Source: an uncultured Ferrovum sp. (lineage in GTDB: Bacteria; Pseudomonadota; Gammaproteobacteria; Burkholderiales; Ferrovaceae). From it: a DNA stretch of 64,000 nucleotides. Under the pieces are notes generated by a model that worked only from the letters and a program-made list of their open reading frames with translations, was not told the origin of the DNA and did not search any database. The stretch spans positions 62,001 to 126,000 of the forward strand of contig CAIVHB010000059.1 in the NCBI GenBank assembly GCA_903905585.1, read 5' to 3'. A program made the position numbers and the translations under genes. Below are positions 1 to 64,000 of this stretch, piece after piece; the stretch's first letter is position 1; each line of letters starts with the position of its first letter.

Positions 1-702
1 AGAGGTTAGAGCAACTTTATTACGCACATAAAAAGGCTGGGCCTCTTCAGGAGGCACCCCTCCATTTTGTTGAAATCGATAGGATGCAAGCTGAGCAAGC
101 GGAACAGCATCGGGAACTTGCATGCACGCATCCACCCATCTCACGCGGGCGTCTAAGCGGCCTAAGAGTGCATCAGAATGCAAGACGAAACCATCCCCAA
201 TTCCCCAATAATCAAACTCTTCATCTATCGATAAAGCCTCAGGGCGGAATAAATGGGGGCCACTGATCACTCGCCAATCTTGGCCTTCTTCGATCAGTTC
301 TGCGGAATAGATTTCACCCATGCGTGCATCCATCACCGTGAGGACTCTCAGCGGCTCGGGGGGGTTGAGCAACTGCGAACACAGATGCCTACGCATCCCT
401 TCTGCAAGGATATCCATCGTGCCGACAGCAAGGACAGGAAGCCCTGCTCCAAAGGCCAAACCCTGCGCTACGCCACAGGCTACTCTCAGGCCAGTAAAAG
501 CACCTGGCCCTGCGCCAAAAGCAATGACATCGAGTGCCTGCAAGGCGATATCGGCTTCCTTCAGCAATGCCGAAATCATAGGCAACATACTTTCAGAATT
601 GCGTTGCTGTGCCCCGTCATTAAAAAGACTGCGCACTTCTCCGTTCATCCATAGCGCAGTTGAACATCGCTCGGTAGCGCATTCTAAAGCCAATACCTTC
701 AT
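1..702 (-). CDS. tsaB: tRNA threonylcarbamoyladenosine biosynthesis protein TsaB (3' end cut by window edge)
   Basis: TsaB is the inactive ASKHA-fold partner of TsaD in the complex that makes t6A37 on ANN-decoding tRNAs in the cytoplasm. The reading frame is open from an ATG at 702 to base 1 with no stop, giving 234 codons. It begins MKVLALECATERCSTALW, contains the family motif GAGPGAFTGLRVACGVAQGL near residues 70-90, and reaches QPFYVRNKVALT, which resembles the usual TsaB C-terminus, so only a few residues should be missing. The ATG lies one base after the stop of the upstream lipoprotein gene, so the two are probably co-transcribed. Identification rests on motif recognition and is strong. 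Confidence 0.9.
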   Translation of the reverse strand, partial: MKVLALECATERCSTALWMNGEVRSLFNDGAQQRNSESMLPMISALLKEADIALQALDVIAFGAGPGAFTGLRVACGVAQGLAFGAGLPVLAVGTMDILAEGMRRHLCSQLLNPPEPLRVLTVMDARMGEIYSAELIEEGQDWRVISGPHLFRPEALSIDEEFDYWGIGDGFVLHSDALLGRLDARVRWVDACMQVPDAVPLAQLASYRFQQNGGVPPEEAQPFYVRNKVALTS

Positions 703-703
703 G

Positions 704-1723
704 TCACTGCCCAAGCTGATGGCATTGTCCGCTTCCTCGATCTTCAAATTCGCTATCCTGCGTGCCTAGAAAACGCCAGTCATAGCTGTCTTTGCGAAGT
801 TGCAATTCCAAGATACCAAAGCTTTTCCCATTTCGAATCACGCTATTCGCCTTCACCTCAACCGGCTCTCGAAGTGTTGCACCCCCCGTACCCACCACAA
901 TTTCTCTCGTACCCATTTCAAGTTCTTCTGCAAAGGCATTCATGGGTGCAAAACGCTCGTAATCATGATCATGTCCATTCAAAACCAAATCTGCACCTGC
1001 TTGCACCAGCATCTGCCAGGCAGGATCTATCCATGCATTATTCCCATGCTCTCCACTACTAAATCTGGGATGGTGCCAGAAAGCCAATAAACAACCGGGA
1101 GGCCGCTGGGCCAAATCTTGTTGAAGCCATTTAAGTTGAGGCGATCCTTCACTCATCGCTAGGTTGCTATTCAATGCAACGATGTGCCAACCGGCAAAAT
1201 TTACGCTGTACCAACCTTTTCCGGCCTGACCCGCCCGATCACCAAAATATTGAAAATAAGCACTCGCATTCTTCTCGTGATATTCATGATTTCCGGGTAC
1301 CGGCAAGCTACGCTTTTTTAAAGGACCATAAGCGGGGTCATAGCATTCACTAAAATCAACGGCACGGCCATCCGGATAGGCAATATCCCCAGCCAGTAGT
1401 ATGATTCCCGGGCGTTCTTCCAGTAACTCCGCCGTAGCAAATACCGAAGGCTGAGGTCGATGATCTGCGCCACATTGACCAATATCTGCGGTGATTAAAA
1501 GTTTAGGAGGCATCCCCTCTTTGACAAGATCGGCCACCCATTTTTCTGGACCTTTTTGGCCTGCATTGTCATTTTCAATGAATACACTGCGAACAGATTG
1601 CCCTGCCTCACGCATTGTTTGACCAAGATCATTCACGTAACGCGTAGAGCTTGCGCAGCCCAACACCCCCCCAAAGGTCAGAAATGCCAGACAAGGCAAT
1701 AGGATGAAACGATGCATGGACAT
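704..1723 (-). CDS. Purple-acid-phosphatase-like metallophosphoesterase, predicted lipoprotein
   Basis: This is a predicted 339-residue exported metallophosphoesterase. The N-terminus has a hydrophobic signal ending in a lipobox (VLGC, about residues 20-23), so the protein is probably lipid-anchored outside the cytoplasm. The calcineurin-like metal-binding blocks appear in order: ADIGQCG, LLAGDIAYPDG, VPGNHEY, FWHHPRFSSGEHG and LNGHDHDYERF. The GHDHxYER block is typical of purple acid phosphatases. The substrate cannot be told from sequence; phosphomonoester hydrolysis is an inference from the family. It sits immediately upstream of tsaB and divergent from ompR, with no obvious functional link to either. 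Confidence 0.8.
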   Translation of the reverse strand: MSMHRFILLPCLAFLTFGGVLGCASSTRYVNDLGQTMREAGQSVRSVFIENDNAGQKGPEKWVADLVKEGMPPKLLITADIGQCGADHRPQPSVFATAELLEERPGIILLAGDIAYPDGRAVDFSECYDPAYGPLKKRSLPVPGNHEYHEKNASAYFQYFGDRAGQAGKGWYSVNFAGWHIVALNSNLAMSEGSPQLKWLQQDLAQRPPGCLLAFWHHPRFSSGEHGNNAWIDPAWQMLVQAGADLVLNGHDHDYERFAPMNAFAEELEMGTREIVVGTGGATLREPVEVKANSVIRNGKSFGILELQLRKDSYDWRFLGTQDSEFEDRGSGQCHQLGQ

Positions 1724-1813
1724 GGGCTTTGAATCAACTTTGAGGGAGATTAAGGCAATACGATGTTACAAAAAGATAAAACTGCAGGACTGAAACGCTA
1801 TTAGGATAGCCCA

Positions 1814-2575
1814 ATGAGCACAATCATGGAAAAACCTTCCGAAAACACTCTCTCACATCGTAAGGTGCGTATTCTAGTTGTCGACGACGATATGCGCTTG
1901 CGCGAGTTGTTAAGGCGCTATCTTTCGGATCAAGGTTTCACTGTTGAAGTGGCACCCGATGCTGCATTCATGGAAAAGGCAGTCGCCCGCGACCCCTTCG
2001 ATCTGATCGTACTCGATCTGATGTTACCTGGCGAAGATGGCTTATCTATTTGCCGCCGGCTTCGTCACAATAACAACACTATCCCGATTATCATGCTCAC
2101 CGCCAAAGGAGACGAGGCAGATCGTATTCTAGGATTAGAAACGGGGGCAGATGACTATCTCGCCAAGCCTTTTAATCCTCGTGAGCTGGTGGCGCGTATC
2201 AATGCCATCATGCGCCGTCTTCCCGCACCCACTGTCCCATCAGCGCCCAGCCAAGAGCCTAGTGAAGATATTCTATTTGGATGTTTCAGCTTAAATATAG
2301 CAACACGAGAACTGAAAAAAAATGGGGAACCCATGCCCTTAACCAGTGGAGAATTTGCCTTGCTCAAGGTACTTACCACCCACCCGCGCGAACCACTTTC
2401 ACGTGAACGATTAATGGACATGGCACGTGGACGTGATCATGAAATTTTTGATCGTAGCATTGACGTGCAGGTCTCACGTTTACGCCGTTTGATCGAGACC
2501 GACTCGAGTCACCCTCGCCATATTCAAACGGTTTGGGGCTTTGGCTATGTCTTCGTTCCAGACACTGGGAACTAA
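1814..2575 (+). CDS. ompR: OmpR-family response regulator
   Basis: A cytoplasmic two-component response regulator of 253 residues. The receiver domain (about 18-135) shows the acidic pair in VVDDD, the phospho-acceptor Asp in LIVLDLMLPGEDG, and the conserved Lys in DDYLAKPFNPREL. A winged-helix DNA-binding domain (about 150-250) ends IQTVWGFGYVFVP, as in OmpR. It is followed after 28 bases by its likely kinase gene. An alternative start at the internal ATG four codons later is possible, since no strong ribosome site precedes either. Its targets, and any link to the nearby photosynthesis genes, are not shown by the sequence. Confidence 0.88.
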   Translation: MSTIMEKPSENTLSHRKVRILVVDDDMRLRELLRRYLSDQGFTVEVAPDAAFMEKAVARDPFDLIVLDLMLPGEDGLSICRRLRHNNNTIPIIMLTAKGDEADRILGLETGADDYLAKPFNPRELVARINAIMRRLPAPTVPSAPSQEPSEDILFGCFSLNIATRELKKNGEPMPLTSGEFALLKVLTTHPREPLSRERLMDMARGRDHEIFDRSIDVQVSRLRRLIETDSSHPRHIQTVWGFGYVFVPDTGN

Positions 2576-2603
2576 GGGACGGTAAGCGCAGTCCCTAAAA
2601 TCT

Positions 2604-3941
2604 ATGCCCACTCCCTTTCTTAACAAACTTTTTCCCCCTAAGACACTGCTAGGTCAAACCATTCTTATTTTGGTTCTGGTTGTGATTGGAACCCAGATCG
2701 CATCACAATTCGTGTTTCAGCGCTACGTCACCGCAGACTTTGGGACTCAATTAGTGAGAGTGGGCTCGAATAACTTTTTATCGATGTATCAAGCTTTGCG
2801 CTTAATGAACCCTGAACAGCGCAAGATTTTTGCAGAAAACGTGGGCAAAAGATCGGTATACCGACTGATCCCTTCATCTGAAACTTCTCTTCCTCCTAAC
2901 GCCTCAAGAGCGCTCCCCCCTCGCCTTGCACTTGTAGAAGAACGGCTTCAGAAAGAAATCTCGCCAGAAGCAGCAATTTATATAGAAAAAGATCTCAAAC
3001 CCCAAAAATTCTGGGTTTATCTACCCTTAGAGGATGGAGCTTGGTGGATTCAAGGCCAACGCTTTAATTTCGACCGAAACTTTCCGAACACCGCAACAAG
3101 CTTAATTACGATGAGTTTAATTTTGGCGGTGTTCCTTGCTTGGCGCTTAGTGAAACGCGTGAATGAACCCTTGGCGGAGGTTCAGCAGCACATTATGAAG
3201 CTTGCTGCGGGAGAATCTCCCGAACCCATTGAGCCAAAAAACGGCCCTAATGAAATTGTCGCACTCGCGGAAGCTGTGAACAAAATGGCAACCAATTTAA
3301 AGCAAGCAGAAGATGATCGTACCTTGCTATTAGCAGGAATTTCGCATGACCTTAGAACACCCTTATCACGCTTGCGTTTAGGGCTAGAGATGATAGGGGG
3401 AGATCACCCTACTGAACTGCAGGAACTCGCGCTGGATATTGAAGTGATGGACCGCATCATTGGCCAGTTTTTAGATTTTGCCCGTGCGCCTGAATTAGCG
3501 CATCTAGAAATTCATGATCTTTCTAAATTGGCCCAAGTTGCTGTAGAGAGTGCCCGCGTGCAGCACAGATCTATAGAAACATCGCTTGAAGCAGATTTAA
3601 GTATTCACATGAATCCATTGCAAATCCATCGCATGATTCACAACTTGCTCGAAAACGCTTGGCGCTATGGATCGCAGCCCATTGAATTGAAGACTTACCG
3701 GGAGGGGAATCAGATTGTGTTGGCTGTTTTAGATCGAGGCCCCGGCATCCCTGAAGACCAGATCGCGCGACTTATGCAACCCTTTACCCAATTAGACCCT
3801 GCTCGCACCGGCTCATCGGGAACAGGCCTAGGCCTTGCCATCATCAATCGTCTTGCACGCGCTCACCAAGCTACTTTCTCCATCAGTACCAGAATGGGTG
3901 GCGGTCTGGTCGCAAAAGTGAGCTTCCCCGTCATCAGCTAG
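2604..3941 (+). CDS. envZ: EnvZ-type sensor histidine kinase
   Basis: A 445-residue inner-membrane histidine kinase. A transmembrane helix lies near residues 15-35 and a second near 168-184, enclosing a periplasmic sensor region, followed by a HAMP segment. The phosphorylation box is LLAGISHDLRTPLSRLRLGL, matching EnvZ closely, and the ATP-binding domain has an N box (HNLLENAWRYG) and G boxes (DRGPGIPE, GTGLGLAI). With the preceding ompR it forms a standard osmolarity/envelope-type two-component pair. Its stop codon directly abuts the stop of the convergent 57-aa gene at 3942, so there is no room for a dedicated terminator between them. Confidence 0.9.
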   Translation: MPTPFLNKLFPPKTLLGQTILILVLVVIGTQIASQFVFQRYVTADFGTQLVRVGSNNFLSMYQALRLMNPEQRKIFAENVGKRSVYRLIPSSETSLPPNASRALPPRLALVEERLQKEISPEAAIYIEKDLKPQKFWVYLPLEDGAWWIQGQRFNFDRNFPNTATSLITMSLILAVFLAWRLVKRVNEPLAEVQQHIMKLAAGESPEPIEPKNGPNEIVALAEAVNKMATNLKQAEDDRTLLLAGISHDLRTPLSRLRLGLEMIGGDHPTELQELALDIEVMDRIIGQFLDFARAPELAHLEIHDLSKLAQVAVESARVQHRSIETSLEADLSIHMNPLQIHRMIHNLLENAWRYGSQPIELKTYREGNQIVLAVLDRGPGIPEDQIARLMQPFTQLDPARTGSSGTGLGLAIINRLARAHQATFSISTRMGGGLVAKVSFPVIS

Positions 3942-4115
3942 CTATCGAGCGTCTTTCTCGGTGATCTTGGACTGTTGGGCGTCTTTGCGTTTTTTTTCTC
4001 TTGATTCTCTCAGGCTTTTGCGCACAGACCAAAGTTGGTAACCCGCTATCAGCAATACAATGCCCTCAAATAAAGACAGTTCAATGATGCCAAGCTGACT
4101 GTGCCAGTCTCCCAT
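3942..4115 (-). CDS. Small membrane protein of 57 residues downstream of crtB
   Basis: An uncharacterised small open frame of 58 codons, starting at an ATG 8 bases after the crtB stop. It encodes one hydrophobic helix (about residues 9-27, including FEGIVLLIAGYQLW) followed by a highly charged Lys/Arg/Glu tail (RESREKKRKDAQ). This topology would put a charged tail in the cytoplasm. It is the last gene of the minus-strand photosynthesis superoperon and ends exactly against envZ. Family and function are not recognised. The coding call rests on close operon spacing and the protein-like helix-plus-tail pattern. Confidence 0.55.
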   Translation of the reverse strand: MGDWHSQLGIIELSLFEGIVLLIAGYQLWSVRKSLRESREKKRKDAQQSKITEKDAR

Positions 4116-4123
4116 TTTAATCC

Positions 4124-5161
4124 TTAGCCTAAGTTTCCATTTTGATCAGAGCGGATATTCAAGGATCGTTGATCTAGTCTGTAGAAAAGATCAATCGCCC
4201 ACGCAACGTGTCCATCTATTTCAGGGGTAACCGGGGGGGGCACTAAAAGATGCGCAGGCAATGATTCAATGACGAAAGCTGCTGCACGTTCAGTGGCTCT
4301 CATCCAAGGTTCAAGATCATTACGTGAATAATGATGCACCTCTGGGTTCAGTAAGCAGGTAATTTTACCTATGGGTTTGACAACCGTCCGCCCCGCAAGT
4401 GAGTTAAAACCTTGCTTTCTTAATCGATGACCAATCCCTGCATACAATCTGCGTGCCGCACGTATCCCTCTCCTGCATGACTTGGGTAAGGCAGATAACC
4501 CTTCATCCCCTATCGCATAGCATTGATCCGCTACCTGAAGTAAGCGCGCAATGATCGCACCCATCTGAGGAGAAAATTGTGGATCAAGAAGCCATTCATC
4601 CACATGGATCCCCGCAGCCTCTATCCATTCAACAGGAAGATACACTCTACCTAAACGCGCATCTTCGCCTACATCACGACAGATATTCGTAAGCTGCATT
4701 GCAATCCCCAATGATGAGGCCGCCAACAAAGCTTTACGACCGCGTGCCCCCATAATCAAAGCCATGGCTATTCCTACTGCCCCTGCAACGCGCATGGCAT
4801 AGCCAAAAAGATCATCCAGTGTTGAGTAGCGTCTTCCTTCTGCATCCCAAGCAAACCCATCGACTAAGGCTTCAAGCACAGAAGTCGGCACCTCATACTG
4901 CGCCATCACTTCTGCTAGCAAGGCATCCTGAGGCGCAGGGCCTTTCGCGCTGTGCAGATTAGATAAGCGGTTCAACAATACGCGCACTGCGTGATGCCCG
5001 CCTCCCTCATCGACCAGATCATCTGCCTCTCTACAAAATGCATACAGCACCGCTGAAGGTTCGCGCATGCGGTAAGGAAGCATTAATGAAGCAAGGTGGA
5101 AGCTACGCGAGCCTCCTTTTAAACTGGCTCTACAACGTTCAATATCAGCGGATGAATACAT
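4124..5161 (-). CDS. crtB: Phytoene synthase CrtB
   Basis: CrtB condenses two geranylgeranyl diphosphates into phytoene, the first committed step of carotenoid synthesis. The 345-residue product shows both Asp-rich substrate/Mg-binding motifs: READDLVD near residue 45 and NICRDVGEDARLGRVYLP near residue 160. The start ATG overlaps the end of crtI by 17 bases, showing tight translational linkage. No crtE (GGPP synthase), crtC, crtD or crtF lies in the window, so the precursor supply and final carotenoid must depend on genes elsewhere. Confidence 0.94.
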   Translation of the reverse strand: MYSSADIERCRASLKGGSRSFHLASLMLPYRMREPSAVLYAFCREADDLVDEGGGHHAVRVLLNRLSNLHSAKGPAPQDALLAEVMAQYEVPTSVLEALVDGFAWDAEGRRYSTLDDLFGYAMRVAGAVGIAMALIMGARGRKALLAASSLGIAMQLTNICRDVGEDARLGRVYLPVEWIEAAGIHVDEWLLDPQFSPQMGAIIARLLQVADQCYAIGDEGLSALPKSCRRGIRAARRLYAGIGHRLRKQGFNSLAGRTVVKPIGKITCLLNPEVHHYSRNDLEPWMRATERAAAFVIESLPAHLLVPPPVTPEIDGHVAWAIDLFYRLDQRSLNIRSDQNGNLG

Positions 5162-6644
5162 GGGCGGCAGGGACCACTTCGTCTAAGATTTTTGCGGAGC
5201 AGAGCACTCCAGGAACGCCAGCACCGGGATGGGTACCTGCGCCAACGAGATACAAGTTTTTGACATCTTCACTGACGTTATGAGGCCTAAACCAAGCGCT
5301 TTGCGTTAACAAAGGCTCCATCCCAAACCCAGCACCTTGCCACGATAGATAACGGCTTTCAAAGTCACCTGGATGAATGAAATGTGAGGTAGTGATGTGA
5401 TCCCCTAAATGGGGGAGCACGGTCGATTCAAGTCTACGCTGCACCATCTGACGGTAGGGCTCTGCCTCAGAGGTCCAATCCGTCCCCGAACCTAAGTGAG
5501 GCACTGGCGATAGCACATAAAAGGCATCGCATCCCTCAGGCGCCATGCTGGGATCCGTGGCAGTGGGTCTATGCAAATACAGACTGCAATCTTTGGCCAA
5601 CTTCTTGCGCTTAAAAATATCTTTGAGTAATTCCTTGTAGCGCGGGCCCAATACCATTGTATGGTGGGCCACTTCTTCATAACGCTTATTGGTGCCAAAG
5701 TACCAAACGAATAAACCCATTGAGGCATCCATGCGATTCAATCGGCTGTTATTCCATTTCTTGCGCGCTTCAGGCGGCAGCATCATGCGATAAGTCCAGG
5801 CCGCATCTGCATTCGACACCACGACATCAGAATGGAGCAATTCTCCATCTGACAGTTCAACACCCACCGCCTGTCCGTTCTCTACCAAAATTCTTTTTAC
5901 TTCGGTATTGAGTCGCAAGCTACCGCCTTGCCCTTCAAATAAATCCACCAAGCCTTTCACCACCGCGCCGGTTCCACCCATTGCAAAATGCACGCCCCAT
6001 CTGCGTTCTAAAGCATTGATCAGGGTATACACTGCCGTCACACTAAAAGGATTCCCGCCTACGAGAAGGGGATGAAAACTGAATACCGCGCGTAAGCGAG
6101 GATCGGTAAAACATTTTGCTGCTTGGGTATGCACGCTATTCCAGCATCCCAATAAGGATAGTTTAGGCAAGGCTTTGAGCATGTCGCTGAAATGCGTAAA
6201 AGGAACCGTTGCCAAATCTTCGAAACCACTTTTACATGCTTGATCCGCATGCGCCATGAAACGATCTAAACCTTTAACATCAGAAGGACAGAAACGCGCT
6301 ACTTCAGCACGCATCGCCTCAGGATTAGATTTGTAGGTAAAGACCGAAGCATCATCAAAACGAATTTGATAGAAAGGGTCGATACTCTTGAGCGTAACGA
6401 AGTCGGACATTTTTTTTCCGCAGAGCGTCCATAACTCTTCAAGCAATGAAGGCACTGTAATAATGGTAGGGCCCGCATCAAAGGTGTAGCCTTCTTTTTT
6501 ATAGACGAAGGCTCTTCCACCTGGGCCCTCAAGACGATCCACAATTGTCACGTTATAACCACGTGCCGCCAACCTAATGGCTGCAGCAATACCGCCAAAT
6601 CCAGCGCCAATCACGATGGCGCGTGCTTGTGTAGGCGCTCTCAT
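5145..6644 (-). CDS. crtI: Phytoene desaturase CrtI
   Basis: CrtI is an FAD-dependent, membrane-associated desaturase that converts phytoene to neurosporene or lycopene. The 499-residue protein starts with the dinucleotide-binding motif [16 protein letters not shown] and the GPGGRAF segment. It ends with the bacterial CrtI signature [18 protein letters not shown]. Its start overlaps the dxs stop by 4 bases. The number of desaturation steps (three or four) decides between the spheroidene and spirilloxanthin branches, and it cannot be read from the sequence by eye. Confidence 0.94.
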
Positions 6645-8593
6645 GCTGCTACACCCAAATTGCCCATGCGAGCTTGAATTGCTTGAATGATTCCATCACT
6701 ATCCAGGCCGATGCTTTTTAGTAACTCTGACTGTTCGCCATGTTCTATCCAACGATCAGGATGACCTAATTGCAGCACAGAAGTATTTAAACCCATCGCC
6801 TGTAAAGCCTCCACTACAGCACTTCCGGCGCCCCCCTGAATCACATGATCTTCAATTGTCACCAGCAAGCGATGTGTCCCTGCAATCTCTTTTAATAGCT
6901 CAAGATCAAGTGGTTTAACCCAACGCATATTCACCACGGTTGCGCCTAAATATTGGCCGGCTTCTTTGGCTTGTTTAAGCAAGGGGCCAAAGGCTAACAG
7001 GGCTGTCTCATGTCCTTCTCTCACGACCTCTGCGCGCCCTATAGGTAGGGTAGTAAAATCATTTCTATCAGGAATATCCATTGAAGACCCTCGAGGATAA
7101 CGAATCGCAGCCGGTGCATTCAGTGACAAACCTGTATTCAGTAATCGGCGCAACTCCACACCACTAGATGGGGTCATGATGTGCATACCTGGCAAGCATC
7201 GCAGGTAGGAGATATCAAATGAACCATGATGTGTTGGGCCATCGGCTCCCACTAGCCCCGCTCGATCTAGCGCAAACAGAACGGGTAAGTTCTGCAATTG
7301 CACATCATGTAAACATTGATCATAGCCACGCTGTAAAAAGGTGGAATAGATTGCGACAACAGGTCGCATCGCTTCACAAGCCACTCCCGCTGCAAAGGTC
7401 ACGGCATGTTGTTCAGCAATGCCCACATCAAAGTAACGATCAGGATGTCGCTTGGCAAAATCTACCAAACCGGATCCTTCTCGCATCGCTGGCGTGATCC
7501 CCACTACTCGGCGATCAAGGTCTGCGATATCGCATAGCCAGTCACCGAATACTTGCGTATAGCTTGGGGTGGCAGGAACTTTAGCTGCAGGCAATCCCTG
7601 AGCGGGATCAAAGCGCGTGACGCCGTGATATTTCACAGGATCAGCTTCAGCAGGTTGATAGCCTTGACCTTTCTTCGTGACGATATGCAATAACCTGGGT
7701 CCTGAAGCTGTTTTGAGATTCTGCAGGGTGGGGACCAAAGCTTTTAAATCATGTCCATCAATGGGCCCCACGTAGTTAAAGCCAAATTGCTCAAATAGTG
7801 TGGATGGCATCACCATGCCTTTTGCAGCCACTTCCATTTTGCGGGCAAATTGCTTCAATACCGGCACGTTTGCCAAGGCAGATTTAGTCAGCTCGCGCGC
7901 ATTCTGATAAAAACGACCCGAAACCAAATGCGCAAGATAGCGATTCAATGCGCCTACCGCAGGCGAGATCGACATATCGTTATCATTCAGAATGACCAAT
8001 AAATCTGTATCAATCACACCTGCATTGTTCAGGGCTTCAAAAGCCATCCCTGCTGACATGGCACCATCACCTATCACGGCAATACATCTGCGTGATTCCC
8101 CGCGCGCGCGCGAAGCAACTGCCATTCCTAATGCTGCACTGATCGAGGTACTGGAGTGGGCAGTGCCAAAGGAGTCATAGATCGATTCATCACGACGCGG
8201 AAAGCCTGATAAGCCACCCCATTTTCTTAGGGTATGCATGCTCTCCCTGCGACCCGTCAAAATTTTATGCGCATAGGTTTGATGCCCTACATCCCAAACA
8301 ATTCGGTCATTCGGGGTATCAAAAACATAATGCAGCGCTAAGGTGAGTTCTACTGTTCCCAGATTGGAGGAAAGATGACCGCCTGTCTCTGACACAGATC
8401 GCAGAATCTCATCGCGCAGTTGATTGGCGATTTCGGGAAGATCCGCGCGATCATATTTGCGCAAATCCTCTGGAGATTGAATCGCGCTTAATTGAGGCAA
8501 AGGCTTATGCCCTTCCGCTATATGTTGAAGATTACTTTGCTGAACGGGTTCAGACACCAATGTCCAGTCAGAGAATGAAAGCTCTTTTCCCAT
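6641..8593 (-). CDS. dxs: 1-deoxy-D-xylulose-5-phosphate synthase
   Basis: DXS makes 1-deoxyxylulose 5-phosphate from pyruvate and glyceraldehyde 3-phosphate, the entry step of the MEP isoprenoid pathway. The 650-residue length is normal. Visible features are the thiamine-diphosphate motif starting [17 protein letters not shown], the transketolase Glu region [18 protein letters not shown], and an N-terminus ending in [15 protein letters not shown]. It lies between bchO and crtI. This placement supplies isoprenoid precursor for both carotenoids and the bacteriochlorophyll tail from the same transcript, and may be an extra copy besides a housekeeping dxs. Confidence 0.95.
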
Positions 8594-8610
8594 CGCACAC
8601 CTCTTTGTTT

Positions 8611-9561
8611 TTAACTTTTAACGATAGATAACTTAGCGTTTGATAACGGATTCAATGCCGGATAATTCGGAGCATGCACCAATGCAGCGTGCAGACAAGC
8701 ATGTGGATCTTCTTCGTGTGCTAAATGTCCTAAACCTGGGAGTCGTAAAATATGCGCCTGGGGAAGGATGCGCTGAACACGAAATACTTCTGAGGGTGGA
8801 ATTGTTTTATCCAACTCTCCCACCATTAAATCTATCGGGATCTTAAGCTTCTGCAGTTCTTCTTCAAGAGAAGCCAAATCCCAATGCGCCATCATGCGTA
8901 AGGCTGCAGAACAATGGGCAGGACTGCTCATTAATGCCTTGTAAAATGCAATCCCGTCAGGATTGAGTTTGGAGCCCGTTCCACCAATGATGCTCACCAC
9001 CGCCTCAGTGTCCCGTGCATGTCGCGCAAAAATATGAGGAACAAAAGGCAGTGATGCAAGAAATTTAGCGATCGGTGAAAAAATATGAAGTGGCATTCCT
9101 GCAGGGGGCACTAAAGCACCATTGATCGCCACAATGCGCGCGGGATGAATCATCGCATCGATAGTCATTTTGCAAGCGATCGCAGCGCCTGCAGAGTTAC
9201 CCCATACTTCACGGGGATCAACTTTAAGATAGTCTAACAATGCGTGCAGTCGTTGCGACATTCCTTTTAGACTCAACCCCGCATCTCCGGGGTCCCCAGT
9301 TCGACCATGGCCGGGTAGATCAGGAATAATGAGGAAGTATCGAGAGATGAGCAAAGGCGCTAAGCGCTCCCAAGAATGACTGGCAGAACCCGTTCCATGA
9401 AGGAGCAATAAGGGAGGAAGAGAGGGATCTCCCACCATTTGAACGTGCCACTGTAAGCCTTCCACCACTGGAAAAATACTCCACTCAGGATGAGGCCATA
9501 CATACCCCCCGGGTCCTACTAGATTTAATTCTGGGGCCATTGATTGCATCGCCGACCTCAT
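8611..9561 (-). CDS. bchO: BchO, alpha/beta-hydrolase of the Mg-chelatase operon
   Basis: BchO is an alpha/beta-hydrolase-fold protein regularly encoded with bchI and bchD; its exact role in Mg chelation is not settled. I place the start at the ATG at 9561, which overlaps the bchD stop as ATGA and gives 316 residues. A longer in-frame version to 9705 would run deep into bchD and has no family-like sequence. Visible motifs are the oxyanion-hole region [13 protein letters not shown], the nucleophile elbow WGNSAGAA, and a late [11 protein letters not shown] that would supply the catalytic His. ATGs 4 and 7 codons downstream are alternatives. Confidence 0.85.
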
Positions 9562-11336
9562 TGTGTGTTTGCCATTCTTGAATTGACTACACTTGAGAGT
9601 GTATCGGCATTGGCCAATGGTAATGCCAAATACTCCCCCCTTAAGGCATACGCTAAGTGACGGGCGCGCTCTTGAGGTTGAGGAGAAATATCTACAACCA
9701 AACAAGGCAAACGCTGAAGGGCTATTTCTTGGGCTACCGCCAAGGTATCTTGTTCTGCTTTTACTCTGCCGCCGGTACCATCCAAAGCCACATTACCGCG
9801 ACCATCGGTCAAGAGAACCATCAAAGGCGCATCACCTTTACGACGACACTCTTGTGCAACTTGCGCAGTCAATTGCACACCACGCGCAAGAGGGGTTCCC
9901 CCTCCTCCTGGCAAAGCAGAAAGCGCTCGACGTACGCGTGATAATGAACGCGTTGGGGGTAGCAGAATCTCAGCACCTGCTCCACGAAAACTCACCAAGG
10001 CCACTTGATCTCGACGAATGTAGCATTGCGCTAGCAAAGCCTCTACCGCACCTTTTGCCTCAGAGAGCCGTTGCAGTGCAGCTGAACCCGAAGCATCGAC
10101 TGCAAATACGGCTGTGCTACGGGTTCTAGGTTTAAGACGCTTTACATGTAAGTCACTCGAGCGCACAGCAATACAGGTGGATACCGGTTTAGTACGAATT
10201 TTTTGCCAAGGAATGGCAGCCCGCAAGGTGGCACGTAAATCTAAAGGCAGACCCCGACGTGGATCACCTTGTCGAGCGCCCACAGGTCTTCCGTGCCTTG
10301 GAATTGCTTTGCGCTGACGCTCGGTAGTCGCTGCCTTACCGCTCCCTTTCAATGACATGCCTGCCGCTAAGCGTGCCAACAAATCATCGGGTAAGCCCGT
10401 CACGATTTGAGAAAGAATTTCTCGTTCTTCTGCTCCTGACTCTGGGGGTGGTGTTTTAGGAGGAGGCGGAGAGGCTTCAGCATTATTTTCTTGTTGCGCA
10501 GTCGCATCCTGAGGGGGCATTTCTTGTTGATCAGAATCATCTTGTGACGCTTGATTTTTTTCCTGCGCAAGTTCTTCAGGGGGCGGCGGTAACTGTCTGG
10601 CGCGTGCCGCATACACTAATGTACCCGCCTCTATTAAATCGTCCTGTTCAATTTGCGTTCGACCTTTTGTGAACGCAAGTGACTGTGCTACGGATAAGGC
10701 TTGCATCGGGGGGCGCAGAGAATAAATTCCGAGCTGCAATGCACTGGCACACAGGGCTTTGACCGCATCATCAGGAGCGGAATTCAGAATCTCAAGTGAA
10801 AAATGTTTTGGAACAGGACACCCTTCTGTCTGCCAGCGCACGAGCGAAGGGGTATCCAAATAAAAAGGCAGACGATCGAGCAGCCCAAAAGGTAAGGCGC
10901 TGTCCTCATCACAGCCTTCATCTAAAACAATCAATGAAAATTGAGCAGGAATTTTTTCTTGAACGCCATCACGCTCAATATTGACTAAGCCCTGATCCAT
11001 CACCTGCTGTAAACAGGCCAGAATCATCGGATCAGCGCGTTCTGCCATTGCCAACACCAATATTCCTCTATGCGCGCGCGCCATCAGTCCTTGCCGCATC
11101 ACCGGACGCGAAGCCGCGAGGGAGGCTGCCAAATCAAGGCCTCCCAGCAAGGTATCGGCATCCACACCCGCAGGAATCTTGATCCAGGGCGTGCCGCTGG
11201 GTAACACACGCTTCAGCGCATCCAGCCACGATGCTCTAAGAGCATCCGCACTGGCACGCACATGTACTCCTCCAAACCGACCTGGATCGCTAGCCAAGAG
11301 AGTGGCGATGCACTCTGCTTGAACCATTGTGGTCAC
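9558..11336 (-). CDS. bchD: Magnesium chelatase subunit BchD
   Basis: BchD bridges the BchI motor and the BchH porphyrin subunit in Mg-protoporphyrin IX chelatase. The 592-residue protein has a degenerate AAA-like N-terminal half, then a Pro-rich and acidic/Gln-rich linker (about residues 255-310). The C-terminal von Willebrand A domain carries a MIDAS-like DASGSAA and LLTDGRGN. The annotated start is a GTG overlapping the bchI stop by 4 bases, with an upstream GAGGTG at suitable spacing; an in-frame ATG lies three codons later. The stop overlaps bchO. Confidence 0.93.
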   Translation of the reverse strand: MTTMVQAECIATLLASDPGRFGGVHVRASADALRASWLDALKRVLPSGTPWIKIPAGVDADTLLGGLDLAASLAASRPVMRQGLMARAHRGILVLAMAERADPMILACLQQVMDQGLVNIERDGVQEKIPAQFSLIVLDEGCDEDSALPFGLLDRLPFYLDTPSLVRWQTEGCPVPKHFSLEILNSAPDDAVKALCASALQLGIYSLRPPMQALSVAQSLAFTKGRTQIEQDDLIEAGTLVYAARARQLPPPPEELAQEKNQASQDDSDQQEMPPQDATAQQENNAEASPPPPKTPPPESGAEEREILSQIVTGLPDDLLARLAAGMSLKGSGKAATTERQRKAIPRHGRPVGARQGDPRRGLPLDLRATLRAAIPWQKIRTKPVSTCIAVRSSDLHVKRLKPRTRSTAVFAVDASGSAALQRLSEAKGAVEALLAQCYIRRDQVALVSFRGAGAEILLPPTRSLSRVRRALSALPGGGGTPLARGVQLTAQVAQECRRKGDAPLMVLLTDGRGNVALDGTGGRVKAEQDTLAVAQEIALQRLPCLVVDISPQPQERARHLAYALRGEYLALPLANADTLSSVVNSRMANTQ

Positions 11337-12448
11337 TCTGGTATCACCTCTTGGAGCGTGCGCTCCAATCTCGCATCAGAGCCTGCTTCTTCCAAAGGAT
11401 TGCGACGTAAGCGATGGCGCAGTGCAGGGATGGCCCAATGACGTAAGTGCTTAAGGGTAACTTTCTTAGCGCCTTCCAGTGCTGCAGCAGCGCGGGCTGC
11501 TCGCATTAAGGTCAGTTCACCACGTAAACCATCTGTGCCCAATGCCACGCATAACTCAGCAGCTTTTTCGAGTACTGAATCAGGCGTTGATAATTTTGCC
11601 AACTGTTGTTGCGCGAGCAATAGACGTTTGCGTAAGGCTTCTTCGTGCGGTTGATATTGGCTCACGAAGCCCTTAGGATCACGATCAAACGCATCACGAC
11701 GTTTAATAATCTCTACACGGGTAGTAATTTCTGTAGGGGTGCGCACATCAACAGACAAACCAAAGCGATCGAGTAATTGTGGACGCAGCTCACCCTCTTC
11801 AGGATTGCCGCTTCCCACTAAAACAAAACGGGAGGGATGGCGAATACTCAAACCATCGCGCTCAATCACATTTTCACCAGAGGCTGCGGCATCCAGCAAT
11901 ACATCTACCAGATGGTCTTCCAGCAGATTAATTTCATCAATATATAAAAAGCCACGATGCGCGCGGGCCAATAAACCGGGTTCAAACGCTTTTTCACCAT
12001 GTACTAAAGCGCGCTCCAAATCTAATGCACCGACTACACGATCTTCGGTTGCACCTAAAGGGAGATCCACTACAGGAACCGGACGTAACTGTATTTTCTT
12101 TCGCTGCGAAGGAGTTTTGGTGCGGCAACTCGCACAGTCCTCGGCTATGCGCTCGGGATGACAGGCGTACAAACACCCTTCCACAGTGGGCATATCAGGA
12201 AGCAAGGCTGCCAAAGCGCGAATGAGGGTGGATTTACCTGTTCCACGATCACCCGTAACCAATAAACCACCCAGTCCAGGATCCACAATACACAGCATGA
12301 GCGCTTCACGCATGACATCCTGTCCCACAATAGCGGTCAATGGATACACCCATCTACGTGTGACGGTTTGATCGCTCACTTTTTGTTTTTCCGAAACAGA
12401 TGCTTTGATCGTCCTCGGTGGAGAGACCGACACATAAGAGTCATCCAT
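11333..12448 (-). CDS. bchI: Magnesium chelatase ATPase subunit BchI
   Basis: BchI is the AAA+ ATPase that drives insertion of Mg2+ into protoporphyrin IX. The 371-residue protein has the Walker A motif GDRGTGKSTLIRALA (about residue 60), the Walker B and following segment LYIDEINLLEDHLVDVLLD, and an arginine-finger/sensor region further on. About 25 residues at the N-terminus precede the usual family start. The gene overlaps the upstream puhE-GTPase fusion by 8 bases and the downstream bchD by 4, implying coupled translation of the fusion and the chelatase subunits. Confidence 0.95.
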   Translation of the reverse strand: MDDSYVSVSPPRTIKASVSEKQKVSDQTVTRRWVYPLTAIVGQDVMREALMLCIVDPGLGGLLVTGDRGTGKSTLIRALAALLPDMPTVEGCLYACHPERIAEDCASCRTKTPSQRKKIQLRPVPVVDLPLGATEDRVVGALDLERALVHGEKAFEPGLLARAHRGFLYIDEINLLEDHLVDVLLDAAASGENVIERDGLSIRHPSRFVLVGSGNPEEGELRPQLLDRFGLSVDVRTPTEITTRVEIIKRRDAFDRDPKGFVSQYQPHEEALRKRLLLAQQQLAKLSTPDSVLEKAAELCVALGTDGLRGELTLMRAARAAAALEGAKKVTLKHLRHWAIPALRHRLRRNPLEEAGSDARLERTLQEVIPE

Positions 12449-14246
12449 GTTGATAGGCTCCAGGTGATGCGCAATTCATGAATGCACTGAGCAAGCCTTG
12501 TTCATCGACATTTTTCCCTATCGCCATCACACGAGAAGACTCGCCTTCTTCAGCTGAATGCGCTGTAATTGATGGCCTGCCTCCGGCTAAATCAAAGCGG
12601 ATCCACCCATCGCCGGCTCTCACAATACCCTTCACACGCTCTAACTGACCGTATTGCCCTCCGACAAGTGATTCGAGCAACAAGCGAAGTCTTTCTGTAT
12701 CACATATGCCATGCAAACTTGCACTCCAAGACTCAAAACCGAGTGCCACCTCTTGCTCACTCCGACGCACCTTATTTCCCTGCTTCAAGCCAACACCATT
12801 CCCAGAAGACGCTCTTGCTTTCCAAGCTTGCATAGCGTCTTCGTCATCCTTTATCTCATCCTTTTGCGCAACAAAACCAGGAAGGTCTGTAAGAAGGCTT
12901 GTTAATGTTTTGCCATGGGTTGGGAATCCAAAATTTGCAAACACGATCTGAACGCCTGGATGCAGGCTCATCAGAGTATGTCGAATCATCTCTAAAGATC
13001 CCTGCTGAACAAGATCAATTTTGTTGACGATCACAACCGGAGATACTTTTGCCTGAGCCTCAAAATAATTAGGCATGCGCGCAAAGTCACCTAAAAATGC
13101 GGCGGCATCGAGTAAGGTCACCACCCGAAGTGATTTCACCAGAGGCGCGAGTACAGGCTTACGCAAAGCAGCAATCAGCGCAGCCACATCAGCAACGCCT
13201 GAGGGTTCAATTAAAACGCGATTAGGTTGATGTAAGTTTGCGATTTCTAAAAGTTGCTTTGCCAAATCTTTTTGAAGTGAACAGCAAATACAGCCATTCG
13301 CTAACTCAACAACATCCGCCCCTCTTCCAGCCAGAAGTGAAGCATCAATCCCCATATTAGAAAAATCATTAGCCAGTACCAAAGTTCGTTCCTGAGGATT
13401 AGCCTCAGCCAACAAACGACGCATCGTGGTTGTCTTACCTGCTCCTAAGAAACCCGCAACGACATCAACAGTAAAAGGCGAAACACCTTTCTTTTTATGT
13501 AATCCCCACGCCCATAGGGCAGCGGCTGGGATGGGTAGTACCAAGAACCAATGTTCTAAAATCGCAAAGAACATCAGGGTGGCAATAAAGATCCATGCCG
13601 TAGCATCAAAACTAGCAGGAACAGCATGCATCGTCCGGGTGATCATATCCCCGAGAATCAATGTAGATACCGTAATAGAAATCGGGAACAACAAATTCAT
13701 CGGTTTCTTGGTGAGGAAGCTCTTTAAGAAATCAAGATGATCAGGAAGAAATTCTTCATTGAGATTTCTTACACCTAAAAACACATTGAGTTTTGCGCTT
13801 TGATGCATCCACCACAAGACCATAAAGGTCCAGACGCCGACTTGATTGGGCTGGCCCCAAGTGAGACCAACCACGACGAATGAAAAAAAGATAATGGCCA
13901 GTTCATGCCACAAGCTCGTTTCAATAGCATGAATAAAATGCTTGAAACCGCTACAACCTTCAGGGCAAGGCGCTTTGCGAATCCCCGTGACATACCCCAT
14001 ATAGAAACTGATTTCCTGCCAACCCCATGCCAACAGGCCACAAGTGAAGGCATAGTAAGCCCCAGCGGGCGATGTCATGCTCGCGGACTCCCTCAGGCCA
14101 TACAGGGATAGCCCCAGAACAACTGTCGCCCCGATCATGCTCCATTTGAAAGTTTTACGCGGCAGACCATCTAACCAAATGATCAACCCCGTACTAAACC
14201 ACCAAACAAACAATGCATAAGCGATAGGCTTGACTACAGCTAGCAT
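12441..14246 (-). CDS. puhE: PuhE (DUF3623) fused to a CobW/G3E-family GTPase
   Basis: A 601-residue two-part protein. Residues 1 to about 253 are PuhE-like: a multi-helix membrane protein with HELAIIFFSFVVV, GVRNLNEEFLPDHL and PMNLLFPISITVSTLILGD. PuhE is reported as a modulator of bacteriochlorophyll production in Rhodobacter capsulatus. Residues about 258-601 are a complete CobW-type G3E GTPase: Walker A GFLGAGKTT at 265-273, metal site CICC at 319-322, IEPSGVAD near 347, base-recognition NKID at 408-411, and a C-terminal CobW domain from about 500. The two parts join through only a few residues. There is no in-frame ATG or GTG between residue 226 and Walker A, so separate translation of the GTPase is unlikely. 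It overlaps bchI by 8 bases. A role as membrane-anchored metallochaperone or gate for Mg chelation is my inference. Confidence 0.88.
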   Translation of the reverse strand: MLAVVKPIAYALFVWWFSTGLIIWLDGLPRKTFKWSMIGATVVLGLSLYGLRESASMTSPAGAYYAFTCGLLAWGWQEISFYMGYVTGIRKAPCPEGCSGFKHFIHAIETSLWHELAIIFFSFVVVGLTWGQPNQVGVWTFMVLWWMHQSAKLNVFLGVRNLNEEFLPDHLDFLKSFLTKKPMNLLFPISITVSTLILGDMITRTMHAVPASFDATAWIFIATLMFFAILEHWFLVLPIPAAALWAWGLHKKKGVSPFTVDVVAGFLGAGKTTTMRRLLAEANPQERTLVLANDFSNMGIDASLLAGRGADVVELANGCICCSLQKDLAKQLLEIANLHQPNRVLIEPSGVADVAALIAALRKPVLAPLVKSLRVVTLLDAAAFLGDFARMPNYFEAQAKVSPVVIVNKIDLVQQGSLEMIRHTLMSLHPGVQIVFANFGFPTHGKTLTSLLTDLPGFVAQKDEIKDDEDAMQAWKARASSGNGVGLKQGNKVRRSEQEVALGFESWSASLHGICDTERLRLLLESLVGGQYGQLERVKGIVRAGDGWIRFDLAGGRPSITAHSAEEGESSRVMAIGKNVDEQGLLSAFMNCASPGAYQHG

Positions 14247-14317
14247 GTTGCTCTCCCCAAATTATTCAATCATCTCTTTGATTTATTATTTTTTTGTTCT
14301 TTACGACAAAAATCTTT

Positions 14318-15382
14318 TTACCAACTCGGTGCAAGCCTGACATCATGAGGCACATCATGATGAATCACTGGACGCATATAGAGACGAATGAACAACACGC
14401 CGGCTTGAACTGAACCCGAGACACGAGAAATCAGACCCGATAAACCACCACGTTGTTTGGCTGTCTCGATGTCTTCCATCACCAGTCTGAGTTTTTCTAA
14501 GAGACGACGGAACTCAGCATGATCGGTATCCAAAGTGAACGGGAAAATCTGCTTAGAAATGGCTGAGGTGATGTCAAATACTTGATAGTCATATCCGCGT
14601 GGCTCTAGACCCATTGCAGCATGCATGACAGGGCGACGATGATCGCGCACATACATCGTTGCGTATACGGCAAGGAGGAAAAAACGAATCCACAAACGAT
14701 TGAAACCCGTTGTGAGCTTAGGGTCAGCGCGCATAATTAATGCAAAGGCTTCACCATGGCGAAATTCGTCATTACACCAGCGCTCAAACCACAAGAAGAT
14801 GGGATGAAAACGATACTCGGGATTACGCTCTAATTGTCTATAGATAGAAATATATCGAGCATATCCAATTTTTTCTGATAAATAGGTAGCGTAAAAAATA
14901 AACTTCGGAGAGAAGAACGTATAGTTTTTCTCTTTCTTCAATCGATTTAAGTCCACACCTAGACCAAAGTCTTTGAGCGAGTGATTAATAAAGCTAGCAT
15001 GCCTTGCTTCATCGCGCGCCATGAAACGCATTAATTCTTTAACATCAGGGTTCTCAACATTTTTTGCGATCTCGTTATACAAGACGCAACCCGAAAATTC
15101 AGCCGTTACAGAACTAATCAGAAAATCTAAGAACTCAATTCTTAATGGCTCAGGCAGCGCGGCAACAGCCTCGCTAAAACTACCAGTACGCTCAAAATGA
15201 CCTTTATTGATATCCTCACGAAACTCACTCATGAGCTGATCCCAAGACGATCTCACTAAGGACACATCAATTCTGTCCATCGCATTAAAATCGGTCGTGT
15301 AAAAACGGGGTGCGAGCAAGCTATCTTGACGAGCAGCCTCAGTAGAATCAATTGGGGGCGAGATATCGAATAGATCATCCAT
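14318..15382 (-). CDS. acsF: Aerobic Mg-protoporphyrin IX monomethyl ester cyclase AcsF
   Basis: AcsF is the diiron oxygenase that forms the fifth (E) ring of bacteriochlorophyll using O2. The 354-residue length fits the family. Iron-binding Glu/His pairs are visible in [12 protein letters not shown] and [13 protein letters not shown]. The gene lies between puhC (3-base gap) and puhE. The oxygen-independent radical enzyme BchE was not found in the window, so cyclization here appears to need oxygen, consistent with aerobic pigment synthesis. A bchE elsewhere cannot be excluded. Confidence 0.95.
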
Positions 15383-15385
15383 GAT

Positions 15386-15874
15386 TTAACACTCCAAGCG
15401 GTGACATGCAGCAGGAACTTCAGCAAGGATCACTGAAGGGGTTGATAATAATTTTTGTGTGTTTTCAACTGCGGTATGGCCAAACGCGCGAACTGCAAGT
15501 TCCGAATGCATAGAAGGGTCTTCTAACATCAAATTTCCGTCTTTACGAAGACTTAAACGATAGGGTGAATCTTGAGATTGTTCATGCTGTTTACGAACGT
15601 GCTGCAAACTTTTAATCGTCAGTCGCAGAAAAGTATTCTCATCGGGCTGCAGCATATGAATCAGCTTAGGTGCATCCGTTTCCATCAATGCAGCGCGCCC
15701 ATCTTCTAAAACAATAAAACGAAATAAACGAGACTGCACTTCTTCTGCTTGCACCTGGTTTTTATTGGGCGTGTTGGCATCAGGGGATGCGCTGAGGATC
15801 ATCACGCCCGTTAAACCTAGTACTAAGTAAGTCAATACCGTTAACTTACGTAATAGTGTTTGCGATGCGCTCAT
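15386..15874 (-). CDS. puhC: Photosynthetic complex assembly protein PuhC
   Basis: PuhC assists assembly or reorganisation of the reaction centre-LH1 core complex. The 162-residue protein has one N-terminal transmembrane helix (about residues 10-30, LTVLTYLVLGLTGVMILSA) followed by a periplasmic domain containing RLFRFIVLEDGRAALME, which matches the family. Its start overlaps the puhB stop by 4 bases. Assignment relies on this pattern together with the puhA-puhB-puhC order. Confidence 0.85.
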   Translation of the reverse strand: MSASQTLLRKLTVLTYLVLGLTGVMILSASPDANTPNKNQVQAEEVQSRLFRFIVLEDGRAALMETDAPKLIHMLQPDENTFLRLTIKSLQHVRKQHEQSQDSPYRLSLRKDGNLMLEDPSMHSELAVRAFGHTAVENTQKLLSTPSVILAEVPAACHRLEC

Positions 15875-16539
15875 GCTGGCATCTCCTCTAAACCATCTAA
15901 ACCATACGTCGTTTGTTTTGGATGAGCACTGCCTGAGATGTCTTGAGCTTCTTCCTGCTGTGACGCTTCCAACACTTTCGCTAAGATGGGTTTGAGTTCA
16001 TTTAATGCGCTCTCGGATATATCGCGCATTAAAGGCTGAACTGAATCATGCCTCCAACCCTGTGAATGTGGCCAGAGTGCAAGCGCTTTAACATTGGCAC
16101 CTTGACACAAAGTCAGAATCACATCCCCCGCTTTGCCCTTACGTGTTCTGATTGCAACGCTATCTATAAAACGAAGCGGGACGTTAAAAGTGATGGGCAA
16201 GGCCACACCCACCTGCAACACCACACGATGCGATGAGACGACATAGCTGGTGCTGCGTGCCATGGCAATTCCAAGAGCACTCAAAAGACCTAAACCAAAC
16301 AGTGCCAAGGGTAATTGTCCTGATGCCGCAATCAGCATCTCACCCATCCCCCCCCCCGCCGACCATGCAAAGTAAGCACGACCTGCAGATAAAGCGGCAA
16401 ACCACGCAAAGACCCAGTCTAAGCGCATCAATCTGCGCGTAAAAATCCATTGATCAGGCTTAGCAGACCAAAGAATTCTTTCTCCCTCGGGAAGGGGTTC
16501 AGCCACCCCATCGATACGATTACGAATCAGGCGGGTCAT
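15871..16539 (-). CDS. puhB: Photosynthetic complex assembly protein PuhB
   Basis: PuhB is a membrane factor for reaction-centre assembly carrying a bacterial PH-like domain. The 222-residue protein has PEGERILWSAKPDQW near the N-terminus, two or three hydrophobic segments between residues about 40 and 105, and a soluble C-terminal region with VPLRFIDSVAIRTRKGKAGD. The start and stop overlap puhA and puhC by 4 bases each, the classical puhABC arrangement. Confidence 0.88.
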   Translation of the reverse strand: MTRLIRNRIDGVAEPLPEGERILWSAKPDQWIFTRRLMRLDWVFAWFAALSAGRAYFAWSAGGGMGEMLIAASGQLPLALFGLGLLSALGIAMARSTSYVVSSHRVVLQVGVALPITFNVPLRFIDSVAIRTRKGKAGDVILTLCQGANVKALALWPHSQGWRHDSVQPLMRDISESALNELKPILAKVLEASQQEEAQDISGSAHPKQTTYGLDGLEEMPA

Positions 16540-17291
16540 ATCAATGGACCTAAACGTGATTCAAAGGCGTAGAGATGTCCGCCACCGAAGTAACCACTAA
16601 TTTGATCCTCTTCACGCAGAGAGACTTGATCTGGATGTGCGGTGCGGGGTACGCGAGCAAATTGATCTGCACGGATCGAGACCACACGAACCGTTCCTTT
16701 TGAAATCGTGGTGAATGGAATGGGGAGTAATACACGTCCGCCGCCCGCTGTCGGCTCTACTTCAAAATAACGCGCATAAGACTCGGCACGATCCACCCAG
16801 ACGTCTGTAACAGTTCCGGCCACATTGCCACAAGCAGCCACAACACTCATGCCGCGAGGATCTTCGTCTTCTTCAGCAACACTAAAGTCAGCGGCAATAC
16901 GCAATGGAACAATCTTAGGTTTTCCATCCGTAGACAAATCTGGATGTGTGGATCGCATCGCCCAAGCGGCCGGACCCACACCATCGACCAAGGGATCACC
17001 GGATGGTGTCCAGGGATAACCTGGGGCGGGATAGACCTTTTCCATATTGTGTTCACGGGAATCTTCCCCTGCTCCAGGAGGCGCCAGAACGCTCTCACCA
17101 TGTGCTAGGCGAAAGGTTTTAGGCTCAGGCATTCCAAAAAATCCCTCAGAGAAAATCTCACCACCCGTTTCTGATACAAGGGGGAGACCTTCGCGATTCG
17201 ATTCACGCTGCAAATAAATAATTAAACTAAAGAAAAAGATCCAGAACAGATATAAAACCATCTGTGCCACATCGAAATAATCTGTAATCAT
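16536..17291 (-). CDS. puhA: Photosynthetic reaction centre H subunit PuhA
   Basis: PuhA is the single-span H subunit that caps the cytoplasmic face of the purple-bacterial reaction centre and helps proton delivery to QB. The 251-residue protein has one N-terminal transmembrane helix (about residues 10-27) followed by YLQRESNREGLPL. Its large cytoplasmic domain contains FSVAEEDEDPRGM and AGTVTDVWVDRAESYARYFEV. The L, M and cytochrome subunits (pufL, pufM, pufC) are not in the window, so the partners must come from another locus. Confidence 0.95.
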   Translation of the reverse strand: MITDYFDVAQMVLYLFWIFFFSLIIYLQRESNREGLPLVSETGGEIFSEGFFGMPEPKTFRLAHGESVLAPPGAGEDSREHNMEKVYPAPGYPWTPSGDPLVDGVGPAAWAMRSTHPDLSTDGKPKIVPLRIAADFSVAEEDEDPRGMSVVAACGNVAGTVTDVWVDRAESYARYFEVEPTAGGGRVLLPIPFTTISKGTVRVVSIRADQFARVPRTAHPDQVSLREEDQISGYFGGGHLYAFESRLGPLI

Positions 17292-17323
17292 TGTTGTCTT
17301 CCTCCTAACGCATAAAAATCAAA

Positions 17324-18754
17324 TTAACTAGGAAATTCAGCTAGACCGAAACGATCTGAAGTCCTGGATGGAGCTGAACGAACCTTTGCAACAAGTGGTC
17401 CCACTGCAACCAATAAAGCAAACAATAAAATAATCTCAAGTTGATAAACCATCCCATAGGCAGCAGCTGGAGATTGCAATAAAGGCCCTAGTGCACCGTC
17501 ATGTCCCCAAAGCACAATGAGATCTTTTAAGCCTGCACCCACTGCGATCGCTACACCTGCACATGTCGCCTGAACAGCACCCCATGCACCCAAAGCCAAA
17601 CCGCTAGCGTTTTCATCCCGGAGTTTCATAAATGCGGTCAATGAACCCAAAGAAAACAAACCGCCTCCGAACCCAATACCGATGGCACCCATTCTGAACA
17701 TCAGAGGGGAACCCAATGCACCGGACATCATCACTAAAGCAAAAGCTACTAAGCCACTGAGTGCTCCCGTTGCAGTCAAGCGCCATGGATCGCTTCCGCG
17801 ACCTAAAAGTCGTGCTGCAAAAGTGAACGCAACGAGCGTGCCTGCGGCGGTCATTGCCGTTAATGTGGTTGTGGCTGAAACAGATAGACCTAAAACCTCT
17901 GCGCCATAGGGTTCTAGCAAGATGTCCTGCATACTAAATGCCGAAGCCCCCAGACCCACAGCCCATAAAGCGCGTGTCACCCCGGGTTGACGTCGCCATT
18001 GACGCCAGCTTTCACTGAAATTAGGACGATCGTTGAGATCCTTTCTTTCACTACGCGCTTCTTGCTTCCAAAGGGCGATGCCATTCAATACCAAGGTCAG
18101 CATGGCGCCACCCTGTAAAACTTTGATCAATTTAATAGGTTGATAATCATTCAGCAGAACACCTGAAACTAGACTGGCTGCGACCATTCCCGCTAACAAC
18201 ATCACATAGAGCAAACAAATGACCCGAGGACGTTTTTCTTCAGGGGCAAGATCCGTTGCCAAGGCCAAACCCGCTGTTTGTACGGTATGCATTCCTGCTC
18301 CAATCAACAAAAATGCAAGTGCAGCGCCGGCTTCCGAGATCCAAACGGGGCCATTACTATCTCCGCTCAACAAAATCAGAGCAAACGGCATGATGGATAG
18401 CCCACCAAATTGCAGCAAGGTTCCAAACCAGAGATAAGGTACACGACGCCAGCCTAGGGCGCTGCGATGATGGTCAGACTGATGGCCCAATAGAGCACGA
18501 AATGGAGCAAATAAAAGAGGAAGAGAGACCAGCAATGCCACCATGCTTGCAGAGGTGTGAAGCTCCACAATCATGATGCGGTTCAGCGTGCCATTGAGCA
18601 AAACTAATGAGATGCCTACCGAGACTTGGAACAAAGACAATCTCAGCATCCGAGCCAAACTGAGTTCTTCAGAGGCTGCATCAGCGAAAGGAAGCCAGCG
18701 CGTTCCAATCAAAGACCACATTTGCAAATAGCGCTGACTCATGTTCTTCATCAT
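17324..18754 (-). CDS. lhaA: LhaA/PucC-family light-harvesting assembly protein
   Basis: LhaA belongs to the bacteriochlorophyll-delivery (BCD) branch of the major facilitator superfamily and assists LH1 assembly. The 476-residue protein has about twelve hydrophobic helices. Its N-terminal region LPFADAASEELSLARMLRLS and the GWRRVPYLWFGTLLQFGG segment are nearly repeated in the pucC product at 35700-37100. Position upstream of puhA and downstream of bchM identifies it as lhaA rather than pucC. The start overlaps the bchM stop by 4 bases. Confidence 0.9.
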   Translation of the reverse strand: MMKNMSQRYLQMWSLIGTRWLPFADAASEELSLARMLRLSLFQVSVGISLVLLNGTLNRIMIVELHTSASMVALLVSLPLLFAPFRALLGHQSDHHRSALGWRRVPYLWFGTLLQFGGLSIMPFALILLSGDSNGPVWISEAGAALAFLLIGAGMHTVQTAGLALATDLAPEEKRPRVICLLYVMLLAGMVAASLVSGVLLNDYQPIKLIKVLQGGAMLTLVLNGIALWKQEARSERKDLNDRPNFSESWRQWRRQPGVTRALWAVGLGASAFSMQDILLEPYGAEVLGLSVSATTTLTAMTAAGTLVAFTFAARLLGRGSDPWRLTATGALSGLVAFALVMMSGALGSPLMFRMGAIGIGFGGGLFSLGSLTAFMKLRDENASGLALGAWGAVQATCAGVAIAVGAGLKDLIVLWGHDGALGPLLQSPAAAYGMVYQLEIILLFALLVAVGPLVAKVRSAPSRTSDRFGLAEFPS

Positions 18755-19461
18755 TGATGGACCAACTGCAGCGCGTGAGAGGTATAAAAGAAATGACCTA
18801 CACGAAGACTCTTCCCAATCTTGAATGCGGACATCGTTGTATTTTTTGAGATCAGTTTACGTAGACGATGTTCTGTCACAGGCTCAATCGCTGGGGCTCG
18901 ATCACTGCGAGGAAATAAACGTCCGCTGATCCAGAATACCCAGAGCAAGGGAGTACGAGGGGCAAAGGTGAAACAGATTCCTTTGCACACGCGTGGACTG
19001 AGATCCGTCAACACCCGAACCATATCTGGAGCGCGATAATGAATGAGAGAATCGAGAGCGACCACATAGTCAAAATGACCCAGCGAGGCATCGCTTAAAT
19101 CTCCCACCCGAAAATCAATGGTTCCGCCACTTTCAAACACATGACCTTCAAAACGTTCACGCGCAAACCCAACCAAGGTAGGAGCAATATCAATTGCCGT
19201 AACCTGCGCACCTCGCTTAGCCATTTCAACCGATAACGTTCCAGTGCCACAACCTGCATCTAAAACCTTAAGACCACGGAGGTCATCCGGCATGCAGGAC
19301 AAGACATTTTCGAACATGCGGCGACGGCCCTCGCGCACGGTTGCACGAATGCCACTCACGGGCGCGTCAGAGGTTAATCTTGACCAAGCTTGCGCAGCAG
19401 TCCGATCAAAGTACTCTAATAACTGACCACGGCGACGTTGGTATGTCGTTGAAGTAGGCAT
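18751..19461 (-). CDS. bchM: Mg-protoporphyrin IX O-methyltransferase BchM
   Basis: BchM methylates the 13-propionate of Mg-protoporphyrin IX using S-adenosylmethionine, directly before the AcsF step. I choose the ATG at 19461, preceded by GAGGAGAC at good spacing, giving 236 residues; the longer frame to 19494 would overlap bchL. The SAM-binding motif VLDAGCGTGTLSVEMAKRG lies near residue 70 and RVGDLSDASLGHFDYVVALD follows. The next gene overlaps by ATGA. Confidence 0.93.
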   Translation of the reverse strand: MPTSTTYQRRRGQLLEYFDRTAAQAWSRLTSDAPVSGIRATVREGRRRMFENVLSCMPDDLRGLKVLDAGCGTGTLSVEMAKRGAQVTAIDIAPTLVGFARERFEGHVFESGGTIDFRVGDLSDASLGHFDYVVALDSLIHYRAPDMVRVLTDLSPRVCKGICFTFAPRTPLLWVFWISGRLFPRSDRAPAIEPVTEHRLRKLISKNTTMSAFKIGKSLRVGHFFYTSHALQLVHQ

Positions 19462-19471
19462 CGTTGTCTCC

Positions 19472-20410
<939 letters not shown>

Positions 20411-20417
20411 TCATTGC

Positions 20418-23400
20418 TCATGCCGCTGCGGCATGAGAAACCCCCTCATACACTCCCTCGAGTCTGTCCTCGAGTTCCTCACTGGCCTGACGCAGAGCTT
20501 CTAATGTCTCTTCATCAGGCTGCCAGTAATTTCTTTGATGCGCTTCAAGCAATCGATTTGCCAGCTTCACTGAAGCAGCAGGATTCAGCTTGGCAAGACG
20601 CTCGCGCATGGTTTCATCTAAAACAAAAGTCTCGCTGATACGGTCGTATACCCATGGCTCAACCTGCCCAGTGGTGGCTGACCATCCCAAAGTGTTCGCG
20701 ACATGTTGCTCAATCTGGCGCACACCCTCGTAACCATGATTCAGCATGCCCTCATACCACTTTGGGTTCAGCATGCGCGTGCGGGTCTCTAAGGAAACTT
20801 GCTCGGATAAGGTGCGTACCCTGCCCTCACCTACGGTTTGGTCGCCGATATAAACAGGAAGCTCTTGACCACGTAAACGTTCTACTGCCTTGCTGATTCC
20901 GCCCAAGGTGTCGAAGTAATAATCAATGGTGGTCACGCCTAACTCCAAGGAGTCTAGGTTTTGGTAAGCCAGATCTACGCTTGCCAAGGCCAATTGCAAC
21001 AATTCGCCTTGCTCTTGCGGTTGGCCATTTGTGCCATACGCAAAACACTTACGACGTGTGTAGGTTTCTGCAAGTTCGCTGTCGTCAGTCCAATTGGAGC
21101 TATACACTAAATTACCGACGTTAGAACCATAGGCACCATCCGCATTACTAAATACGCGCAAGGCAGCCGTGATGAGATCACATCCCAATTCTTTTTTATA
21201 ACGCAGCATATTGACGCGAATAGGATTGAGATAGTCAGGCTCATCGGCTTCAGCACAAATCACGGCAGCTTCGGCCAATAGCTTAGTTTGCAGTGGCATC
21301 AGATCGCGGAAGATTCCAGACAAAGTCACCACCACATCGATACGTGCGCGCCCCAGCTCTTTGAGAGGAATTAACTCAGACCCACATAAACGTCCATAGC
21401 TATCAAAGCGTGGCTTGGCACCCATCAAGGCCAGCGCTAAACCGATAGGGCTACCTTCAGTTTTCAGTGTATCGGTTCCCCACAGCACGAGTGCCACACA
21501 ACGCGGCAGGGGATTACCTTGACTCAAATGACGATCGATCAAACGCTGCGCTTGCTTGGCACCATCAAACAAAGCAAAGGCGCTGGGAATTCTGAAAGGA
21601 TCAAAGCCATGCATATTGCGACCCGTCGGCAAAATATCCGGGGAACGCAAAAGATCCCCGCCGGGAGCAGGACGAATATAGCCGCCCTCCATGGCATGCA
21701 GCATGGAATCTAATTCGTGGTCTTTAGAAAGAAGTTGAGCAGAAGTTGCCAGTGCCTCAAGTATTTTCTGAAGCTCAGCATCTCCATTGGCAATCGCACG
21801 CGGTGAATGCCCCATCGCAAGACGCTCAGCGACAGCCGCATCCAGGGGGAAGCCATTCGCGCCCTCTGACATTGCAGATAACAACTCAGCACGCTCGGCA
21901 ACAGTAGGGGCTTGCCCCATCTCATGCAGCCCAGTAGGAATGAGTGTTTGCTCAAGCTCAATGACAGTATTCCAAAGATTGCTTAAGGTCTGATCCAAAT
22001 TATGTTCAAGACAGAGGTCTTGTTTTATTAAATCCAAGCCAGTCGCTTGATCCTGAACCAGCTCAATAATGTCAGAACGCTCAACCGTTGCCTCAGGAGG
22101 TAACCCTCTCCAACGCTCAAGTGAGGATTTCAAATCCACTAAGCCACGATAGAGTCCTGCACGGGAGAGCGGTGGCGTTAAATAACTAATCAGAGTAGCG
22201 GCACTGCGACGTTTGGCGATACTGCCCTCAGACGGGTTATTGGCGGCGTATAAGTAAATATTTGGTAAATCACCAATCAAACGATCGGGCCAGCAGTGCG
22301 CCGATAAACCTGTTTGCTTACCAGGCATAAACTCTAGCGCACCGTGCGTGCCAAAATGCACACAGGAATGTGCTTTGAAATCATTTCTGATCCAGCGATA
22401 GAAGGCACTAAATGCATGTGTTGGTGCAAAGCCACCTTCAAACAGCAAACGCATCGGGTCGCCTTCGTAGCCAATTGCAGGTTGTACGCCTACAAATATA
22501 TTTCCGAATTGTTCACCCAGAATAAAGATGTTGCTGCCATCACTGAGTTGACGACCAGGTGCCGGCCCCCATTGTTTTTCAATCTGTGCAAGATAAGTTT
22601 CTTGGCGAACATGATCACCGGTTGATATACGGCTGAAAACATTGGCTTCAGCGCCATATTTTTTGGAATTACCTTCCACAATACGGGCACGCAGCGCATC
22701 AACATCTTCTGGAACATCAACCGTATAGCCACGCTCTTTCATGGCTTTGAGCGTATTCCAAAGCGAACGGAACACGGATAGGTTTTGTGCTGTTCCAATA
22801 CCCCCTGAATTGGGAGGGAAGTTGAAGATCACCATCGCAACACGGCGCTTTGCACGCTCAGTTCTTCTTATTTCAACCCATTTGGCAACCCGCGCAGCTA
22901 ACTTCGCAGCGCGCTCAGGATGCGATGACATCATGGGAGGCATGCCTTCTTCCTGCTCACGACGACCACCGTAAACAATCGGGCCAGTAGACCCATCGAG
23001 TTCAGGAATGGCCACCATCATCGTGGCTTCAACAGGCAGCAAGCCACGGTCTGATTTTTCCCAGGACTCCAATGACTGAAACTCAACTGGCTGCGCAGCA
23101 ATATAAGGAATATCTAATTGAGCAAGAATTTCTTCTGCGGCATTGGAGTCGTTATAGGCAGGGCCTCCTACTAAGGAAAACCCAGACAAAGAAACCATGG
23201 CATCAATCGTTGCATTGCCCTTGCTGTCCATGAAGAATTTCTCAATCGCTGGACGCGAATCCAGGCCACTTGAGAAAGCTGTAATCACTTTTAGACCTTC
23301 GGACTCTAGCGCTGAAATGACGCCATCGTAGTGTGCTGAATCACCCGCTAATACATAAGAGCGCAGTACAAGCAGCCCGACCGTTCCTTTTGGATGCTGA

Positions 23401-24185
23401 TTGGGTGAAGGCAAATCGGAAGCAGATGAAGACATTCTGCAGCAGCGCGCGCGCTTACTACATCCTGGACAGAACCCTTTCAATGTGGGGTGATAAACGC
23501 CTACCTCAGGATACGTTGCAGGGGGCTCTGCTTTGACCAATTTAGCGCGCGCCAAATGATCAGCGGGAATATATTTACCCACCAACATGCGAACCAGGTT
23601 GATGAGGTTATCTTCAGATCCCGATAACCAATATTGCATTCCCAGGAAATAGGTTCTGAGATCCTGAGCCGTCCCCGGGATAAAGCGTAAAATCTGCGGC
23701 AATCTGCGCAACATCGTTAACTGCTTAGCACCCGCCGATGCAGGATTTTTCTTACTAGTAGGTTTCAGTTTTTTCAGATAAGCCATCACCCCTGTTTCAG
23801 AGGCGGACATATCTAATTTTCCGAGCTGGGTCTTTTTAACCAGTTCACTCGCCGACATGCAACATAAGGTGGGCTTACCCATTGAACGTCTGATATCTAT
23901 GGCAGACCTGACTTGTTCGATTTGGTCTTCCAAAAAGATCATCGACATAAACAGCAAGTCGGCTTCTTTAATAGCCTTTTGGGCTTCTACAAGTGTGTGA
24001 GGCTTATGTGCCCAGTCCGCAGCTGCATGCATCGTTAACTGAAGGCCAGGCAACTCCTTGGCAAGTTTTGCTGCTGCAGCTTCGCAAGCCGAACTCAAAT
24101 GATGGTCGAGCGTCACGATCGCCATATGCAAAGGCGCTTTCATCGAAGACATGTCATCAGCGGCTAAGGTGTGCTTTGGCTTCAT
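20418..24185 (-). CDS. bchH: Magnesium chelatase porphyrin-binding subunit BchH
   Basis: BchH binds protoporphyrin IX and catalyses Mg2+ insertion with BchI and BchD. The 1255-residue length is normal for the CobN/BchH family. Conserved blocks include [19 protein letters not shown] and [13 protein letters not shown]. Residues about 238-249 contain [12 protein letters not shown], a compact four-Cys cluster that I do not recall from typical BchH sequences. The start at 24185 overlaps bchB by 29 bases; in-frame ATGs at 24152 and 24143 are real alternatives, so the N-terminal 11-14 residues are uncertain. Confidence 0.95.
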
Positions 24186-25812
24186 ACAGCGTCTCCACAG
24201 AAATGATGGCTATTCCGCGTTCACGAGCATAGTTTTCGGTATTGCGTCTTGCTTTTCCGCGCACAAAGAATGGGATGCGCCCCAGTTCTTTTTCCGCATC
24301 GTTGGCCCAACTCACCTGACCATTTAATGCTGATGCAGTTGATTCTTTTTCTATAAGAGCCACCTCAGATTCTTTTAAAACAGCGACTGAATCAGCGCTT
24401 GCGCCCATTGGAGCTGCATTCTGGGCATCGGTCACTCTAAAATCAGTGGATCTTGCTTCTGCAGCCGAGGTAGGTGCACCTAAATGTGAAGCAGGCGCAT
24501 CAGGATGAAACTCAAAATCTTCCTTGAACATATTCAACAGATGTTCCTCGAGACCCATCATCAAGGGTTGTACCCAAGAATCAAAGATCACGTTTGCGCC
24601 TTCATACCCCATCTGTGGGGCAAATCGTGCGGGGAAGTCTTGAACATGAACGGGGGCTGAAATCACAGAGCAAGGCACCCCTAAACGTTTTGCAATATGG
24701 CGCTCCATTTGAGTTCCCAAAACGAGATCTGGATGAAGTTCTGCAACACGCTCTTCTACTTCAAGGTAGTCATCCGTGATCAGTGCCTCAATGCCCAAAG
24801 ACGTCGCTAACTCACGCATAGGTCTGGCAAACTCGCGCGAGTAGGTTCCCAAACCCACTACATCAAAACCCATTTCCTCTTTCGCAATCCGGGCTGCAGC
24901 CATGGCGTGCGAGGCATCACCAAAAATAAATACGCGTTTACCTGTGAGGTAAGTCGAATCAACAGAATGCGAATACCAAGGCAAGCGCGAAGCCTCTGGC
25001 GCCAAAGCAGGAGTAGGATCTACGCCAGCCATTGCCGCCACTTCACGCACAAAGTCTTGTGTTGCTCCAACACCAATCGGAACAATTTTGGTACGCGGCT
25101 GACGATACGTTTTTTCTAACCAAGCCGCTGCGGTTTCAGCAATTTCGGGATACAACACCACATTAAAATCAGCTTCAGGTAATCGAGCCAAATCAGCAGG
25201 TGAAGCCCCAAAAGGTGCGACAACAGAAATTTCAATGCCGAGTCTTTGCAGTAAACGCGAAATTTCAGTCACGTCATCGCGGTGGCGATAGCCTAAACCA
25301 CAAGGCCCTAAAATATTGCAACGTGGAGCCCGGCCTTCCCGATTTCTTTCCAGATTAGCTGGAACGCGAGCGTGTTCTACGCACCCTCTCACTAAACGAT
25401 ATAAAGTCTCGGCTGCGCCCCAATGTTCTTTCTTTTGGTACGCGGGCAATTCAAGCGCAATCACTGGAATAGAAAGCCCTAACGCTTCAGCAAGGCCACC
25501 AGGATCATCTTGAATTAACTCTGCCGTACATGAGGCTCCTACTACTAGAGCATCAGGCTTAAAACGCTCGGAAGCCTCACGTGCTGCTGTCTTGAATAGC
25601 TCTGCAGTATCACCACCTAAGTCGCGCGCTTGAAAGCTGGTATAGGTGACCGGAGGGCGTTCTGATCTGCGCTCGATCATGGTAAAAAGCAAATCGGCGT
25701 AGGTATCACCTTGAGGGGCATGCAATACGTAATGAACCCCACGCATACCTGTTACAACACGCATGGCGCCAACGTGTGGTGGGCCTTCATATGTCCAGAG
25801 CGTAAGTTTCAT
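24157..25812 (-). CDS. bchB: Dark-operative protochlorophyllide reductase subunit BchB
   Basis: BchB forms with BchN the NifDK-like catalytic component that reduces ring D of protochlorophyllide in the dark. The 551-residue protein starts [20 protein letters not shown]. Asp36 in the segment [12 protein letters not shown] matches the unusual Asp ligand of the NB cluster known from Rhodobacter capsulatus BchB. An Ala/Ser-rich linker (about residues 440-500) precedes a small C-terminal domain ([15 protein letters not shown]). A GGGGTC segment lies upstream of the ATG, 11 bases after bchN. Confidence 0.96.
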
Positions 25813-25823
25813 TGTTTTGACCC

Positions 25824-27613
<1,790 letters not shown>

Positions 27614-27645
27614 GACAGTCCGCCTCCTTGATGGTTTATGCCTTC

Positions 27646-27710
27646 AATTTATGCCTGACAAAGTCAGTTGTCAATCTAAATTGACAACAATCAAACGATA
27701 AGTGTCTAAA
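27646..27710. promoter_or_regulatory. Divergent bchF / ppaA promoters sharing one PpsR-type palindrome
   Basis: The 18-base palindrome TGTCAATCTAAATTGACA at 27669-27686 fits the PpsR/CrtJ operator TGT-N12-ACA exactly. Its right half is a perfect -35 box TTGACA (27681-27686) for the plus strand, followed after 18 bases by TCTAAA. Its left half is TTGACA on the minus strand (27674-27669), followed after 17 bases by TAAATT. One operator would therefore cover both -35 boxes, repressing the pigment superoperon and the ppaA-ppsR operon together. The operator match is direct; promoter activity is inferred. Confidence 0.75.
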
Positions 27711-27779
27711 TTATATTTATCCAAGGGACTATCTATTTTGTCCTATACAGAGGAAGATAATAAAAAAGGGAATAAAAAA

Positions 27780-27815
27780 GGCTGTTAAAGTGTAAAAAAA
27801 CAGCTCAAAACAGCC
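27780..27815 (+). promoter_or_regulatory. Leader hairpin before ppaA with two alternative pairings
   Basis: GGCTGTT at 27780-27786 can pair with AACAGC at 27799-27804 or with AACAGCC at 27809-27815; the two pairings exclude each other. The distal pairing ends just before the ribosome site GGAGG of ppaA. This could tune translation of ppaA, but the stems are short and no ligand or factor is indicated. Confidence 0.35.
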
Positions 27816-27833
27816 TTGTACGGAGGGGTAGTA

Positions 27834-28748
27834 ATGGCTTCTTCAAATGAATCGGATGTCAGCAATACCTTACGTCTAGGAGATACACTCCATGGCGGAA
27901 CGCAGGAACAGATGAGTCATCAGTCGATTTCAGAAAAAAATGACATCGGCGCTCGTGGAGAGACCATCAAAGAGAAAGGCCTCAGAGATACGATCGAAAA
28001 CGAGATTATCCCAAGGCTGGTGCTTGCCCATAACCAGTTAACGCCTCACCGCCGTGGTTTTAATTCCTTAGGTTCTGAACAGCATCATGAAAGCGTATTA
28101 AGGGTTGCAGACTATTCATTAAGTGGAAACCAATCAGCGCTTCGAGAATTGGTGGATCAGCTTCTGAATGTAAGCATCAGTTTAGAGGAATTATTTTTAG
28201 ATATTCTCGCTCCTGCTGCAGCAGTATTAGGGGAGAAATGGGATAAAGACGATGTCGATTTTATAGAGGTTTCACTGGCAGTAGGCACCTTGCAATCTCT
28301 ACTTCATGAGTTATCGGATAAATATCAGCATGAGGCAGCCAGTTTTGCATCAGATCGTAGAGTCTTAATTATAAGTACCCCGGGAGAACAACATACCTTT
28401 GGGGTGTCAATGGTCGCCGAAGTTTTTCGGCGCAGGGGATGGTATGTCGATTCTAGTCCCATCTCGAACCTTGAAGCTTTAGTGCAGCATGTGCAAAGCG
28501 AATGGTTTGATGTGGCCGGTTTATCACTCAGTGCTGAATCCTCTCTTCCAAGTTTGGTGGAAGGGATCCGGCAAATACGACGGGCATCACGCAATCAACG
28601 CATTGGAATTTTGGTTGGCGGCCCGGCTTTTAATTTACACCCTGATTGGCTGACTAAAGTAGGCGCTGATGCGCTCGGTCATGACGCGATCCAAGCCGAA
28701 GAACAAGCGCATCGGTTAATTGGATTGCTTGTCCAGGGTCCCGGCTAA
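27834..28748 (+). CDS. ppaA: PpaA/AerR, B12-binding antirepressor of PpsR
   Basis: PpaA/AerR uses cobalamin to sense light or redox state and counteracts the repressor PpsR/CrtJ. I choose the ATG at 27834, 5 bases after a strong GGAGGGG, giving 304 residues; an in-frame ATG 18 bases earlier is less likely. The N-terminal half is polar and charged. A helical region (about 90-165) precedes a B12-binding-like Rossmann domain with PGEQHTFGVSMVAEVFRRRG, where His187 is a candidate cobalamin ligand, and GILVGGPAFNLHP later. It lies 37 bases upstream of ppsR. Confidence 0.88.
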   Translation: MASSNESDVSNTLRLGDTLHGGTQEQMSHQSISEKNDIGARGETIKEKGLRDTIENEIIPRLVLAHNQLTPHRRGFNSLGSEQHHESVLRVADYSLSGNQSALRELVDQLLNVSISLEELFLDILAPAAAVLGEKWDKDDVDFIEVSLAVGTLQSLLHELSDKYQHEAASFASDRRVLIISTPGEQHTFGVSMVAEVFRRRGWYVDSSPISNLEALVQHVQSEWFDVAGLSLSAESSLPSLVEGIRQIRRASRNQRIGILVGGPAFNLHPDWLTKVGADALGHDAIQAEEQAHRLIGLLVQGPG

Positions 28749-28785
28749 ATGCCGACCACCGCAGGTTAATAGATGAGTCAACAAA

Positions 28786-30228
28786 ATGGACGGAACACTT
28801 TCAAGAGAATCATTGCAACCGTTTACACAACCCAAGAAGTATCTAGCTGGCTTAGACACTGACCTCGCTGCGGTCATTATTGCTGCAGCCGCAGATCTCG
28901 CTATCGTAGTAGATGGGGCGGGGACCGTGTGCGATATTGCTAGCAGTAACGAGTTAATCAGCATTGATGCCCCGCGTCGATGGGTCGGGATGCCCTTAAC
29001 GGCATGCGTCACCACTGAGTCTGTTGCAAAAATTGAATCTTTACTCGCTGAAGGCAGAAAGCAGAGAATCAGTGGCTGGCGACAAGTCAATCACCCGATG
29101 CCCGGGGAAATGGATGTTCCTATTCTGTACTCTTGTATCCTGATTGGTAAAGAGGGAGAACTTCTGTGCTTAGGTCGCGACCTCAGACCCATGGCGACCT
29201 TGCAGCAGAAATTACTGCAAGCCCAACAAATGATGGAGCGGGAATATGCGCGACTGCGACAATCTGAAACGCGCTATCGCCTATTGTTCCAACTCTGCGC
29301 AGAAGCGGTCATCGTATGCGAAGCCACTTCACAAAAAATTATAGAAGTAAACCCTGCTGCCTCTGATTTACTTGGAACTGGCCAAAAACGCTTAGTGGGA
29401 AGACAGTTCCCAGAGGGATTTGAATTAGAGAGTACAACTGCGATTGAAGGAATGCTTGCCACTGTGCGTGCCGCAGGCAGAGCAGATTCAATCACGGCAA
29501 CCCTTCATGCTAGCCAGAAGAAAGTGCTCATTCAGGCCACGCTATTCAGACAAGAAAATACTGCACACATCCTAGTACGCATTACAGGTGCGCCTACCAG
29601 CCAAAATCAAAGTGACGCACAGATCCAACAATCCTTAGCGCTCATTGAGCAAATGCCTGACGGCTTTGTGGTAACCAATGCTCAAGGCAGGATCAGAAGT
29701 GCTAATTTGGCGTTCCTGGATCTGGCCGAAATTTCTTCTGAGGAACAAGTTCGCGGCGAGGAACTCGGCCGTTGGATAGGCCGTCCTGGTGTGGATTTCC
29801 CAGTGTTACTCAACAGCCTGCGTGAAAACGGAAGCGTGAAGCTGTTTTCTTCCATCATACGAGGTGAATATGGTTCTGGGACAGAGGTGGAAATTTCAGG
29901 TGCCACGGCCAATAATGAAGAAGATCAATGGATAGGATTCACTATTCGTCCTACTCAGGCCAGAATCAAGCCTCGCAACCAGCGTGCTCAAGAGCTACCC
30001 AGATCGCTTGATCAGCTCACCGAGCTCATCGGTAGAGTCCCGCTCAAAGAACTGGTAAGAGAGACGACCGATGTGATTGAGCGCATGTGTATTGAGTCTG
30101 CGCTGCTTCTGACAGGGGATAACAGGGCTTCTGCTGCAGAGATGCTCGGTCTATCCAGGCAAAGTCTGTATGTGAAGTTACACCGCTACGGCTTAGGTGA
30201 TTTAGTAGGATCCGATCACGAGGCATAA
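28786..30228 (+). CDS. ppsR: Photosynthesis transcriptional repressor PpsR/CrtJ
   Basis: PpsR/CrtJ represses bch, crt and puc genes under oxygen by binding TGT-N12-ACA sites. The 480-residue protein has an N-terminal domain, a coiled-coil-like Q-linker (about residues 140-165, QQKLLQAQQMMEREYARL), two PAS domains (about 165-275 and 285-395), and a FIS-type helix-turn-helix at the C-terminus (ASAAEMLGLSRQSLYVKLHR). Cys435 (ERMCIESALLL) corresponds to the redox Cys in the CrtJ DNA-binding domain. Operators of the expected form occur upstream of its own operon and of pucBA. Confidence 0.93.
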   Translation: MDGTLSRESLQPFTQPKKYLAGLDTDLAAVIIAAAADLAIVVDGAGTVCDIASSNELISIDAPRRWVGMPLTACVTTESVAKIESLLAEGRKQRISGWRQVNHPMPGEMDVPILYSCILIGKEGELLCLGRDLRPMATLQQKLLQAQQMMEREYARLRQSETRYRLLFQLCAEAVIVCEATSQKIIEVNPAASDLLGTGQKRLVGRQFPEGFELESTTAIEGMLATVRAAGRADSITATLHASQKKVLIQATLFRQENTAHILVRITGAPTSQNQSDAQIQQSLALIEQMPDGFVVTNAQGRIRSANLAFLDLAEISSEEQVRGEELGRWIGRPGVDFPVLLNSLRENGSVKLFSSIIRGEYGSGTEVEISGATANNEEDQWIGFTIRPTQARIKPRNQRAQELPRSLDQLTELIGRVPLKELVRETTDVIERMCIESALLLTGDNRASAAEMLGLSRQSLYVKLHRYGLGDLVGSDHEA

Positions 30229-30279
30229 AAGCGTCAATGTAAGTTGACTCTTGTGAGTTAGGCGCGTAGCTTACATAGC

Positions 30280-31173
30280 ATGATGAGCCGCCTAGCCCTC
30301 CCTGCTTTTATCGAGCTGTTAAAGCCCATTACGTGGTTTCCACCCATGTGGGCTTTTGCATGTGGTGTGGCTTCTGCAGGAGGTTTAGTCACAAGCCGAC
30401 TGGGTTTCTTGCTATTAGGGGTTATTCTCACGGGCCCCTTAGTCTGTGCCTGTAGCCAAATTGTAAACGATTGGTTTGACCGTCACGTCGATGCGATCAA
30501 TGAACCCAATCGTCCTATTCCCTCCGGCCGTATTCCGGGCCAATGGGGCTTTTATCTAGCACTCATCTGGACAGTACTTTCACTCGCCGTTGGCACTTTG
30601 CTAGGCCCTTGGGGGTTTGCCGCTACTTGTGTAGGTTTAGTGCTGGCTTGGCTATATAGTGCCCCCCCTATTCGGCTTAAACAAAATGGCTGGTGGGGAA
30701 ATGGGGCGGTAGGATTATGCTACGAAGGCTTACCTTGGATCACCGGGGCGGCCCTGATGTCAACCAACCTCTCGCCCGACTTCAGATCAGTTGAACTCGC
30801 CCTCCTCTATAGTCTGGGTGCGCACGGAATCATGACCTTGAATGATTTCAAGGCGGTTGAAGGCGACATCCGTATGGGCGTTCGTAGTCTCCCCGTTCAG
30901 TTAGGCGTAGAGAATGCAGCCAAATGCGCTTGCATCGTCATGGCTTTACCTCAGGTCATTGTCATCTCACTGCTCATCAGCTGGGACCACCCTCATGCTG
31001 CAGCTATTGTCGGCGTGATGTTGCTCACACAATTATTTTGTATGCGTCGCTGGCTCAAACAACCCAAAGAACTCGCCCCTTGGTACAACGGGACCGGGGT
31101 GACGCTGTATGTGTTGGGTATGCTTGTATCCGCATCTGCCTTATCTGGCGTCAACACGTCAGTGGGAGGTTAA
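30280..31173 (+). CDS. bchG: Bacteriochlorophyll synthase BchG
   Basis: BchG attaches the geranylgeranyl (or phytyl) tail to bacteriochlorophyllide a in the membrane. The 297-residue UbiA-family protein has about eight helices and the first Asp-rich motif NDWFDRHVDAINEPNRPIPS (about residues 66-85), with the second in LNDFKAVEGDIRMG. The ATG pair at 30280 lacks a clear ribosome site. The 51-base upstream spacer holds an inverted repeat TGTAAG/CTTACA of unknown meaning. It is followed within 3 bases by a PucC-family gene. Confidence 0.93.
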   Translation: MMSRLALPAFIELLKPITWFPPMWAFACGVASAGGLVTSRLGFLLLGVILTGPLVCACSQIVNDWFDRHVDAINEPNRPIPSGRIPGQWGFYLALIWTVLSLAVGTLLGPWGFAATCVGLVLAWLYSAPPIRLKQNGWWGNGAVGLCYEGLPWITGAALMSTNLSPDFRSVELALLYSLGAHGIMTLNDFKAVEGDIRMGVRSLPVQLGVENAAKCACIVMALPQVIVISLLISWDHPHAAAIVGVMLLTQLFCMRRWLKQPKELAPWYNGTGVTLYVLGMLVSASALSGVNTSVGG

Positions 31174-31176
31174 TCA

Positions 31177-32541
31177 ATGAAAAATTTGGGATGGATTGGA
31201 ATAGCAAGACTGGGGCTTATTCAAGCCTCATTGGGTGCTGTGGTGGTCATGGCAACTGGAACACTGAATAGGGTGATGGTGGTTGAAATAGGTCTTCCTG
31301 CCCTTATTCCTGGCATTCTTGTAGCCTGGCATTATTTGATTCAAATTGTAAGACCACGATTAGGCCATGGCTCCGATCAAGGTGGGCGTCGCACACCTTG
31401 GATTATTGCCGGAATAGCGATGTTGGGCTTAGGTGCCGTGGGAGCAGCCGTTGCCACCTCAATGATGGCGAGCCAACCCACCTTAGGGATTCTCTTTGCG
31501 TGGATTGACTATAGCCTGATTGGTATTGGAGGGGGATGTGCAGGCACTTCTCTTCTTGTTTTATTGGCGCAACGTACTGCCCCTGAACGTCGCCCCGCAG
31601 CAGCAACTTTAGTATGGATCATGATGATCGCCGGTTTTGTCATCACCGCAGGATTGGCTGGACGGGTCATTGATCCTTATAGCCCCGAAAGACTCATCGC
31701 TGTCGTCACCACAGTAGCAGCCATAGCCTTGATCATCAGCACTTTGGCAGTATGGGGAATGGAAGGAAAAGATAGTATCGAATCGCTACCTTCTCAATCA
31801 AAAACTGAAAACTCAAATTCGCATCAAACAGATTTTATGACTGCGGTTCGTGAAGTATGGTCGGAGCCACAGGCACGTCTTTTTGCCGGGTTTGTATTCA
31901 TCGCCATGCTAGCCTATAGCGCACAAGAACTTCTGATCGACCCTTTTGCTGGAAAGGTTTATGGCTATTCGCCTGGCGAATCCACTCAGTTAAATGGCAT
32001 TCAACATGGTGGGGCATTAGTTGGAATGGTGCTCGTAGCCTTGCTTGGCACTTTACGTAAAGGTAAAGACCTAGGCTCTCCTCGATTCTGCACCCAATTC
32101 GGATGTATCAGTTCCGCATTTATGCTCATCATCATTGCCTCATCTGCAGCCGGTCATTTGGGCTGGCCGCTCAAAGAAATGGTCTTTGCTTTAGGCGTGG
32201 CGAATGGTCTTTTCGCAGTCTCAGCAATTGCCGCCATGATGCAAATGGTGGGGCAAGGCACCCAACAACGCGAGGGGGTAAGAATGGGAATTTGGGGGGC
32301 AGCCCAAGCCGTTGCATTTGCCATGGGTGGACTGGTGGGAACCGGTCTTTCTGACTTGGCGCGTGCGCTTTTAGAAGATGCTGGGCTTGCCTACGCCCTT
32401 GTGTTTTGTATCCAAGCATTATTCTTTATTACAGCAGCCTATCTCGCGAAAAATTTGTTTTCACTTGCCTCAAGCTCAAGTAGTCGTCGCAGCATCACAC
32501 AGAAACAAGAAGATCTGGTGTCTTTAGCACAAGAAGCTTAA
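31177..32541 (+). CDS. PucC-family (BCD) MFS protein between bchG and bchP
   Basis: A 454-residue, twelve-helix member of the bacteriochlorophyll-delivery MFS family, distinct from LhaA and PucC in this window. It starts directly in the first membrane helix (GWIGIARLGLIQASLGAVVV) and has GTLNRVMVVEIGLPALIPG, RPRLGHGSDQGGRRTPWI and GIGGGCAGTSLLVLLAQR. Genes of this type commonly sit between bchG and bchP in purple bacteria (the ORF428/bch2 position). A role in pigment handling is inferred from family and place; it has not been deduced from any catalytic residue. Confidence 0.85.
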   Translation: MKNLGWIGIARLGLIQASLGAVVVMATGTLNRVMVVEIGLPALIPGILVAWHYLIQIVRPRLGHGSDQGGRRTPWIIAGIAMLGLGAVGAAVATSMMASQPTLGILFAWIDYSLIGIGGGCAGTSLLVLLAQRTAPERRPAAATLVWIMMIAGFVITAGLAGRVIDPYSPERLIAVVTTVAAIALIISTLAVWGMEGKDSIESLPSQSKTENSNSHQTDFMTAVREVWSEPQARLFAGFVFIAMLAYSAQELLIDPFAGKVYGYSPGESTQLNGIQHGGALVGMVLVALLGTLRKGKDLGSPRFCTQFGCISSAFMLIIIASSAAGHLGWPLKEMVFALGVANGLFAVSAIAAMMQMVGQGTQQREGVRMGIWGAAQAVAFAMGGLVGTGLSDLARALLEDAGLAYALVFCIQALFFITAAYLAKNLFSLASSSSSRRSITQKQEDLVSLAQEA

Positions 32542-32611
32542 CCATATTCAACATTCCCGCTGCAATGCGCAGCCATAAAAGGGAAGTCACACCTACTCAG
32601 GAGGGGATAGC

Positions 32612-33817
32612 ATGGCCAGCCAATTTCAACATTTTGAAGTAGTCATTATCGGTGGGGGCCCATCGGGTGCAACCGCAGCAGACGATTTAGCTAAGCAAGG
32701 GAAACGCGTTTTATTGATAGACAAACAAACGCGGATTAAACCTTGTGGGGGTGCAATTCCAGTTTGCGTACTCAAAGAGTTTGATTTACCCGAATCACTA
32801 TTGGCTGCAAAAATTTCAAGTGCGCGCATGGTCGCGCCCAGCAACAAAACGGTGGTCATGCCTGTCATGGGCGGTTTTGTGGGGATGGTAGACCGTGAAA
32901 CATTCGATGAGTGGCTAAGAGTGCGCGCAGCTTCTCATGGCGCCACGCGAATGCGCGGTGAGTTTATTGGCGTGATGCGTTCTGAAAGTGGTGGCCTGCA
33001 AATTCGTATTCAAGAATTGAATGCTCCTGCCCACCAAGCTGAAACCATCATTTCGTGCGATTTACTGATTGGCGCCGATGGAGCAAACTCTAAAGTTGCT
33101 GAGCTGTGTATCCCTCAGTATCGCGCGCGCAAATATGTTTATGCCTATCATGAAATTGTTGAACTGCCTAAAGAGCAAACCAAAGGATTTGACAGCGCAC
33201 AATGCGATGTTTGGTATCAAAGCGATCTTTCACCTGATTTCTATGGCTGGGTATTTCCTCATGGAACCACAGCCAGCATTGGCGTAGGAACCGGCCATAA
33301 AGGCTTTTCAATTCGCGCAGCCACTACTTTATTGCGTCAACGCTCCGGTCTTAGCGATGCGAAAATGATTCGACGTGAAGGCGCCCCGATACCACTTCGC
33401 CCTTTGGATCGTTGGGATAACGGAAAAGACGTGGTTCTTGCGGGAGATGCTGCAGGTGTTGTTGCTCCTGCTTCTGGAGAAGGCATCTACTACGCCATGT
33501 TAGGCGGGAGATTAGCAGCTGATTCAGCCCTTGCCTTTTTAAGGACAGGACAAGCGCGTGAACTTAAATCTGCGCGTCGACGTTTTATGTCAGCGCACGG
33601 ACGTGTATTTTGGGTTCTCAATATCCTTCAGTATTTCTGGTATTGCAGCGACAAACGCCGTGAGGGTTTTGTTAAAATGTGTCGCGATCCAGATGTGCAA
33701 AGACTCACGTGGGAAGGGTATCTCCATAAAAAGCTTGTTCGCGGTAACCCCATGGCACATTTAAGAGTATTCTATAAAGATACGATGCAATTGTTGGGAT
33801 TAGCCCCACACACGTAA
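32612..33817 (+). CDS. bchP: Geranylgeranyl bacteriochlorophyll reductase BchP
   Basis: BchP reduces the geranylgeranyl tail of bacteriochlorophyll to phytyl using NADPH. The 401-residue flavoprotein begins with the FAD-binding motif VVIIGGGPSGATAADDLAKQ and the family segment RIKPCGGAIP. It also has the second FAD contact VLAGDAAGVVAPASGEGIYYAM (about residues 275-296). A strong ribosome site (GGAGGGG) precedes the ATG. The bchG - transporter - bchP order agrees with the late tail-attachment and reduction steps. tspO follows after 4 bases. Confidence 0.95.
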   Translation: MASQFQHFEVVIIGGGPSGATAADDLAKQGKRVLLIDKQTRIKPCGGAIPVCVLKEFDLPESLLAAKISSARMVAPSNKTVVMPVMGGFVGMVDRETFDEWLRVRAASHGATRMRGEFIGVMRSESGGLQIRIQELNAPAHQAETIISCDLLIGADGANSKVAELCIPQYRARKYVYAYHEIVELPKEQTKGFDSAQCDVWYQSDLSPDFYGWVFPHGTTASIGVGTGHKGFSIRAATTLLRQRSGLSDAKMIRREGAPIPLRPLDRWDNGKDVVLAGDAAGVVAPASGEGIYYAMLGGRLAADSALAFLRTGQARELKSARRRFMSAHGRVFWVLNILQYFWYCSDKRREGFVKMCRDPDVQRLTWEGYLHKKLVRGNPMAHLRVFYKDTMQLLGLAPHT

Positions 33818-33821
33818 CAAA

Positions 33822-34313
33822 ATGACTCGACCGTTCTTGCGTAAACCCGTATTGGTCGCAGCTGGGGTGGCCACACTGGTGGCTGCAGCCGGCGGCGGCG
33901 TTACCGATATCGGGCCATGGTATCAAGCACTTCAGTTCCCACCATGGAAACCACCCGATTGGGCTTTTGGACCCGTTTGGTCGGTTATTTTCACGCTGTG
34001 CGCGATTGTTGCGATCCGATCTTGGGACCGCGCAGAAACCCATGAAGATAAGCAGTGCATCATTGCGATGTTTGTCCTCAACGCGATCCTCAACTCTTTA
34101 TGGAGTGTCTTGTTTTTTGGTCTCCACCGGCCTGACTGGGCCCTGTGGGAAGTGGGTCCGCTCTGGATTTCAGTCGCCTTGTTGATTGTGGGATTGCGCC
34201 GCATCTACAAACCCTCGACAGGCATGATAATGCCTTATCTGATTTGGGTCGCGATTGCAGCGACCATGAACGCTTACATCGTTTACTACAATCCCCCTTT
34301 TAGCCCAAGCTAA
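33822..34313 (+). CDS. tspO: TspO/MBR tryptophan-rich sensory protein
   Basis: TspO is an outer-membrane or membrane-associated five-helix protein that binds tetrapyrroles and, in Rhodobacter sphaeroides, damps photosynthesis gene expression in response to oxygen. The 163-residue protein is rich in Trp and Pro and includes WYQALQFPPWKPPDWAFGPV, NAILNSLWSVLFFGLHRPDWAL and IWVAIAATMNAYIVYYN. It is 4 bases downstream of bchP and thus probably in the same operon. Control of porphyrin traffic is inferred from the family. Confidence 0.92.
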   Translation: MTRPFLRKPVLVAAGVATLVAAAGGGVTDIGPWYQALQFPPWKPPDWAFGPVWSVIFTLCAIVAIRSWDRAETHEDKQCIIAMFVLNAILNSLWSVLFFGLHRPDWALWEVGPLWISVALLIVGLRRIYKPSTGMIMPYLIWVAIAATMNAYIVYYNPPFSPS

Positions 34314-34391
34314 AAGGCTTTAACTCAAGGGACTATAAGCACCCTTGAATTCAATTCGCGCGCATCAGCGCTCTATCAGACAACCGGCATC

Positions 34392-34418
34392 TCCCATCAC
34401 ACGCTAGGTGTAATGGGA
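34392..34418. terminator. Hairpin between tspO and the convergent small membrane gene
   Basis: A near-perfect inverted repeat, TCCCATCACAC at 34392-34402 and its partner ending ATGGGA at 34418, forms a stem of about ten pairs with one mismatch and a 5-base loop. It lies between two convergent genes, where a shared terminator is expected, but no clear T-run follows on either strand. Confidence 0.5.
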
Positions 34419-34437
34419 GGATGACCTTATGAAGGTT

Positions 34438-34662
34438 TTAACGGCGAATAACGTTAGCCACAATATTCCAACGCATTGAAGTAGCCAGCGCTGCGCCTGC
34501 AATGAAGGCCAAAAGGGCGGTAATCAATGCAGATTGAGGGGTACCGTCTGGGTTGGTTAGGTAGAGCTTTCCAACAAATAACACTGAAGTCACCATCAAC
34601 ACAGCACTTGCTTTTGCTCCATTTCGGCGAGCGATTTCTTTGATGAGTTTATTGTAATCCAT
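34438..34662 (-). CDS. Small membrane protein, paralogue 1 (74 residues, unknown)
   Basis: A 74-residue protein with two predicted membrane helices (about 18-34 and 45-60). It is clearly related to the next gene upstream: both share IA-[RK][RK]-N near the start, DG[TS]xQSA in the connecting loop, then ALAF[IV]xGxALA[ST]S[ML]RW and a C-terminal RR. It has no cysteine and no recognisable family. An AAGAGAT segment lies 4 bases before the ATG. It is 12 bases downstream of its paralogue and looks co-transcribed with it, between tspO and pucBA. Confidence 0.75.
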   Translation of the reverse strand: MDYNKLIKEIARRNGAKASAVLMVTSVLFVGKLYLTNPDGTPQSALITALLAFIAGAALATSMRWNIVANVIRR

Positions 34663-34674
34663 AGTGATCTCTTC

Positions 34675-34899
34675 TTAGTTTGATGTTGAACGACGATAGT
34701 ATCGGGTGGCGCGATCCCAGCGCAGCGAGCTCGCTAAAGCAATCCCAACAACAAAAGCTAAAGCGGCTGTTGGCATGGCTGACTGAACAGATCCATCGAA
34801 ATGCGTGGTCGCCAAATTTAAAAGCAACACAAATGCGGAGAGAATCAGTGTGGTAAGCGCAAATCCACTATTCTTTTTTGCAATATCTATTTTCATCAT
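34675..34899 (-). CDS. Small membrane protein, paralogue 2 (74 residues, unknown)
   Basis: A 74-residue relative of the neighbouring gene, with two predicted membrane helices (about 11-31 and 43-60) and the shared features DGSVQSAMPTAALAFVVG, ALASSLRW and a C-terminal YYRR. The gene starts at one of two adjacent ATGs and is divergent from pucBA, so the 338-base spacer carries the control sites of both. A tandem pair that arose by duplication and is kept inside the pigment gene cluster suggests a role with photosynthetic membranes or pigments, but the sequence gives no biochemical hint. Confidence 0.75.
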   Translation of the reverse strand: MMKIDIAKKNSGFALTTLILSAFVLLLNLATTHFDGSVQSAMPTAALAFVVGIALASSLRWDRATRYYRRSTSN

Positions 34900-35237
34900 T
34901 AGGTGTCCGTCAATAGAGTTTAAGGAGGACTTGTATCGTATTTTTTGTCCACGACAAAGTTAGTGTAGATCAAGTTTTGCTATTTGTGTTCAGTTTTTAT
35001 CAAAAATAATCATATGTATGAGTGTGTTGCAAAAAAAAACATTTTGTCTTTGACATATTGCTTACTGTCCTGTTTAATTGACACGTCTTAATGTATCATC
35101 GCACTTACGGTTATGGTGAAAATTTATAACTGTTTGATGTTGCATTTCGAATTCGTGGTCTGTTCCGCCATGAGTAAGCCCTAGTGCCGGGTTGGCACGA
35201 TAGAAGTAAAAGTTCGTCGATGAGGGAGGATTTAGTT
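34900..35237. promoter_or_regulatory. Regulatory spacer between the small membrane genes and pucBA
   Basis: This 338-base AT-rich stretch holds no gene that I can support. It contains two short palindromes of the form TGTC-N3-GACA: TGTCCACGACA at 34946-34956 (part of TTTGTC-CAC-GACAAA) and TGTCTTTGACA at 35045-35055. The second covers the -35 box of the predicted puc promoter. Downstream lies an A-rich tract, a PpsR-type operator, and a leader of about 150 bases before pucB with a small GTGCC/GGCAC stem near 35190. The ribosome site GGGAGGA is at 35224-35230. Confidence 0.6.
35050..35083 (+). promoter_or_regulatory. puc promoter with overlapping PpsR operator
   Basis: A perfect -35 TTGACA at 35050-35055 is followed, after 17 bases, by the -10-like TTTAAT at 35073-35078. 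The sequence TGTCCTGTTTAATTGACA at 35066-35083 matches TGT-N12-ACA and covers the -10 box. PpsR bound here would block RNA polymerase, which fits known repression of puc operons by PpsR/CrtJ under air. The motif match is direct; function is inferred. Confidence 0.72.
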
Positions 35238-35393
35238 ATGACAGACGATCCAAACAAAGTCTGGCCGACAGGTCTGACAATTGGGGAAGCCGAAGAAATT
35301 CACAGCCACATCGTTGATGGGACCCGTATTTATGGTGCTATCTCGATCGTTGCGCATTTCTTAGCTTATATCTATACACCTTGGTTGCACTAA
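35238..35393 (+). CDS. pucB: Peripheral light-harvesting beta subunit PucB
   Basis: PucB is the beta apoprotein of the LH2-type antenna ring. I choose the ATG at 35238, 7 bases after GGGAGGA, giving 51 residues; a longer frame upstream has no ribosome site and no family sequence. The protein shows EEIHSHIVDGTR, where the Arg is the expected contact to B800. It also has IVAHFLAYIYTPWLH, where the His is the axial ligand of the lower bacteriochlorophyll pair. pucA follows after 13 bases with its own AAGGAGGA. Confidence 0.95.
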   Translation: MTDDPNKVWPTGLTIGEAEEIHSHIVDGTRIYGAISIVAHFLAYIYTPWLH

Positions 35394-35406
35394 GGAGGAA
35401 TAAAAA

Positions 35407-35634
35407 ATGATATATGGCCGTATGTGGCTGGTCATTAAGCCCGGCATTGGTATTCCCATGGGTGCAGTAGCAATTATGGGCACTTCGCTTGCCGTCCATA
35501 CCTGCATCTTGACTCACACCACGTGGTTTCCCGCGTTTCTCCAAGGCGGCGTTAAAGCGCAGCACGCAGCTGTGGAGACAGGCAAAGTTGCAGCAGCACC
35601 GCAACCGCCCATTGCAGTGGCATCGGCAAAGTAA
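35407..35634 (+). CDS. pucA: Peripheral light-harvesting alpha subunit PucA, B800-820 (LH3) type
   Basis: PucA is the alpha apoprotein of the LH2/LH3 antenna. The 75-residue protein aligns without gaps to Rhodoblastus acidophilus LH2 alpha: Trp7, Pro12, Gly15-Ile-Pro17, the bacteriochlorophyll ligand His31, and HTTWFPA at 37-43. Positions 44-45 read Phe-Leu instead of Tyr-Trp, removing both hydrogen bonds to the acetyl groups of the ring bacteriochlorophylls. Phe44-Leu45 is the signature of blue-shifted B800-820 complexes. Cys33 within the helix is unusual. The tail (about 50-75) is Ala/Pro-rich, as in other betaproteobacterial alpha subunits. Confidence 0.95.
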
Positions 35635-35657
35635 TTTATCGATCACCACCGTTGTGC

Positions 35658-35683
35658 AGATGGGGAGGTGCTCCTCTCCATCT
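35658..35683. terminator. Strong hairpin between convergent pucBA and pucC
   Basis: The 26-base sequence from AGATGGGGAGG to CCTCTCCATCT forms an 11-pair stem (one G-T pair) closed by the tetraloop TGCT. It sits between two convergent genes and can stop transcription from either side or protect the pucBA mRNA 3' end. No long T-run follows. Confidence 0.7.
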
Positions 35684-35699
35684 GGTCGCTTCTCTAAGC

Positions 35700-37100
35700 T
35701 TAGGCTTTATGGCGCGGAATAAGCGGCATCATGGCACCTAAGGCAATAATCAGCAGAGCAATTTCAATACAATACACCGTGACGTAGCCTAATGCCGAGG
35801 AAGTAAACAGGCTAGAGGTATCGAATACCTGTTGCGCAGAATAATTCGCGACCACATCTCTAATCACTCCACTCAACGCAACAGCCACACCCGCAGCGGA
35901 GGCTTGGGCCGCCCCCCAAGCACCCAAAGCCAGTCCACGTTGTTCTGCTGGGGCTTGGTTCATGGTGGCGGTGAGGGTTCCGTGCCCAAACAAACCTGCT
36001 CCAAATCCAATCAGGAAGGTACCCAATCCAAAGAAAAGAATCGAATGCATTGGGCCTGCAAAAATAACCAATAAAAAAGCGGGGATGCCGGTTAAAGCGC
36101 CTAAAGCAGCCATTTTGAAAGGATCATAACCACGGCTTAGCATTCGGGAGGCCAGCGCAAAACCAAAAAGCCCCCCCGCAGCTAAGGTGGCAGTCAGGCG
36201 CGTGGTCATATCTACGGTCAGATGCAATACCTGCCCCCCATAGGGCTCTAAGATCACATCTTCCATACTGAATGCCATTGTTCCCAGTGCAACCGCCAGC
36301 AACCTTCTGACCGCCTGATTACCCTGACTGTAACTTTGCCAGGCTTGCATAAAACGCGGCGTTACCGCATGCGGAGTCGTGTTTGCGCGATTGCGGCCCT
36401 CTTGTTTCCAAAGTGCAATAACATTCAAGGCTACCGTCAAGAGCGCAGCGGATTGGATGACTTGCACCAAGCGCATTGAGTTGAAGTTCACCAGGAGTGC
36501 TCCGAAAATAAAAGCACTCACAATCATCCCAAATAGCAACATGACATACATCAGTCCCACTACCTTTGGCTGGGCCTCTGGTTTAGCCTGATCAGTGGCG
36601 AGCGCCAACCCCACTGTCTGAACGGTATGGAGCCCTGCCCCGACAAGCAGAAACGCCAGACCCGCACCTAACTGCCCAGCCCAAACAGGCGCTTTACTGG
36701 CCTCTCCTGCTCCGGCCAATACCAGCAAGGCAAAGGGCATGATACTCAGTCCACCAAACTGCAGCATCGTACCCATCCAAATATAGGGCACCCGCTTCCA
36801 TCCAAGTTGGGAACGATGATTGTCTGAACGAAAACCAATAATGGCTCGAAATGGGGCAAACAGTAGGGGCAGTGAGATCATGATCCCAACAATAGATGCG
36901 GGGACTTCCATCTCAACAATCATGACTCGATTGAGCGTACCAATAAGCAAAGTCAGCGCCATTCCAACAGTGACTTGAAATAGGGAAAGGCGCAACAATC
37001 GGCTCAGAGGTAAATCTTCTGAGGCCGCATCTGCAAAGGGAAGGAATCGAGTGCCTAAAGTGGCAATTTTCCGAGTGATGGATTGTTTTATTTTACGCAT
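35700..37100 (-). CDS. pucC: PucC-type light-harvesting complex assembly protein
   Basis: PucC is a BCD-family MFS membrane protein needed for stable LH2 assembly. From the ATG at 37100 it has 466 residues and about twelve helices, with LPFADAASEDLPLSRLLRLS, GTLNRVMIVEMEVPASIVG and GWKRVPYIWMGTMLQFGG. It is a close paralogue of LhaA at 17324-18754. The start lies 10 bases beyond the stop of the DUF2063 gene with no evident ribosome site, so translation is probably coupled. An alternative ATG at 37127 overlaps that gene. It is convergent with pucBA, not downstream of it. Confidence 0.92.
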   Translation of the reverse strand: MRKIKQSITRKIATLGTRFLPFADAASEDLPLSRLLRLSLFQVTVGMALTLLIGTLNRVMIVEMEVPASIVGIMISLPLLFAPFRAIIGFRSDNHRSQLGWKRVPYIWMGTMLQFGGLSIMPFALLVLAGAGEASKAPVWAGQLGAGLAFLLVGAGLHTVQTVGLALATDQAKPEAQPKVVGLMYVMLLFGMIVSAFIFGALLVNFNSMRLVQVIQSAALLTVALNVIALWKQEGRNRANTTPHAVTPRFMQAWQSYSQGNQAVRRLLAVALGTMAFSMEDVILEPYGGQVLHLTVDMTTRLTATLAAGGLFGFALASRMLSRGYDPFKMAALGALTGIPAFLLVIFAGPMHSILFFGLGTFLIGFGAGLFGHGTLTATMNQAPAEQRGLALGAWGAAQASAAGVAVALSGVIRDVVANYSAQQVFDTSSLFTSSALGYVTVYCIEIALLIIALGAMMPLIPRHKA

Positions 37101-37110
37101 CCGAACTATA

Positions 37111-37899
37111 TTACTTAAGCCCACCATTTTGTAAATAACCGATGAAGGCACCATTACTGAATAAATCACCCATGAGCAAGATAAAATCAAAGTTTGCATC
37201 CTCACGATTCGCTATCTTTAGGGCCTCCTCCAGAGAATGACTGCTCATTAGCGCTTGAATAAAGATGCGTTCCCCAGTTTGAAGAGATTTCACAACAACA
37301 TTCAAATCGTATCTAAGAATGAGTGCGATCTCAGCTTGATAAGGGTTTACCTTGGCCAGTGCTTGGGCAATTTCAAGTTCTGATTCATGCTGATGCGCTA
37401 ACCATAGTGAGGCAATCGCATATTGAGAATCAATGAGAGAAACTGAAGGATGAAATTGCCAGCGACTTGCGGCCAACGCTTCGGGGCTCGCAAGAAGCGT
37501 GTTGACTGCCTCTAGGTTCATAGTTGAACGATCTGCAACCTCTCCGGCAACCCTACACTGCCATTCAAGACGCGCCATGTCTGCAAGATAAGGAACCGAT
37601 TCTGCCGGTGCAAACTTTAAAATGAATTGAGCAAACTGATCACCATACGCATTCATCACAGGTGAACGGGGGGGGTTGGCTAAAGCAAACGCTTTGGCCA
37701 TCGCGCGGAAAAAATCCTCTCCGACCAAAGTTGTAACAACGGGATAATTGTTCTGCAGCACTTTGATCAAAGATACCATCACGTTATTCCGATACACGTC
37801 AAAACGCGCGTTGGTATCGGATCCGATTATGGATGTAATGCCCTCTGGCAAAGCGCTAGAAGCATCTAACAAAGCAGTTGAAAAGTGGTGAGATTTCAT
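37111..37899 (-). CDS. DUF2063 (BufC-like) partner protein of the MNIO enzyme
   Basis: A 262-residue protein matching the DUF2063 putative DNA-binding/partner family: [23 protein letters not shown] near the N-terminus, [13 protein letters not shown], and [11 protein letters not shown] in the middle. Such proteins are encoded next to DUF692 (MNIO) enzymes and are thought to recruit their precursor peptide. The start ATG at 37899 overlaps the DUF692 stop as ATGA; a longer frame to 37923 overlaps that gene further and is less likely. The substrate peptide was not found nearby. Confidence 0.85.
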
Positions 37900-38777
37900 G
37901 CTGTTTCTTTGCTCTTTAAGCAATCCCTTTTTTGGCTGATAGCCAAATAGTTCTCTGCCCTTTCTGCTTCAGCCAGCAGCACCTCCAAGGCAGGAATAGC
38001 GTGATCTCTTTCAATCAATGTCGCCTGCCTGCCCGTGAGGCTCAATGCCTGCTCATACAGTAACCAAACCGCATGGGTGACCGCACCGTCATGACTATCA
38101 ATCAGTAAGGGAAAGCCCTTGGAATCTGAATCCACAGTATGTCCTGCCAAATGCATCTCACCCACGTGATCCAGTGGCATCGCTTCTAGGATCATTGAAG
38201 GATTTCTTCCGTGATTGACTCCACTCACGTAAAGATTATTGATATCTAATAACAAACCACAACCAGTGCGCTGAATGATATGAGTGATGAATTGAGCCTC
38301 ATCCATTTCAGAGGCAGAAAACTCGAGATAAGTTGCTGGGTTTTCAAGCAGTATGCTTCGCTTAAGCACATCTTGTACTTGATCAATATGCGCGCATACA
38401 CGATCCAATGTTTCTTGCGTATAAGGCAAGGGAAGCAAATCGTTGTAATACGTTCCGTCATGACTTGACCAAGCCAAGTGCTCAGAAAAAGATTCGGGTT
38501 GGTAGCGATCGATGAGCGTCTTGAGCCTTGTCAAATGAATTCGATCGAGTTCATCCTCGCCACCAATCGATAAACCCACTCCATGCAGTGATAAGGGGTA
38601 TTCAGCCCGAATCAGACTCAGAAAATGATGCATGGGGCCACCGGCCATCATGTAATTTTCGGCATGGATTTCAAAGAAGCCAATATCAGGCTGCGTCTGA
38701 AGAATGTCGCGAACATGTTCAGGCTTAAGACCAATTCCTGCACGCCTAGGAAGCGAAGCATGAAAAATTTCTTGCAT
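37896..38777 (-). CDS. DUF692 family (MNIO) multinuclear iron oxidase-like enzyme
   Basis: MNIO enzymes use two or three iron ions and O2 to modify (usually Cys) residues of ribosomally made peptides, as in bufferin and methanobactin synthesis. The TIM-barrel family motifs are clear: [11 protein letters not shown] at the start, [63 protein letters not shown] and [10 protein letters not shown], which together supply the expected His/Glu/Asp/Asn metal ligands. I use the ATG at 38777 (293 residues); a TTG at 38786 is the alternative. No DUF2282-like precursor precedes it; an MFS gene ends 18-27 bases upstream. Confidence 0.88.
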
Positions 38778-38804
38778 ATCTTTCAAAAGCGAATGATCAA
38801 CACC

Positions 38805-40064
38805 CTATTTCAGCCTGTGACGAACCGCCACGAGCGCCAAGAAAGAGAGGGTTGCTGCGAGCGCTAAATAGTACCCCACAAACTCTAAGCCATAGTGTGT
38901 AGCGAGCCAAGTAGCAATATAAGGCGCGAGTGAGGCCCCCAAAATTCCTGCCAAGGTAAAGGCTAAAGATGAACCGGTATAACGCACTTCTGTTGGAAAA
39001 AGTAAGCCTAACGCGGTGCCTAGTGGCCCATACGTAAAGCCCATCAGCAGTAAACCCAATGCCAAAAACACCACGGTCATTGTCCAGTTTGCCACCGTAA
39101 ATAGTGGGGCAAAGAACAGTCCAAAAGTGATGACCGCAAGCATCGCCCCCATTAAAACTCGAGTACACCCATAACGATCGGCCAACCGCGCGGATAGAGG
39201 AACTCCAATTGCAAAAAAAACCACCGCAATCATTTGCGCAATCAAAAAACTAGACCGCGGATAATGCAGCACAGAAGTGCCCCAACTTAGGGTAAACACC
39301 GTCATCAGATAAAACAGCGCAAAAGTAGTGATAGAAAGCAAAGTGGCAAATATAAGTGTACGGGTATGCGCTTTGAAGACTTCCATTATGGGCATTTGCA
39401 CGCGCTGATTATTCTTCATTGTCGCAAGAAATTCTGGAGTCTCTTCGATCTTTAAACGAACGTATAAACCTACAAACACCAATACTGCACTTGCAATGAA
39501 GGGAATACGCCAGCCGAACTCAAAGAATTCCTGATCGGTTAAAACATTACTCAAGATTAAAAAAGTCCCACTTGAAAGCAAGAATCCAATGGGAGCACCC
39601 ATTTGCGGAAACATGCCATACCAAGCGCGCTTTCCTTCGGGCGCATTTTCAGTGGCCAGCAGCACGGCACCGCCCCACTCTCCACCCAAACCCAATCCTT
39701 GTCCAAAGCGGAACAAGGCTAAAAGAATGGGAGCCAAAATTCCGATCGATTCATAAGTGGGTAAAAAACCAATCGCCACCGTAGACGGCCCCATGGTCAT
39801 TAGCGCAGCAACCAAGGTCGCTTTTCGCCCGATACGATCGCCAAAATGACCAAATAAGGCAGCGCCGACCGGGCGTGCAAAAAACGCCAACGCAAAGGTG
39901 GCCAAAGATTGCAGGATTGCTGTATTGACATCACTTGAAGGAAAAAAAAGCTTTGGGAACACCAAAACAGCTGCGGTGGCATAGATATAAAAATCAAAAA
40001 ACTCAATGGTTGTTCCGATTAAGCTTGCCGCCAATACGCGTGCAGCCGAATTACCTTGGCTCAT
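38805..40064 (-). CDS. MFS transporter of the metabolite:H+ symporter (MHS) type
   Basis: A twelve-helix inner-membrane transporter of 419 residues. The start ATG at 40064 has AGAGGA at good spacing; the ATG two codons earlier lies too close to that site. The segment FFDFYIYATAAVLVFPKLFF, the loop motif GHFGDRIGRKATLVAALM and GEWGGAVLLATENAPEGKR are typical of the shikimate/proline/alpha-ketoglutarate symporter group. The substrate cannot be named. It is followed closely on the same strand by the MNIO pair and pucC and may be co-transcribed with them. Confidence 0.88.
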   Translation of the reverse strand: MSQGNSAARVLAASLIGTTIEFFDFYIYATAAVLVFPKLFFPSSDVNTAILQSLATFALAFFARPVGAALFGHFGDRIGRKATLVAALMTMGPSTVAIGFLPTYESIGILAPILLALFRFGQGLGLGGEWGGAVLLATENAPEGKRAWYGMFPQMGAPIGFLLSSGTFLILSNVLTDQEFFEFGWRIPFIASAVLVFVGLYVRLKIEETPEFLATMKNNQRVQMPIMEVFKAHTRTLIFATLLSITTFALFYLMTVFTLSWGTSVLHYPRSSFLIAQMIAVVFFAIGVPLSARLADRYGCTRVLMGAMLAVITFGLFFAPLFTVANWTMTVVFLALGLLLMGFTYGPLGTALGLLFPTEVRYTGSSLAFTLAGILGASLAPYIATWLATHYGLEFVGYYLALAATLSFLALVAVRHRLK

Positions 40065-40285
40065 CCTCATTTCCTCTTATTATATTTTTGTCCTGTACCT
40101 TTTTCATCAACGGAGGCAGAGTGAACGACGCAATGCCCTGTTAAGCTCAGGAAGAAAACCAATAAGTGTACTCGATATCAACCTTGGGCTCTGCTTGTAA
40201 TAAACTATTACCTTCCTATTTTCACTTCTTTCCGATCTCCCTCGCCCTATTGATGATGGCGCAACCCACTATTTAAAGGATGTTC

Positions 40286-41590
40286 ATGATGAACCCCCGC
40301 ACTTCGCAGCGCTGTACGCCTCAACTATCCAAGATTGCTTTATGGATTGGATTTGCTTCACTGTGTATCAGCGCTGAAACATGGGCGGGTGCTTTTTATC
40401 TTCCCTCCGGTGAAAGCGTGAGTGGATTAGGTAGAGGGTTTGCAGGACAAGCAGCCAGGGGATGGGATGCGGGTGCGGCGAACAGTAACCCTGCTGCCAT
40501 GACGCAATTAGAAAGCAATCAATGGGTGGGCGGTATGGTGGGTTTGTATCCCGATATTTCATTGCGTGACTCGGGAAGCACAACCTTAGTCACTGGAAGT
40601 GCTGTTCCTAGTGGGACCACAACAGGAAATGTCACCAATTTCACTGGCCTTCCAGACTTTGCTTATGCGCGCAAAATGGATTCTGAAAGTAACACCTGGT
40701 TAGGTTTTGCGTTCTCGGCCCCGTTTGGTTTGGGAATTAAATATTCCCCCCCATTTACAGGTCGCTATGACGCCATCGAGTCCCACCTTCGTGTCATGGA
40801 TTTAGCTGCCACGCTTGGAACTCAAGTCAATTCATGGCTTTCCTTAGGCGGCGGCATACACCTGCAGCGCGCCGATGCCCAACTGGAATCAGCAGTAGTT
40901 GATGCAGTGCGCGATGGCGACATCAAAGTTCGGGGCAGTAGCTATGCCTTCACGGGTCAAATCAGCGCCCACATCAAACCGAGTCAAGATTGGCAATTAG
41001 GTTTGGACTATAAAACAGGGGCATCCCATAACGAAAAAGGGGAAGCGTTCGTTGTGATCCCTTCCTATGGGATCTCGGGGACTTATGGTTCTAGTGTTCG
41101 GGTCAATCTTCCTGATATTGCTACCGCATCGGCGTCTTACAGCTTAAGCCCTTCCATCAAGTTATTAGCTGAAGCGCGATGGTTTACCTGGTCGCGCTTC
41201 CATGATCTGAGCATTTATATTCCAAGCCTGAGCGCCCTTTCTCCACTTGTGCGCCAGGAGCAATATCACAACAGCTATTCAGCTGCTTTGGGTGCCGAAT
41301 ACGCACTCAGTCCCGCATGGACTCTGCGTGCTGGATATATGTTTGATCAAACACCAACAAATCCGTCTAACCGCTCTGTAGCGGTTCCTGATTCAGATCG
41401 TCATTGGTTTGGGGTGGGTGCTTCTTGGAGTTTTATGCCAAGTTGGGTGGTAGATCTGACCTATGCGCATATTCAGTTTGAACCCGTCACGATCAATCGC
41501 AATGTACTGAGTACTTTTGGCAATGTGACTCAAATGACAGGGCAACCCACCGTAGACATGGTTGGCGTGGCTTTGCGTAACGCATTCTAA
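40286..41590 (+). CDS. FadL/OmpP1-family outer-membrane transport protein
   Basis: A predicted outer-membrane beta-barrel of the FadL/TodX family, which imports long-chain fatty acids or other hydrophobic compounds. From the ATG at 40286 (AAAGG six bases upstream) the protein has 434 residues. A signal peptide ends near ETWAG, and the mature N-terminus AFYLPSGESVSGLGRGFAG followed by NSNPAAMTQL is the family signature (an N-terminal hatch). The C-terminus ends VALRNAF, with the terminal Phe expected for barrel assembly. The gene is monocistronic by appearance, convergent with the adenylate cyclase. The cargo is unknown. Confidence 0.9.
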   Translation: MMNPRTSQRCTPQLSKIALWIGFASLCISAETWAGAFYLPSGESVSGLGRGFAGQAARGWDAGAANSNPAAMTQLESNQWVGGMVGLYPDISLRDSGSTTLVTGSAVPSGTTTGNVTNFTGLPDFAYARKMDSESNTWLGFAFSAPFGLGIKYSPPFTGRYDAIESHLRVMDLAATLGTQVNSWLSLGGGIHLQRADAQLESAVVDAVRDGDIKVRGSSYAFTGQISAHIKPSQDWQLGLDYKTGASHNEKGEAFVVIPSYGISGTYGSSVRVNLPDIATASASYSLSPSIKLLAEARWFTWSRFHDLSIYIPSLSALSPLVRQEQYHNSYSAALGAEYALSPAWTLRAGYMFDQTPTNPSNRSVAVPDSDRHWFGVGASWSFMPSWVVDLTYAHIQFEPVTINRNVLSTFGNVTQMTGQPTVDMVGVALRNAF

Positions 41591-41617
41591 GGCTCGAGAC
41601 TGAGTACAAAATGAGAA

Positions 41618-44287
41618 TTACTTCTCTGTCATGGTCCATACTCCATCCCAATTTTCTTGGGGTGGCGCATAACGAAGCTGACCAATGCGTTCTAAATAAA
41701 GTGCAGACGGGCCATCAGTCGGACGAAGTTGCAGAACCGCTTTAAATGCTTTTTCTGCATCATCCCAATGCTGAACTCGATAGGCATCCATCCCAGATTG
41801 ATAGAGGCTCAGCATAGACTCGTATACTGAGCGCTCTGTCCCTTTAAGGTGGCCTGCAACCTCAAAGATCGTAACGGGTTCGTTTTTTCCTTTAACGCGA
41901 AGCTTGTCTACCTCTCGTAGCAAAGTAGGACGCTTGAGGCGTGTCGCCAGGCTCTCACTGATTAAAATAGAGGTACCGTAAAACTTGTTTGCTCCCTCTA
42001 AGCGTGACGCCAAATTCACGCTATCTCCAATCACCGTGTACTCCATACGTTTGGGCGAACCAATATTTCCAACAACGACTTTACCCATAGCCAGGCCAAC
42101 ACCAATATGAATGGGCTGCAGACCTTTATCTTCCCTTTTTTGATTGAGTTGCTCGAGCTCTGCCATCATTTCTTCTGCGGTAATGACCGCGCGATCAGCA
42201 TCGTCATCTGCCGTAAAGGGTGCGCCAAATAAGGCCATCATGGCATCACCAATATATTTATCCAGAATACCTTTATGTTTGAAAATGACGTCTACCATTT
42301 CGGCGAAATATTCATTCAGCATATTCACTGTGCCTCGGGCACCCAACTTTTCTGAAAGTGTAGTGAAACTGCGAATATCAGAAAACAGGATGACGATTTC
42401 CTGATCTTTACCGCCCAATTGATCCTCACCACCCGCCAATAACTGCTCGGCTACTTCTACGCTCATGTAGCGAGCCATCGTCGTTTTGACGCGTTTTTCG
42501 GTTGTGATATCTTCAAGCACCAACATGGTACCAATCGACTCCCCCTCTAAGCCAATCAGTGGCGTGGATACCGCGTTAACGGATTTTTCAATTCCATGCC
42601 ATTTAAGGGTGTAATCCACATTGAGTTGACGAGTTTGAGTGGCCTTGGCACGCTCCAGTGATTCAATAATCCAAGGGTTCTGATGACCCAAGGCCATTGC
42701 ATGGTCTTCAATATGCTTTCCTACCATCGGAATAGAGTCAATTTCGAGAATTTCATAAGCCGCTTGATTCACGCTGGCAATCACACCCTTCTCATCAATT
42801 GTAATCAAGCCGTTTGAAGTACTTTTCAGAATACTTTCGTTGTAGTTATTCACCTTTCTGACTTCATCAAGTAGGCGACTATTATCAAGAGAGATCCCTA
42901 CTTCAGCAGCGAAAGCGCGCAATCGAATTTCATCCTTAGGAGAAAAAGTCTTGCCATTGGCTTTATTTAATACTTCAACAACACCAATTATTTGACCTTT
43001 TTTACCTACCACAGGCATTGCAATCATGCTTTTCGTTCTGTAACCCGTAGCCAAGTCAACAGATCGGTTGAAGCGAGCATCATCATAAGCGTCGACTAAA
43101 TTAATGACCTTACCTTCACGGTATACAGTTCCGGCTATGCCTTCAGATGAAGACAATCGGATTTCTTTAACTTCTAGTTCTTCAGCAAACCGAGACCACA
43201 ACTCACCCGTCTTTTCGTCATAGAGAAGCAAAGTACTGCGATCTGCATCAAGGAGTAATGTGGCGCTTGTCATAATGCGAGAGATCAACACATCAATTTC
43301 TATTTCACCTGCAAGATCGTGGGTGACCTCAAGCATGTGGATCTCTTCACGTAAGCTATCCACCATCTTGTTAAAACCGCGGAATAAATCAGCATATTCA
43401 TCTGTTGTGGTGATATCCAGTTTTGCCTCGAGATTACCCGCCTCAATCTTTTTCATGGCATCCACCAATCGTTTGGCTGCATGAGAAACATCACTCGCGG
43501 TGAGGGCAGACATAATCACCGCTGCAACTCCTGTCACAATGGTGACACCACTCAACCAAATCCATAAAGGAATGAGTTGCTCAGTGGTGGCAACAACCCC
43601 AAGATCCCCCAGCAATACATTGACTTTGACCAAGGTAGATCCGGCAAAGAACACCATAGGTATTGCAGCCAAAAACAAGGACAAATAAATGAGCTTGTAT
43701 CTCAGCGGCACAGCAATAGGTCGACTGATGGATTCAATTTGCCCAAATGAATCTGAATAGGACTCCAACCTTGCAACAAGGGGGGGAATGAGTTTGTTCA
43801 GTGAGAAATATTCAATGATTGCGTGAACTGGAGCTGCAAAAAATACTATGCAAGCTGCGGTGGTATAAATTTGCCAGGTTGCAAATCCAAAATTGAGTGT
43901 GCTGTTATAGCTGATCAAGGTTCCAATCAAGGAAATACAGGCCAAAGGACCGTGTAAGAAAGTGACACGTAAGAAAGAGAAGAACGGAAGATTAAGGAGG
44001 GCCGTCAAAGCAGAATCGATGTCATGCGATGAAACAGGTTTTTTTTGCTCAACCGCATCGAGCACAACGCGGATGGGCTTGCTATGTCGAGCAATTAAAA
44101 ATATATCGGGCCCGATAAATACGAAGGTCGCAACGGGAAGAGACATCATAAACAAAAACCACTTTTCAGTGGTCATGTCTAAACCCAAATACATCAGCAC
44201 CATCACTACACCTGTAGCAGTGACAGTGCCGTAAATGTAAATTCTAATCAGTTGCCAAAGAAAAGCGCCGGGTAATAAGGTTTTCAT
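41618..44287 (-). CDS. Membrane-bound class III adenylate/guanylate cyclase with HAMP, GAF and PAS domains
   Basis: An 889-residue signalling protein. The N-terminal third (about 10-250) has several membrane helices. A HAMP region (about 255-315), a GAF domain (about 325-470, with STLLLYDEKTGELW), and a PAS domain (about 485-600) follow. The catalytic domain (about 625-800) has both metal Asp motifs, ILFSDIRSFTTLSEK and GDAMMALFGAP, and KRMEYTVIGDSVNLASRLE. The Lys fits an adenylyl cyclase, so cAMP is the likely product. The C-terminus (about 815-880) resembles TPR helices. It lies 47 bases downstream of the TPR/ATP-grasp gene and probably shares its transcript. Confidence 0.9.
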   Translation of the reverse strand: MKTLLPGAFLWQLIRIYIYGTVTATGVVMVLMYLGLDMTTEKWFLFMMSLPVATFVFIGPDIFLIARHSKPIRVVLDAVEQKKPVSSHDIDSALTALLNLPFFSFLRVTFLHGPLACISLIGTLISYNSTLNFGFATWQIYTTAACIVFFAAPVHAIIEYFSLNKLIPPLVARLESYSDSFGQIESISRPIAVPLRYKLIYLSLFLAAIPMVFFAGSTLVKVNVLLGDLGVVATTEQLIPLWIWLSGVTIVTGVAAVIMSALTASDVSHAAKRLVDAMKKIEAGNLEAKLDITTTDEYADLFRGFNKMVDSLREEIHMLEVTHDLAGEIEIDVLISRIMTSATLLLDADRSTLLLYDEKTGELWSRFAEELEVKEIRLSSSEGIAGTVYREGKVINLVDAYDDARFNRSVDLATGYRTKSMIAMPVVGKKGQIIGVVEVLNKANGKTFSPKDEIRLRAFAAEVGISLDNSRLLDEVRKVNNYNESILKSTSNGLITIDEKGVIASVNQAAYEILEIDSIPMVGKHIEDHAMALGHQNPWIIESLERAKATQTRQLNVDYTLKWHGIEKSVNAVSTPLIGLEGESIGTMLVLEDITTEKRVKTTMARYMSVEVAEQLLAGGEDQLGGKDQEIVILFSDIRSFTTLSEKLGARGTVNMLNEYFAEMVDVIFKHKGILDKYIGDAMMALFGAPFTADDDADRAVITAEEMMAELEQLNQKREDKGLQPIHIGVGLAMGKVVVGNIGSPKRMEYTVIGDSVNLASRLEGANKFYGTSILISESLATRLKRPTLLREVDKLRVKGKNEPVTIFEVAGHLKGTERSVYESMLSLYQSGMDAYRVQHWDDAEKAFKAVLQLRPTDGPSALYLERIGQLRYAPPQENWDGVWTMTEK

Positions 44288-44334
44288 TACTACTTGTAAG
44301 CGCTAGAACGTATGCTCATATTTTCCATTTAAAA

Positions 44335-46170
44335 TTAAGATCCTCGAGCCATCTTGTAAACCAAACGATCAAAAGCCTGCTTAATGTTTTCAACATAGGG
44401 GTTTTTAAACTTAAACATCTCTTCTTTTTCATCATGCACAAGCATAGTGGCATTCGCTTCGAATACCAGTATTCTATTTTGTGAGTCAATGCCACAGTCA
44501 ATTCCACAGTAATCTAAATGCGTAGCGGCGGCTATCTGTTTTAATGCTTCCAGATGACTTGGTGTAAATAAGGGACACGCGCCCTTAAGAAAGACTTCTT
44601 CCTCACTTCTCATCCAATCGTGATTGCCCATGTCTGTTCTGAAATAATGAACAAGCCAATCTGTATGGATAGCAAGGTGATAGGGGAAGATTTCACCATC
44701 AATACATATCCAACGGTATTTTCTAAAATAGCCATCAGAGGACTGATAATTGACGTATTCCGTCACGTAATAAATATCGCCTGGGCGCTCTTCCATAAAG
44801 CTATGGATTGCAGCGATATCATCACATTTTTGAACCGCGTCCCCTCCATGCGTTCCCGCAAGGCGAACCAAGATAGGCAGATCAAAATGTTCGGGCAGCG
44901 CACTCATACCACCAGATTTCAAAAGAGCACCCTCTACCCGGATCGTTCTGGGTACTTTGCAAAGCGGTGTATTCTCTAAACGATGGGCGATGCTTTCTCT
45001 ATCCGTTGCAAGAATCTTTCTGGGGTGATTGATCGTGGGACGATTCAATGCATCACAAATCTGCAGCGCATGGGGAAGAATTTCCTGACCATTATCTGCA
45101 TCACCAATCACGTTAATAATGACATCACCCTTTAGTTTTAAGGCGTCCCTATCCTGTTCCCACTCATTGGGGATCACACAATAAAAGTGGCGCTCAAAAC
45201 CTGCTTGGCCTAGCAGATAATTGATGGGGGTAGACCCCGCAAACGGTGCATCGAGCACCACAACTGAAAAATCTGCCGGTGATTTATTCGCCATCCAGGT
45301 GATAAACGGTTTTTGTTGCTTAAATCGACGATAGGCCTCTAATGCTAAATCTTGATTTTTCATACGCAGGTGCGCATTACCCAGCTCTACATACACTTCT
45401 GCACTATTTGGGGTGAGCACGATCAAGCGATTAAGGAGTTCAAGGCACTCCTCGTTTTTGATATTCAAATGCCCAAGAAGTTGCGACAAGGCCATGATAG
45501 GCAATGGCGAATCGGGATGAATTTGAAGTGCATTACGCAGACAAAGCTCTGCGTCACCCCAGACCTCTAACTTTCTGAAGGTATTCCCCAAATTAATCCA
45601 TGCTTCCATATACTGAGGATTGAGCTCAACAGCACGATGGTAGTAATTGCGTGCCTCTTGCAATTGCAGCACACCAAAAAAAGTATTACCCAAATTGTTG
45701 TAGGCAATTGCATTTTTGGGATCTATTTGAATAGCACTCTGGTGACATACAAGCGCTTCTTCGTGGCGCATACATTCTGTGAGAAACTGCCCCAGTCGGG
45801 TCAGGATGCTCGCTGACTTAGGATTGATTTCTAGTGCTTTTCGATATGCCTGCTCTGCCTCAGCGTGTTGCCCCAAATTTTGATGAGCTTGGCCAAGATC
45901 AAGATATAAATCTGCATCTCTGGGTGCAAGTTTCACGCCTCGCAGCAATGCAATGACAGATTGTTCCGATTGGCCTATGGCTAAAAGCCCCTTGCCCAGT
46001 GCTTTCCATGAAATAGGGGCCATGGGGTAGCGTTCAGAAAGAGTTTTTGATTTTGTAACAAGTTGCGCCCATTCGCCCTTGGAAGATAAAGCAACCAACT
46101 CGTTCACGAGAGGCATAGGAACCACAGCCTTGCCTCCTGCTACGCCCTGAAATCCTTTTTTACCAGCCAC
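44335..46170 (-). CDS. TPR-repeat protein with C-terminal ATP-grasp-like domain
   Basis: A 611-residue protein of unknown function starting at a GTG (AAAGG upstream). Residues about 20-285 are tandem tetratricopeptide repeats with clear consensus units such as AEAEQAYRKALEINPKSAS and AIAYNNLGNTFFG. Residues about 300-600 resemble ATP-grasp ligases of the glutathione-synthase/RimK type, with LPILVRLAGTHGGDAV, YYVTEYVNYQSSDGYFRKYR and, near the end, LVFEANATMLVH where Glu-x-Asn would bind Mg-ATP. It may ligate an amino acid or peptide to a target held by the TPRs, which is an inference. It is followed by the adenylate cyclase. Confidence 0.75.
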   Translation of the reverse strand: MAGKKGFQGVAGGKAVVPMPLVNELVALSSKGEWAQLVTKSKTLSERYPMAPISWKALGKGLLAIGQSEQSVIALLRGVKLAPRDADLYLDLGQAHQNLGQHAEAEQAYRKALEINPKSASILTRLGQFLTECMRHEEALVCHQSAIQIDPKNAIAYNNLGNTFFGVLQLQEARNYYHRAVELNPQYMEAWINLGNTFRKLEVWGDAELCLRNALQIHPDSPLPIMALSQLLGHLNIKNEECLELLNRLIVLTPNSAEVYVELGNAHLRMKNQDLALEAYRRFKQQKPFITWMANKSPADFSVVVLDAPFAGSTPINYLLGQAGFERHFYCVIPNEWEQDRDALKLKGDVIINVIGDADNGQEILPHALQICDALNRPTINHPRKILATDRESIAHRLENTPLCKVPRTIRVEGALLKSGGMSALPEHFDLPILVRLAGTHGGDAVQKCDDIAAIHSFMEERPGDIYYVTEYVNYQSSDGYFRKYRWICIDGEIFPYHLAIHTDWLVHYFRTDMGNHDWMRSEEEVFLKGACPLFTPSHLEALKQIAAATHLDYCGIDCGIDSQNRILVFEANATMLVHDEKEEMFKFKNPYVENIKQAFDRLVYKMARGS

Positions 46171-46210
46171 GGCAGATACCTTTTATTTGGGGATAGATCA
46201 AAAATTAACG

Positions 46211-47326
46211 CTATTGTTGGTTTTGTTGTTGAAAGTGCGCCATAAACTCAACTAAGTCTTCAACCGCATGTTGTGTCACGCCGTTGTAGAGAGAGGCTCT
46301 CAAACCGCCAATTGCGCGATGGCCATTCAAGCCAGAGAACCCTGCAGCACTCGATTCCTCTAAGAACCTCTTCTCTAGCTCTGGGGTATCTAGGTTGAAG
46401 GCAACGTTCATTAATGAACGGTCGTGCTTGGCACTTCTTCCCAGATAGAAAGAAGCGCTGTTGTCGATTGCTTGATAGAGCAAGGCAGCTTTAGCTTCGT
46501 TTATCGCATTCATATTAACGAGCCCACCGATATCATTTTTCAACCATCGGGTGATCAGCAACACAACATAAATAGCAAACACCGGAGGGGTATTAAAAAT
46601 TGATCCTGCTTTAATATGACTACGATAGTCTAGAAACTCAGGAAGATCATCTTTGCATCGCGCGACCAAATCTTTACGCATCACCACGATCGTCACACCC
46701 GCTGGTCCTAAATTCTTTTGGGCATGGGCGTAGATCATCGAAAAACGATTGGCCTCACAAGGCCTAGAAAGAAAATCAGAGGACATATCGCAGATACGTG
46801 GCACGGACTCTAAACCCAAGATGCGCTGAAATTGAATGCCTTCTACTGTTTCGTTAGAAATATAGTGAAGATACGGGGCTTCGGGTGAAAACGAGAGTTC
46901 ATCGTCATTGGGCAGGCGAGCGTATTGTTCACTTTCCCCACTCCAAAGCGTTTTAATGGGTCCAATATGTTTTGCGTCTGTGACCGATTTACCGCTCCAA
47001 TATCCCGTGAGCAAATACTCAGGCAAACCAGGCGCTGTCCCCATCAAGGACATAGCGATCGTTGAAAACTGTTGTGTAGCGCCACCCTGCAGAAAAAGCA
47101 CATGGTAGTCATCATTCAGACCCAGCAAAGACAGGACATTGTGTTCTGCTTCAGCAATGACATCAGCAAACCACTTCGAGCGATGGCTGATACCTAAAAT
47201 AGACAGGCCTGCGTCGGGGACGGTGTGAATAGATTCCTGAACTTGCCTCAACACGTTTTCAGGCAATGCTCCGGGGCCACCTGAAAAGTTACGAAGGTTT
47301 CGGATGTTGGTATTCTCAAGATTCAT
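46211..47326 (-). CDS. serC: Phosphoserine aminotransferase SerC
   Basis: SerC converts 3-phosphohydroxypyruvate and glutamate to phosphoserine, in serine synthesis (and in pyridoxal phosphate synthesis in some bacteria). I choose the ATG at 47326, with GAGG nine bases upstream, giving 371 residues; a longer frame to 47368 lacks family sequence. The N-terminus RNFSGGPGALPENVLRQVQ is typical. The PLP-binding Lys lies in YAHAQKNLGPAGVT (about residue 205), and the C-terminal GHRAIGGLRASLYN matches the family. Confidence 0.94.
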   Translation of the reverse strand: MNLENTNIRNLRNFSGGPGALPENVLRQVQESIHTVPDAGLSILGISHRSKWFADVIAEAEHNVLSLLGLNDDYHVLFLQGGATQQFSTIAMSLMGTAPGLPEYLLTGYWSGKSVTDAKHIGPIKTLWSGESEQYARLPNDDELSFSPEAPYLHYISNETVEGIQFQRILGLESVPRICDMSSDFLSRPCEANRFSMIYAHAQKNLGPAGVTIVVMRKDLVARCKDDLPEFLDYRSHIKAGSIFNTPPVFAIYVVLLITRWLKNDIGGLVNMNAINEAKAALLYQAIDNSASFYLGRSAKHDRSLMNVAFNLDTPELEKRFLEESSAAGFSGLNGHRAIGGLRASLYNGVTQHAVEDLVEFMAHFQQQNQQ

Positions 47327-47418
47327 ATGCAATCCTCTGTTAGAGAATGATACAAACCCTGAACACATGGATGATTCTTCAAAATAGAGGCTAAAAACCG
47401 ATTAAATAAGGAATATTG

Positions 47419-47424
47419 ATTATA
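47419..47424 (-). promoter_or_regulatory. Possible serC -10 box
   Basis: A perfect TATAAT reads on the minus strand about 95 bases upstream of the serC start, inside the AT-rich spacer shared with the divergent HTH gene. The -35 position (CGGTCA at 17-base spacing) is poor, so this is a tentative call. Confidence 0.35.
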
Positions 47425-47520
47425 TCGATTAATGAATTTGCTGACCGCTCCTTTTGTTACACTTGGTAAACAATAACAGTGCTTTTGACCAATAATGAGA
47501 ATGTCCGCGAGGAGTTCAAC

Positions 47521-47787
47521 ATGAATGAAAGCGATATGCCAAACTCTGTTGATTTAGGAGATGCGCGAGTAGGCTTATCCATTGGAGAGCAATTGCGCAA
47601 AATGAGGATGCAAGCTGGCTATGATATGGAATCCTTTGCGCAGGCCATCAATGTATCGGTCGCGCAATTGAGTCAACTGGAAAGCAATCAAGGTTTTCTA
47701 TTCCGCGACTACAAAGCTTCTGCTTTGGCCTTGCGTCGCGCCTTTACCTTGCTTGAGACGGGTGATACCCCTCATAGCGATAGTTAA
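47521..47787 (+). CDS. Small RodZ/XRE-like helix-turn-helix protein
   Basis: An 88-residue protein starting at an ATG preceded by GAGGAG. The core (about residues 19-80) is a helix-turn-helix of the HTH_25/XRE kind seen at the N-terminus of RodZ: SIGEQLRKMRMQAGYDMESF, AINVSVAQLSQLESNQ and RDYKASALALRRAFTL. There is no membrane segment or C-terminal domain, so it is not a full RodZ. Short regulatory DNA-binding protein is the simplest reading; the target is unknown. It is divergent from serC and convergent with ppc, ending one base before the ppc stop. Confidence 0.75.
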   Translation: MNESDMPNSVDLGDARVGLSIGEQLRKMRMQAGYDMESFAQAINVSVAQLSQLESNQGFLFRDYKASALALRRAFTLLETGDTPHSDS

Positions 47788-47788
47788 C

Positions 47789-50566
47789 TTATCCGCTATT
47801 TCGAAGCCCAGCAGCAACGCCGTTTATAGAAATATGAATGCCCCGCCGCACCCTTCCATCGGTTTCACCATTGCGATGACGCCTGAGAAGCTCAATCTGC
47901 ATCAAATTGAGAGGGTTCATATAAGGCGTTCGGTTTTTGATGGCCAAGCCTAGCATGGGGTTATCTGCCAGCAAGTCTTCAGCGCCATTAATCATCAGAA
48001 GCGCATCTCGGGTAGCATGCCACTCATTCGATAAGCGAGAAAAAATACGGTCGCGTAGCGCAACATCAGGAACAAGTTCTGAATAGCGGGAAGCAATGGC
48101 CAAATCGCTCTTGGCCAAAATCATATCCATATTGGATAACTGGGTACGGAAAAAAGGCCAAACGGCATGCATGCGTTGCAGCCTAGCCAAACCGTCATTA
48201 TTCTCTTCCAGCCAGGCCTTAATGGCCGAACCAAATCCATACCAACCCGGCAACATTAGACGACATTGCGCCCAAGAAAAGACCCAAGGAATAGCCCGCA
48301 AATCTTCAATGCGCTCAGACGCTTTGCGCGAGGCTGGGCGACTACCAATATTGAGATGCGCAATTTCAGAGATGGGGGTGGAGGCCCAGAAATATTGTGT
48401 AAAACCGGGGGTCTCATACACCAGGTCGCGATAAGCCTGAAATGCTAATTCAGAAATACGCTCCATAATGCCGTAGAAACCTTCGGCACTCTCTGCATGG
48501 TTTTCATTGTCCAATAAGGTTGCCTCCAGGGTGGCGGCAACTAAAACCTCAAGGTTACGTCTTCCTACATCGGGTTTGCCATATTTAGAAGCAATCACTT
48601 CGCCCTGTTCAGTGATACGAATTTGGCCTGACACAGCACCGGCGGGCTGGGCCAAAATAGCCTCATACGAAGGCCCTCCTCCTCTCCCTACCGAACCACC
48701 TCGGCCGTGAAATAATCGTAAGCGCACTCCGGCTTGTGCAAAAACTTTGGCAAGCTCAATTTCAGCTTTATAAAGTTCCCAACCTGAGGTGAGAAAACCA
48801 CCATCTTTATTCGAATCAGAATAACCCAACATCACTTCCTGCTCCTCTCCACGCAGGCGAATTAATTGACGAAACAGTGGGATAGCCAGAATTGCAGCCA
48901 TCGTAGTACTGGATTGCCTGAGGTCTTCAATCGTCTCAAATAAGGGAATCATGTTCATGTCTAGATGAGGTTGCTTGCCTGGTATCAATAGCCCTGCCTC
49001 TTTCAGCAGCAATGCAAGCTCCAGCAAGTCAGACACACCATCTGTTTTAGAGATAATGCAATTAGGCAGCGCAGCACTTCCAAATCGTGATTTCAGTTCG
49101 CGCGCCTTGAAGAATATCGCTAACTCTCCTTGCGTTTCCTCTGAATACTGTTGATACGGGGAATACAACAAACGCGGAACGGTGAGCTCGGTTTGAAGCA
49201 ACTGTATGCGCTGGTCTTCATTCAAAGACAAATAATCCTCACACGCTCCGGCATGCAAAAGAAGTTCAGCGACCGTGCGCTCATGCACATCCGAGTTTTG
49301 TCTTAAATCAATTGGGGCCAAGAAAAAACCAAAGACTTGAACCGCGCGCATGAGTTTTCTGAGCCGTCCACGCGCGAGGCGGGTGCCCCCATTTTGCATC
49401 AGCGACTGCGCCAACACTTTTAGGTCGGCATAGAACGCATCACCATTTTCATAGGCGGGGATTTCTTCAGAATGCTGTGCCGGATTCTCTAAAGATACCG
49501 ATGTTTGACTGAGTTTGGCGTGAATGAAGTTTAATGCAAGTCGGTATGGTTCATCAGCACGATGCGGAGAACGATCAGGAGATTGCTCAGCCAGCACCTC
49601 TAGTTCCGGAGAAACCGTAGCAAGGAGAATAGACAAGGGCAATTCTGTGCTCAATGCATCGAGTTCTGAAAGATAGAACTGGATTGCAGCAGAAGACTGT
49701 AATCCCATTGCCTGCTCAAGAATCGGCGCAGTCACGAAAGGATTACCGTCTCGATCTCCGCCTATCCATGCGCCTACTTTAAAGAATGAAGCAAGCTCCC
49801 AAGCGTTCTTGGGGTAACGGGTTCGCAATAAATCTTCAAAGTGGCAGTACATACGCGGTACTTCACTAAAGAAGGTTTTATCGTAGTAAGAAATCCCATT
49901 TTTTACTTCATCTAAAACAGTCAATCTTTCTCGTCGCAGCATCCTGGTCTGCCACATCGTGATGATGCTGTCTTTTAGGTTCTCTTCACTCTCTAGAATT
50001 TCTTCTGAAGTTTGCGCGATGCGATCACGTGCTTCGAGCAATTCTGCAATACGCTCCTGTAAACCCAAAATACTTTTACGCTGAACTTCTGTAGGATGCG
50101 CCGTGAGTACTGGGCTAACATAAGCAATATCGAGGACTTTTTTTATGGTGGCGGGCAATACACCCGATTCAGCAAGACGATCCAAGGCGCACTCTAGGCT
50201 TCCTGATAACGCAGAAGAAGAATGACCAGATTGCTTGCGATGCAGGCGAATGTGATGCTGATCTTCGGCAATATTCACCAAGTGCAAAAAGTATGAAAAG
50301 GCACGAACAACAGAGATCGATGACTCTTGTGGTAGACCATTCAGGGCCTCTGCCATCTCGATATCCGAGCTAGAATCACGAGATCGCGTAAATCGAATGG
50401 CGTGTTGCCTAATGCGTTCGACAACAGAAAAAACCTGTTCACCCTCAATTTCTTTAATAGATTCGCCCAGTAGTCGGCCTAACAGTCTGATGTCCTCACG
50501 AAGAGGAATATCGCTATCCGGCAAGTGAGGGCTTGGGATATTCGCTGAGGATAAAGAAAGATTCAT
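47789..50566 (-). CDS. ppc: Phosphoenolpyruvate carboxylase
   Basis: PEPC carboxylates phosphoenolpyruvate to oxaloacetate, refilling the TCA cycle. In aerobic phototrophs it can be a main anaplerotic CO2-fixing enzyme. The 925-residue length is normal. The catalytic His lies in VLTAHPTEVQRKS (about residue 157), and the second site motifs GYSDSNKDGGFLTSGWELY and FHGRGGSVGRGGGPSYEAI are both intact. The C-terminus ends RNSG, close to the usual RNTG. The gene is not linked to the PGC. Confidence 0.96.
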   Translation of the reverse strand: MNLSLSSANIPSPHLPDSDIPLREDIRLLGRLLGESIKEIEGEQVFSVVERIRQHAIRFTRSRDSSSDIEMAEALNGLPQESSISVVRAFSYFLHLVNIAEDQHHIRLHRKQSGHSSSALSGSLECALDRLAESGVLPATIKKVLDIAYVSPVLTAHPTEVQRKSILGLQERIAELLEARDRIAQTSEEILESEENLKDSIITMWQTRMLRRERLTVLDEVKNGISYYDKTFFSEVPRMYCHFEDLLRTRYPKNAWELASFFKVGAWIGGDRDGNPFVTAPILEQAMGLQSSAAIQFYLSELDALSTELPLSILLATVSPELEVLAEQSPDRSPHRADEPYRLALNFIHAKLSQTSVSLENPAQHSEEIPAYENGDAFYADLKVLAQSLMQNGGTRLARGRLRKLMRAVQVFGFFLAPIDLRQNSDVHERTVAELLLHAGACEDYLSLNEDQRIQLLQTELTVPRLLYSPYQQYSEETQGELAIFFKARELKSRFGSAALPNCIISKTDGVSDLLELALLLKEAGLLIPGKQPHLDMNMIPLFETIEDLRQSSTTMAAILAIPLFRQLIRLRGEEQEVMLGYSDSNKDGGFLTSGWELYKAEIELAKVFAQAGVRLRLFHGRGGSVGRGGGPSYEAILAQPAGAVSGQIRITEQGEVIASKYGKPDVGRRNLEVLVAATLEATLLDNENHAESAEGFYGIMERISELAFQAYRDLVYETPGFTQYFWASTPISEIAHLNIGSRPASRKASERIEDLRAIPWVFSWAQCRLMLPGWYGFGSAIKAWLEENNDGLARLQRMHAVWPFFRTQLSNMDMILAKSDLAIASRYSELVPDVALRDRIFSRLSNEWHATRDALLMINGAEDLLADNPMLGLAIKNRTPYMNPLNLMQIELLRRHRNGETDGRVRRGIHISINGVAAGLRNSG

Positions 50567-50575
50567 GACTCACCT

Positions 50576-50752
50576 TTACTTATTTTCGATGACTTTGCCC
50601 AGCAAGCGGTTCATTAGAGTGGGAGGGCCACTGATCAGGGAAGGTTTAGTTTCTTTACCTGCTAACTTACCCTGTTTTCCAAATGGGTTTTCTTGGCTCT
50701 TACGAATATCCAGCTTTTTCCCTTTAAACTTTTCTAAATCTGTTTTTTTCAT
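50576..50752 (-). CDS. Small basic protein of 58 residues upstream of ppc (unknown)
   Basis: A short frame starting with an ATG at 50752 and ending 9 bases before the ppc start. It encodes a Lys-rich, soluble protein beginning MKKTDLEKFKGKKLDIRKSQ, with Gly/Pro-containing middle ISGPPTLMNRLLGKVIENK. The amino-acid pattern looks like a real small protein, and it is closely spaced to ppc on the same strand. There is no good ribosome site. The opposite-strand frame in this stretch has a less protein-like composition. Function unknown. Confidence 0.5.
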   Translation of the reverse strand: MKKTDLEKFKGKKLDIRKSQENPFGKQGKLAGKETKPSLISGPPTLMNRLLGKVIENK

Positions 50753-50837
50753 AATTTTCAGTATAGCCTTGTAAACAGCTTGAAATGATCAGATTTATTG
50801 CATAGGGTGAATTTAAAAATGATGAATAGCGGAGATC

Positions 50838-51200
50838 ATGAAAGGAATGGGTAAAAAAACCATCCTGATCGTGTTGTGCTTTCAGTTGACGGGTTGCGCG
50901 GTCGTAGCATCTGTAGGCGGAGGCAGCGCCGCGACGATTCAGGCAGCTCAAACTATTGACGCCGCAAAATTAAGCGCAGATGCCTTAAGTGGCGCAACAA
51001 CCGGAAAAACAATTACCGACCATGCAATTAGCTTCGTTGCAGATCAAGACTGCACCCTATTCAATCTGTTAGATGGCAAACCGATGTGCGTGGAATATGG
51101 CTTCCGCCAAAAGTCAGAGGAGCTTGCCTCAGTTCAAACATCCGCTCCAATTCCAGTCGTGACGATTAACCCCCTTACTTTGCAGCGATCAGACCACTAA
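50838..51200 (+). CDS. Small predicted lipoprotein
   Basis: A 120-residue protein with a type II signal peptide: a basic start (MKGMGKK), a hydrophobic core and a lipobox LTGC (about residues 18-21). The mature part has an Ala/Ser/Gly-rich region (SVGGGSAATIQAAQTIDAAK) resembling small Burkholderiales-type lipoproteins, then two Cys (DQDCTLFNLLDGKPMCVEYG). A ribosome site (CGGAG) precedes the ATG. Function unknown. It is followed by the pentapeptide-repeat gene after 5 bases. Confidence 0.75.
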   Translation: MKGMGKKTILIVLCFQLTGCAVVASVGGGSAATIQAAQTIDAAKLSADALSGATTGKTITDHAISFVADQDCTLFNLLDGKPMCVEYGFRQKSEELASVQTSAPIPVVTINPLTLQRSDH

Positions 51201-51205
51201 ATCTC

Positions 51206-51565
51206 ATGAACCGCGTCAATGTCTCAGCCTTGGCCTTTGTTTGTATTATTTGTATTGGCAAAGCTTTTGCCAAATGTGAAGACCCGCCCGCACCGGGCGT
51301 GGATTGGAGAGGGTGTTATAAGCACAATGCAGATCTTAAAAAAGCCAATCTCAGCAAGGCCAACCTCACCCTGACTGAGTTTGTGGGAGCCGACTTATCG
51401 AATGCTAATCTGACAGGAGCAACCATGGACTGGGCCGTTCTGACCAATGCCAAGGTCACGGGCACTATCTTTAAGCAAGCCTATTTAGGCTACGCCACCT
51501 GGACAGACGGAACCCCCTGTCGGGGAGGGCAATATGGTCAATCGGTTGGCAAATGCGACCACTAA
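51206..51565 (+). CDS. Exported pentapeptide-repeat protein
   Basis: A 119-residue protein with a cleavable signal peptide (to about residue 22, IGKAFA) and a short run of pentapeptide repeats of the A(D/N)Lxx type: ADLKKANLSKANL, GADLSNANLTGAT and neighbouring units to about residue 95. The mature part has paired Cys near both ends (KCEDPP, WRGCYK, TPCRGG, GKCDH), likely forming disulfides. It is probably co-transcribed with the lipoprotein upstream. It ends overlapping by 4 bases with the convergent GGDEF/EAL gene. Confidence 0.75.
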   Translation: MNRVNVSALAFVCIICIGKAFAKCEDPPAPGVDWRGCYKHNADLKKANLSKANLTLTEFVGADLSNANLTGATMDWAVLTNAKVTGTIFKQAYLGYATWTDGTPCRGGQYGQSVGKCDH

Positions 51566-54384
51566 GTTTTTGAGTTCCCCCCCGCAACCAGCATGGCTTG
51601 CACTTCTTCAGGCGTAAGCGCTTTGATTGAGGCCGCGATGATCCCTAAAGGCGTTGAGGGCCATTCTGGATCAATGTCCCATTTCCAATTTTTACGCCAC
51701 GCCATGAACTCTGAAGGAGGCATCGGTTTAGCTATTTCATACCCTTGCCCAGACTCAGCCCCCAAGAACGTAGCCATTTCTAGGAGCGCTAAGTTCTCCA
51801 ATCCTTCAACCACCACACTCTGGCCTAAAACATGCGCCATTTGAATTAAGGCGGTGATGAACTGAACTGATTTGTAGGGATCTTTTTCTGCCCCTTTAAC
51901 GAGATTTTGATCAATCTTAACGCTATGAAAAGGAACGGTTCTAAGACGGCTTAAACTACTGTATCCAGAGCCAAGATCATCCATCACCAGTTCCACACCC
52001 AATTCAATCAACTCACTGACCAGACCATCCCTGGAATTAGCCCAGGAAGAATCCCCTTCTGTTTCTAGTAACTCAAGGTGAATTTTTTTAGGGGATATAC
52101 CGGCTTGCTTTAAAGACCTTTCAAGACGTTTTGTAAAGTGTTGGGTAAGCAATACACCTATGGGTAAATTGAGACTGATCGAAAGATCGTTTAAGCCTTC
52201 CTCACTCCATTTTTTAAGCCATTCTAGGCCCACACGTAAACTTTCTTCAAAGAGCATCGCTAATTCAATAGGGCCAAAACTTGGCAAGAACTCTGCAGGA
52301 CTTAACACTCGCGTGGTGTCTTGCATACGCGCCAAGAACTCCACTTTATCGACTTTACCGGTCTTTAAATCAAGCAGCGGCTGAATGTTAAAGTGCAATT
52401 TGTCTTTAGCCAATAAAGTATGGATATGTTGGCGATGCTCCCAATCTGTCAGCCGATTATCCGATTCGGTATTGCGGTGTTCTAACAAATCTGTCGCTAA
52501 ATGTCGCAACGATTCCAGCCAAAAACCAGCGCCAGCAGAATTAAACTGACAGGGATAATTGCCATACAGTGTCAGCACTGAACTGGGATAACCAAATTTA
52601 TCCAAGATAGGAATCGCTACGATACTTCTCGGCAATCCCATTCCACCTAAAGATTGATCCTCACTTTCTGGCCCTCTTAGGTTCAAGCAAATTTCAATGC
52701 GTCCCGTTTTCCATGCGCGAGCACGCACGCCCACATTAGCATCACTGCGAACAGCAGGCCCCTGGCCATACTCAATCAGGGCATTGAGTTCATGCAGATG
52801 ACTTCCTTGCGCAAACTGGGTAATGTACCCACCCTTGATAGCCGGTCGGCCTAAAGTTGCAGCGGAAATAGAGGCTATTTCAGATAAATACTGCAGCAAG
52901 GCATCAGGTCGATTTCCATTCTCGGCCCAGGCGGGAATCAAAGCCTCAAGTAATGAAAGAGATCGTAGCGCATCTTTATCTGCCATGCTTCTGCCCATCT
53001 GATTGGCTTGAAGCTCCTCTACCAATCGATTCTGAATAATACTGGTGACCGCCAGTCGGGCATTAAAGCGCCAGGGTAAAGCTTTGATGAGCGGCTGGAG
53101 CATGCTCGAAAAACGATCCAAGGCAGCGATCATTTCAAACTCATCTAAGCCTAATAGGCTGTGAATTTTTCCGAGAGATTCGCCCTCTTGAATATGCTGC
53201 TGCTCGTTCAGATCAGGCCTGACAAGACGCTCAAAACGTGATCGTTGTAAATGTAAAAACTCTTCTTTCTCGCGTTCTGTCAGGCACAACGAAATGATAT
53301 TTTCAGAGGCCTCTTCTTTTTTTTGAAGCGCATTTTCATTTTCACTCAGCTGCGACTGAATATCTAAAACATAAGGCATGGCATCTGTTAAAAGCTTGCT
53401 AGCATCCTTACCGTAAGGCTCAAGTGAACCCAACTGCTCTGATTCAGGATCAGTGATCGCATCCGCCAAAGCCCACCATTTAGTGCGCTCTAATTTGATC
53501 GCTTTAATGGCAAGTAGCGCATGGTCAGCCAAACGCAGAAGACCATCCGCATCCTCTCCGTCTTTAGGAAAAAGGGCCACGCCCATGCTCATCCCAATTC
53601 CAATTCGCTTCCCCACAATCGGCTGAAAGGATTGTGCCGTGCATTCTTTTAAGCGCTCGGTAATGACTTCCAGTTCTTCTAATGTATTGTCCGGATCTAG
53701 GTTATTTAAGAGCAGAACAAACTCATCCCCACCTAAACGCGCGAGAAAGTCATGGCGTCGCATGCGACGCTGCATCCTCCCGCTGTAAGCCTTCAACAGA
53801 TTGTCACCTGCATCATGGCCTAAATCATCATTGACAGACTTAAAGCCATCCAAGTCAATCATTCCTATGGCCAGCGCCCGGCCATTTACTTCAGCACGTT
53901 TAATCGCCCGCGATAACTCCTGTTCTAAGGCACGGCGATTAGGCAAACCCGTCAGAGCATCATGCATAGATTCGAATTGCATTTTCTCTTCTGCTTGACG
54001 ACTTTCAGTGATGTCACGCCAATGCAAAGTCAATATCGTTTCATCCGCCAGCTCATGATGAAACTTAGACAGCGTGGCCTCAACCCAGATCGCTTTGGCT
54101 TCAGAACCATGACACAGCCAATCAAAGCGTTGGGGTTTTTCTGAGCGAGCCTTATCGATGAACTGAGTCAGGATAGGTTCAGAAGGACGACCATCTGCCT
54201 GTTCTTTGGGAGAGATCATCGCGACTGAAGTGGGCAATAATTCTGCTTTTGCTCGGTACCCTAAAACATGGAGAGCGGCTTCATTGCAATCAATTAATTC
54301 CCCATTATCCATCAGCCACATTGGGTCTAAGGCATGGCCAAATAATTGCTGAAAAGGAACCATACAAGGATGGGGATTATTCAT
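51562..54384 (-). CDS. PAS-GGDEF-(globin-like sensor?)-GAF-EAL c-di-GMP signalling protein
   Basis: A 940-residue cytoplasmic protein without evident membrane helices. A PAS domain occupies about residues 8-125 and GGDEF about 140-300 with the intact motif LARLGGDEFVLLL. A middle helical segment (about 360-480, with SLGKIHSLLGLDEFEMIAAL) recalls sensor regions of globin-coupled cyclases. A GAF-like region (about 490-645) precedes an EAL domain (about 660-910). The EAL site reads EFLARMQ, with LLETEGD, MDDLGSGYSSLSRLR and KIDQNLVKG. Both synthase and phosphodiesterase activity are possible; the balance cannot be judged from sequence. Confidence 0.88.
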   Translation of the reverse strand: MNNPHPCMVPFQQLFGHALDPMWLMDNGELIDCNEAALHVLGYRAKAELLPTSVAMISPKEQADGRPSEPILTQFIDKARSEKPQRFDWLCHGSEAKAIWVEATLSKFHHELADETILTLHWRDITESRQAEEKMQFESMHDALTGLPNRRALEQELSRAIKRAEVNGRALAIGMIDLDGFKSVNDDLGHDAGDNLLKAYSGRMQRRMRRHDFLARLGGDEFVLLLNNLDPDNTLEELEVITERLKECTAQSFQPIVGKRIGIGMSMGVALFPKDGEDADGLLRLADHALLAIKAIKLERTKWWALADAITDPESEQLGSLEPYGKDASKLLTDAMPYVLDIQSQLSENENALQKKEEASENIISLCLTEREKEEFLHLQRSRFERLVRPDLNEQQHIQEGESLGKIHSLLGLDEFEMIAALDRFSSMLQPLIKALPWRFNARLAVTSIIQNRLVEELQANQMGRSMADKDALRSLSLLEALIPAWAENGNRPDALLQYLSEIASISAATLGRPAIKGGYITQFAQGSHLHELNALIEYGQGPAVRSDANVGVRARAWKTGRIEICLNLRGPESEDQSLGGMGLPRSIVAIPILDKFGYPSSVLTLYGNYPCQFNSAGAGFWLESLRHLATDLLEHRNTESDNRLTDWEHRQHIHTLLAKDKLHFNIQPLLDLKTGKVDKVEFLARMQDTTRVLSPAEFLPSFGPIELAMLFEESLRVGLEWLKKWSEEGLNDLSISLNLPIGVLLTQHFTKRLERSLKQAGISPKKIHLELLETEGDSSWANSRDGLVSELIELGVELVMDDLGSGYSSLSRLRTVPFHSVKIDQNLVKGAEKDPYKSVQFITALIQMAHVLGQSVVVEGLENLALLEMATFLGAESGQGYEIAKPMPPSEFMAWRKNWKWDIDPEWPSTPLGIIAASIKALTPEEVQAMLVAGGNSKT

Positions 54385-54395
54385 GATTCACATAC

Positions 54396-55190
54396 TCATT
54401 GCATTGAAGAGAATTCCGCACGATGGGGCGGAGCTAAAAAACGTTCAAAAAAGTTGGTGCTGGTTGCCTGCCCTATTGCATCGACAGAGGTCTCACGAAG
54501 TCGCGCTATTTCTTCAGCGACATAACGCACCAAAGCAGGATGATTGAGCTTGCCGCGAAAAGGTACGGGCGCAAGATAGGGGGAGTCTGTCTCGATTAAC
54601 ATGGAATTGAGCGGGACGCGCTGTGCCACTTCCTTTAAAGCGACTGCATTTTTAAAAGTCACAATACCTGAAAAGGAAATCAAAAACCCCAGATCCATGG
54701 CTTGTTGGGCGATGTCCCAACTTTCGGTAAAACAATGCATGACACCCCCTACTGCATCCGCACCTTCCTCTTTGAGGATACGAATAGTATCTTCTGCAGC
54801 GGACCGGGTATGGATAATTAAGGGTTTTTTGACTTCCTTAGCCGCTCTAATATGAGTACGAAAACGCGCTCGCTGCCATTCAAGGTCACCCTGAAGGCGA
54901 TAATAATCAAGCCCTGTCTCGCCAATCGCAACCACCTTAGGATGCGCCGCTAAAGTCACTAATTGCGCAACTGAGGCTTCTTCTACATCCTCATAATCGG
55001 GGTGAATGCCAACAGAGGCAAAGAGATTGGGGGTGGATGCGGCAAGCGCTAAAACACCAGGCAAGCCCTTGAGGCTTACCGCAACACACAGCGCATGCGT
55101 GACCTGATGCGCTTGCATCTCATCGAGGAAGCTTTGCAAACCTTCCCTTAGTTCAGGAAAATCAAGATGGCAATGAGAATCAACAAACAT
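54396..55190 (-). CDS. tatD: TatD-family metal-dependent hydrolase/DNase
   Basis: A TIM-barrel metal-dependent hydrolase of 264 residues. It has the starting metal motif MFVDSHCHLDF, the Glu in AIGETGLDYYRLQ, the His in PLIIHTRSA, GGVMHCFTESW, and the late Asp in LIETDSPYLAPVPFRGK. The family includes 3'-5' DNA/RNA exonucleases. It sits downstream of holB, as in Escherichia coli; the PilZ gene found between them in many proteobacteria is absent. A spacer of 57 bases separates it from holB. Confidence 0.92.
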   Translation of the reverse strand: MFVDSHCHLDFPELREGLQSFLDEMQAHQVTHALCVAVSLKGLPGVLALAASTPNLFASVGIHPDYEDVEEASVAQLVTLAAHPKVVAIGETGLDYYRLQGDLEWQRARFRTHIRAAKEVKKPLIIHTRSAAEDTIRILKEEGADAVGGVMHCFTESWDIAQQAMDLGFLISFSGIVTFKNAVALKEVAQRVPLNSMLIETDSPYLAPVPFRGKLNHPALVRYVAEEIARLRETSVDAIGQATSTNFFERFLAPPHRAEFSSMQ

Positions 55191-55247
55191 AGACTTTTAT
55201 ATTCTTGAAGAGGGAAAACTCTAAAAGTCTAAACGTATATCAAACTT

Positions 55248-56285
55248 TTATTGCAATACTGCACAATAATCGTTTAATAAATCGTCACAAAACAACCTCG
55301 GATTGACGGGCTGATGAGATTGATAGCGGGCAATCCGGAGTTTTTTTTCCCAATCCAAGAGTCTCCCGAGATCTAATCGTGATGCTAAAGCCTTAAGCCT
55401 CATCGCGTGCTCTGGATTAAATCGAATCGGGGCATTGTGCTTTTTGGCTAATAAGTCATAACACCAGCACTGCATCCAATCAGTCCATAGCGCCACATTG
55501 TCTCGATTTGCTTTTTCGGATATCCCATAGGGGTCGTGCTCTAGTTTGCTGAGTTGATCCATGAACTCTCGACGCGCTTGTTGTTGATCGGCGTCTGCCA
55601 AGGCAAGCGCTCTAAAAGGCCGTCCGGCTGCTTGTGTTAGAAGGCTATCAGGGGAAGACACCCCCTCCTCTTCTAGCCATGACTTGGCTTCAGGTAATGA
55701 CGGGAGAGGGACACTCACGTTTAAACATCGGCTTAAAATCGTTGCGGGCAAACGTCGGGCATAACTGCTCACCAAAATAAAACGCGTACCAGCCGGAGGC
55801 TCCTCTAGGGTTTTAAGGAGCGCATTGGCCGCAGCCATATTGAGTGCTTCAGCAGGCTCAATCAGCAAGACCCGGGGACCTCCACGATGTGTGGTCAGCG
55901 AAAAGAAGGCGGCCAAACCACGCACCGAATCAATCCCAATTTGCTCGCTCGCCCTTTTTTCGGGAACACTTTCTTCAGACTCTGTAGTCCCTGTTTCATC
56001 TTCAGCGCCTTGTTCTTGCATACGAGCGGGAGTAGTCAACCATCGAAAATCAGGGTGATTTCCAGCATGAAGCCACATGCAAGACTCACATTCACCACAG
56101 GCGCTTGCGTCTTGCTTAGGGTGCATACACAAGAATGCAGCGGCTAGAGCGCGGCCTAAGCGTTGTTTGCCAATACCCTCAGGTCCTGTGAGTAAAAAAG
56201 CATGGTGGCTCGATCCTTGATCCGGTCTTAAGCGGCTCCATATCGTCTCTTGCCAAGGCAAACGCATCCAGGTTTTTGCATTCAT
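55248..56285 (-). CDS. holB: DNA polymerase III subunit delta'
   Basis: HolB is the delta' subunit of the clamp loader. The 345-residue protein has an AAA+ fold with a P-loop-like GPEGIGKQRLGRALA and a zinc-binding cluster spanning residues about 53-70 (Cys residues in FLCMHP, SACGECESCMW). It also has ALLKTLEEPPAGTRFILVSS, and the SRC motif in LPATILSRC. An acidic insertion (about residues 93-112) is present. The start overlaps the tmk stop by 4 bases. Confidence 0.92.
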   Translation of the reverse strand: MNAKTWMRLPWQETIWSRLRPDQGSSHHAFLLTGPEGIGKQRLGRALAAAFLCMHPKQDASACGECESCMWLHAGNHPDFRWLTTPARMQEQGAEDETGTTESEESVPEKRASEQIGIDSVRGLAAFFSLTTHRGGPRVLLIEPAEALNMAAANALLKTLEEPPAGTRFILVSSYARRLPATILSRCLNVSVPLPSLPEAKSWLEEEGVSSPDSLLTQAAGRPFRALALADADQQQARREFMDQLSKLEHDPYGISEKANRDNVALWTDWMQCWCYDLLAKKHNAPIRFNPEHAMRLKALASRLDLGRLLDWEKKLRIARYQSHQPVNPRLFCDDLLNDYCAVLQ

Positions 56286-56923
56286 GATTTTAAAAATTTC
56301 TGCCTGAGGCCCTCTAATGCCTGCTCAATACGCATCCATACTGCATCTAAGGGTTGGGCTGCATTGAGCACCAAAAAACGCTCTGGGTAGTGCGCTGCAC
56401 GCTGCAAATAAGCAGCTCTTACCCGATCGAAAAAACTAGTTTGCTCTAACTCAAAACGATCGCGATCCACACGCCCCGACAGCAATCGTTGTGCGGCCAG
56501 TTCTGGCGATAGATCAAATAGCAGAGTCAGATCTGGCTGCAAATGAGGATGTGTCCAAGTTTCAAGCGCTTCTACTTTTGCTACGCCAAGCTCGCGCCCG
56601 CCCCCTTGATACGCCACGCTCGCATCAGAGAAACGATCTGATAAAACCCATTCACCTCGCTCAAGAGCAGGAATAATGATTTGATGAATATGTTCCGCTC
56701 GACCTGCAAACATCATTAAGGCTTCGGTCTCTGCTTGCATAGGGGTATTGAGCACCAGTTCCCTAAGCTTTTCACCTAGCGGAGTCCCTCCAGGTTCGCG
56801 CGTATGCACCCACTTCAATCCGTGCTCTCCGATCCAGCGATACATGGCGGGCACATGCGTGCTTTTACCCGCGCCATCAATACCTTCAAGCGTGATAAAG
56901 GGGGCACGGTATGTTTGGTTCAT
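56282..56923 (-). CDS. tmk: Thymidylate kinase
   Basis: Tmk phosphorylates dTMP to dTDP. The 213-residue protein has the P-loop LEGIDGAGKSTHVPAMYRW, the DR-x motif WVLSDRFSDASVAYQGGGRE and the Asp/Arg lid LSGRVDRDRFE. It overlaps mltG and holB by 4 bases each, as part of the mltG-tmk-holB-tatD operon. Confidence 0.94.
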   Translation of the reverse strand: MNQTYRAPFITLEGIDGAGKSTHVPAMYRWIGEHGLKWVHTREPGGTPLGEKLRELVLNTPMQAETEALMMFAGRAEHIHQIIIPALERGEWVLSDRFSDASVAYQGGGRELGVAKVEALETWTHPHLQPDLTLLFDLSPELAAQRLLSGRVDRDRFELEQTSFFDRVRAAYLQRAAHYPERFLVLNAAQPLDAVWMRIEQALEGLRQKFLKS

Positions 56924-57960
56924 TGGCTTTTACCATTACTGTGACGAAGATATTGGTTGATCGCACGTTCATGATCCGCCAGGTTATCTGAGAATTGATG
57001 AAATCCATTGCCTCGAGCCACAAAATATAGCGCAGCGGTAGGCGTTGGATGCAGAACCGCATTCAATGCATCTCGACTAATGAGGCCAATCGGCGTAGGA
57101 GGAAGGCCGCTGCGGGTATAAGTATTCCAATCTGTATCATCCAGCAGATCTTGATGGTGTAGCTTGCCGTGATAGCGATCGCCCATTCCATAAATTACGG
57201 TAGGGTCTGTCTGCAAACGCATTCCTGTTCGCAAGCGATTCATAAATACCCCAGCGATTAATGGTCTTTCCTGGCTTTGCGCAGTTTCTCTCTCCACAAT
57301 CGACGCCAGAATCAAAGCTTCATAAACAGTTTGAAAAGGAAGATCTTTGGCACGCGACTTCCAGGCCTGATCCAAATCCTTTCTGAGCAATCGATAAGCG
57401 CGCTCTAGAATCGCCATATCACTTGTACCACCTGTATAAAAATAGGTATCGGCTCGAAACAATCCCTCAGGAATCGGGTGATCAGGAGAAAGCGGCAAAT
57501 CTACTTTTAAACGGGTGAGCACAGCGCGATCATCTAAGGAAGCCAATTCATGTTTGAGCGAAGTTTCATCATTGAGCGTTGCACGAATATCCTTTAAGGT
57601 CAGCCCTTCGACCAGGGTCACCTCGTGTTGCTGGGCAGACCCCATAAATAAAGTGACATAAATATCAAATGGGGTAACTGGGCCCTCAAAAGCATAACTG
57701 CCCGCGCGCAAATGACTACTTTTAGGGCTTAGTCGCCCTAATAAAGAAAATAAGGTTGGGAATTGAAGTAAACCCTGGGCATTCAGATCCCTCGCCACAC
57801 CGCGCAGCGTGCGACCTGAACTCAACTCAAAGCTATAGGGAGTAGACGGTAAGGGTTGCGCATCAAACAACCAAAAGCCGATCAAAACCAGACCCGAAAA
57901 AGTCGCCACGACAATACCCTTCAAAACGCGAGGTACCATCCTGGGCGATTTTCGGGCCAT
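56920..57960 (-). CDS. mltG: Endolytic murein transglycosylase MltG
   Basis: MltG is an inner-membrane lytic transglycosylase that ends glycan chain growth. The 346-residue protein has a short basic N-terminus and one membrane helix (about residues 14-32). Family motifs are EGLTLKDIRATL, the catalytic Glu in ASIVERETAQ (about residue 220), RLQTDPTVIYGMG and GLPPTPIGLISRDALNA. The gene lies 6 bases downstream of fabF; pabC, which separates the two genes in Escherichia coli, is missing here. Confidence 0.94.
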   Translation of the reverse strand: MARKSPRMVPRVLKGIVVATFSGLVLIGFWLFDAQPLPSTPYSFELSSGRTLRGVARDLNAQGLLQFPTLFSLLGRLSPKSSHLRAGSYAFEGPVTPFDIYVTLFMGSAQQHEVTLVEGLTLKDIRATLNDETSLKHELASLDDRAVLTRLKVDLPLSPDHPIPEGLFRADTYFYTGGTSDMAILERAYRLLRKDLDQAWKSRAKDLPFQTVYEALILASIVERETAQSQERPLIAGVFMNRLRTGMRLQTDPTVIYGMGDRYHGKLHHQDLLDDTDWNTYTRSGLPPTPIGLISRDALNAVLHPTPTAALYFVARGNGFHQFSDNLADHERAINQYLRHSNGKSQ

Positions 57961-57966
57961 ATGCGC

Positions 57967-59205
57967 TTAGGTGTAGCGCCGGAAAATTAAGCTTCCGTTC
58001 GTGCCGCCAAATCCGAACGAATTCGACAACACCGCATCGACTTTCATAGCGCGTGCAGTATGAGGTACGTAATCTAAGTCGCAACCCTCGCTGGCTTCAT
58101 GCAGGTTGATGGTTGGGGGAACAACTTGATGATGAATGGCTAACACTGAGAATACGGCTTCAATGCCACCCGCAGCCCCTAGCAAATGACCCGTCATGGA
58201 TTTGGTAGAACTCACCGCTAAACGTTTAGAGTGTTCGCCAAAACAAGTTTTAATGGCTTTTGTTTCTGCCAAATCGCCTACGGGTGTAGAAGTGCCATGC
58301 GCATTAATGTAGTCGATTTGATCCACATTAAGTTGTGCATTACGCAGCGCCGCTTGCATGCTGCGGACCGCTCCATTGCCGTCTTCCGGAGGGGCGGTGA
58401 TGTGATGCGCATCAGCACTCATGCCATAGCCAGACAGTTCGCAGTAGATCTTCGCGCCGCGCGCCTTCGCATGTTCTAATTCCTCGAGAATCAAAACGCC
58501 TGCGCCCTCACCCATTACAAATCCATCTCGGTCTTTATCCCAAGGGCGGCTCGCTCCTTCGGGATCATCGTTACGCGTACTCAGCGCACGGGCAGCACCG
58601 AATCCACCTAAGGCAATTTCAGTGACCGTGGATTCTGCTCCACCTGCAACCATGACGTCTGCATCTCCGTACTCAATTAATCGTCCGGCATCACCGATAC
58701 AATGATTTCCCGTTGTACACGCAGTGACGATGGAGAGATTGGGGCCTTTTAAGCCGTACATGATCGATAAATTGCCTGAGATCATGTTGATGATGCTGCC
58801 AGGAATGAAGAAGGGCGAAATTTTGCGTGGGCCACCTTCCATCATCGCACCGTGCGTATCTGCAATCATGGGCAAACCACCAATTCCTGAACCCACTAAT
58901 GCGCCAATACGCTCAGCATTAGCCGGCTGTGCTTCGATACCCGCATCTTTCAAGGCTTCAATAGAGGCAGCCAAACCATAGTGAATAAAGATATCCATAC
59001 GACGCAGCTCTTTAGCGGGCAGCACCGAGGAATCAAAATCTTTTACTTCTCCTACAATTCTAGAACCCAGTCGAGAGGAATCAAAGCGCGTGATAGGCCC
59101 AATTCCAGAACGACCAGCAGTGAGGTTTTCCCAAGCACGGGAAACACCGGTACCTACCGGAGAAACAATACCAATACCGGTGACAACGACGCGGCGACGA
59201 GTCAT
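57967..59205 (-). CDS. fabF: 3-oxoacyl-ACP synthase II (FabF)
   Basis: FabF elongates acyl-ACP with malonyl-ACP in fatty-acid synthesis. The 412-residue protein starts [16 protein letters not shown]. The catalytic Cys lies in [17 protein letters not shown], and the two His in [12 protein letters not shown] and [13 protein letters not shown], so the Cys-His-His triad is complete. It follows acpP after a 115-base spacer that contains a strong hairpin, so it is expected to be transcribed less than acpP. Confidence 0.95.
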
Positions 59206-59277
59206 AAATTAGGACTCCAGAAGTAAAGACTTCACCCAGAATAGTGAGGAGCGAAATAAAGGGGAACCGCAAGAAAA

Positions 59278-59298
59278 CCGGCGGCATGCAGCCGCCGG
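59278..59298 (-). terminator. Intrinsic terminator after acpP
   Basis: A perfect 8-pair stem CCGGCGGC / GCCGCCGG with a 5-base loop lies 22 bases downstream of the acpP stop. On the minus strand it is followed by TTTTCTT. It should end or reduce transcription of the fab operon before fabF, a common way to keep acyl carrier protein in excess. Confidence 0.8.
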
Positions 59299-59320
59299 AA
59301 CCATCCACACACCCCGAGTC

Positions 59321-59560
59321 TTAAGCCTTGAGGTGGGCTTTGACGTAATCAACGGCTTGTTGAACGGTAGTCAGTTTTTCAGCGTCTTCGTCGGGGATTT
59401 CGCACTCGAACTTCTCTTCCAGTGCCATCACCAGCTCAACCGTGTCGAGAGAGTCTGCGCCCAAATCATCCACGAATGAGGATTCGTTCTTGATATCCGC
59501 TTCTTTAACGCCGAGTTGTTCGGCAACGACCTTGCGGACGAGTTCTTCGATGTTTTCCAT
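59321..59560 (-). CDS. acpP: Acyl carrier protein
   Basis: Acyl carrier protein of 79 residues that carries growing fatty acids on a 4'-phosphopantetheine arm. The attachment Ser is in [19 protein letters not shown] (about residue 37), and the overall charge is strongly acidic. The N-terminus [16 protein letters not shown] and C-terminus [10 protein letters not shown] match the family. It lies 75 bases downstream of fabG and before a strong terminator. Confidence 0.97.
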
Positions 59561-59635
59561 TCTTTCCCTAAGCCTTTCGTGTTGTGGAATTGATGCTCAA
59601 AAAAACGCGCTAAGTATACCAGATCCAAGACCTGA

Positions 59636-60379
59636 TTAATCCATGAACATGCCACCGTTTACGTGAAGCGTGCTGCCCGTAATATACCCTGCTTCGCCTG
59701 AAGCTAAAAACCGCACTGCAGCAGCGACATCCTCTACCTCACCCAGTCTGCCAAGCGGAATACCTGCAAGCAAGACCTCTTGCTGTTCAGGGGCCAATCC
59801 CTTGGTCATATCGGTATCAATAAATCCCGGGGCAACGCAATTCACGGTGATGTTACGACTTCCTAATTCCCTGGCTAGCGCACGGGTGAAGCCACCCATA
59901 CCCGCTTTGGCGGCCGCATAATTAGCTTGACCCGCATTTCCGCTAGAGCCCACCACAGAACTGATATTAATAATGCGCCCAAATCGCGCTTTCATCATAT
60001 CCCGCACGACTGCCCGGGACAGAAGAAAAACGGATTTAAGATTCGTATCCATCACATCATCCCAGTCTTCATCTTTAAGACGCATCAATAAACCATCTCG
60101 GGTAATACCGGCATTATTCACTAGGATATGAATCCCCCCTTCTTTACCGCGCATCTCTTCAATAAATTCAAGAATGGAAGGGGCGTCATTGACATTGAGT
60201 TTGGCACCTCGTCCTTTCAATCCAGCACTGGTTAAATATTGAGTAATTGCTTCAGCGCCGCTCTCCGAAGTAGCGGTTCCTACCACTTGAGCACCCGATT
60301 TCGCCAAAGTCAAAGCGATAGCCTGACCAATTCCTCTGCTGGCACCCGTAACAAGCGCGATGTGGCCTTCTAAACTCAT
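59636..60379 (-). CDS. fabG: 3-oxoacyl-ACP reductase FabG
   Basis: FabG reduces 3-oxoacyl-ACP with NADPH. The start is the ATG at 60379, which overlaps the fabD stop as ATGA, giving 247 residues; a longer frame to 60409 would run into fabD. The cofactor motif ALVTGASRGIGQAIALTLA, the NNAG segment (HILVNNAGITRDGLLMRL), and the catalytic Ser-Tyr-Lys (ISSVVGSSGNAGQANYAAAK) are all intact. Confidence 0.96.
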   Translation of the reverse strand: MSLEGHIALVTGASRGIGQAIALTLAKSGAQVVGTATSESGAEAITQYLTSAGLKGRGAKLNVNDAPSILEFIEEMRGKEGGIHILVNNAGITRDGLLMRLKDEDWDDVMDTNLKSVFLLSRAVVRDMMKARFGRIINISSVVGSSGNAGQANYAAAKAGMGGFTRALARELGSRNITVNCVAPGFIDTDMTKGLAPEQQEVLLAGIPLGRLGEVEDVAAAVRFLASGEAGYITGSTLHVNGGMFMD

Positions 60380-61317
60380 GCTGCACTTCCTTGTAAAGTC
60401 GTCATCCATTGCTCGATTCCCGCCTGATCGTTCAAAGCAAATCCAACGAGGCGTTCATCAATACGTTTGCATAGTGGCGCCAACACTTTGCCTGGCCCAC
60501 ATTCAGCAATCGCGGTAATACCTGCATCCGCCATACTGCGCACCACGCCTACCCAACGCACCGGCATAAATAGCTGCTGGGTCAGAGCCCGTTTAATCGC
60601 AGCAGGTTCATGGTGCGCTTGCATATCACAATTGTGCACAACCGGAATGTGCGGGGATTGAATCGCAATTGAACTAAGCATATCAGCTAAATGTTCTGAA
60701 GCCCCTCGCATCAAGCCACAGTGAGAAGGAACGCTCATGGCCAAAGCAATGGCTCGTTTTGCTCCTCGGGCTTTAGCCGCTTCGATCCCTCGCAGCACAG
60801 CCTCTTTGGTTCCTGCAATGACCACCTGTCCGGGTGAGTTGAAATTAGCCGCTTCCAACACCTCACCTTGGGCAGCTTCCGCGCAGGCAGCTTCAACCTC
60901 ACTATCCTCAAGACCTAAAATTGCCGCCATTCCTCCTGTTCCCTCAGGTACAGCTGCCTGCATGTGCTCTGCTCTAAAACGGGTAAGGTGCAACGCATCC
61001 TGAAAACTCAATACGCCTCCAGCAACTAAAGCAGCGTATTCACCCAAGCTGTGGCCCGCCAACATTGAAGGCACAGGTAAGTTTTGCGACAAACAATAGC
61101 GCCACACTGCGATATCTGCAGTCAGCATAAGGGGTTGAGTAATCACCGTCTTTGCCAAATCCTCTGCAGACCCATCCTGCGCTAAACGCCAATAGTCCTC
61201 TTTCAGGGTATCTGCAGCCTCTACAAAAGTCTGACGGATCACTTCATGATCACCATAGCCTGTCATCATGCCAACAGATTGCGACCCTTGACCGGGAAAA
61301 ACAAATGCAAACTTCAT
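60376..61317 (-). CDS. fabD: Malonyl-CoA:ACP transacylase FabD
   Basis: FabD loads malonate from CoA onto acyl carrier protein. The 313-residue protein starts MKFAFVFPGQGSQSVGMM. The catalytic Ser is in AGHSLGEYAALVA (about residue 90), and the His in SVPSHCGLMRGA. It lies between fabH (30-base gap) and fabG (4-base overlap) in the conserved cluster. Confidence 0.96.
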   Translation of the reverse strand: MKFAFVFPGQGSQSVGMMTGYGDHEVIRQTFVEAADTLKEDYWRLAQDGSAEDLAKTVITQPLMLTADIAVWRYCLSQNLPVPSMLAGHSLGEYAALVAGGVLSFQDALHLTRFRAEHMQAAVPEGTGGMAAILGLEDSEVEAACAEAAQGEVLEAANFNSPGQVVIAGTKEAVLRGIEAAKARGAKRAIALAMSVPSHCGLMRGASEHLADMLSSIAIQSPHIPVVHNCDMQAHHEPAAIKRALTQQLFMPVRWVGVVRSMADAGITAIAECGPGKVLAPLCKRIDERLVGFALNDQAGIEQWMTTLQGSAA

Positions 61318-61347
61318 ATTGATTCCTTCACTAAAAACCGCGCTGCA

Positions 61348-62310
61348 TCAGAAAACAAGTAAAGCAGAACCCCACGTAAACCCACCCCCCACCGCCGTCA
61401 ATAATAAACGTTGACCAGCTTGGATTCGCCCGTCACGCACCGCGACATCGAGTGCGAGCGGCACCGAGGCCGCAGAGGTATTGCCATGCTCACCCACTGT
61501 GATGATGACCTTATCTTCCGGTAAACCTAATTTGCGTGCAGTGGATTGCAAAATTCGAATATTGGCTTGATGGGGAATCAACCAGTCAATTTGATCAATC
61601 GTCAGGTGATGGGTTTGCAAGGCTTCCCGACAGACTTCATCAAGTACTTTGACTGCAAATTTAAATACGGCCTGCCCATCCATATGAATGAATGGGGAGG
61701 CAGTTGAAAGTGCACCTTTAGAAACATTCCCCGGTACGCAAAGCATACCTGCGTGACTGCCATCAGCATGAAGATGCGAGGACAAAATGCCGGGGCGATC
61801 TGACATTGATAACACGACTGCACCCGCACCATCCCCAAACAGCACACAGGTAGTGCGATCGTTCCAATCAAGCAAATTAGAAAGTGTATCGGCACCTATC
61901 ACCAAAGCATGACGCACACCCCCTACCCGCATGAAACGCTCAGCCGTCGCGAGCCCATATAGAAAGCCCGTACAGACTGCCTGAATATCAAAAGCAATAC
62001 ATCCCTTCACTCCCAGTGCGGCTTGCACTAAACACGCTGTACTGGGAAAAACCATATCGGGAGTGGTGGTTGCAACAATGATGAGGTCTAAATCTTCTGC
62101 TTGAATGCCCGCTGCAGCAAGAGCACTCCGTGCAGCACGCGTGGCTAAGACGGAGGTTGTTTCTTCTCCTGACGCAAGGAAACGCTGTCGAATTCCGGTT
62201 CGCTCACGAATCCATTCGTCACTCGTATCCACCGTGTTAGAGAGCTCAAGATTGGTCACGCAATGGGCTGGCAGAGCGCTTCCCGTTCCTGAAATACGAA
62301 TATGATTCAT
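61348..62310 (-). CDS. fabH: 3-oxoacyl-ACP synthase III (FabH)
   Basis: FabH starts fatty-acid synthesis by condensing acetyl-CoA with malonyl-ACP. The 320-residue protein has the catalytic Cys in [13 protein letters not shown] (about residue 112), His in [12 protein letters not shown], and Asn in [14 protein letters not shown]. The N-terminal [14 protein letters not shown] and [13 protein letters not shown] are typical of the family. Confidence 0.96.
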
Positions 62311-62322
62311 CGAAAATCCCTT

Positions 62323-63375
62323 TTACTGAGCATCCATAACCGGCTCAGTTGAAATCAGGCCCAAAGCCGCATTGGCTCTAGCCATATCGGAGGCAATGCG
62401 CTCTAATAAACCACTCGAGGCGGTGCGATAAGCGACTTCAAGCGCGCATTTAAAGGCAAAGCGATCTGCCGAACCATGGCTTTTAATCACGATTCCCCTG
62501 AGGCCAAGCAGGTTCGCACCATTGTACTGACGACCATCTAAGCGACGTTTAATTGCCTTTAAAACTGGCATCGCAAGCAAGGCCATCCATTTAGAAACAA
62601 CAGAACGACCAAACTCTTCTTTCAAAATTCCTGAAATCATTCGCGCCAAACCTTCACTGGTTTTGAGCGCAATATTCCCAACAAATCCATCGCAGACAAT
62701 CACATCTGCTTTATCTTTAAATAGATCATCACCCTCAATATTACCGATGAAATGAAGAGGGGAAGCACTGAGTAGCGCCCATGCCTTGCGCACGACCTCG
62801 CCCCCTTTACCTTCTTCATGCCCAATATTTAATAAGCCCACCCGAGGTTGATCTTTGTGATCCACCGCTGAAGAGAGTAGTGAGCCCATCACACCAAATT
62901 GCAGCAGATGTTCAGGCGTGCAATCCACATTGGCGCCCAGATCGAGCATGTAGTGATGACCGTATTGAGTTGGAATAATCGTTGCAATAGCAGGGCGATC
63001 AATTCCAGGAAGTGTCTTCAGCACAAATTTAGCCATAGCCATCAGTGCGCCCGTATTCCCAGCGCTCACGCAACATCCAGCAGATCCCTCCTTAACGAGG
63101 TTAATCGCTATGCGCATAGAAGATTTTTTCTTGTGCTTTAAAGCAAGCGCAGGGGATTCATCCATTGATACCGTTTCTTCGGCATGGACGATTTCAATAC
63201 GATCAAGGTGAGAAGAACGATGTTTGGCGAGTTCTTTTTCAATAACGGCTTGTTGCCCAACCAGAACCATGACGGCATCGTCATGTGATTGCAAAAACTC
63301 TAAGCAAGCCGGAACGGTCACAGACGGACCGTGGTCCCCCCCCATCACATCAACAGCCAGCTTGGTCTGGACCAA
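62323..63375 (-). CDS. plsX: Phosphate acyltransferase PlsX
   Basis: PlsX makes acyl-phosphate from acyl-ACP for the PlsY route of phospholipid synthesis. The 350-residue protein has the family N-terminus [18 protein letters not shown] and [14 protein letters not shown]. The only in-frame start near this motif is a TTG at 63375; I see no ATG upstream in frame and no strong ribosome site, so the first residues are uncertain. It is preceded by rpmF (38-base gap) and followed by fabH. Confidence 0.93.
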
Positions 63376-63413
63376 AATTAAACTGCTAAGGACTTGAGGG
63401 GGGCAAAGAGACT

Positions 63414-63593
63414 TTAGTCGCCTTTGGTACGCACTACTTTACGACCACGATAAAAGCCATTGGGGCTAATGTGGTGGCGCAGATGCGTTTCACCAGTGGT
63501 AGGTTCGGTAGCCAAAGGAACAGTGGTCAAGAAATCGTGTGAACGATGCATACCACGCTTAGACGGTGATTTTTTGTTCTGCTGAACTGCCAT
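63414..63593 (-). CDS. rpmF: 50S ribosomal protein L32
   Basis: L32 is a small protein of the large ribosomal subunit. The 59-residue product begins [20 protein letters not shown], the family signature, and ends with a basic [11 protein letters not shown] clear AAGGAG ribosome site precedes the ATG. The Cys pairs of the zinc-binding L32 form are absent; the middle reads [11 protein letters not shown], as in the Cys-free form found in many proteobacteria. The rpmF-plsX-fab order is conserved in proteobacteria. Confidence 0.96.
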
Positions 63594-63653
63594 TTCAAAA
63601 CTCCTTAAAAAAACATCAAAATTGCGATTTCAAACACATGAGAAGTTCTTGCT

Positions 63654-64000
63654 TCAGGAATTTCTCAACCTGCTTAACATCGCAAAGGGTGAAGGCTTTA
63701 ATTCAAGCTCACCCTCCTCTTCTTGCGCCTCAATGGAAGCGTGACAACTTTCTGTATCGTGCAGCGGCATCATAGGAAGCGCCAACAACAATTCTTCTTC
63801 TACCAGTGCCAAGGCATCCATCTCACCTGTGACAACCATACAATCAATATCGTCTTCCTCATCTTCAAGCTCAGGAAGAGAGGCTTCATTTTTGAACAAG
63901 GCAAAACGCCTGGTTTCATTCAATTCATATTCTATCGGCCCCAGGCAGCGCTGACATTTCAACACCAAATGAGCGGATAATTCTAAAAGCAGTTTCACGC
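63654..64000 (-). CDS. DUF177/YceD family protein (5' end cut by window edge)
   Basis: YceD proteins are small, acidic proteins encoded next to rpmF, linked in the literature to ribosomal RNA processing or accumulation. The frame is open from base 64000 to a stop at 63654, about 115 codons, shorter than the usual 160-190, so the N-terminus lies outside the window; the GTG at 63998 is probably an internal Val. Visible family features are the CxxC segment LKCQRCLGPIEY, the acidic stretch ELEDEEDDIDC, and EEELLLALPMMPLHD. Confidence 0.85.
   Translation of the reverse strand, partial: VKLLLELSAHLVLKCQRCLGPIEYELNETRRFALFKNEASLPELEDEEDDIDCMVVTGEMDALALVEEELLLALPMMPLHDTESCHASIEAQEEEGELELKPSPFAMLSRLRNS

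Follow-up and report, generated by a model that had tools for sequence, protein, structure and literature searches.

A central question raised by this locus is what two tiny membrane-protein genes, P1 and P2, are doing in tandem at the edge of a photosynthesis gene cluster, back to back with genes for a light-harvesting (LH) antenna. The window, by which we mean the whole stretch of 64,000 nucleotides that was analysed, is part of the 2.29-Mb genome (G000) of a light-using, iron-oxidising lake bacterium. The photosynthesis gene cluster in it ends in the order ...ppsR-bchG-(bch2/pucC-like)-bchP-tspO, followed by P1 and P2 on the minus strand, pucBA on the plus strand and a convergent pucC (gene names beyond those matched by profiles are presumed from our reading of the translations). 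The features concerned are:

33822-34313, plus strand: tspO, convergent with the P1/P2 pair (PF03073, E 1e-36)
34391-34419: stem-loop lacking a T run, between the ends of P1 and tspO (72-nt region around it, z -4.2)
34438-34662, minus strand: P1, a 74-residue two-helix membrane protein, second gene of the pair (open reading frame; G004 orthologue; AF2 hairpin)
34675-34896, minus strand: P2, a two-helix membrane protein, first gene of the pair (open reading frame; G004 orthologue; AF2)
34900-35237: intergenic region of 338 bp common to the P2-P1 and pucBA units, with many blocks conserved in G004
35066-35083: PpsR/CrtJ-type palindrome TGT-N12-ACA, TGTCCTGTTTAATTGACA, a candidate operator, identical in G004
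35238-35393, plus strand: pucB-type antenna beta subunit, divergent from the pair (PF00556, E 3e-9)
35407-35634, plus strand: pucA-type antenna alpha subunit (PF00556, E 1.9e-6)
35700-37205, minus strand: pucC-type major-facilitator assembly protein, convergent with pucBA (58-66% identity to puc-linked PucC elsewhere, and tree)

The lineage of the window probably falls within 'Candidatus Solisferrum', the four phototrophic Ferrovaceae species from stratified lakes presented in a 2026 paper (PMC13390463). In that paper's account of Ferrovaceae phototrophy, 'puc' and 'light-harvesting' occur zero times; positions 35238-37205 of the window hold a puc-type antenna locus, which is thereby recorded in phototrophic Ferrovaceae.

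The first-pass annotation had described P1 and P2 as two tandem genes of 74 residues, 12 bases apart, and both open reading frames are indeed present, on the minus strand. P2 measures 74 residues when read from an ATG at 34899 and 73 from the ATG that follows, the latter being its likely start since it is the sole start ATG conserved in the sister species G004. The proposed paralogy holds: the two proteins align with 39% identity, and P1 retrieves P2 within the genome with an E value of 1e-9. Each contains two hydrophobic segments and no Cys, as had been noted. The motifs ascribed to both are largely present, except that the one in the second membrane segment (TM2) reads [LA]LAF rather than ALAF (P1 has LLAF), and the terminal RR claimed for both occurs at the end of P1 but not of P2, which ends in RRSTSN. 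In G004, which belongs to the same genus and shares the order bchP-tspO / P1-P2 / pucBA-pucC with G000, the orthologues are 77% identical for P1 and 93% identical for P2. Nucleotide differences between the species are distributed over the three codon positions as 21/10/41 in P1 (dN/dS 0.08, with dS saturated at 2.6) and as 4/4/27 in P2 (dN/dS 0.03). Since gene order is kept in G004, differences are in excess at third positions and dN/dS is low, P1 and P2 are real genes, beyond chance open reading frames, and both are under purifying selection.

Selection of this strength, along with the conserved place between photosynthesis genes, argues against the pair encoding a small hydrophobic toxin, a holin or mobile-element cargo, as small size, two helices and weak PHROG matches (P2 only, E 0.056 or worse) might suggest. 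No P1/P2 relatives were confirmed in the viral contigs scanned, and we consider this reading barely credible.

Profile searches upheld the description of the family as unknown: no relative of P1 or P2 above threshold was found in Pfam, NCBIfam, PHROG or PDB, and judged by sequence the two are a new orphan family, unnamed in the libraries searched. No published account of the pair was found in the literature searched on antennae, PufY/protein-U, PpsR and phototrophic Ferrovum. DUF5337 (PF17272), whose members resemble P1 and P2 in having about 75 residues and two hydrophobic segments, was matched by P1 at E 0.0021 (18.3 bits against a cut-off of 27) and had no match to P2. This identity was dropped because the 77%-identical P1 orthologue has no such match, because profile-profile comparison (hhalign) returned a probability of 0.4%, and because other two-helix proteins match plainly unrelated families comparably (best E 0.0006-0.5). 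The 13 genomes with DUF5337 over the cut-off are all from a single family (f95), which shares the phylum of the window but not its class. Matches of P1 to Cake and Scone designs in the PDB reach E 1e-11 over 13-25 residues, with zero stretches passing alone, and were treated as repeat artefacts since they disappear with the A2 profile. No Foldseek match of the AF2 model reached E 0.001; Foldseek and VIA-align return generic helical hairpins and coiled coils.

The distribution of the family was searched with P1 or the A2 profile as query. Credible homologues occur in two of the 61 relatives searched (G000 and G004) and in two of the 32 family genomes, where G031 adds a weak match (E 0.0026) inside a 581-residue frame. 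The 398 phylum genomes yielded one match at E 0.001, G000 itself, and the 399 order genomes, 49 of which have LH genes, yielded G000 and weak matches only, the best of the others being in G168 (8.5e-5, with an in-frame stop). Among the matches listed in a scan of genome contigs, only G004 carries relatives. A2 matches in G060 (E 0.013) and G308 (E 0.0018), which lie some 13 kb away from puc, correspond to a small two-helix open reading frame conserved between these two species of one genus; they were not counted as homologues and are within chance, because 181 of the 399 genomes match at E 1 or less. Homologues in non-phototrophs, which had been named beforehand as evidence against an antenna role, were found in none of the genomes searched, chiefly owing to the restriction of the family to two genomes. 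In the suggested survey for presence in phototrophs only, the family never appears in the non-phototrophs searched, but it is also missing from most puc genomes (29 of 31).

AF2 models, built from four sequences only, predict a hairpin for P1 (helices 3-35 and 42-73; pLDDT 73, pTM 0.47) and, less surely, for P2 (helices 2-32 and 41-73; pLDDT 67, pTM 0.35); confidence in both models is moderate and their structural matches are generic. Lys and Arg together number 5/0/3 in the N-terminus, loop and C-terminus of P1 and 3/0/5 in those of P2, and since positive charges lie at both termini with zero in the loop, an N-in/C-in topology is predicted for each. Across P1, P2 and the two G004 orthologues, the loop residues D39-G40-x-x-Q43-S44-A45 are invariant (4/4 sequences), as are the small residues A49, A52, G56 and A60 of helix 2 and its closing R64-W65. 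The spacing of A45, A49, A52, G56 and A60 suggests a helix-packing face.

Antenna alpha and beta subunits, which have one helix with a bacteriochlorophyll-binding His, resemble P1 and P2 in being small membrane proteins, and they are encoded next door. Neither P1 nor P2 matches their profile (PF00556) up to E 10, whereas pucB and pucA do, and a bacteriochlorophyll-ligating His inside a membrane helix, the hallmark of these subunits, is found in neither. P1 has no His at all and P2 has one, in the loop outside the helices, with none invariant across the four sequences; in the absence of a conserved His, the pair therefore has no antenna-type bacteriochlorophyll ligand.

The pair is divergent from pucBA and has a control region in common with it, as the first-pass annotation stated: 338 bp separate P2 from pucB, including a 29-bp stretch upstream of P2 that is identical in G000 and G004. 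This region contains a TGT-N12-ACA pattern of the kind that defines candidate operators of the PpsR/CrtJ regulon. Such a pattern occurs in about 4.5% of the window's stretches of 338 bp, and over the whole window nine were found against 13.3 expected, with no over-representation, so that the case for a PpsR-type site at 35066 comes from its place and its conservation rather than from window-wide enrichment. Work on the betaproteobacterium Rubrivivax gelatinosus showed that PpsR binds to motifs of this kind in the pucB promoter and that pucB rises about 190-fold aerobically when ppsR is deleted (PMC4452267). By its location, the palindrome at 35066-35083 may also govern P2-P1. No consensus sigma-70 promoter and no consensus terminator were found at 34300-35240; the stem-loop between P1 and tspO retains a perfect stem in G004 with a different sequence. 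Two further elements identical in G004 were observed in the window: a short hairpin, GTGCCGGGTTGGCACG, in the pucB leader at 35184-35199, possibly a leader element, and a perfect extended palindrome, TGTCAATCTAAATTGACA, at 27669-27686 between bchF and the gene for a B12-binding regulator (aerR-like), which is likely a PpsR operator.

Which photosynthetic component might the pair serve? Within the genus, puf, puc and the pair are all present in G000 and G004, and G001 and G003 have puf only, without the pair; neither LH genes nor bchP were recovered from G002, and bchP was not recovered from G001. The co-occurrence of puc and pair is thus read from two genomes with both and one informative genome without, G003, whose block runs bchN...bchP-tspO and continues with unrelated genes, containing neither pair nor puc. 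From this single informative genome, and by analogy with two other families (X and Z, below), we tie the pair to puc and not to any of puf, bchP and tspO. Its position beside bchP-tspO, where the photosynthesis gene cluster ends, would also suit a role in the core complex or in the supply of pigment, lipid or quinone, for example as a quinone-path spacer or as partner of a bacteriochlorophyll or carotenoid enzyme, the more so as the nearest architectural analogue, protein-U/PufY, acts in LH1-RC. Yet G003 retains puf and the bchP-tspO block without the pair, and the pair faces puc and not puf, which sits on a different contig; we hold such a role to be improbable, if still worth entertaining. 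A partnership with TspO, which the annotation had raised and which might concern porphyrin or redox signalling, has in its favour that the pair lies next to tspO, but it is disfavoured: the genes are convergent with a conserved stem-loop between them, and tspO occurs without the pair in G003 and other phototrophs (G032 and G060), making this reading very improbable.

Further evidence comes from puc neighbourhoods elsewhere, compared across 31 genomes with a puc-type pair (the regions of G105, G236 and G265 were dropped as puf). Family X, a two-helix protein of 74-88 residues, is present in 12 of these Burkholderiales genomes (the G352 copy is truncated), its gene converging on the 3' end of pucC, for example:

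L112, 8047-8271, minus strand: family X
L032, 11579-11839, minus strand: family X
L128, 7970-8236, minus strand: family X
L131, 4065-4313, plus strand: family X

Three others carry family Z, a two-helix protein of 59-66 residues whose gene immediately follows pucC in the same orientation, all in one genus (g25 of family f18):

L119, 7990-8190, plus strand: family Z
L129, 7917-8111, plus strand: family Z
L138, 4044-4223, minus strand: family Z

P1/P2 account for two of the 31 neighbourhoods, and 14 have no such two-helix neighbour (in G238 the contig ends just past pucC); a conserved one is absent from four of the seven pucC groups compared. In 300 order genomes, family X gave eight matches, all single, on the puc contig and within a few kb of puc. 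X carriers cluster in a pucC tree of 28 sequences plus outgroup (support 86/85). G279 is among them, although the other two members of its genus, G060 and G308, lack X and carry a pucC of another type; X thus appears to be inherited with pucC. Family X has no match above cut-off in Pfam or NCBIfam, and the puc-linked two-helix families of Burkholderiales are found under no name in these two libraries. Homology between P1/P2 and X, the family covered by the profile comparison, is not supported (hhalign probability 0.3%). X is like P1/P2 in size, in its two helices and in its linkage to puc, but it lies 3' of pucC whereas the pair lies 5' of pucB, and G000 has no X match.

Small membrane proteins were also observed beside other photosynthesis genes. 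Other Burkholderiales phototrophs encode small two- or three-helix proteins, apparently of one family, immediately behind bchP or tspO; two of these proteins were scanned, and neither matches a known family above cut-off:

L109, 7803-8027, minus strand: small protein after bchP or tspO
L110, 6251-6532, plus strand: small protein after bchP or tspO
L153, 2699-3010, plus strand: small protein after bchP or tspO
L160, 2717-2986, plus strand: small protein after bchP or tspO
L169, 709-999, minus strand: small protein after bchP or tspO

In G048 (L036, 9820-10044, minus strand) an extra open reading frame lies between pufB and pufA, with a beta-like WRSWFPG ending and no His in its helix, and the pufB-pufA gap is similarly long in several other order genomes (about 370-390 bases between LH match starts).

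It might be argued that P1 and P2 are bystanders, general small membrane proteins of the envelope, transport or stress that became fixed beside puc by chance in one small clade and have no photosynthetic role. They are, after all, an orphan family of two species, forming their own transcription unit with a stem-loop at its end, and two-helix small open reading frames occur beside control genes too: in a strict mechanical count within 400 bp they accompany 3 of 117 control genes against 5 of 31 puc units (Fisher p 0.01), an enrichment that is weak and only indicative because the genomes are related. Against this, the pair is absent from the non-phototrophic relatives searched, has a PpsR-type control region in common with puc and occurs with puc within the genus. 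We judge the bystander reading unlikely, though it has to be taken seriously. The same observations, that the pair is not found in the non-phototrophs searched, travels with puc in the genus and faces a conserved PpsR-type palindrome, lend substance to the role in antenna or pigment membranes first suggested for it. Of the narrower proposal of a small partner of LH rings, the part that stands is that other puc operons hold two-helix miniproteins as well; a general LH partner is not what P1 and P2 are, since the family is missing from 29 of the 31 puc-bearing genomes.

Taken together, the reading we prefer, tentatively and at somewhat less than even confidence, is that P1 and P2 serve the peripheral (LH2-type) antenna as accessory membrane proteins specific to this lineage and act in the assembly or packing of that antenna. 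A wider proposition, which we regard as doubtful but worth stating, is that Burkholderiales puc operons have recruited two-helix miniproteins of unrelated origin in different clades (P1/P2, X and Z) as LH2 subunits or assembly partners, P1/P2 being a partner duplicated into a heteromeric pair. As accessory proteins of LH2, P1 and P2 would be produced when PpsR repression of puc is lifted and would insert as hairpins with both ends in the cytoplasm. The small-residue face of helix 2 (A45, A49, A52, G56 and A60) would pack on a partner helix, and the two proteins may form a hetero-oligomer. During the building or packing of LH2 this oligomer would sit alongside LH alpha/beta helices or PucC, in the way that protein-U/PufY lies against LH1 alpha.

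By analogy, our best reading is that P1/P2 work like protein-U/PufY of the Rhodobacter sphaeroides LH1-RC without being its homologue. No protein-U chain appeared among PDB matches up to E 10 with P1, P2 or the A2 profile, in a set that we take to include such chains. Protein-U has 53 residues and two helices with both ends cytoplasmic (PMC8564508); it lies against LH1 alpha subunits, and its loss reduces core dimers (PMC8564508; PMC10214105). Like P1/P2 it is tiny and light-harvesting-linked, with two small-residue-rich helices, a short loop and a lineage-restricted distribution, and the topology of two helices, short loop and cytoplasmic ends is also the one predicted for P1/P2 from hydropathy, charge and AF2. 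It differs in length (53 against 73-74 residues) and in being a single gene with unrelated neighbours and a component of LH1-RC with no puc linkage. PufX and protein-U are small membrane proteins that decide antenna ring opening, packing and quinone exchange, and protein-U was overlooked until cryo-EM because it is tiny, as the same sources relate (PMC8564508; PMC10214105). The puc-linked orphan pair and the two further families, X and Z, point to possible LH2 helpers comparable to those of LH1; if recruitment clade by clade is correct, LH2, usually described as alpha/beta rings plus pigments, would have clade-specific hairpin partners just as LH1 does.

Follow-up and report, generated by a model that had tools for sequence, protein, structure and literature searches.

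The locus considered here raises a simple question: does a light-harvesting antenna whose alpha chain carries Phe44-Leu45, the combination engineered or found in complexes that absorb well below 850 nm, also absorb to the blue, and do these residues mark a special event in their host? Our reading, to which we give a probability of about 0.8, is that PucBA is a blue-shifted peripheral antenna of the LH2 family with a band at ~813–826 nm, and that Phe44-Leu45 is an inherited, usual state. The genes lie in a 64,000-nucleotide stretch of DNA, which we call the window, from a lake bacterium, an uncultured Ferrovum sp.

The two antenna genes form a pair that lies apart from the pufLM core genes, with a convergent pucC nearby whose true start is probably inside the listed open reading frame (Table 1). 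pucA starts with ATG, preceded by AGGAGG ~10 bases 5' of the gene, and its product matches the Pfam LHC family (PF00556; 28.4 bits versus a cut-off of 23) and ends in a tail rich in Ala and Pro. The spacer between pucB and pucA is 13 bases, and the genes are therefore presumably co-transcribed. PucB contains the pigment-ligand His40, ends in TPWLH, and retains the B800-site residues His22 and Arg30, which correspond to His12 and Arg20 in Rhodoblastus acidophilus numbering. It aligns without gaps to solved LH2 beta chains, and its best relatives among them are beta chains of Rhodopseudomonas palustris (7zdi_B, 4e-28 by phmmer).

Table 1 Features of the antenna locus and its surroundings (window positions).
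Feature	Position	Strand	Basis or remark
PucC/LhaA-type family member	17324..18754		PF03209
Second PpsR-like palindrome	27669..27686		In gap before ppaA-like gene
PpaA/AerR-like B12-binding regulator (putative)	27816..28748	+	Adjoins PpsR-like gene; named by likeness
PpsR/CrtJ-like regulator (putative), PAS domains and Fis-type helix-turn-helix	28786..30228	+	Named from domains and location
PucC/LhaA-type family member	31177..32541		PF03209
Hydrophobic 74-aa protein	34438..34662	-	Paralogue of next entry
Hydrophobic 74-aa protein	34675..34899	-	Paralogue of previous entry
PpsR/CrtJ-like palindrome (putative), TGTCCTGTTTAATTGACA	35066..35083	+	172 bases upstream of pucB
pucB, beta subunit, 51 aa	35238..35393	+	ORF, Pfam, phmmer
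pucA, LH2-type peripheral antenna alpha, 75 aa	35407..35634	+	ORF, Pfam, phmmer, sister orthologue
PucC-type assembly factor/transporter	35700..37205	-	PF03209, E=2e-147

Several features surround the pair. Control of puc by light and oxygen through PpsR is likely, judging from the position of the palindrome upstream of pucB and from its conservation, as all 18 of its bases are identical in a sister genome in which the surrounding region is 83% identical. By count, such sites are not significantly enriched in the window, either as TGTN12ACA (9 found, 13 expected) or as TGTCN10GACA (2 found, 0.8 expected). The PucC/LhaA-type family is represented three times within one photosynthesis gene cluster. 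Between tspO and pucBA lie two adjoining hydrophobic paralogues, 39% identical over the matched part, whose position is kept in the sister genome. They have no matches in Pfam or NCBIfam, and a survey of 300 genomes of the order gave almost no relatives (two matches, both near E=1e-3). The two paralogues may be small membrane proteins associated with the antenna.

Numbered from Met1, PucA contains Trp7, Ser27, His31, Cys33, the stretch H37-T-T-W-F-P-A43 (with Phe at 41), Phe44 and Leu45, and thus has a complete antenna-alpha frame comprising the ligand His31 and Trp7/Trp40. In phmmer searches, it aligns without gaps both to the LH2 alpha of 1kzu (...HTTWFPAYWQGG) and to the LH3 alpha of 1ijd (...HTTWYAAFLQGG). 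Its best match among solved structures is the latter, the R. acidophilus B800-820 alpha chain (4.5e-14), followed by 9dwz (B800-820), an antenna chain of 8z81 and 1kzu (B800-850), again in gap-free alignments. An earlier sequence-only reading of this DNA had described the same gap-free fit to R. acidophilus, with Trp7, His31, HTTWFPA and Phe44-Leu45, and the open reading frame and phmmer agree with it. That reading also singled out Cys33 as an oddity. The residue is indeed present and rare, occurring in 2 of 79 distinct alphas (all loci together, including the best 80 collection loci), both from Ferrovaceae, but we found no link between it and spectral tuning.

In LH2, Tyr44 and Trp/Tyr45 hold the C3-acetyl groups of the coupled bacteriochlorophyll pair, and nine structures relate the number of C3 hydrogen bonds to the band, with two bonds giving ~850 nm, one ~825 nm and none ~800 nm (PMC9618040). 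In Rhodobacter sphaeroides, the Y44F variant absorbs at 839 nm and Y44F/Y45L at 826 nm, the double mutant retaining the bond from Ser27 to the other carbonyl (PMC9618040). Changes in site energy and in excitonic interaction both contribute to such blue shifts (PMC11440610). The window PucA has no hydrogen-bond donor at positions 44 and 45, and Phe41 provides none either. We propose that pucBA encodes the alpha and beta subunits of a ring-shaped LH2-family antenna that would feed an LH1–reaction-centre core encoded elsewhere in the genome, with each alpha-beta unit binding one B800 pigment and a strongly coupled bacteriochlorophyll pair. Because residues 41, 44 and 45 offer no donor, the C3-acetyls would be free to rotate out of plane, which would raise the site energy, weaken exciton coupling and move the band from ~850 nm to ~813–826 nm. 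The retained Ser27 may still hold the beta-side pigment via its C13 carbonyl. A band at ~813–826 nm is thus a well-supported prediction from the residues. The B820-type shift proposed in the sequence-only reading survives in this form, with both donors lost in the sole peripheral pair found, although its analogy with LH3 proves inexact. We therefore file the gene as an LH2-type pucA whose product should work like an LH3.

There is a real, if small, chance that the complex is instead LH4-like (B800 only), with the coupled pair absorbing near 800–805 nm and merged with B800. R. palustris PucD-LH2, which carries Phe44-Met45 and makes no hydrogen bond to the pair, absorbs at 803 nm (PMC9618040), and the predicted band might therefore fall below 813 nm. 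The window alpha likewise has no donor at 41, 44 or 45, and the R. palustris chains are the nearest solved relatives of its beta subunit. By contrast, the window has Ser27 in place of the Val27 of PucD (7ze3), the R. sphaeroides double mutant remains at 826 nm with Ser27 and Leu41, and the Phe-Phe antenna of Rhodoferax antarcticus absorbs at 819 nm.

How unusual are the two residues? Of 399 genomes drawn evenly from the order, 30 had an alpha match, and Phe44-Leu45 occurs in 18 of the 23 distinct readable alphas, the window's own excluded. When all loci are taken together, including the best 80 collection loci, the share is 60 of 79 distinct alphas, a figure that may be inflated because the ranking of these 80 went by their overall similarity to a Phe-Leu query; the even draw is cleaner but smaller. 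The collection scan used an N-terminal pattern (M[IN][YN]G[KR][MI]W[LC]), so positions 44 and 45 were not directly selected on. Each of the other combinations (Tyr-Leu, Tyr-His, Phe-Met, Phe-Ile, Phe-Tyr, Tyr-Phe and Tyr-Trp) is seen once or a few times. In the same 79 alphas, Ser27 is present in 75 and Tyr41 in one. The order-wide survey rules out rarity of Phe44-Leu45, and the earlier view of the pair as unusual gives way to its being the majority state in Burkholderiales PucA. In a tree of 87 alignment columns, in which many forks are open, Phe-Leu is spread through the group and Tyr-Tyr is limited to one Rubrivivax-type clade. The two Ferrovaceae sequences sit where Phe-Leu is the background state, on a long branch outside the main Burkholderiales cluster, and with so few columns their exact origin is open. 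Their beta chains have Arg rather than Gln at a B800-contacting position, like alphaproteobacterial references, and relatives among the alphaproteobacteria are suggested by a published PufL tree as well (PMC13390463). Across 81 distinct pairs (loci L015–L124), this position is Gln in 67, mostly from Burkholderiales, and Arg in 14; Gln for Arg may alter the B800 band in the Burkholderiales group.

Judged from these sequences, the ‘mutant-like’ Phe44-Leu45 is the default of the antenna group and not a special adaptation of this host. A state this common is no sign of a special event, and it carries little information on low light. Conservation is also evident at close range. In a sister genome (‘uncultured Ferrovum sp. 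isolate Ki1-0-7m_bin-0142’; G003, locus L045), puc gene order and residues 41–46 are identical, and codon 45 is CTT in one genome and CTC in the other, encoding Leu in both. The pucA genes differ at 25 codons, 17 of them synonymously, and only one of the eight amino-acid changes falls within residues 1–48; the nine codon differences in pucB are all synonymous. This bias toward synonymous change points to selection that keeps both proteins, Phe44-Leu45 included, which would then not be there by chance.

Could the blue shift nevertheless be a recent adaptation of the host to low light or coloured water? We consider this doubtful, and less probable than an LH4-like complex. Species that have both antenna forms do raise LH3 in low light or cold (PMC5374385), and phototrophic Ferrovaceae inhabit iron-rich high-latitude lakes (PMC13390463). 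Against this idea, Phe44-Leu45 predominates across Burkholderiales, and a single peripheral pair leaves no LH2/LH3 switch. The suggestion that the antenna suits low light is further weakened by reports of related phototrophic Ferrovaceae from oxygenated lake water at 0–0.7 m (PMC13390463); the isolate name of the closest sister reads 0-7m, which we take as 0.7 m.

As the sequence-only reading stated, pucBA is the only antenna in the window, but the genome has a core LH1 pufBA on another contig (C44). The gene order there is bchX-bchY-bchZ-pufB-pufA-pufL, so that the core LH1 genes are followed by the first reaction-centre gene. The bch names on this contig rest on sequence reading and gene order rather than on a family search. 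pufL is divided between the end of this contig and contig C167 of the same genome (G000), and the puf operon therefore looks like a single locus broken by assembly. A search for further pucBA copies with Tyr-Trp, as the sequence-only reading had proposed, returned none; at E<=10, neither a second peripheral pair nor a second puc alpha was found in this genome, which is rated 99.5% complete. Restoration of the lost hydrogen bonds by other residues or by an unseen chain, which would return the band to near 850 nm, is accordingly very improbable: Marichromatium purpuratum bonds one pigment via a beta Trp (PMC9618040), so residues 44 and 45 do not decide everything, but the window beta has the same end as that of R. 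acidophilus and no extension to carry a further donor, and no second puc alpha was found in the genome.

A family search found antenna genes in one of eight genera, and the named sister places this genus in Ferrovaceae. Of its five genomes, two small ones (2.2–2.3 Mb) carry the puc pair together with LH1, and two of 3.3 Mb have LH1 alone; the fifth, of 3.4 Mb, has RuBisCO but no photosystem genes, whether for antennas or for the reaction centre. Phototrophy would thus appear to have been gained or lost within one genus. ‘Candidatus Solisferrum’, a Ferrovaceae genus described in June 2026 from high-latitude stratified lakes, has pufLM and bch genes, and the Calvin cycle was not found in it (PMC13390463). 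The text of that paper nowhere mentions light-harvesting genes (PMC13390463). We found no RuBisCO in the window's genome, which appears to belong to ‘Ca. Solisferrum’, given the restriction of antenna genes to one genus, the sister within Ferrovaceae and this absence of RuBisCO.

More broadly, the value of the locus is comparative, in that Phe44-Leu45 is the norm in Burkholderiales. It is possible, although we lean against it, that a mostly freshwater betaproteobacterial antenna lineage is blue-shifted by default, and that a conserved Ser27 makes up for the two lost acetyl bonds with a bond of its own and keeps the band at 813–826 nm rather than 803 nm. If so, blue-shifted antennas would be the rule and 850-nm antennas the exception in this betaproteobacterial group. 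An assessment of the Ser27 bond may, it has been suggested, require a triple mutant (PMC9618040). Two close relatives in one genus, both with Phe41-Phe44-Leu45, carry Ser27 (L017) and Ala27 (L018), and Roseococcus sp. SDR (L055) also combines Ala27 with Phe41-Phe44-Leu45. Compared with L017, L018 and L055 are natural versions of that triple mutant and make the published question about the Ser27 bond testable.

Among known systems, the LH3 of R. acidophilus strain 7050 (B800-820, 1ijd) shares with the window a gap-free alpha, Phe44-Leu45, His31 and HTTW, but has Tyr41 and Ala27 where the window has Phe41 and Ser27. Tyr41 makes the one hydrogen bond left in 7050 LH3 (PMC9618040), and this bond to the alpha-side pigment has no counterpart in the window PucA. 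LH3 otherwise takes its name from its spectrum, so the missing Tyr41 narrows the analogy with strain 7050. Moreover, R. acidophilus produces LH2 as well and can switch between the two, whereas the window's genome has one peripheral pair. Given Phe41 and Ser27, the better model is R. sphaeroides alpha-Y44F/Y45L (B800-826), which has Phe44, Leu45, Ser27 and no donor at 41, although it is engineered, has Leu41 and differs in the rest of the chain. R. palustris PucD-LH2 (LH4 type, 803 nm, 7ze3) resembles the window in its very similar beta and in offering no donor at 44-45 but differs in having Phe44-Met45 and Val27. Burkholderiales PucA proteins (from Polynucleobacter, Ramlibacter, Hylemonella and others) share Phe44-Leu45 and, in most cases, Ser27, but Val41 is commoner than Phe41 in them and their beta chains mostly have Gln at the B800-contacting position. 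Among the results listed by a literature search, none offered a usable spectrum of a Polynucleobacter or Rhodocyclus relative.

Blue-shifted antennas are known by spectrum from Limnohabitans planktonicus (799/813 nm) and Pseudohaliea rubra (804/821 nm) (PMC12654162, PMC3679898). We dropped the L. planktonicus spectrum as a direct match, as the one locus titled Limnohabitans (L104) has Tyr44-Leu45. R. antarcticus, published in 2017, combines LH1 with a single puc pair, which absorbs at 819 nm; its authors noted that LH3 without LH2, if true, would set it apart from all other purple bacteria (PMC5374385). Like the window's host, it is a betaproteobacterium whose only puc pair is without both donors, but it belongs to another family and has Phe44-Phe45 as reported (PMC5374385). 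With these precedents, neither Phe44-Leu45 nor an LH3-only organism is new. The window antenna would be one more of the blue-shifted type, carried by a phototrophic genus within a family of iron oxidisers.
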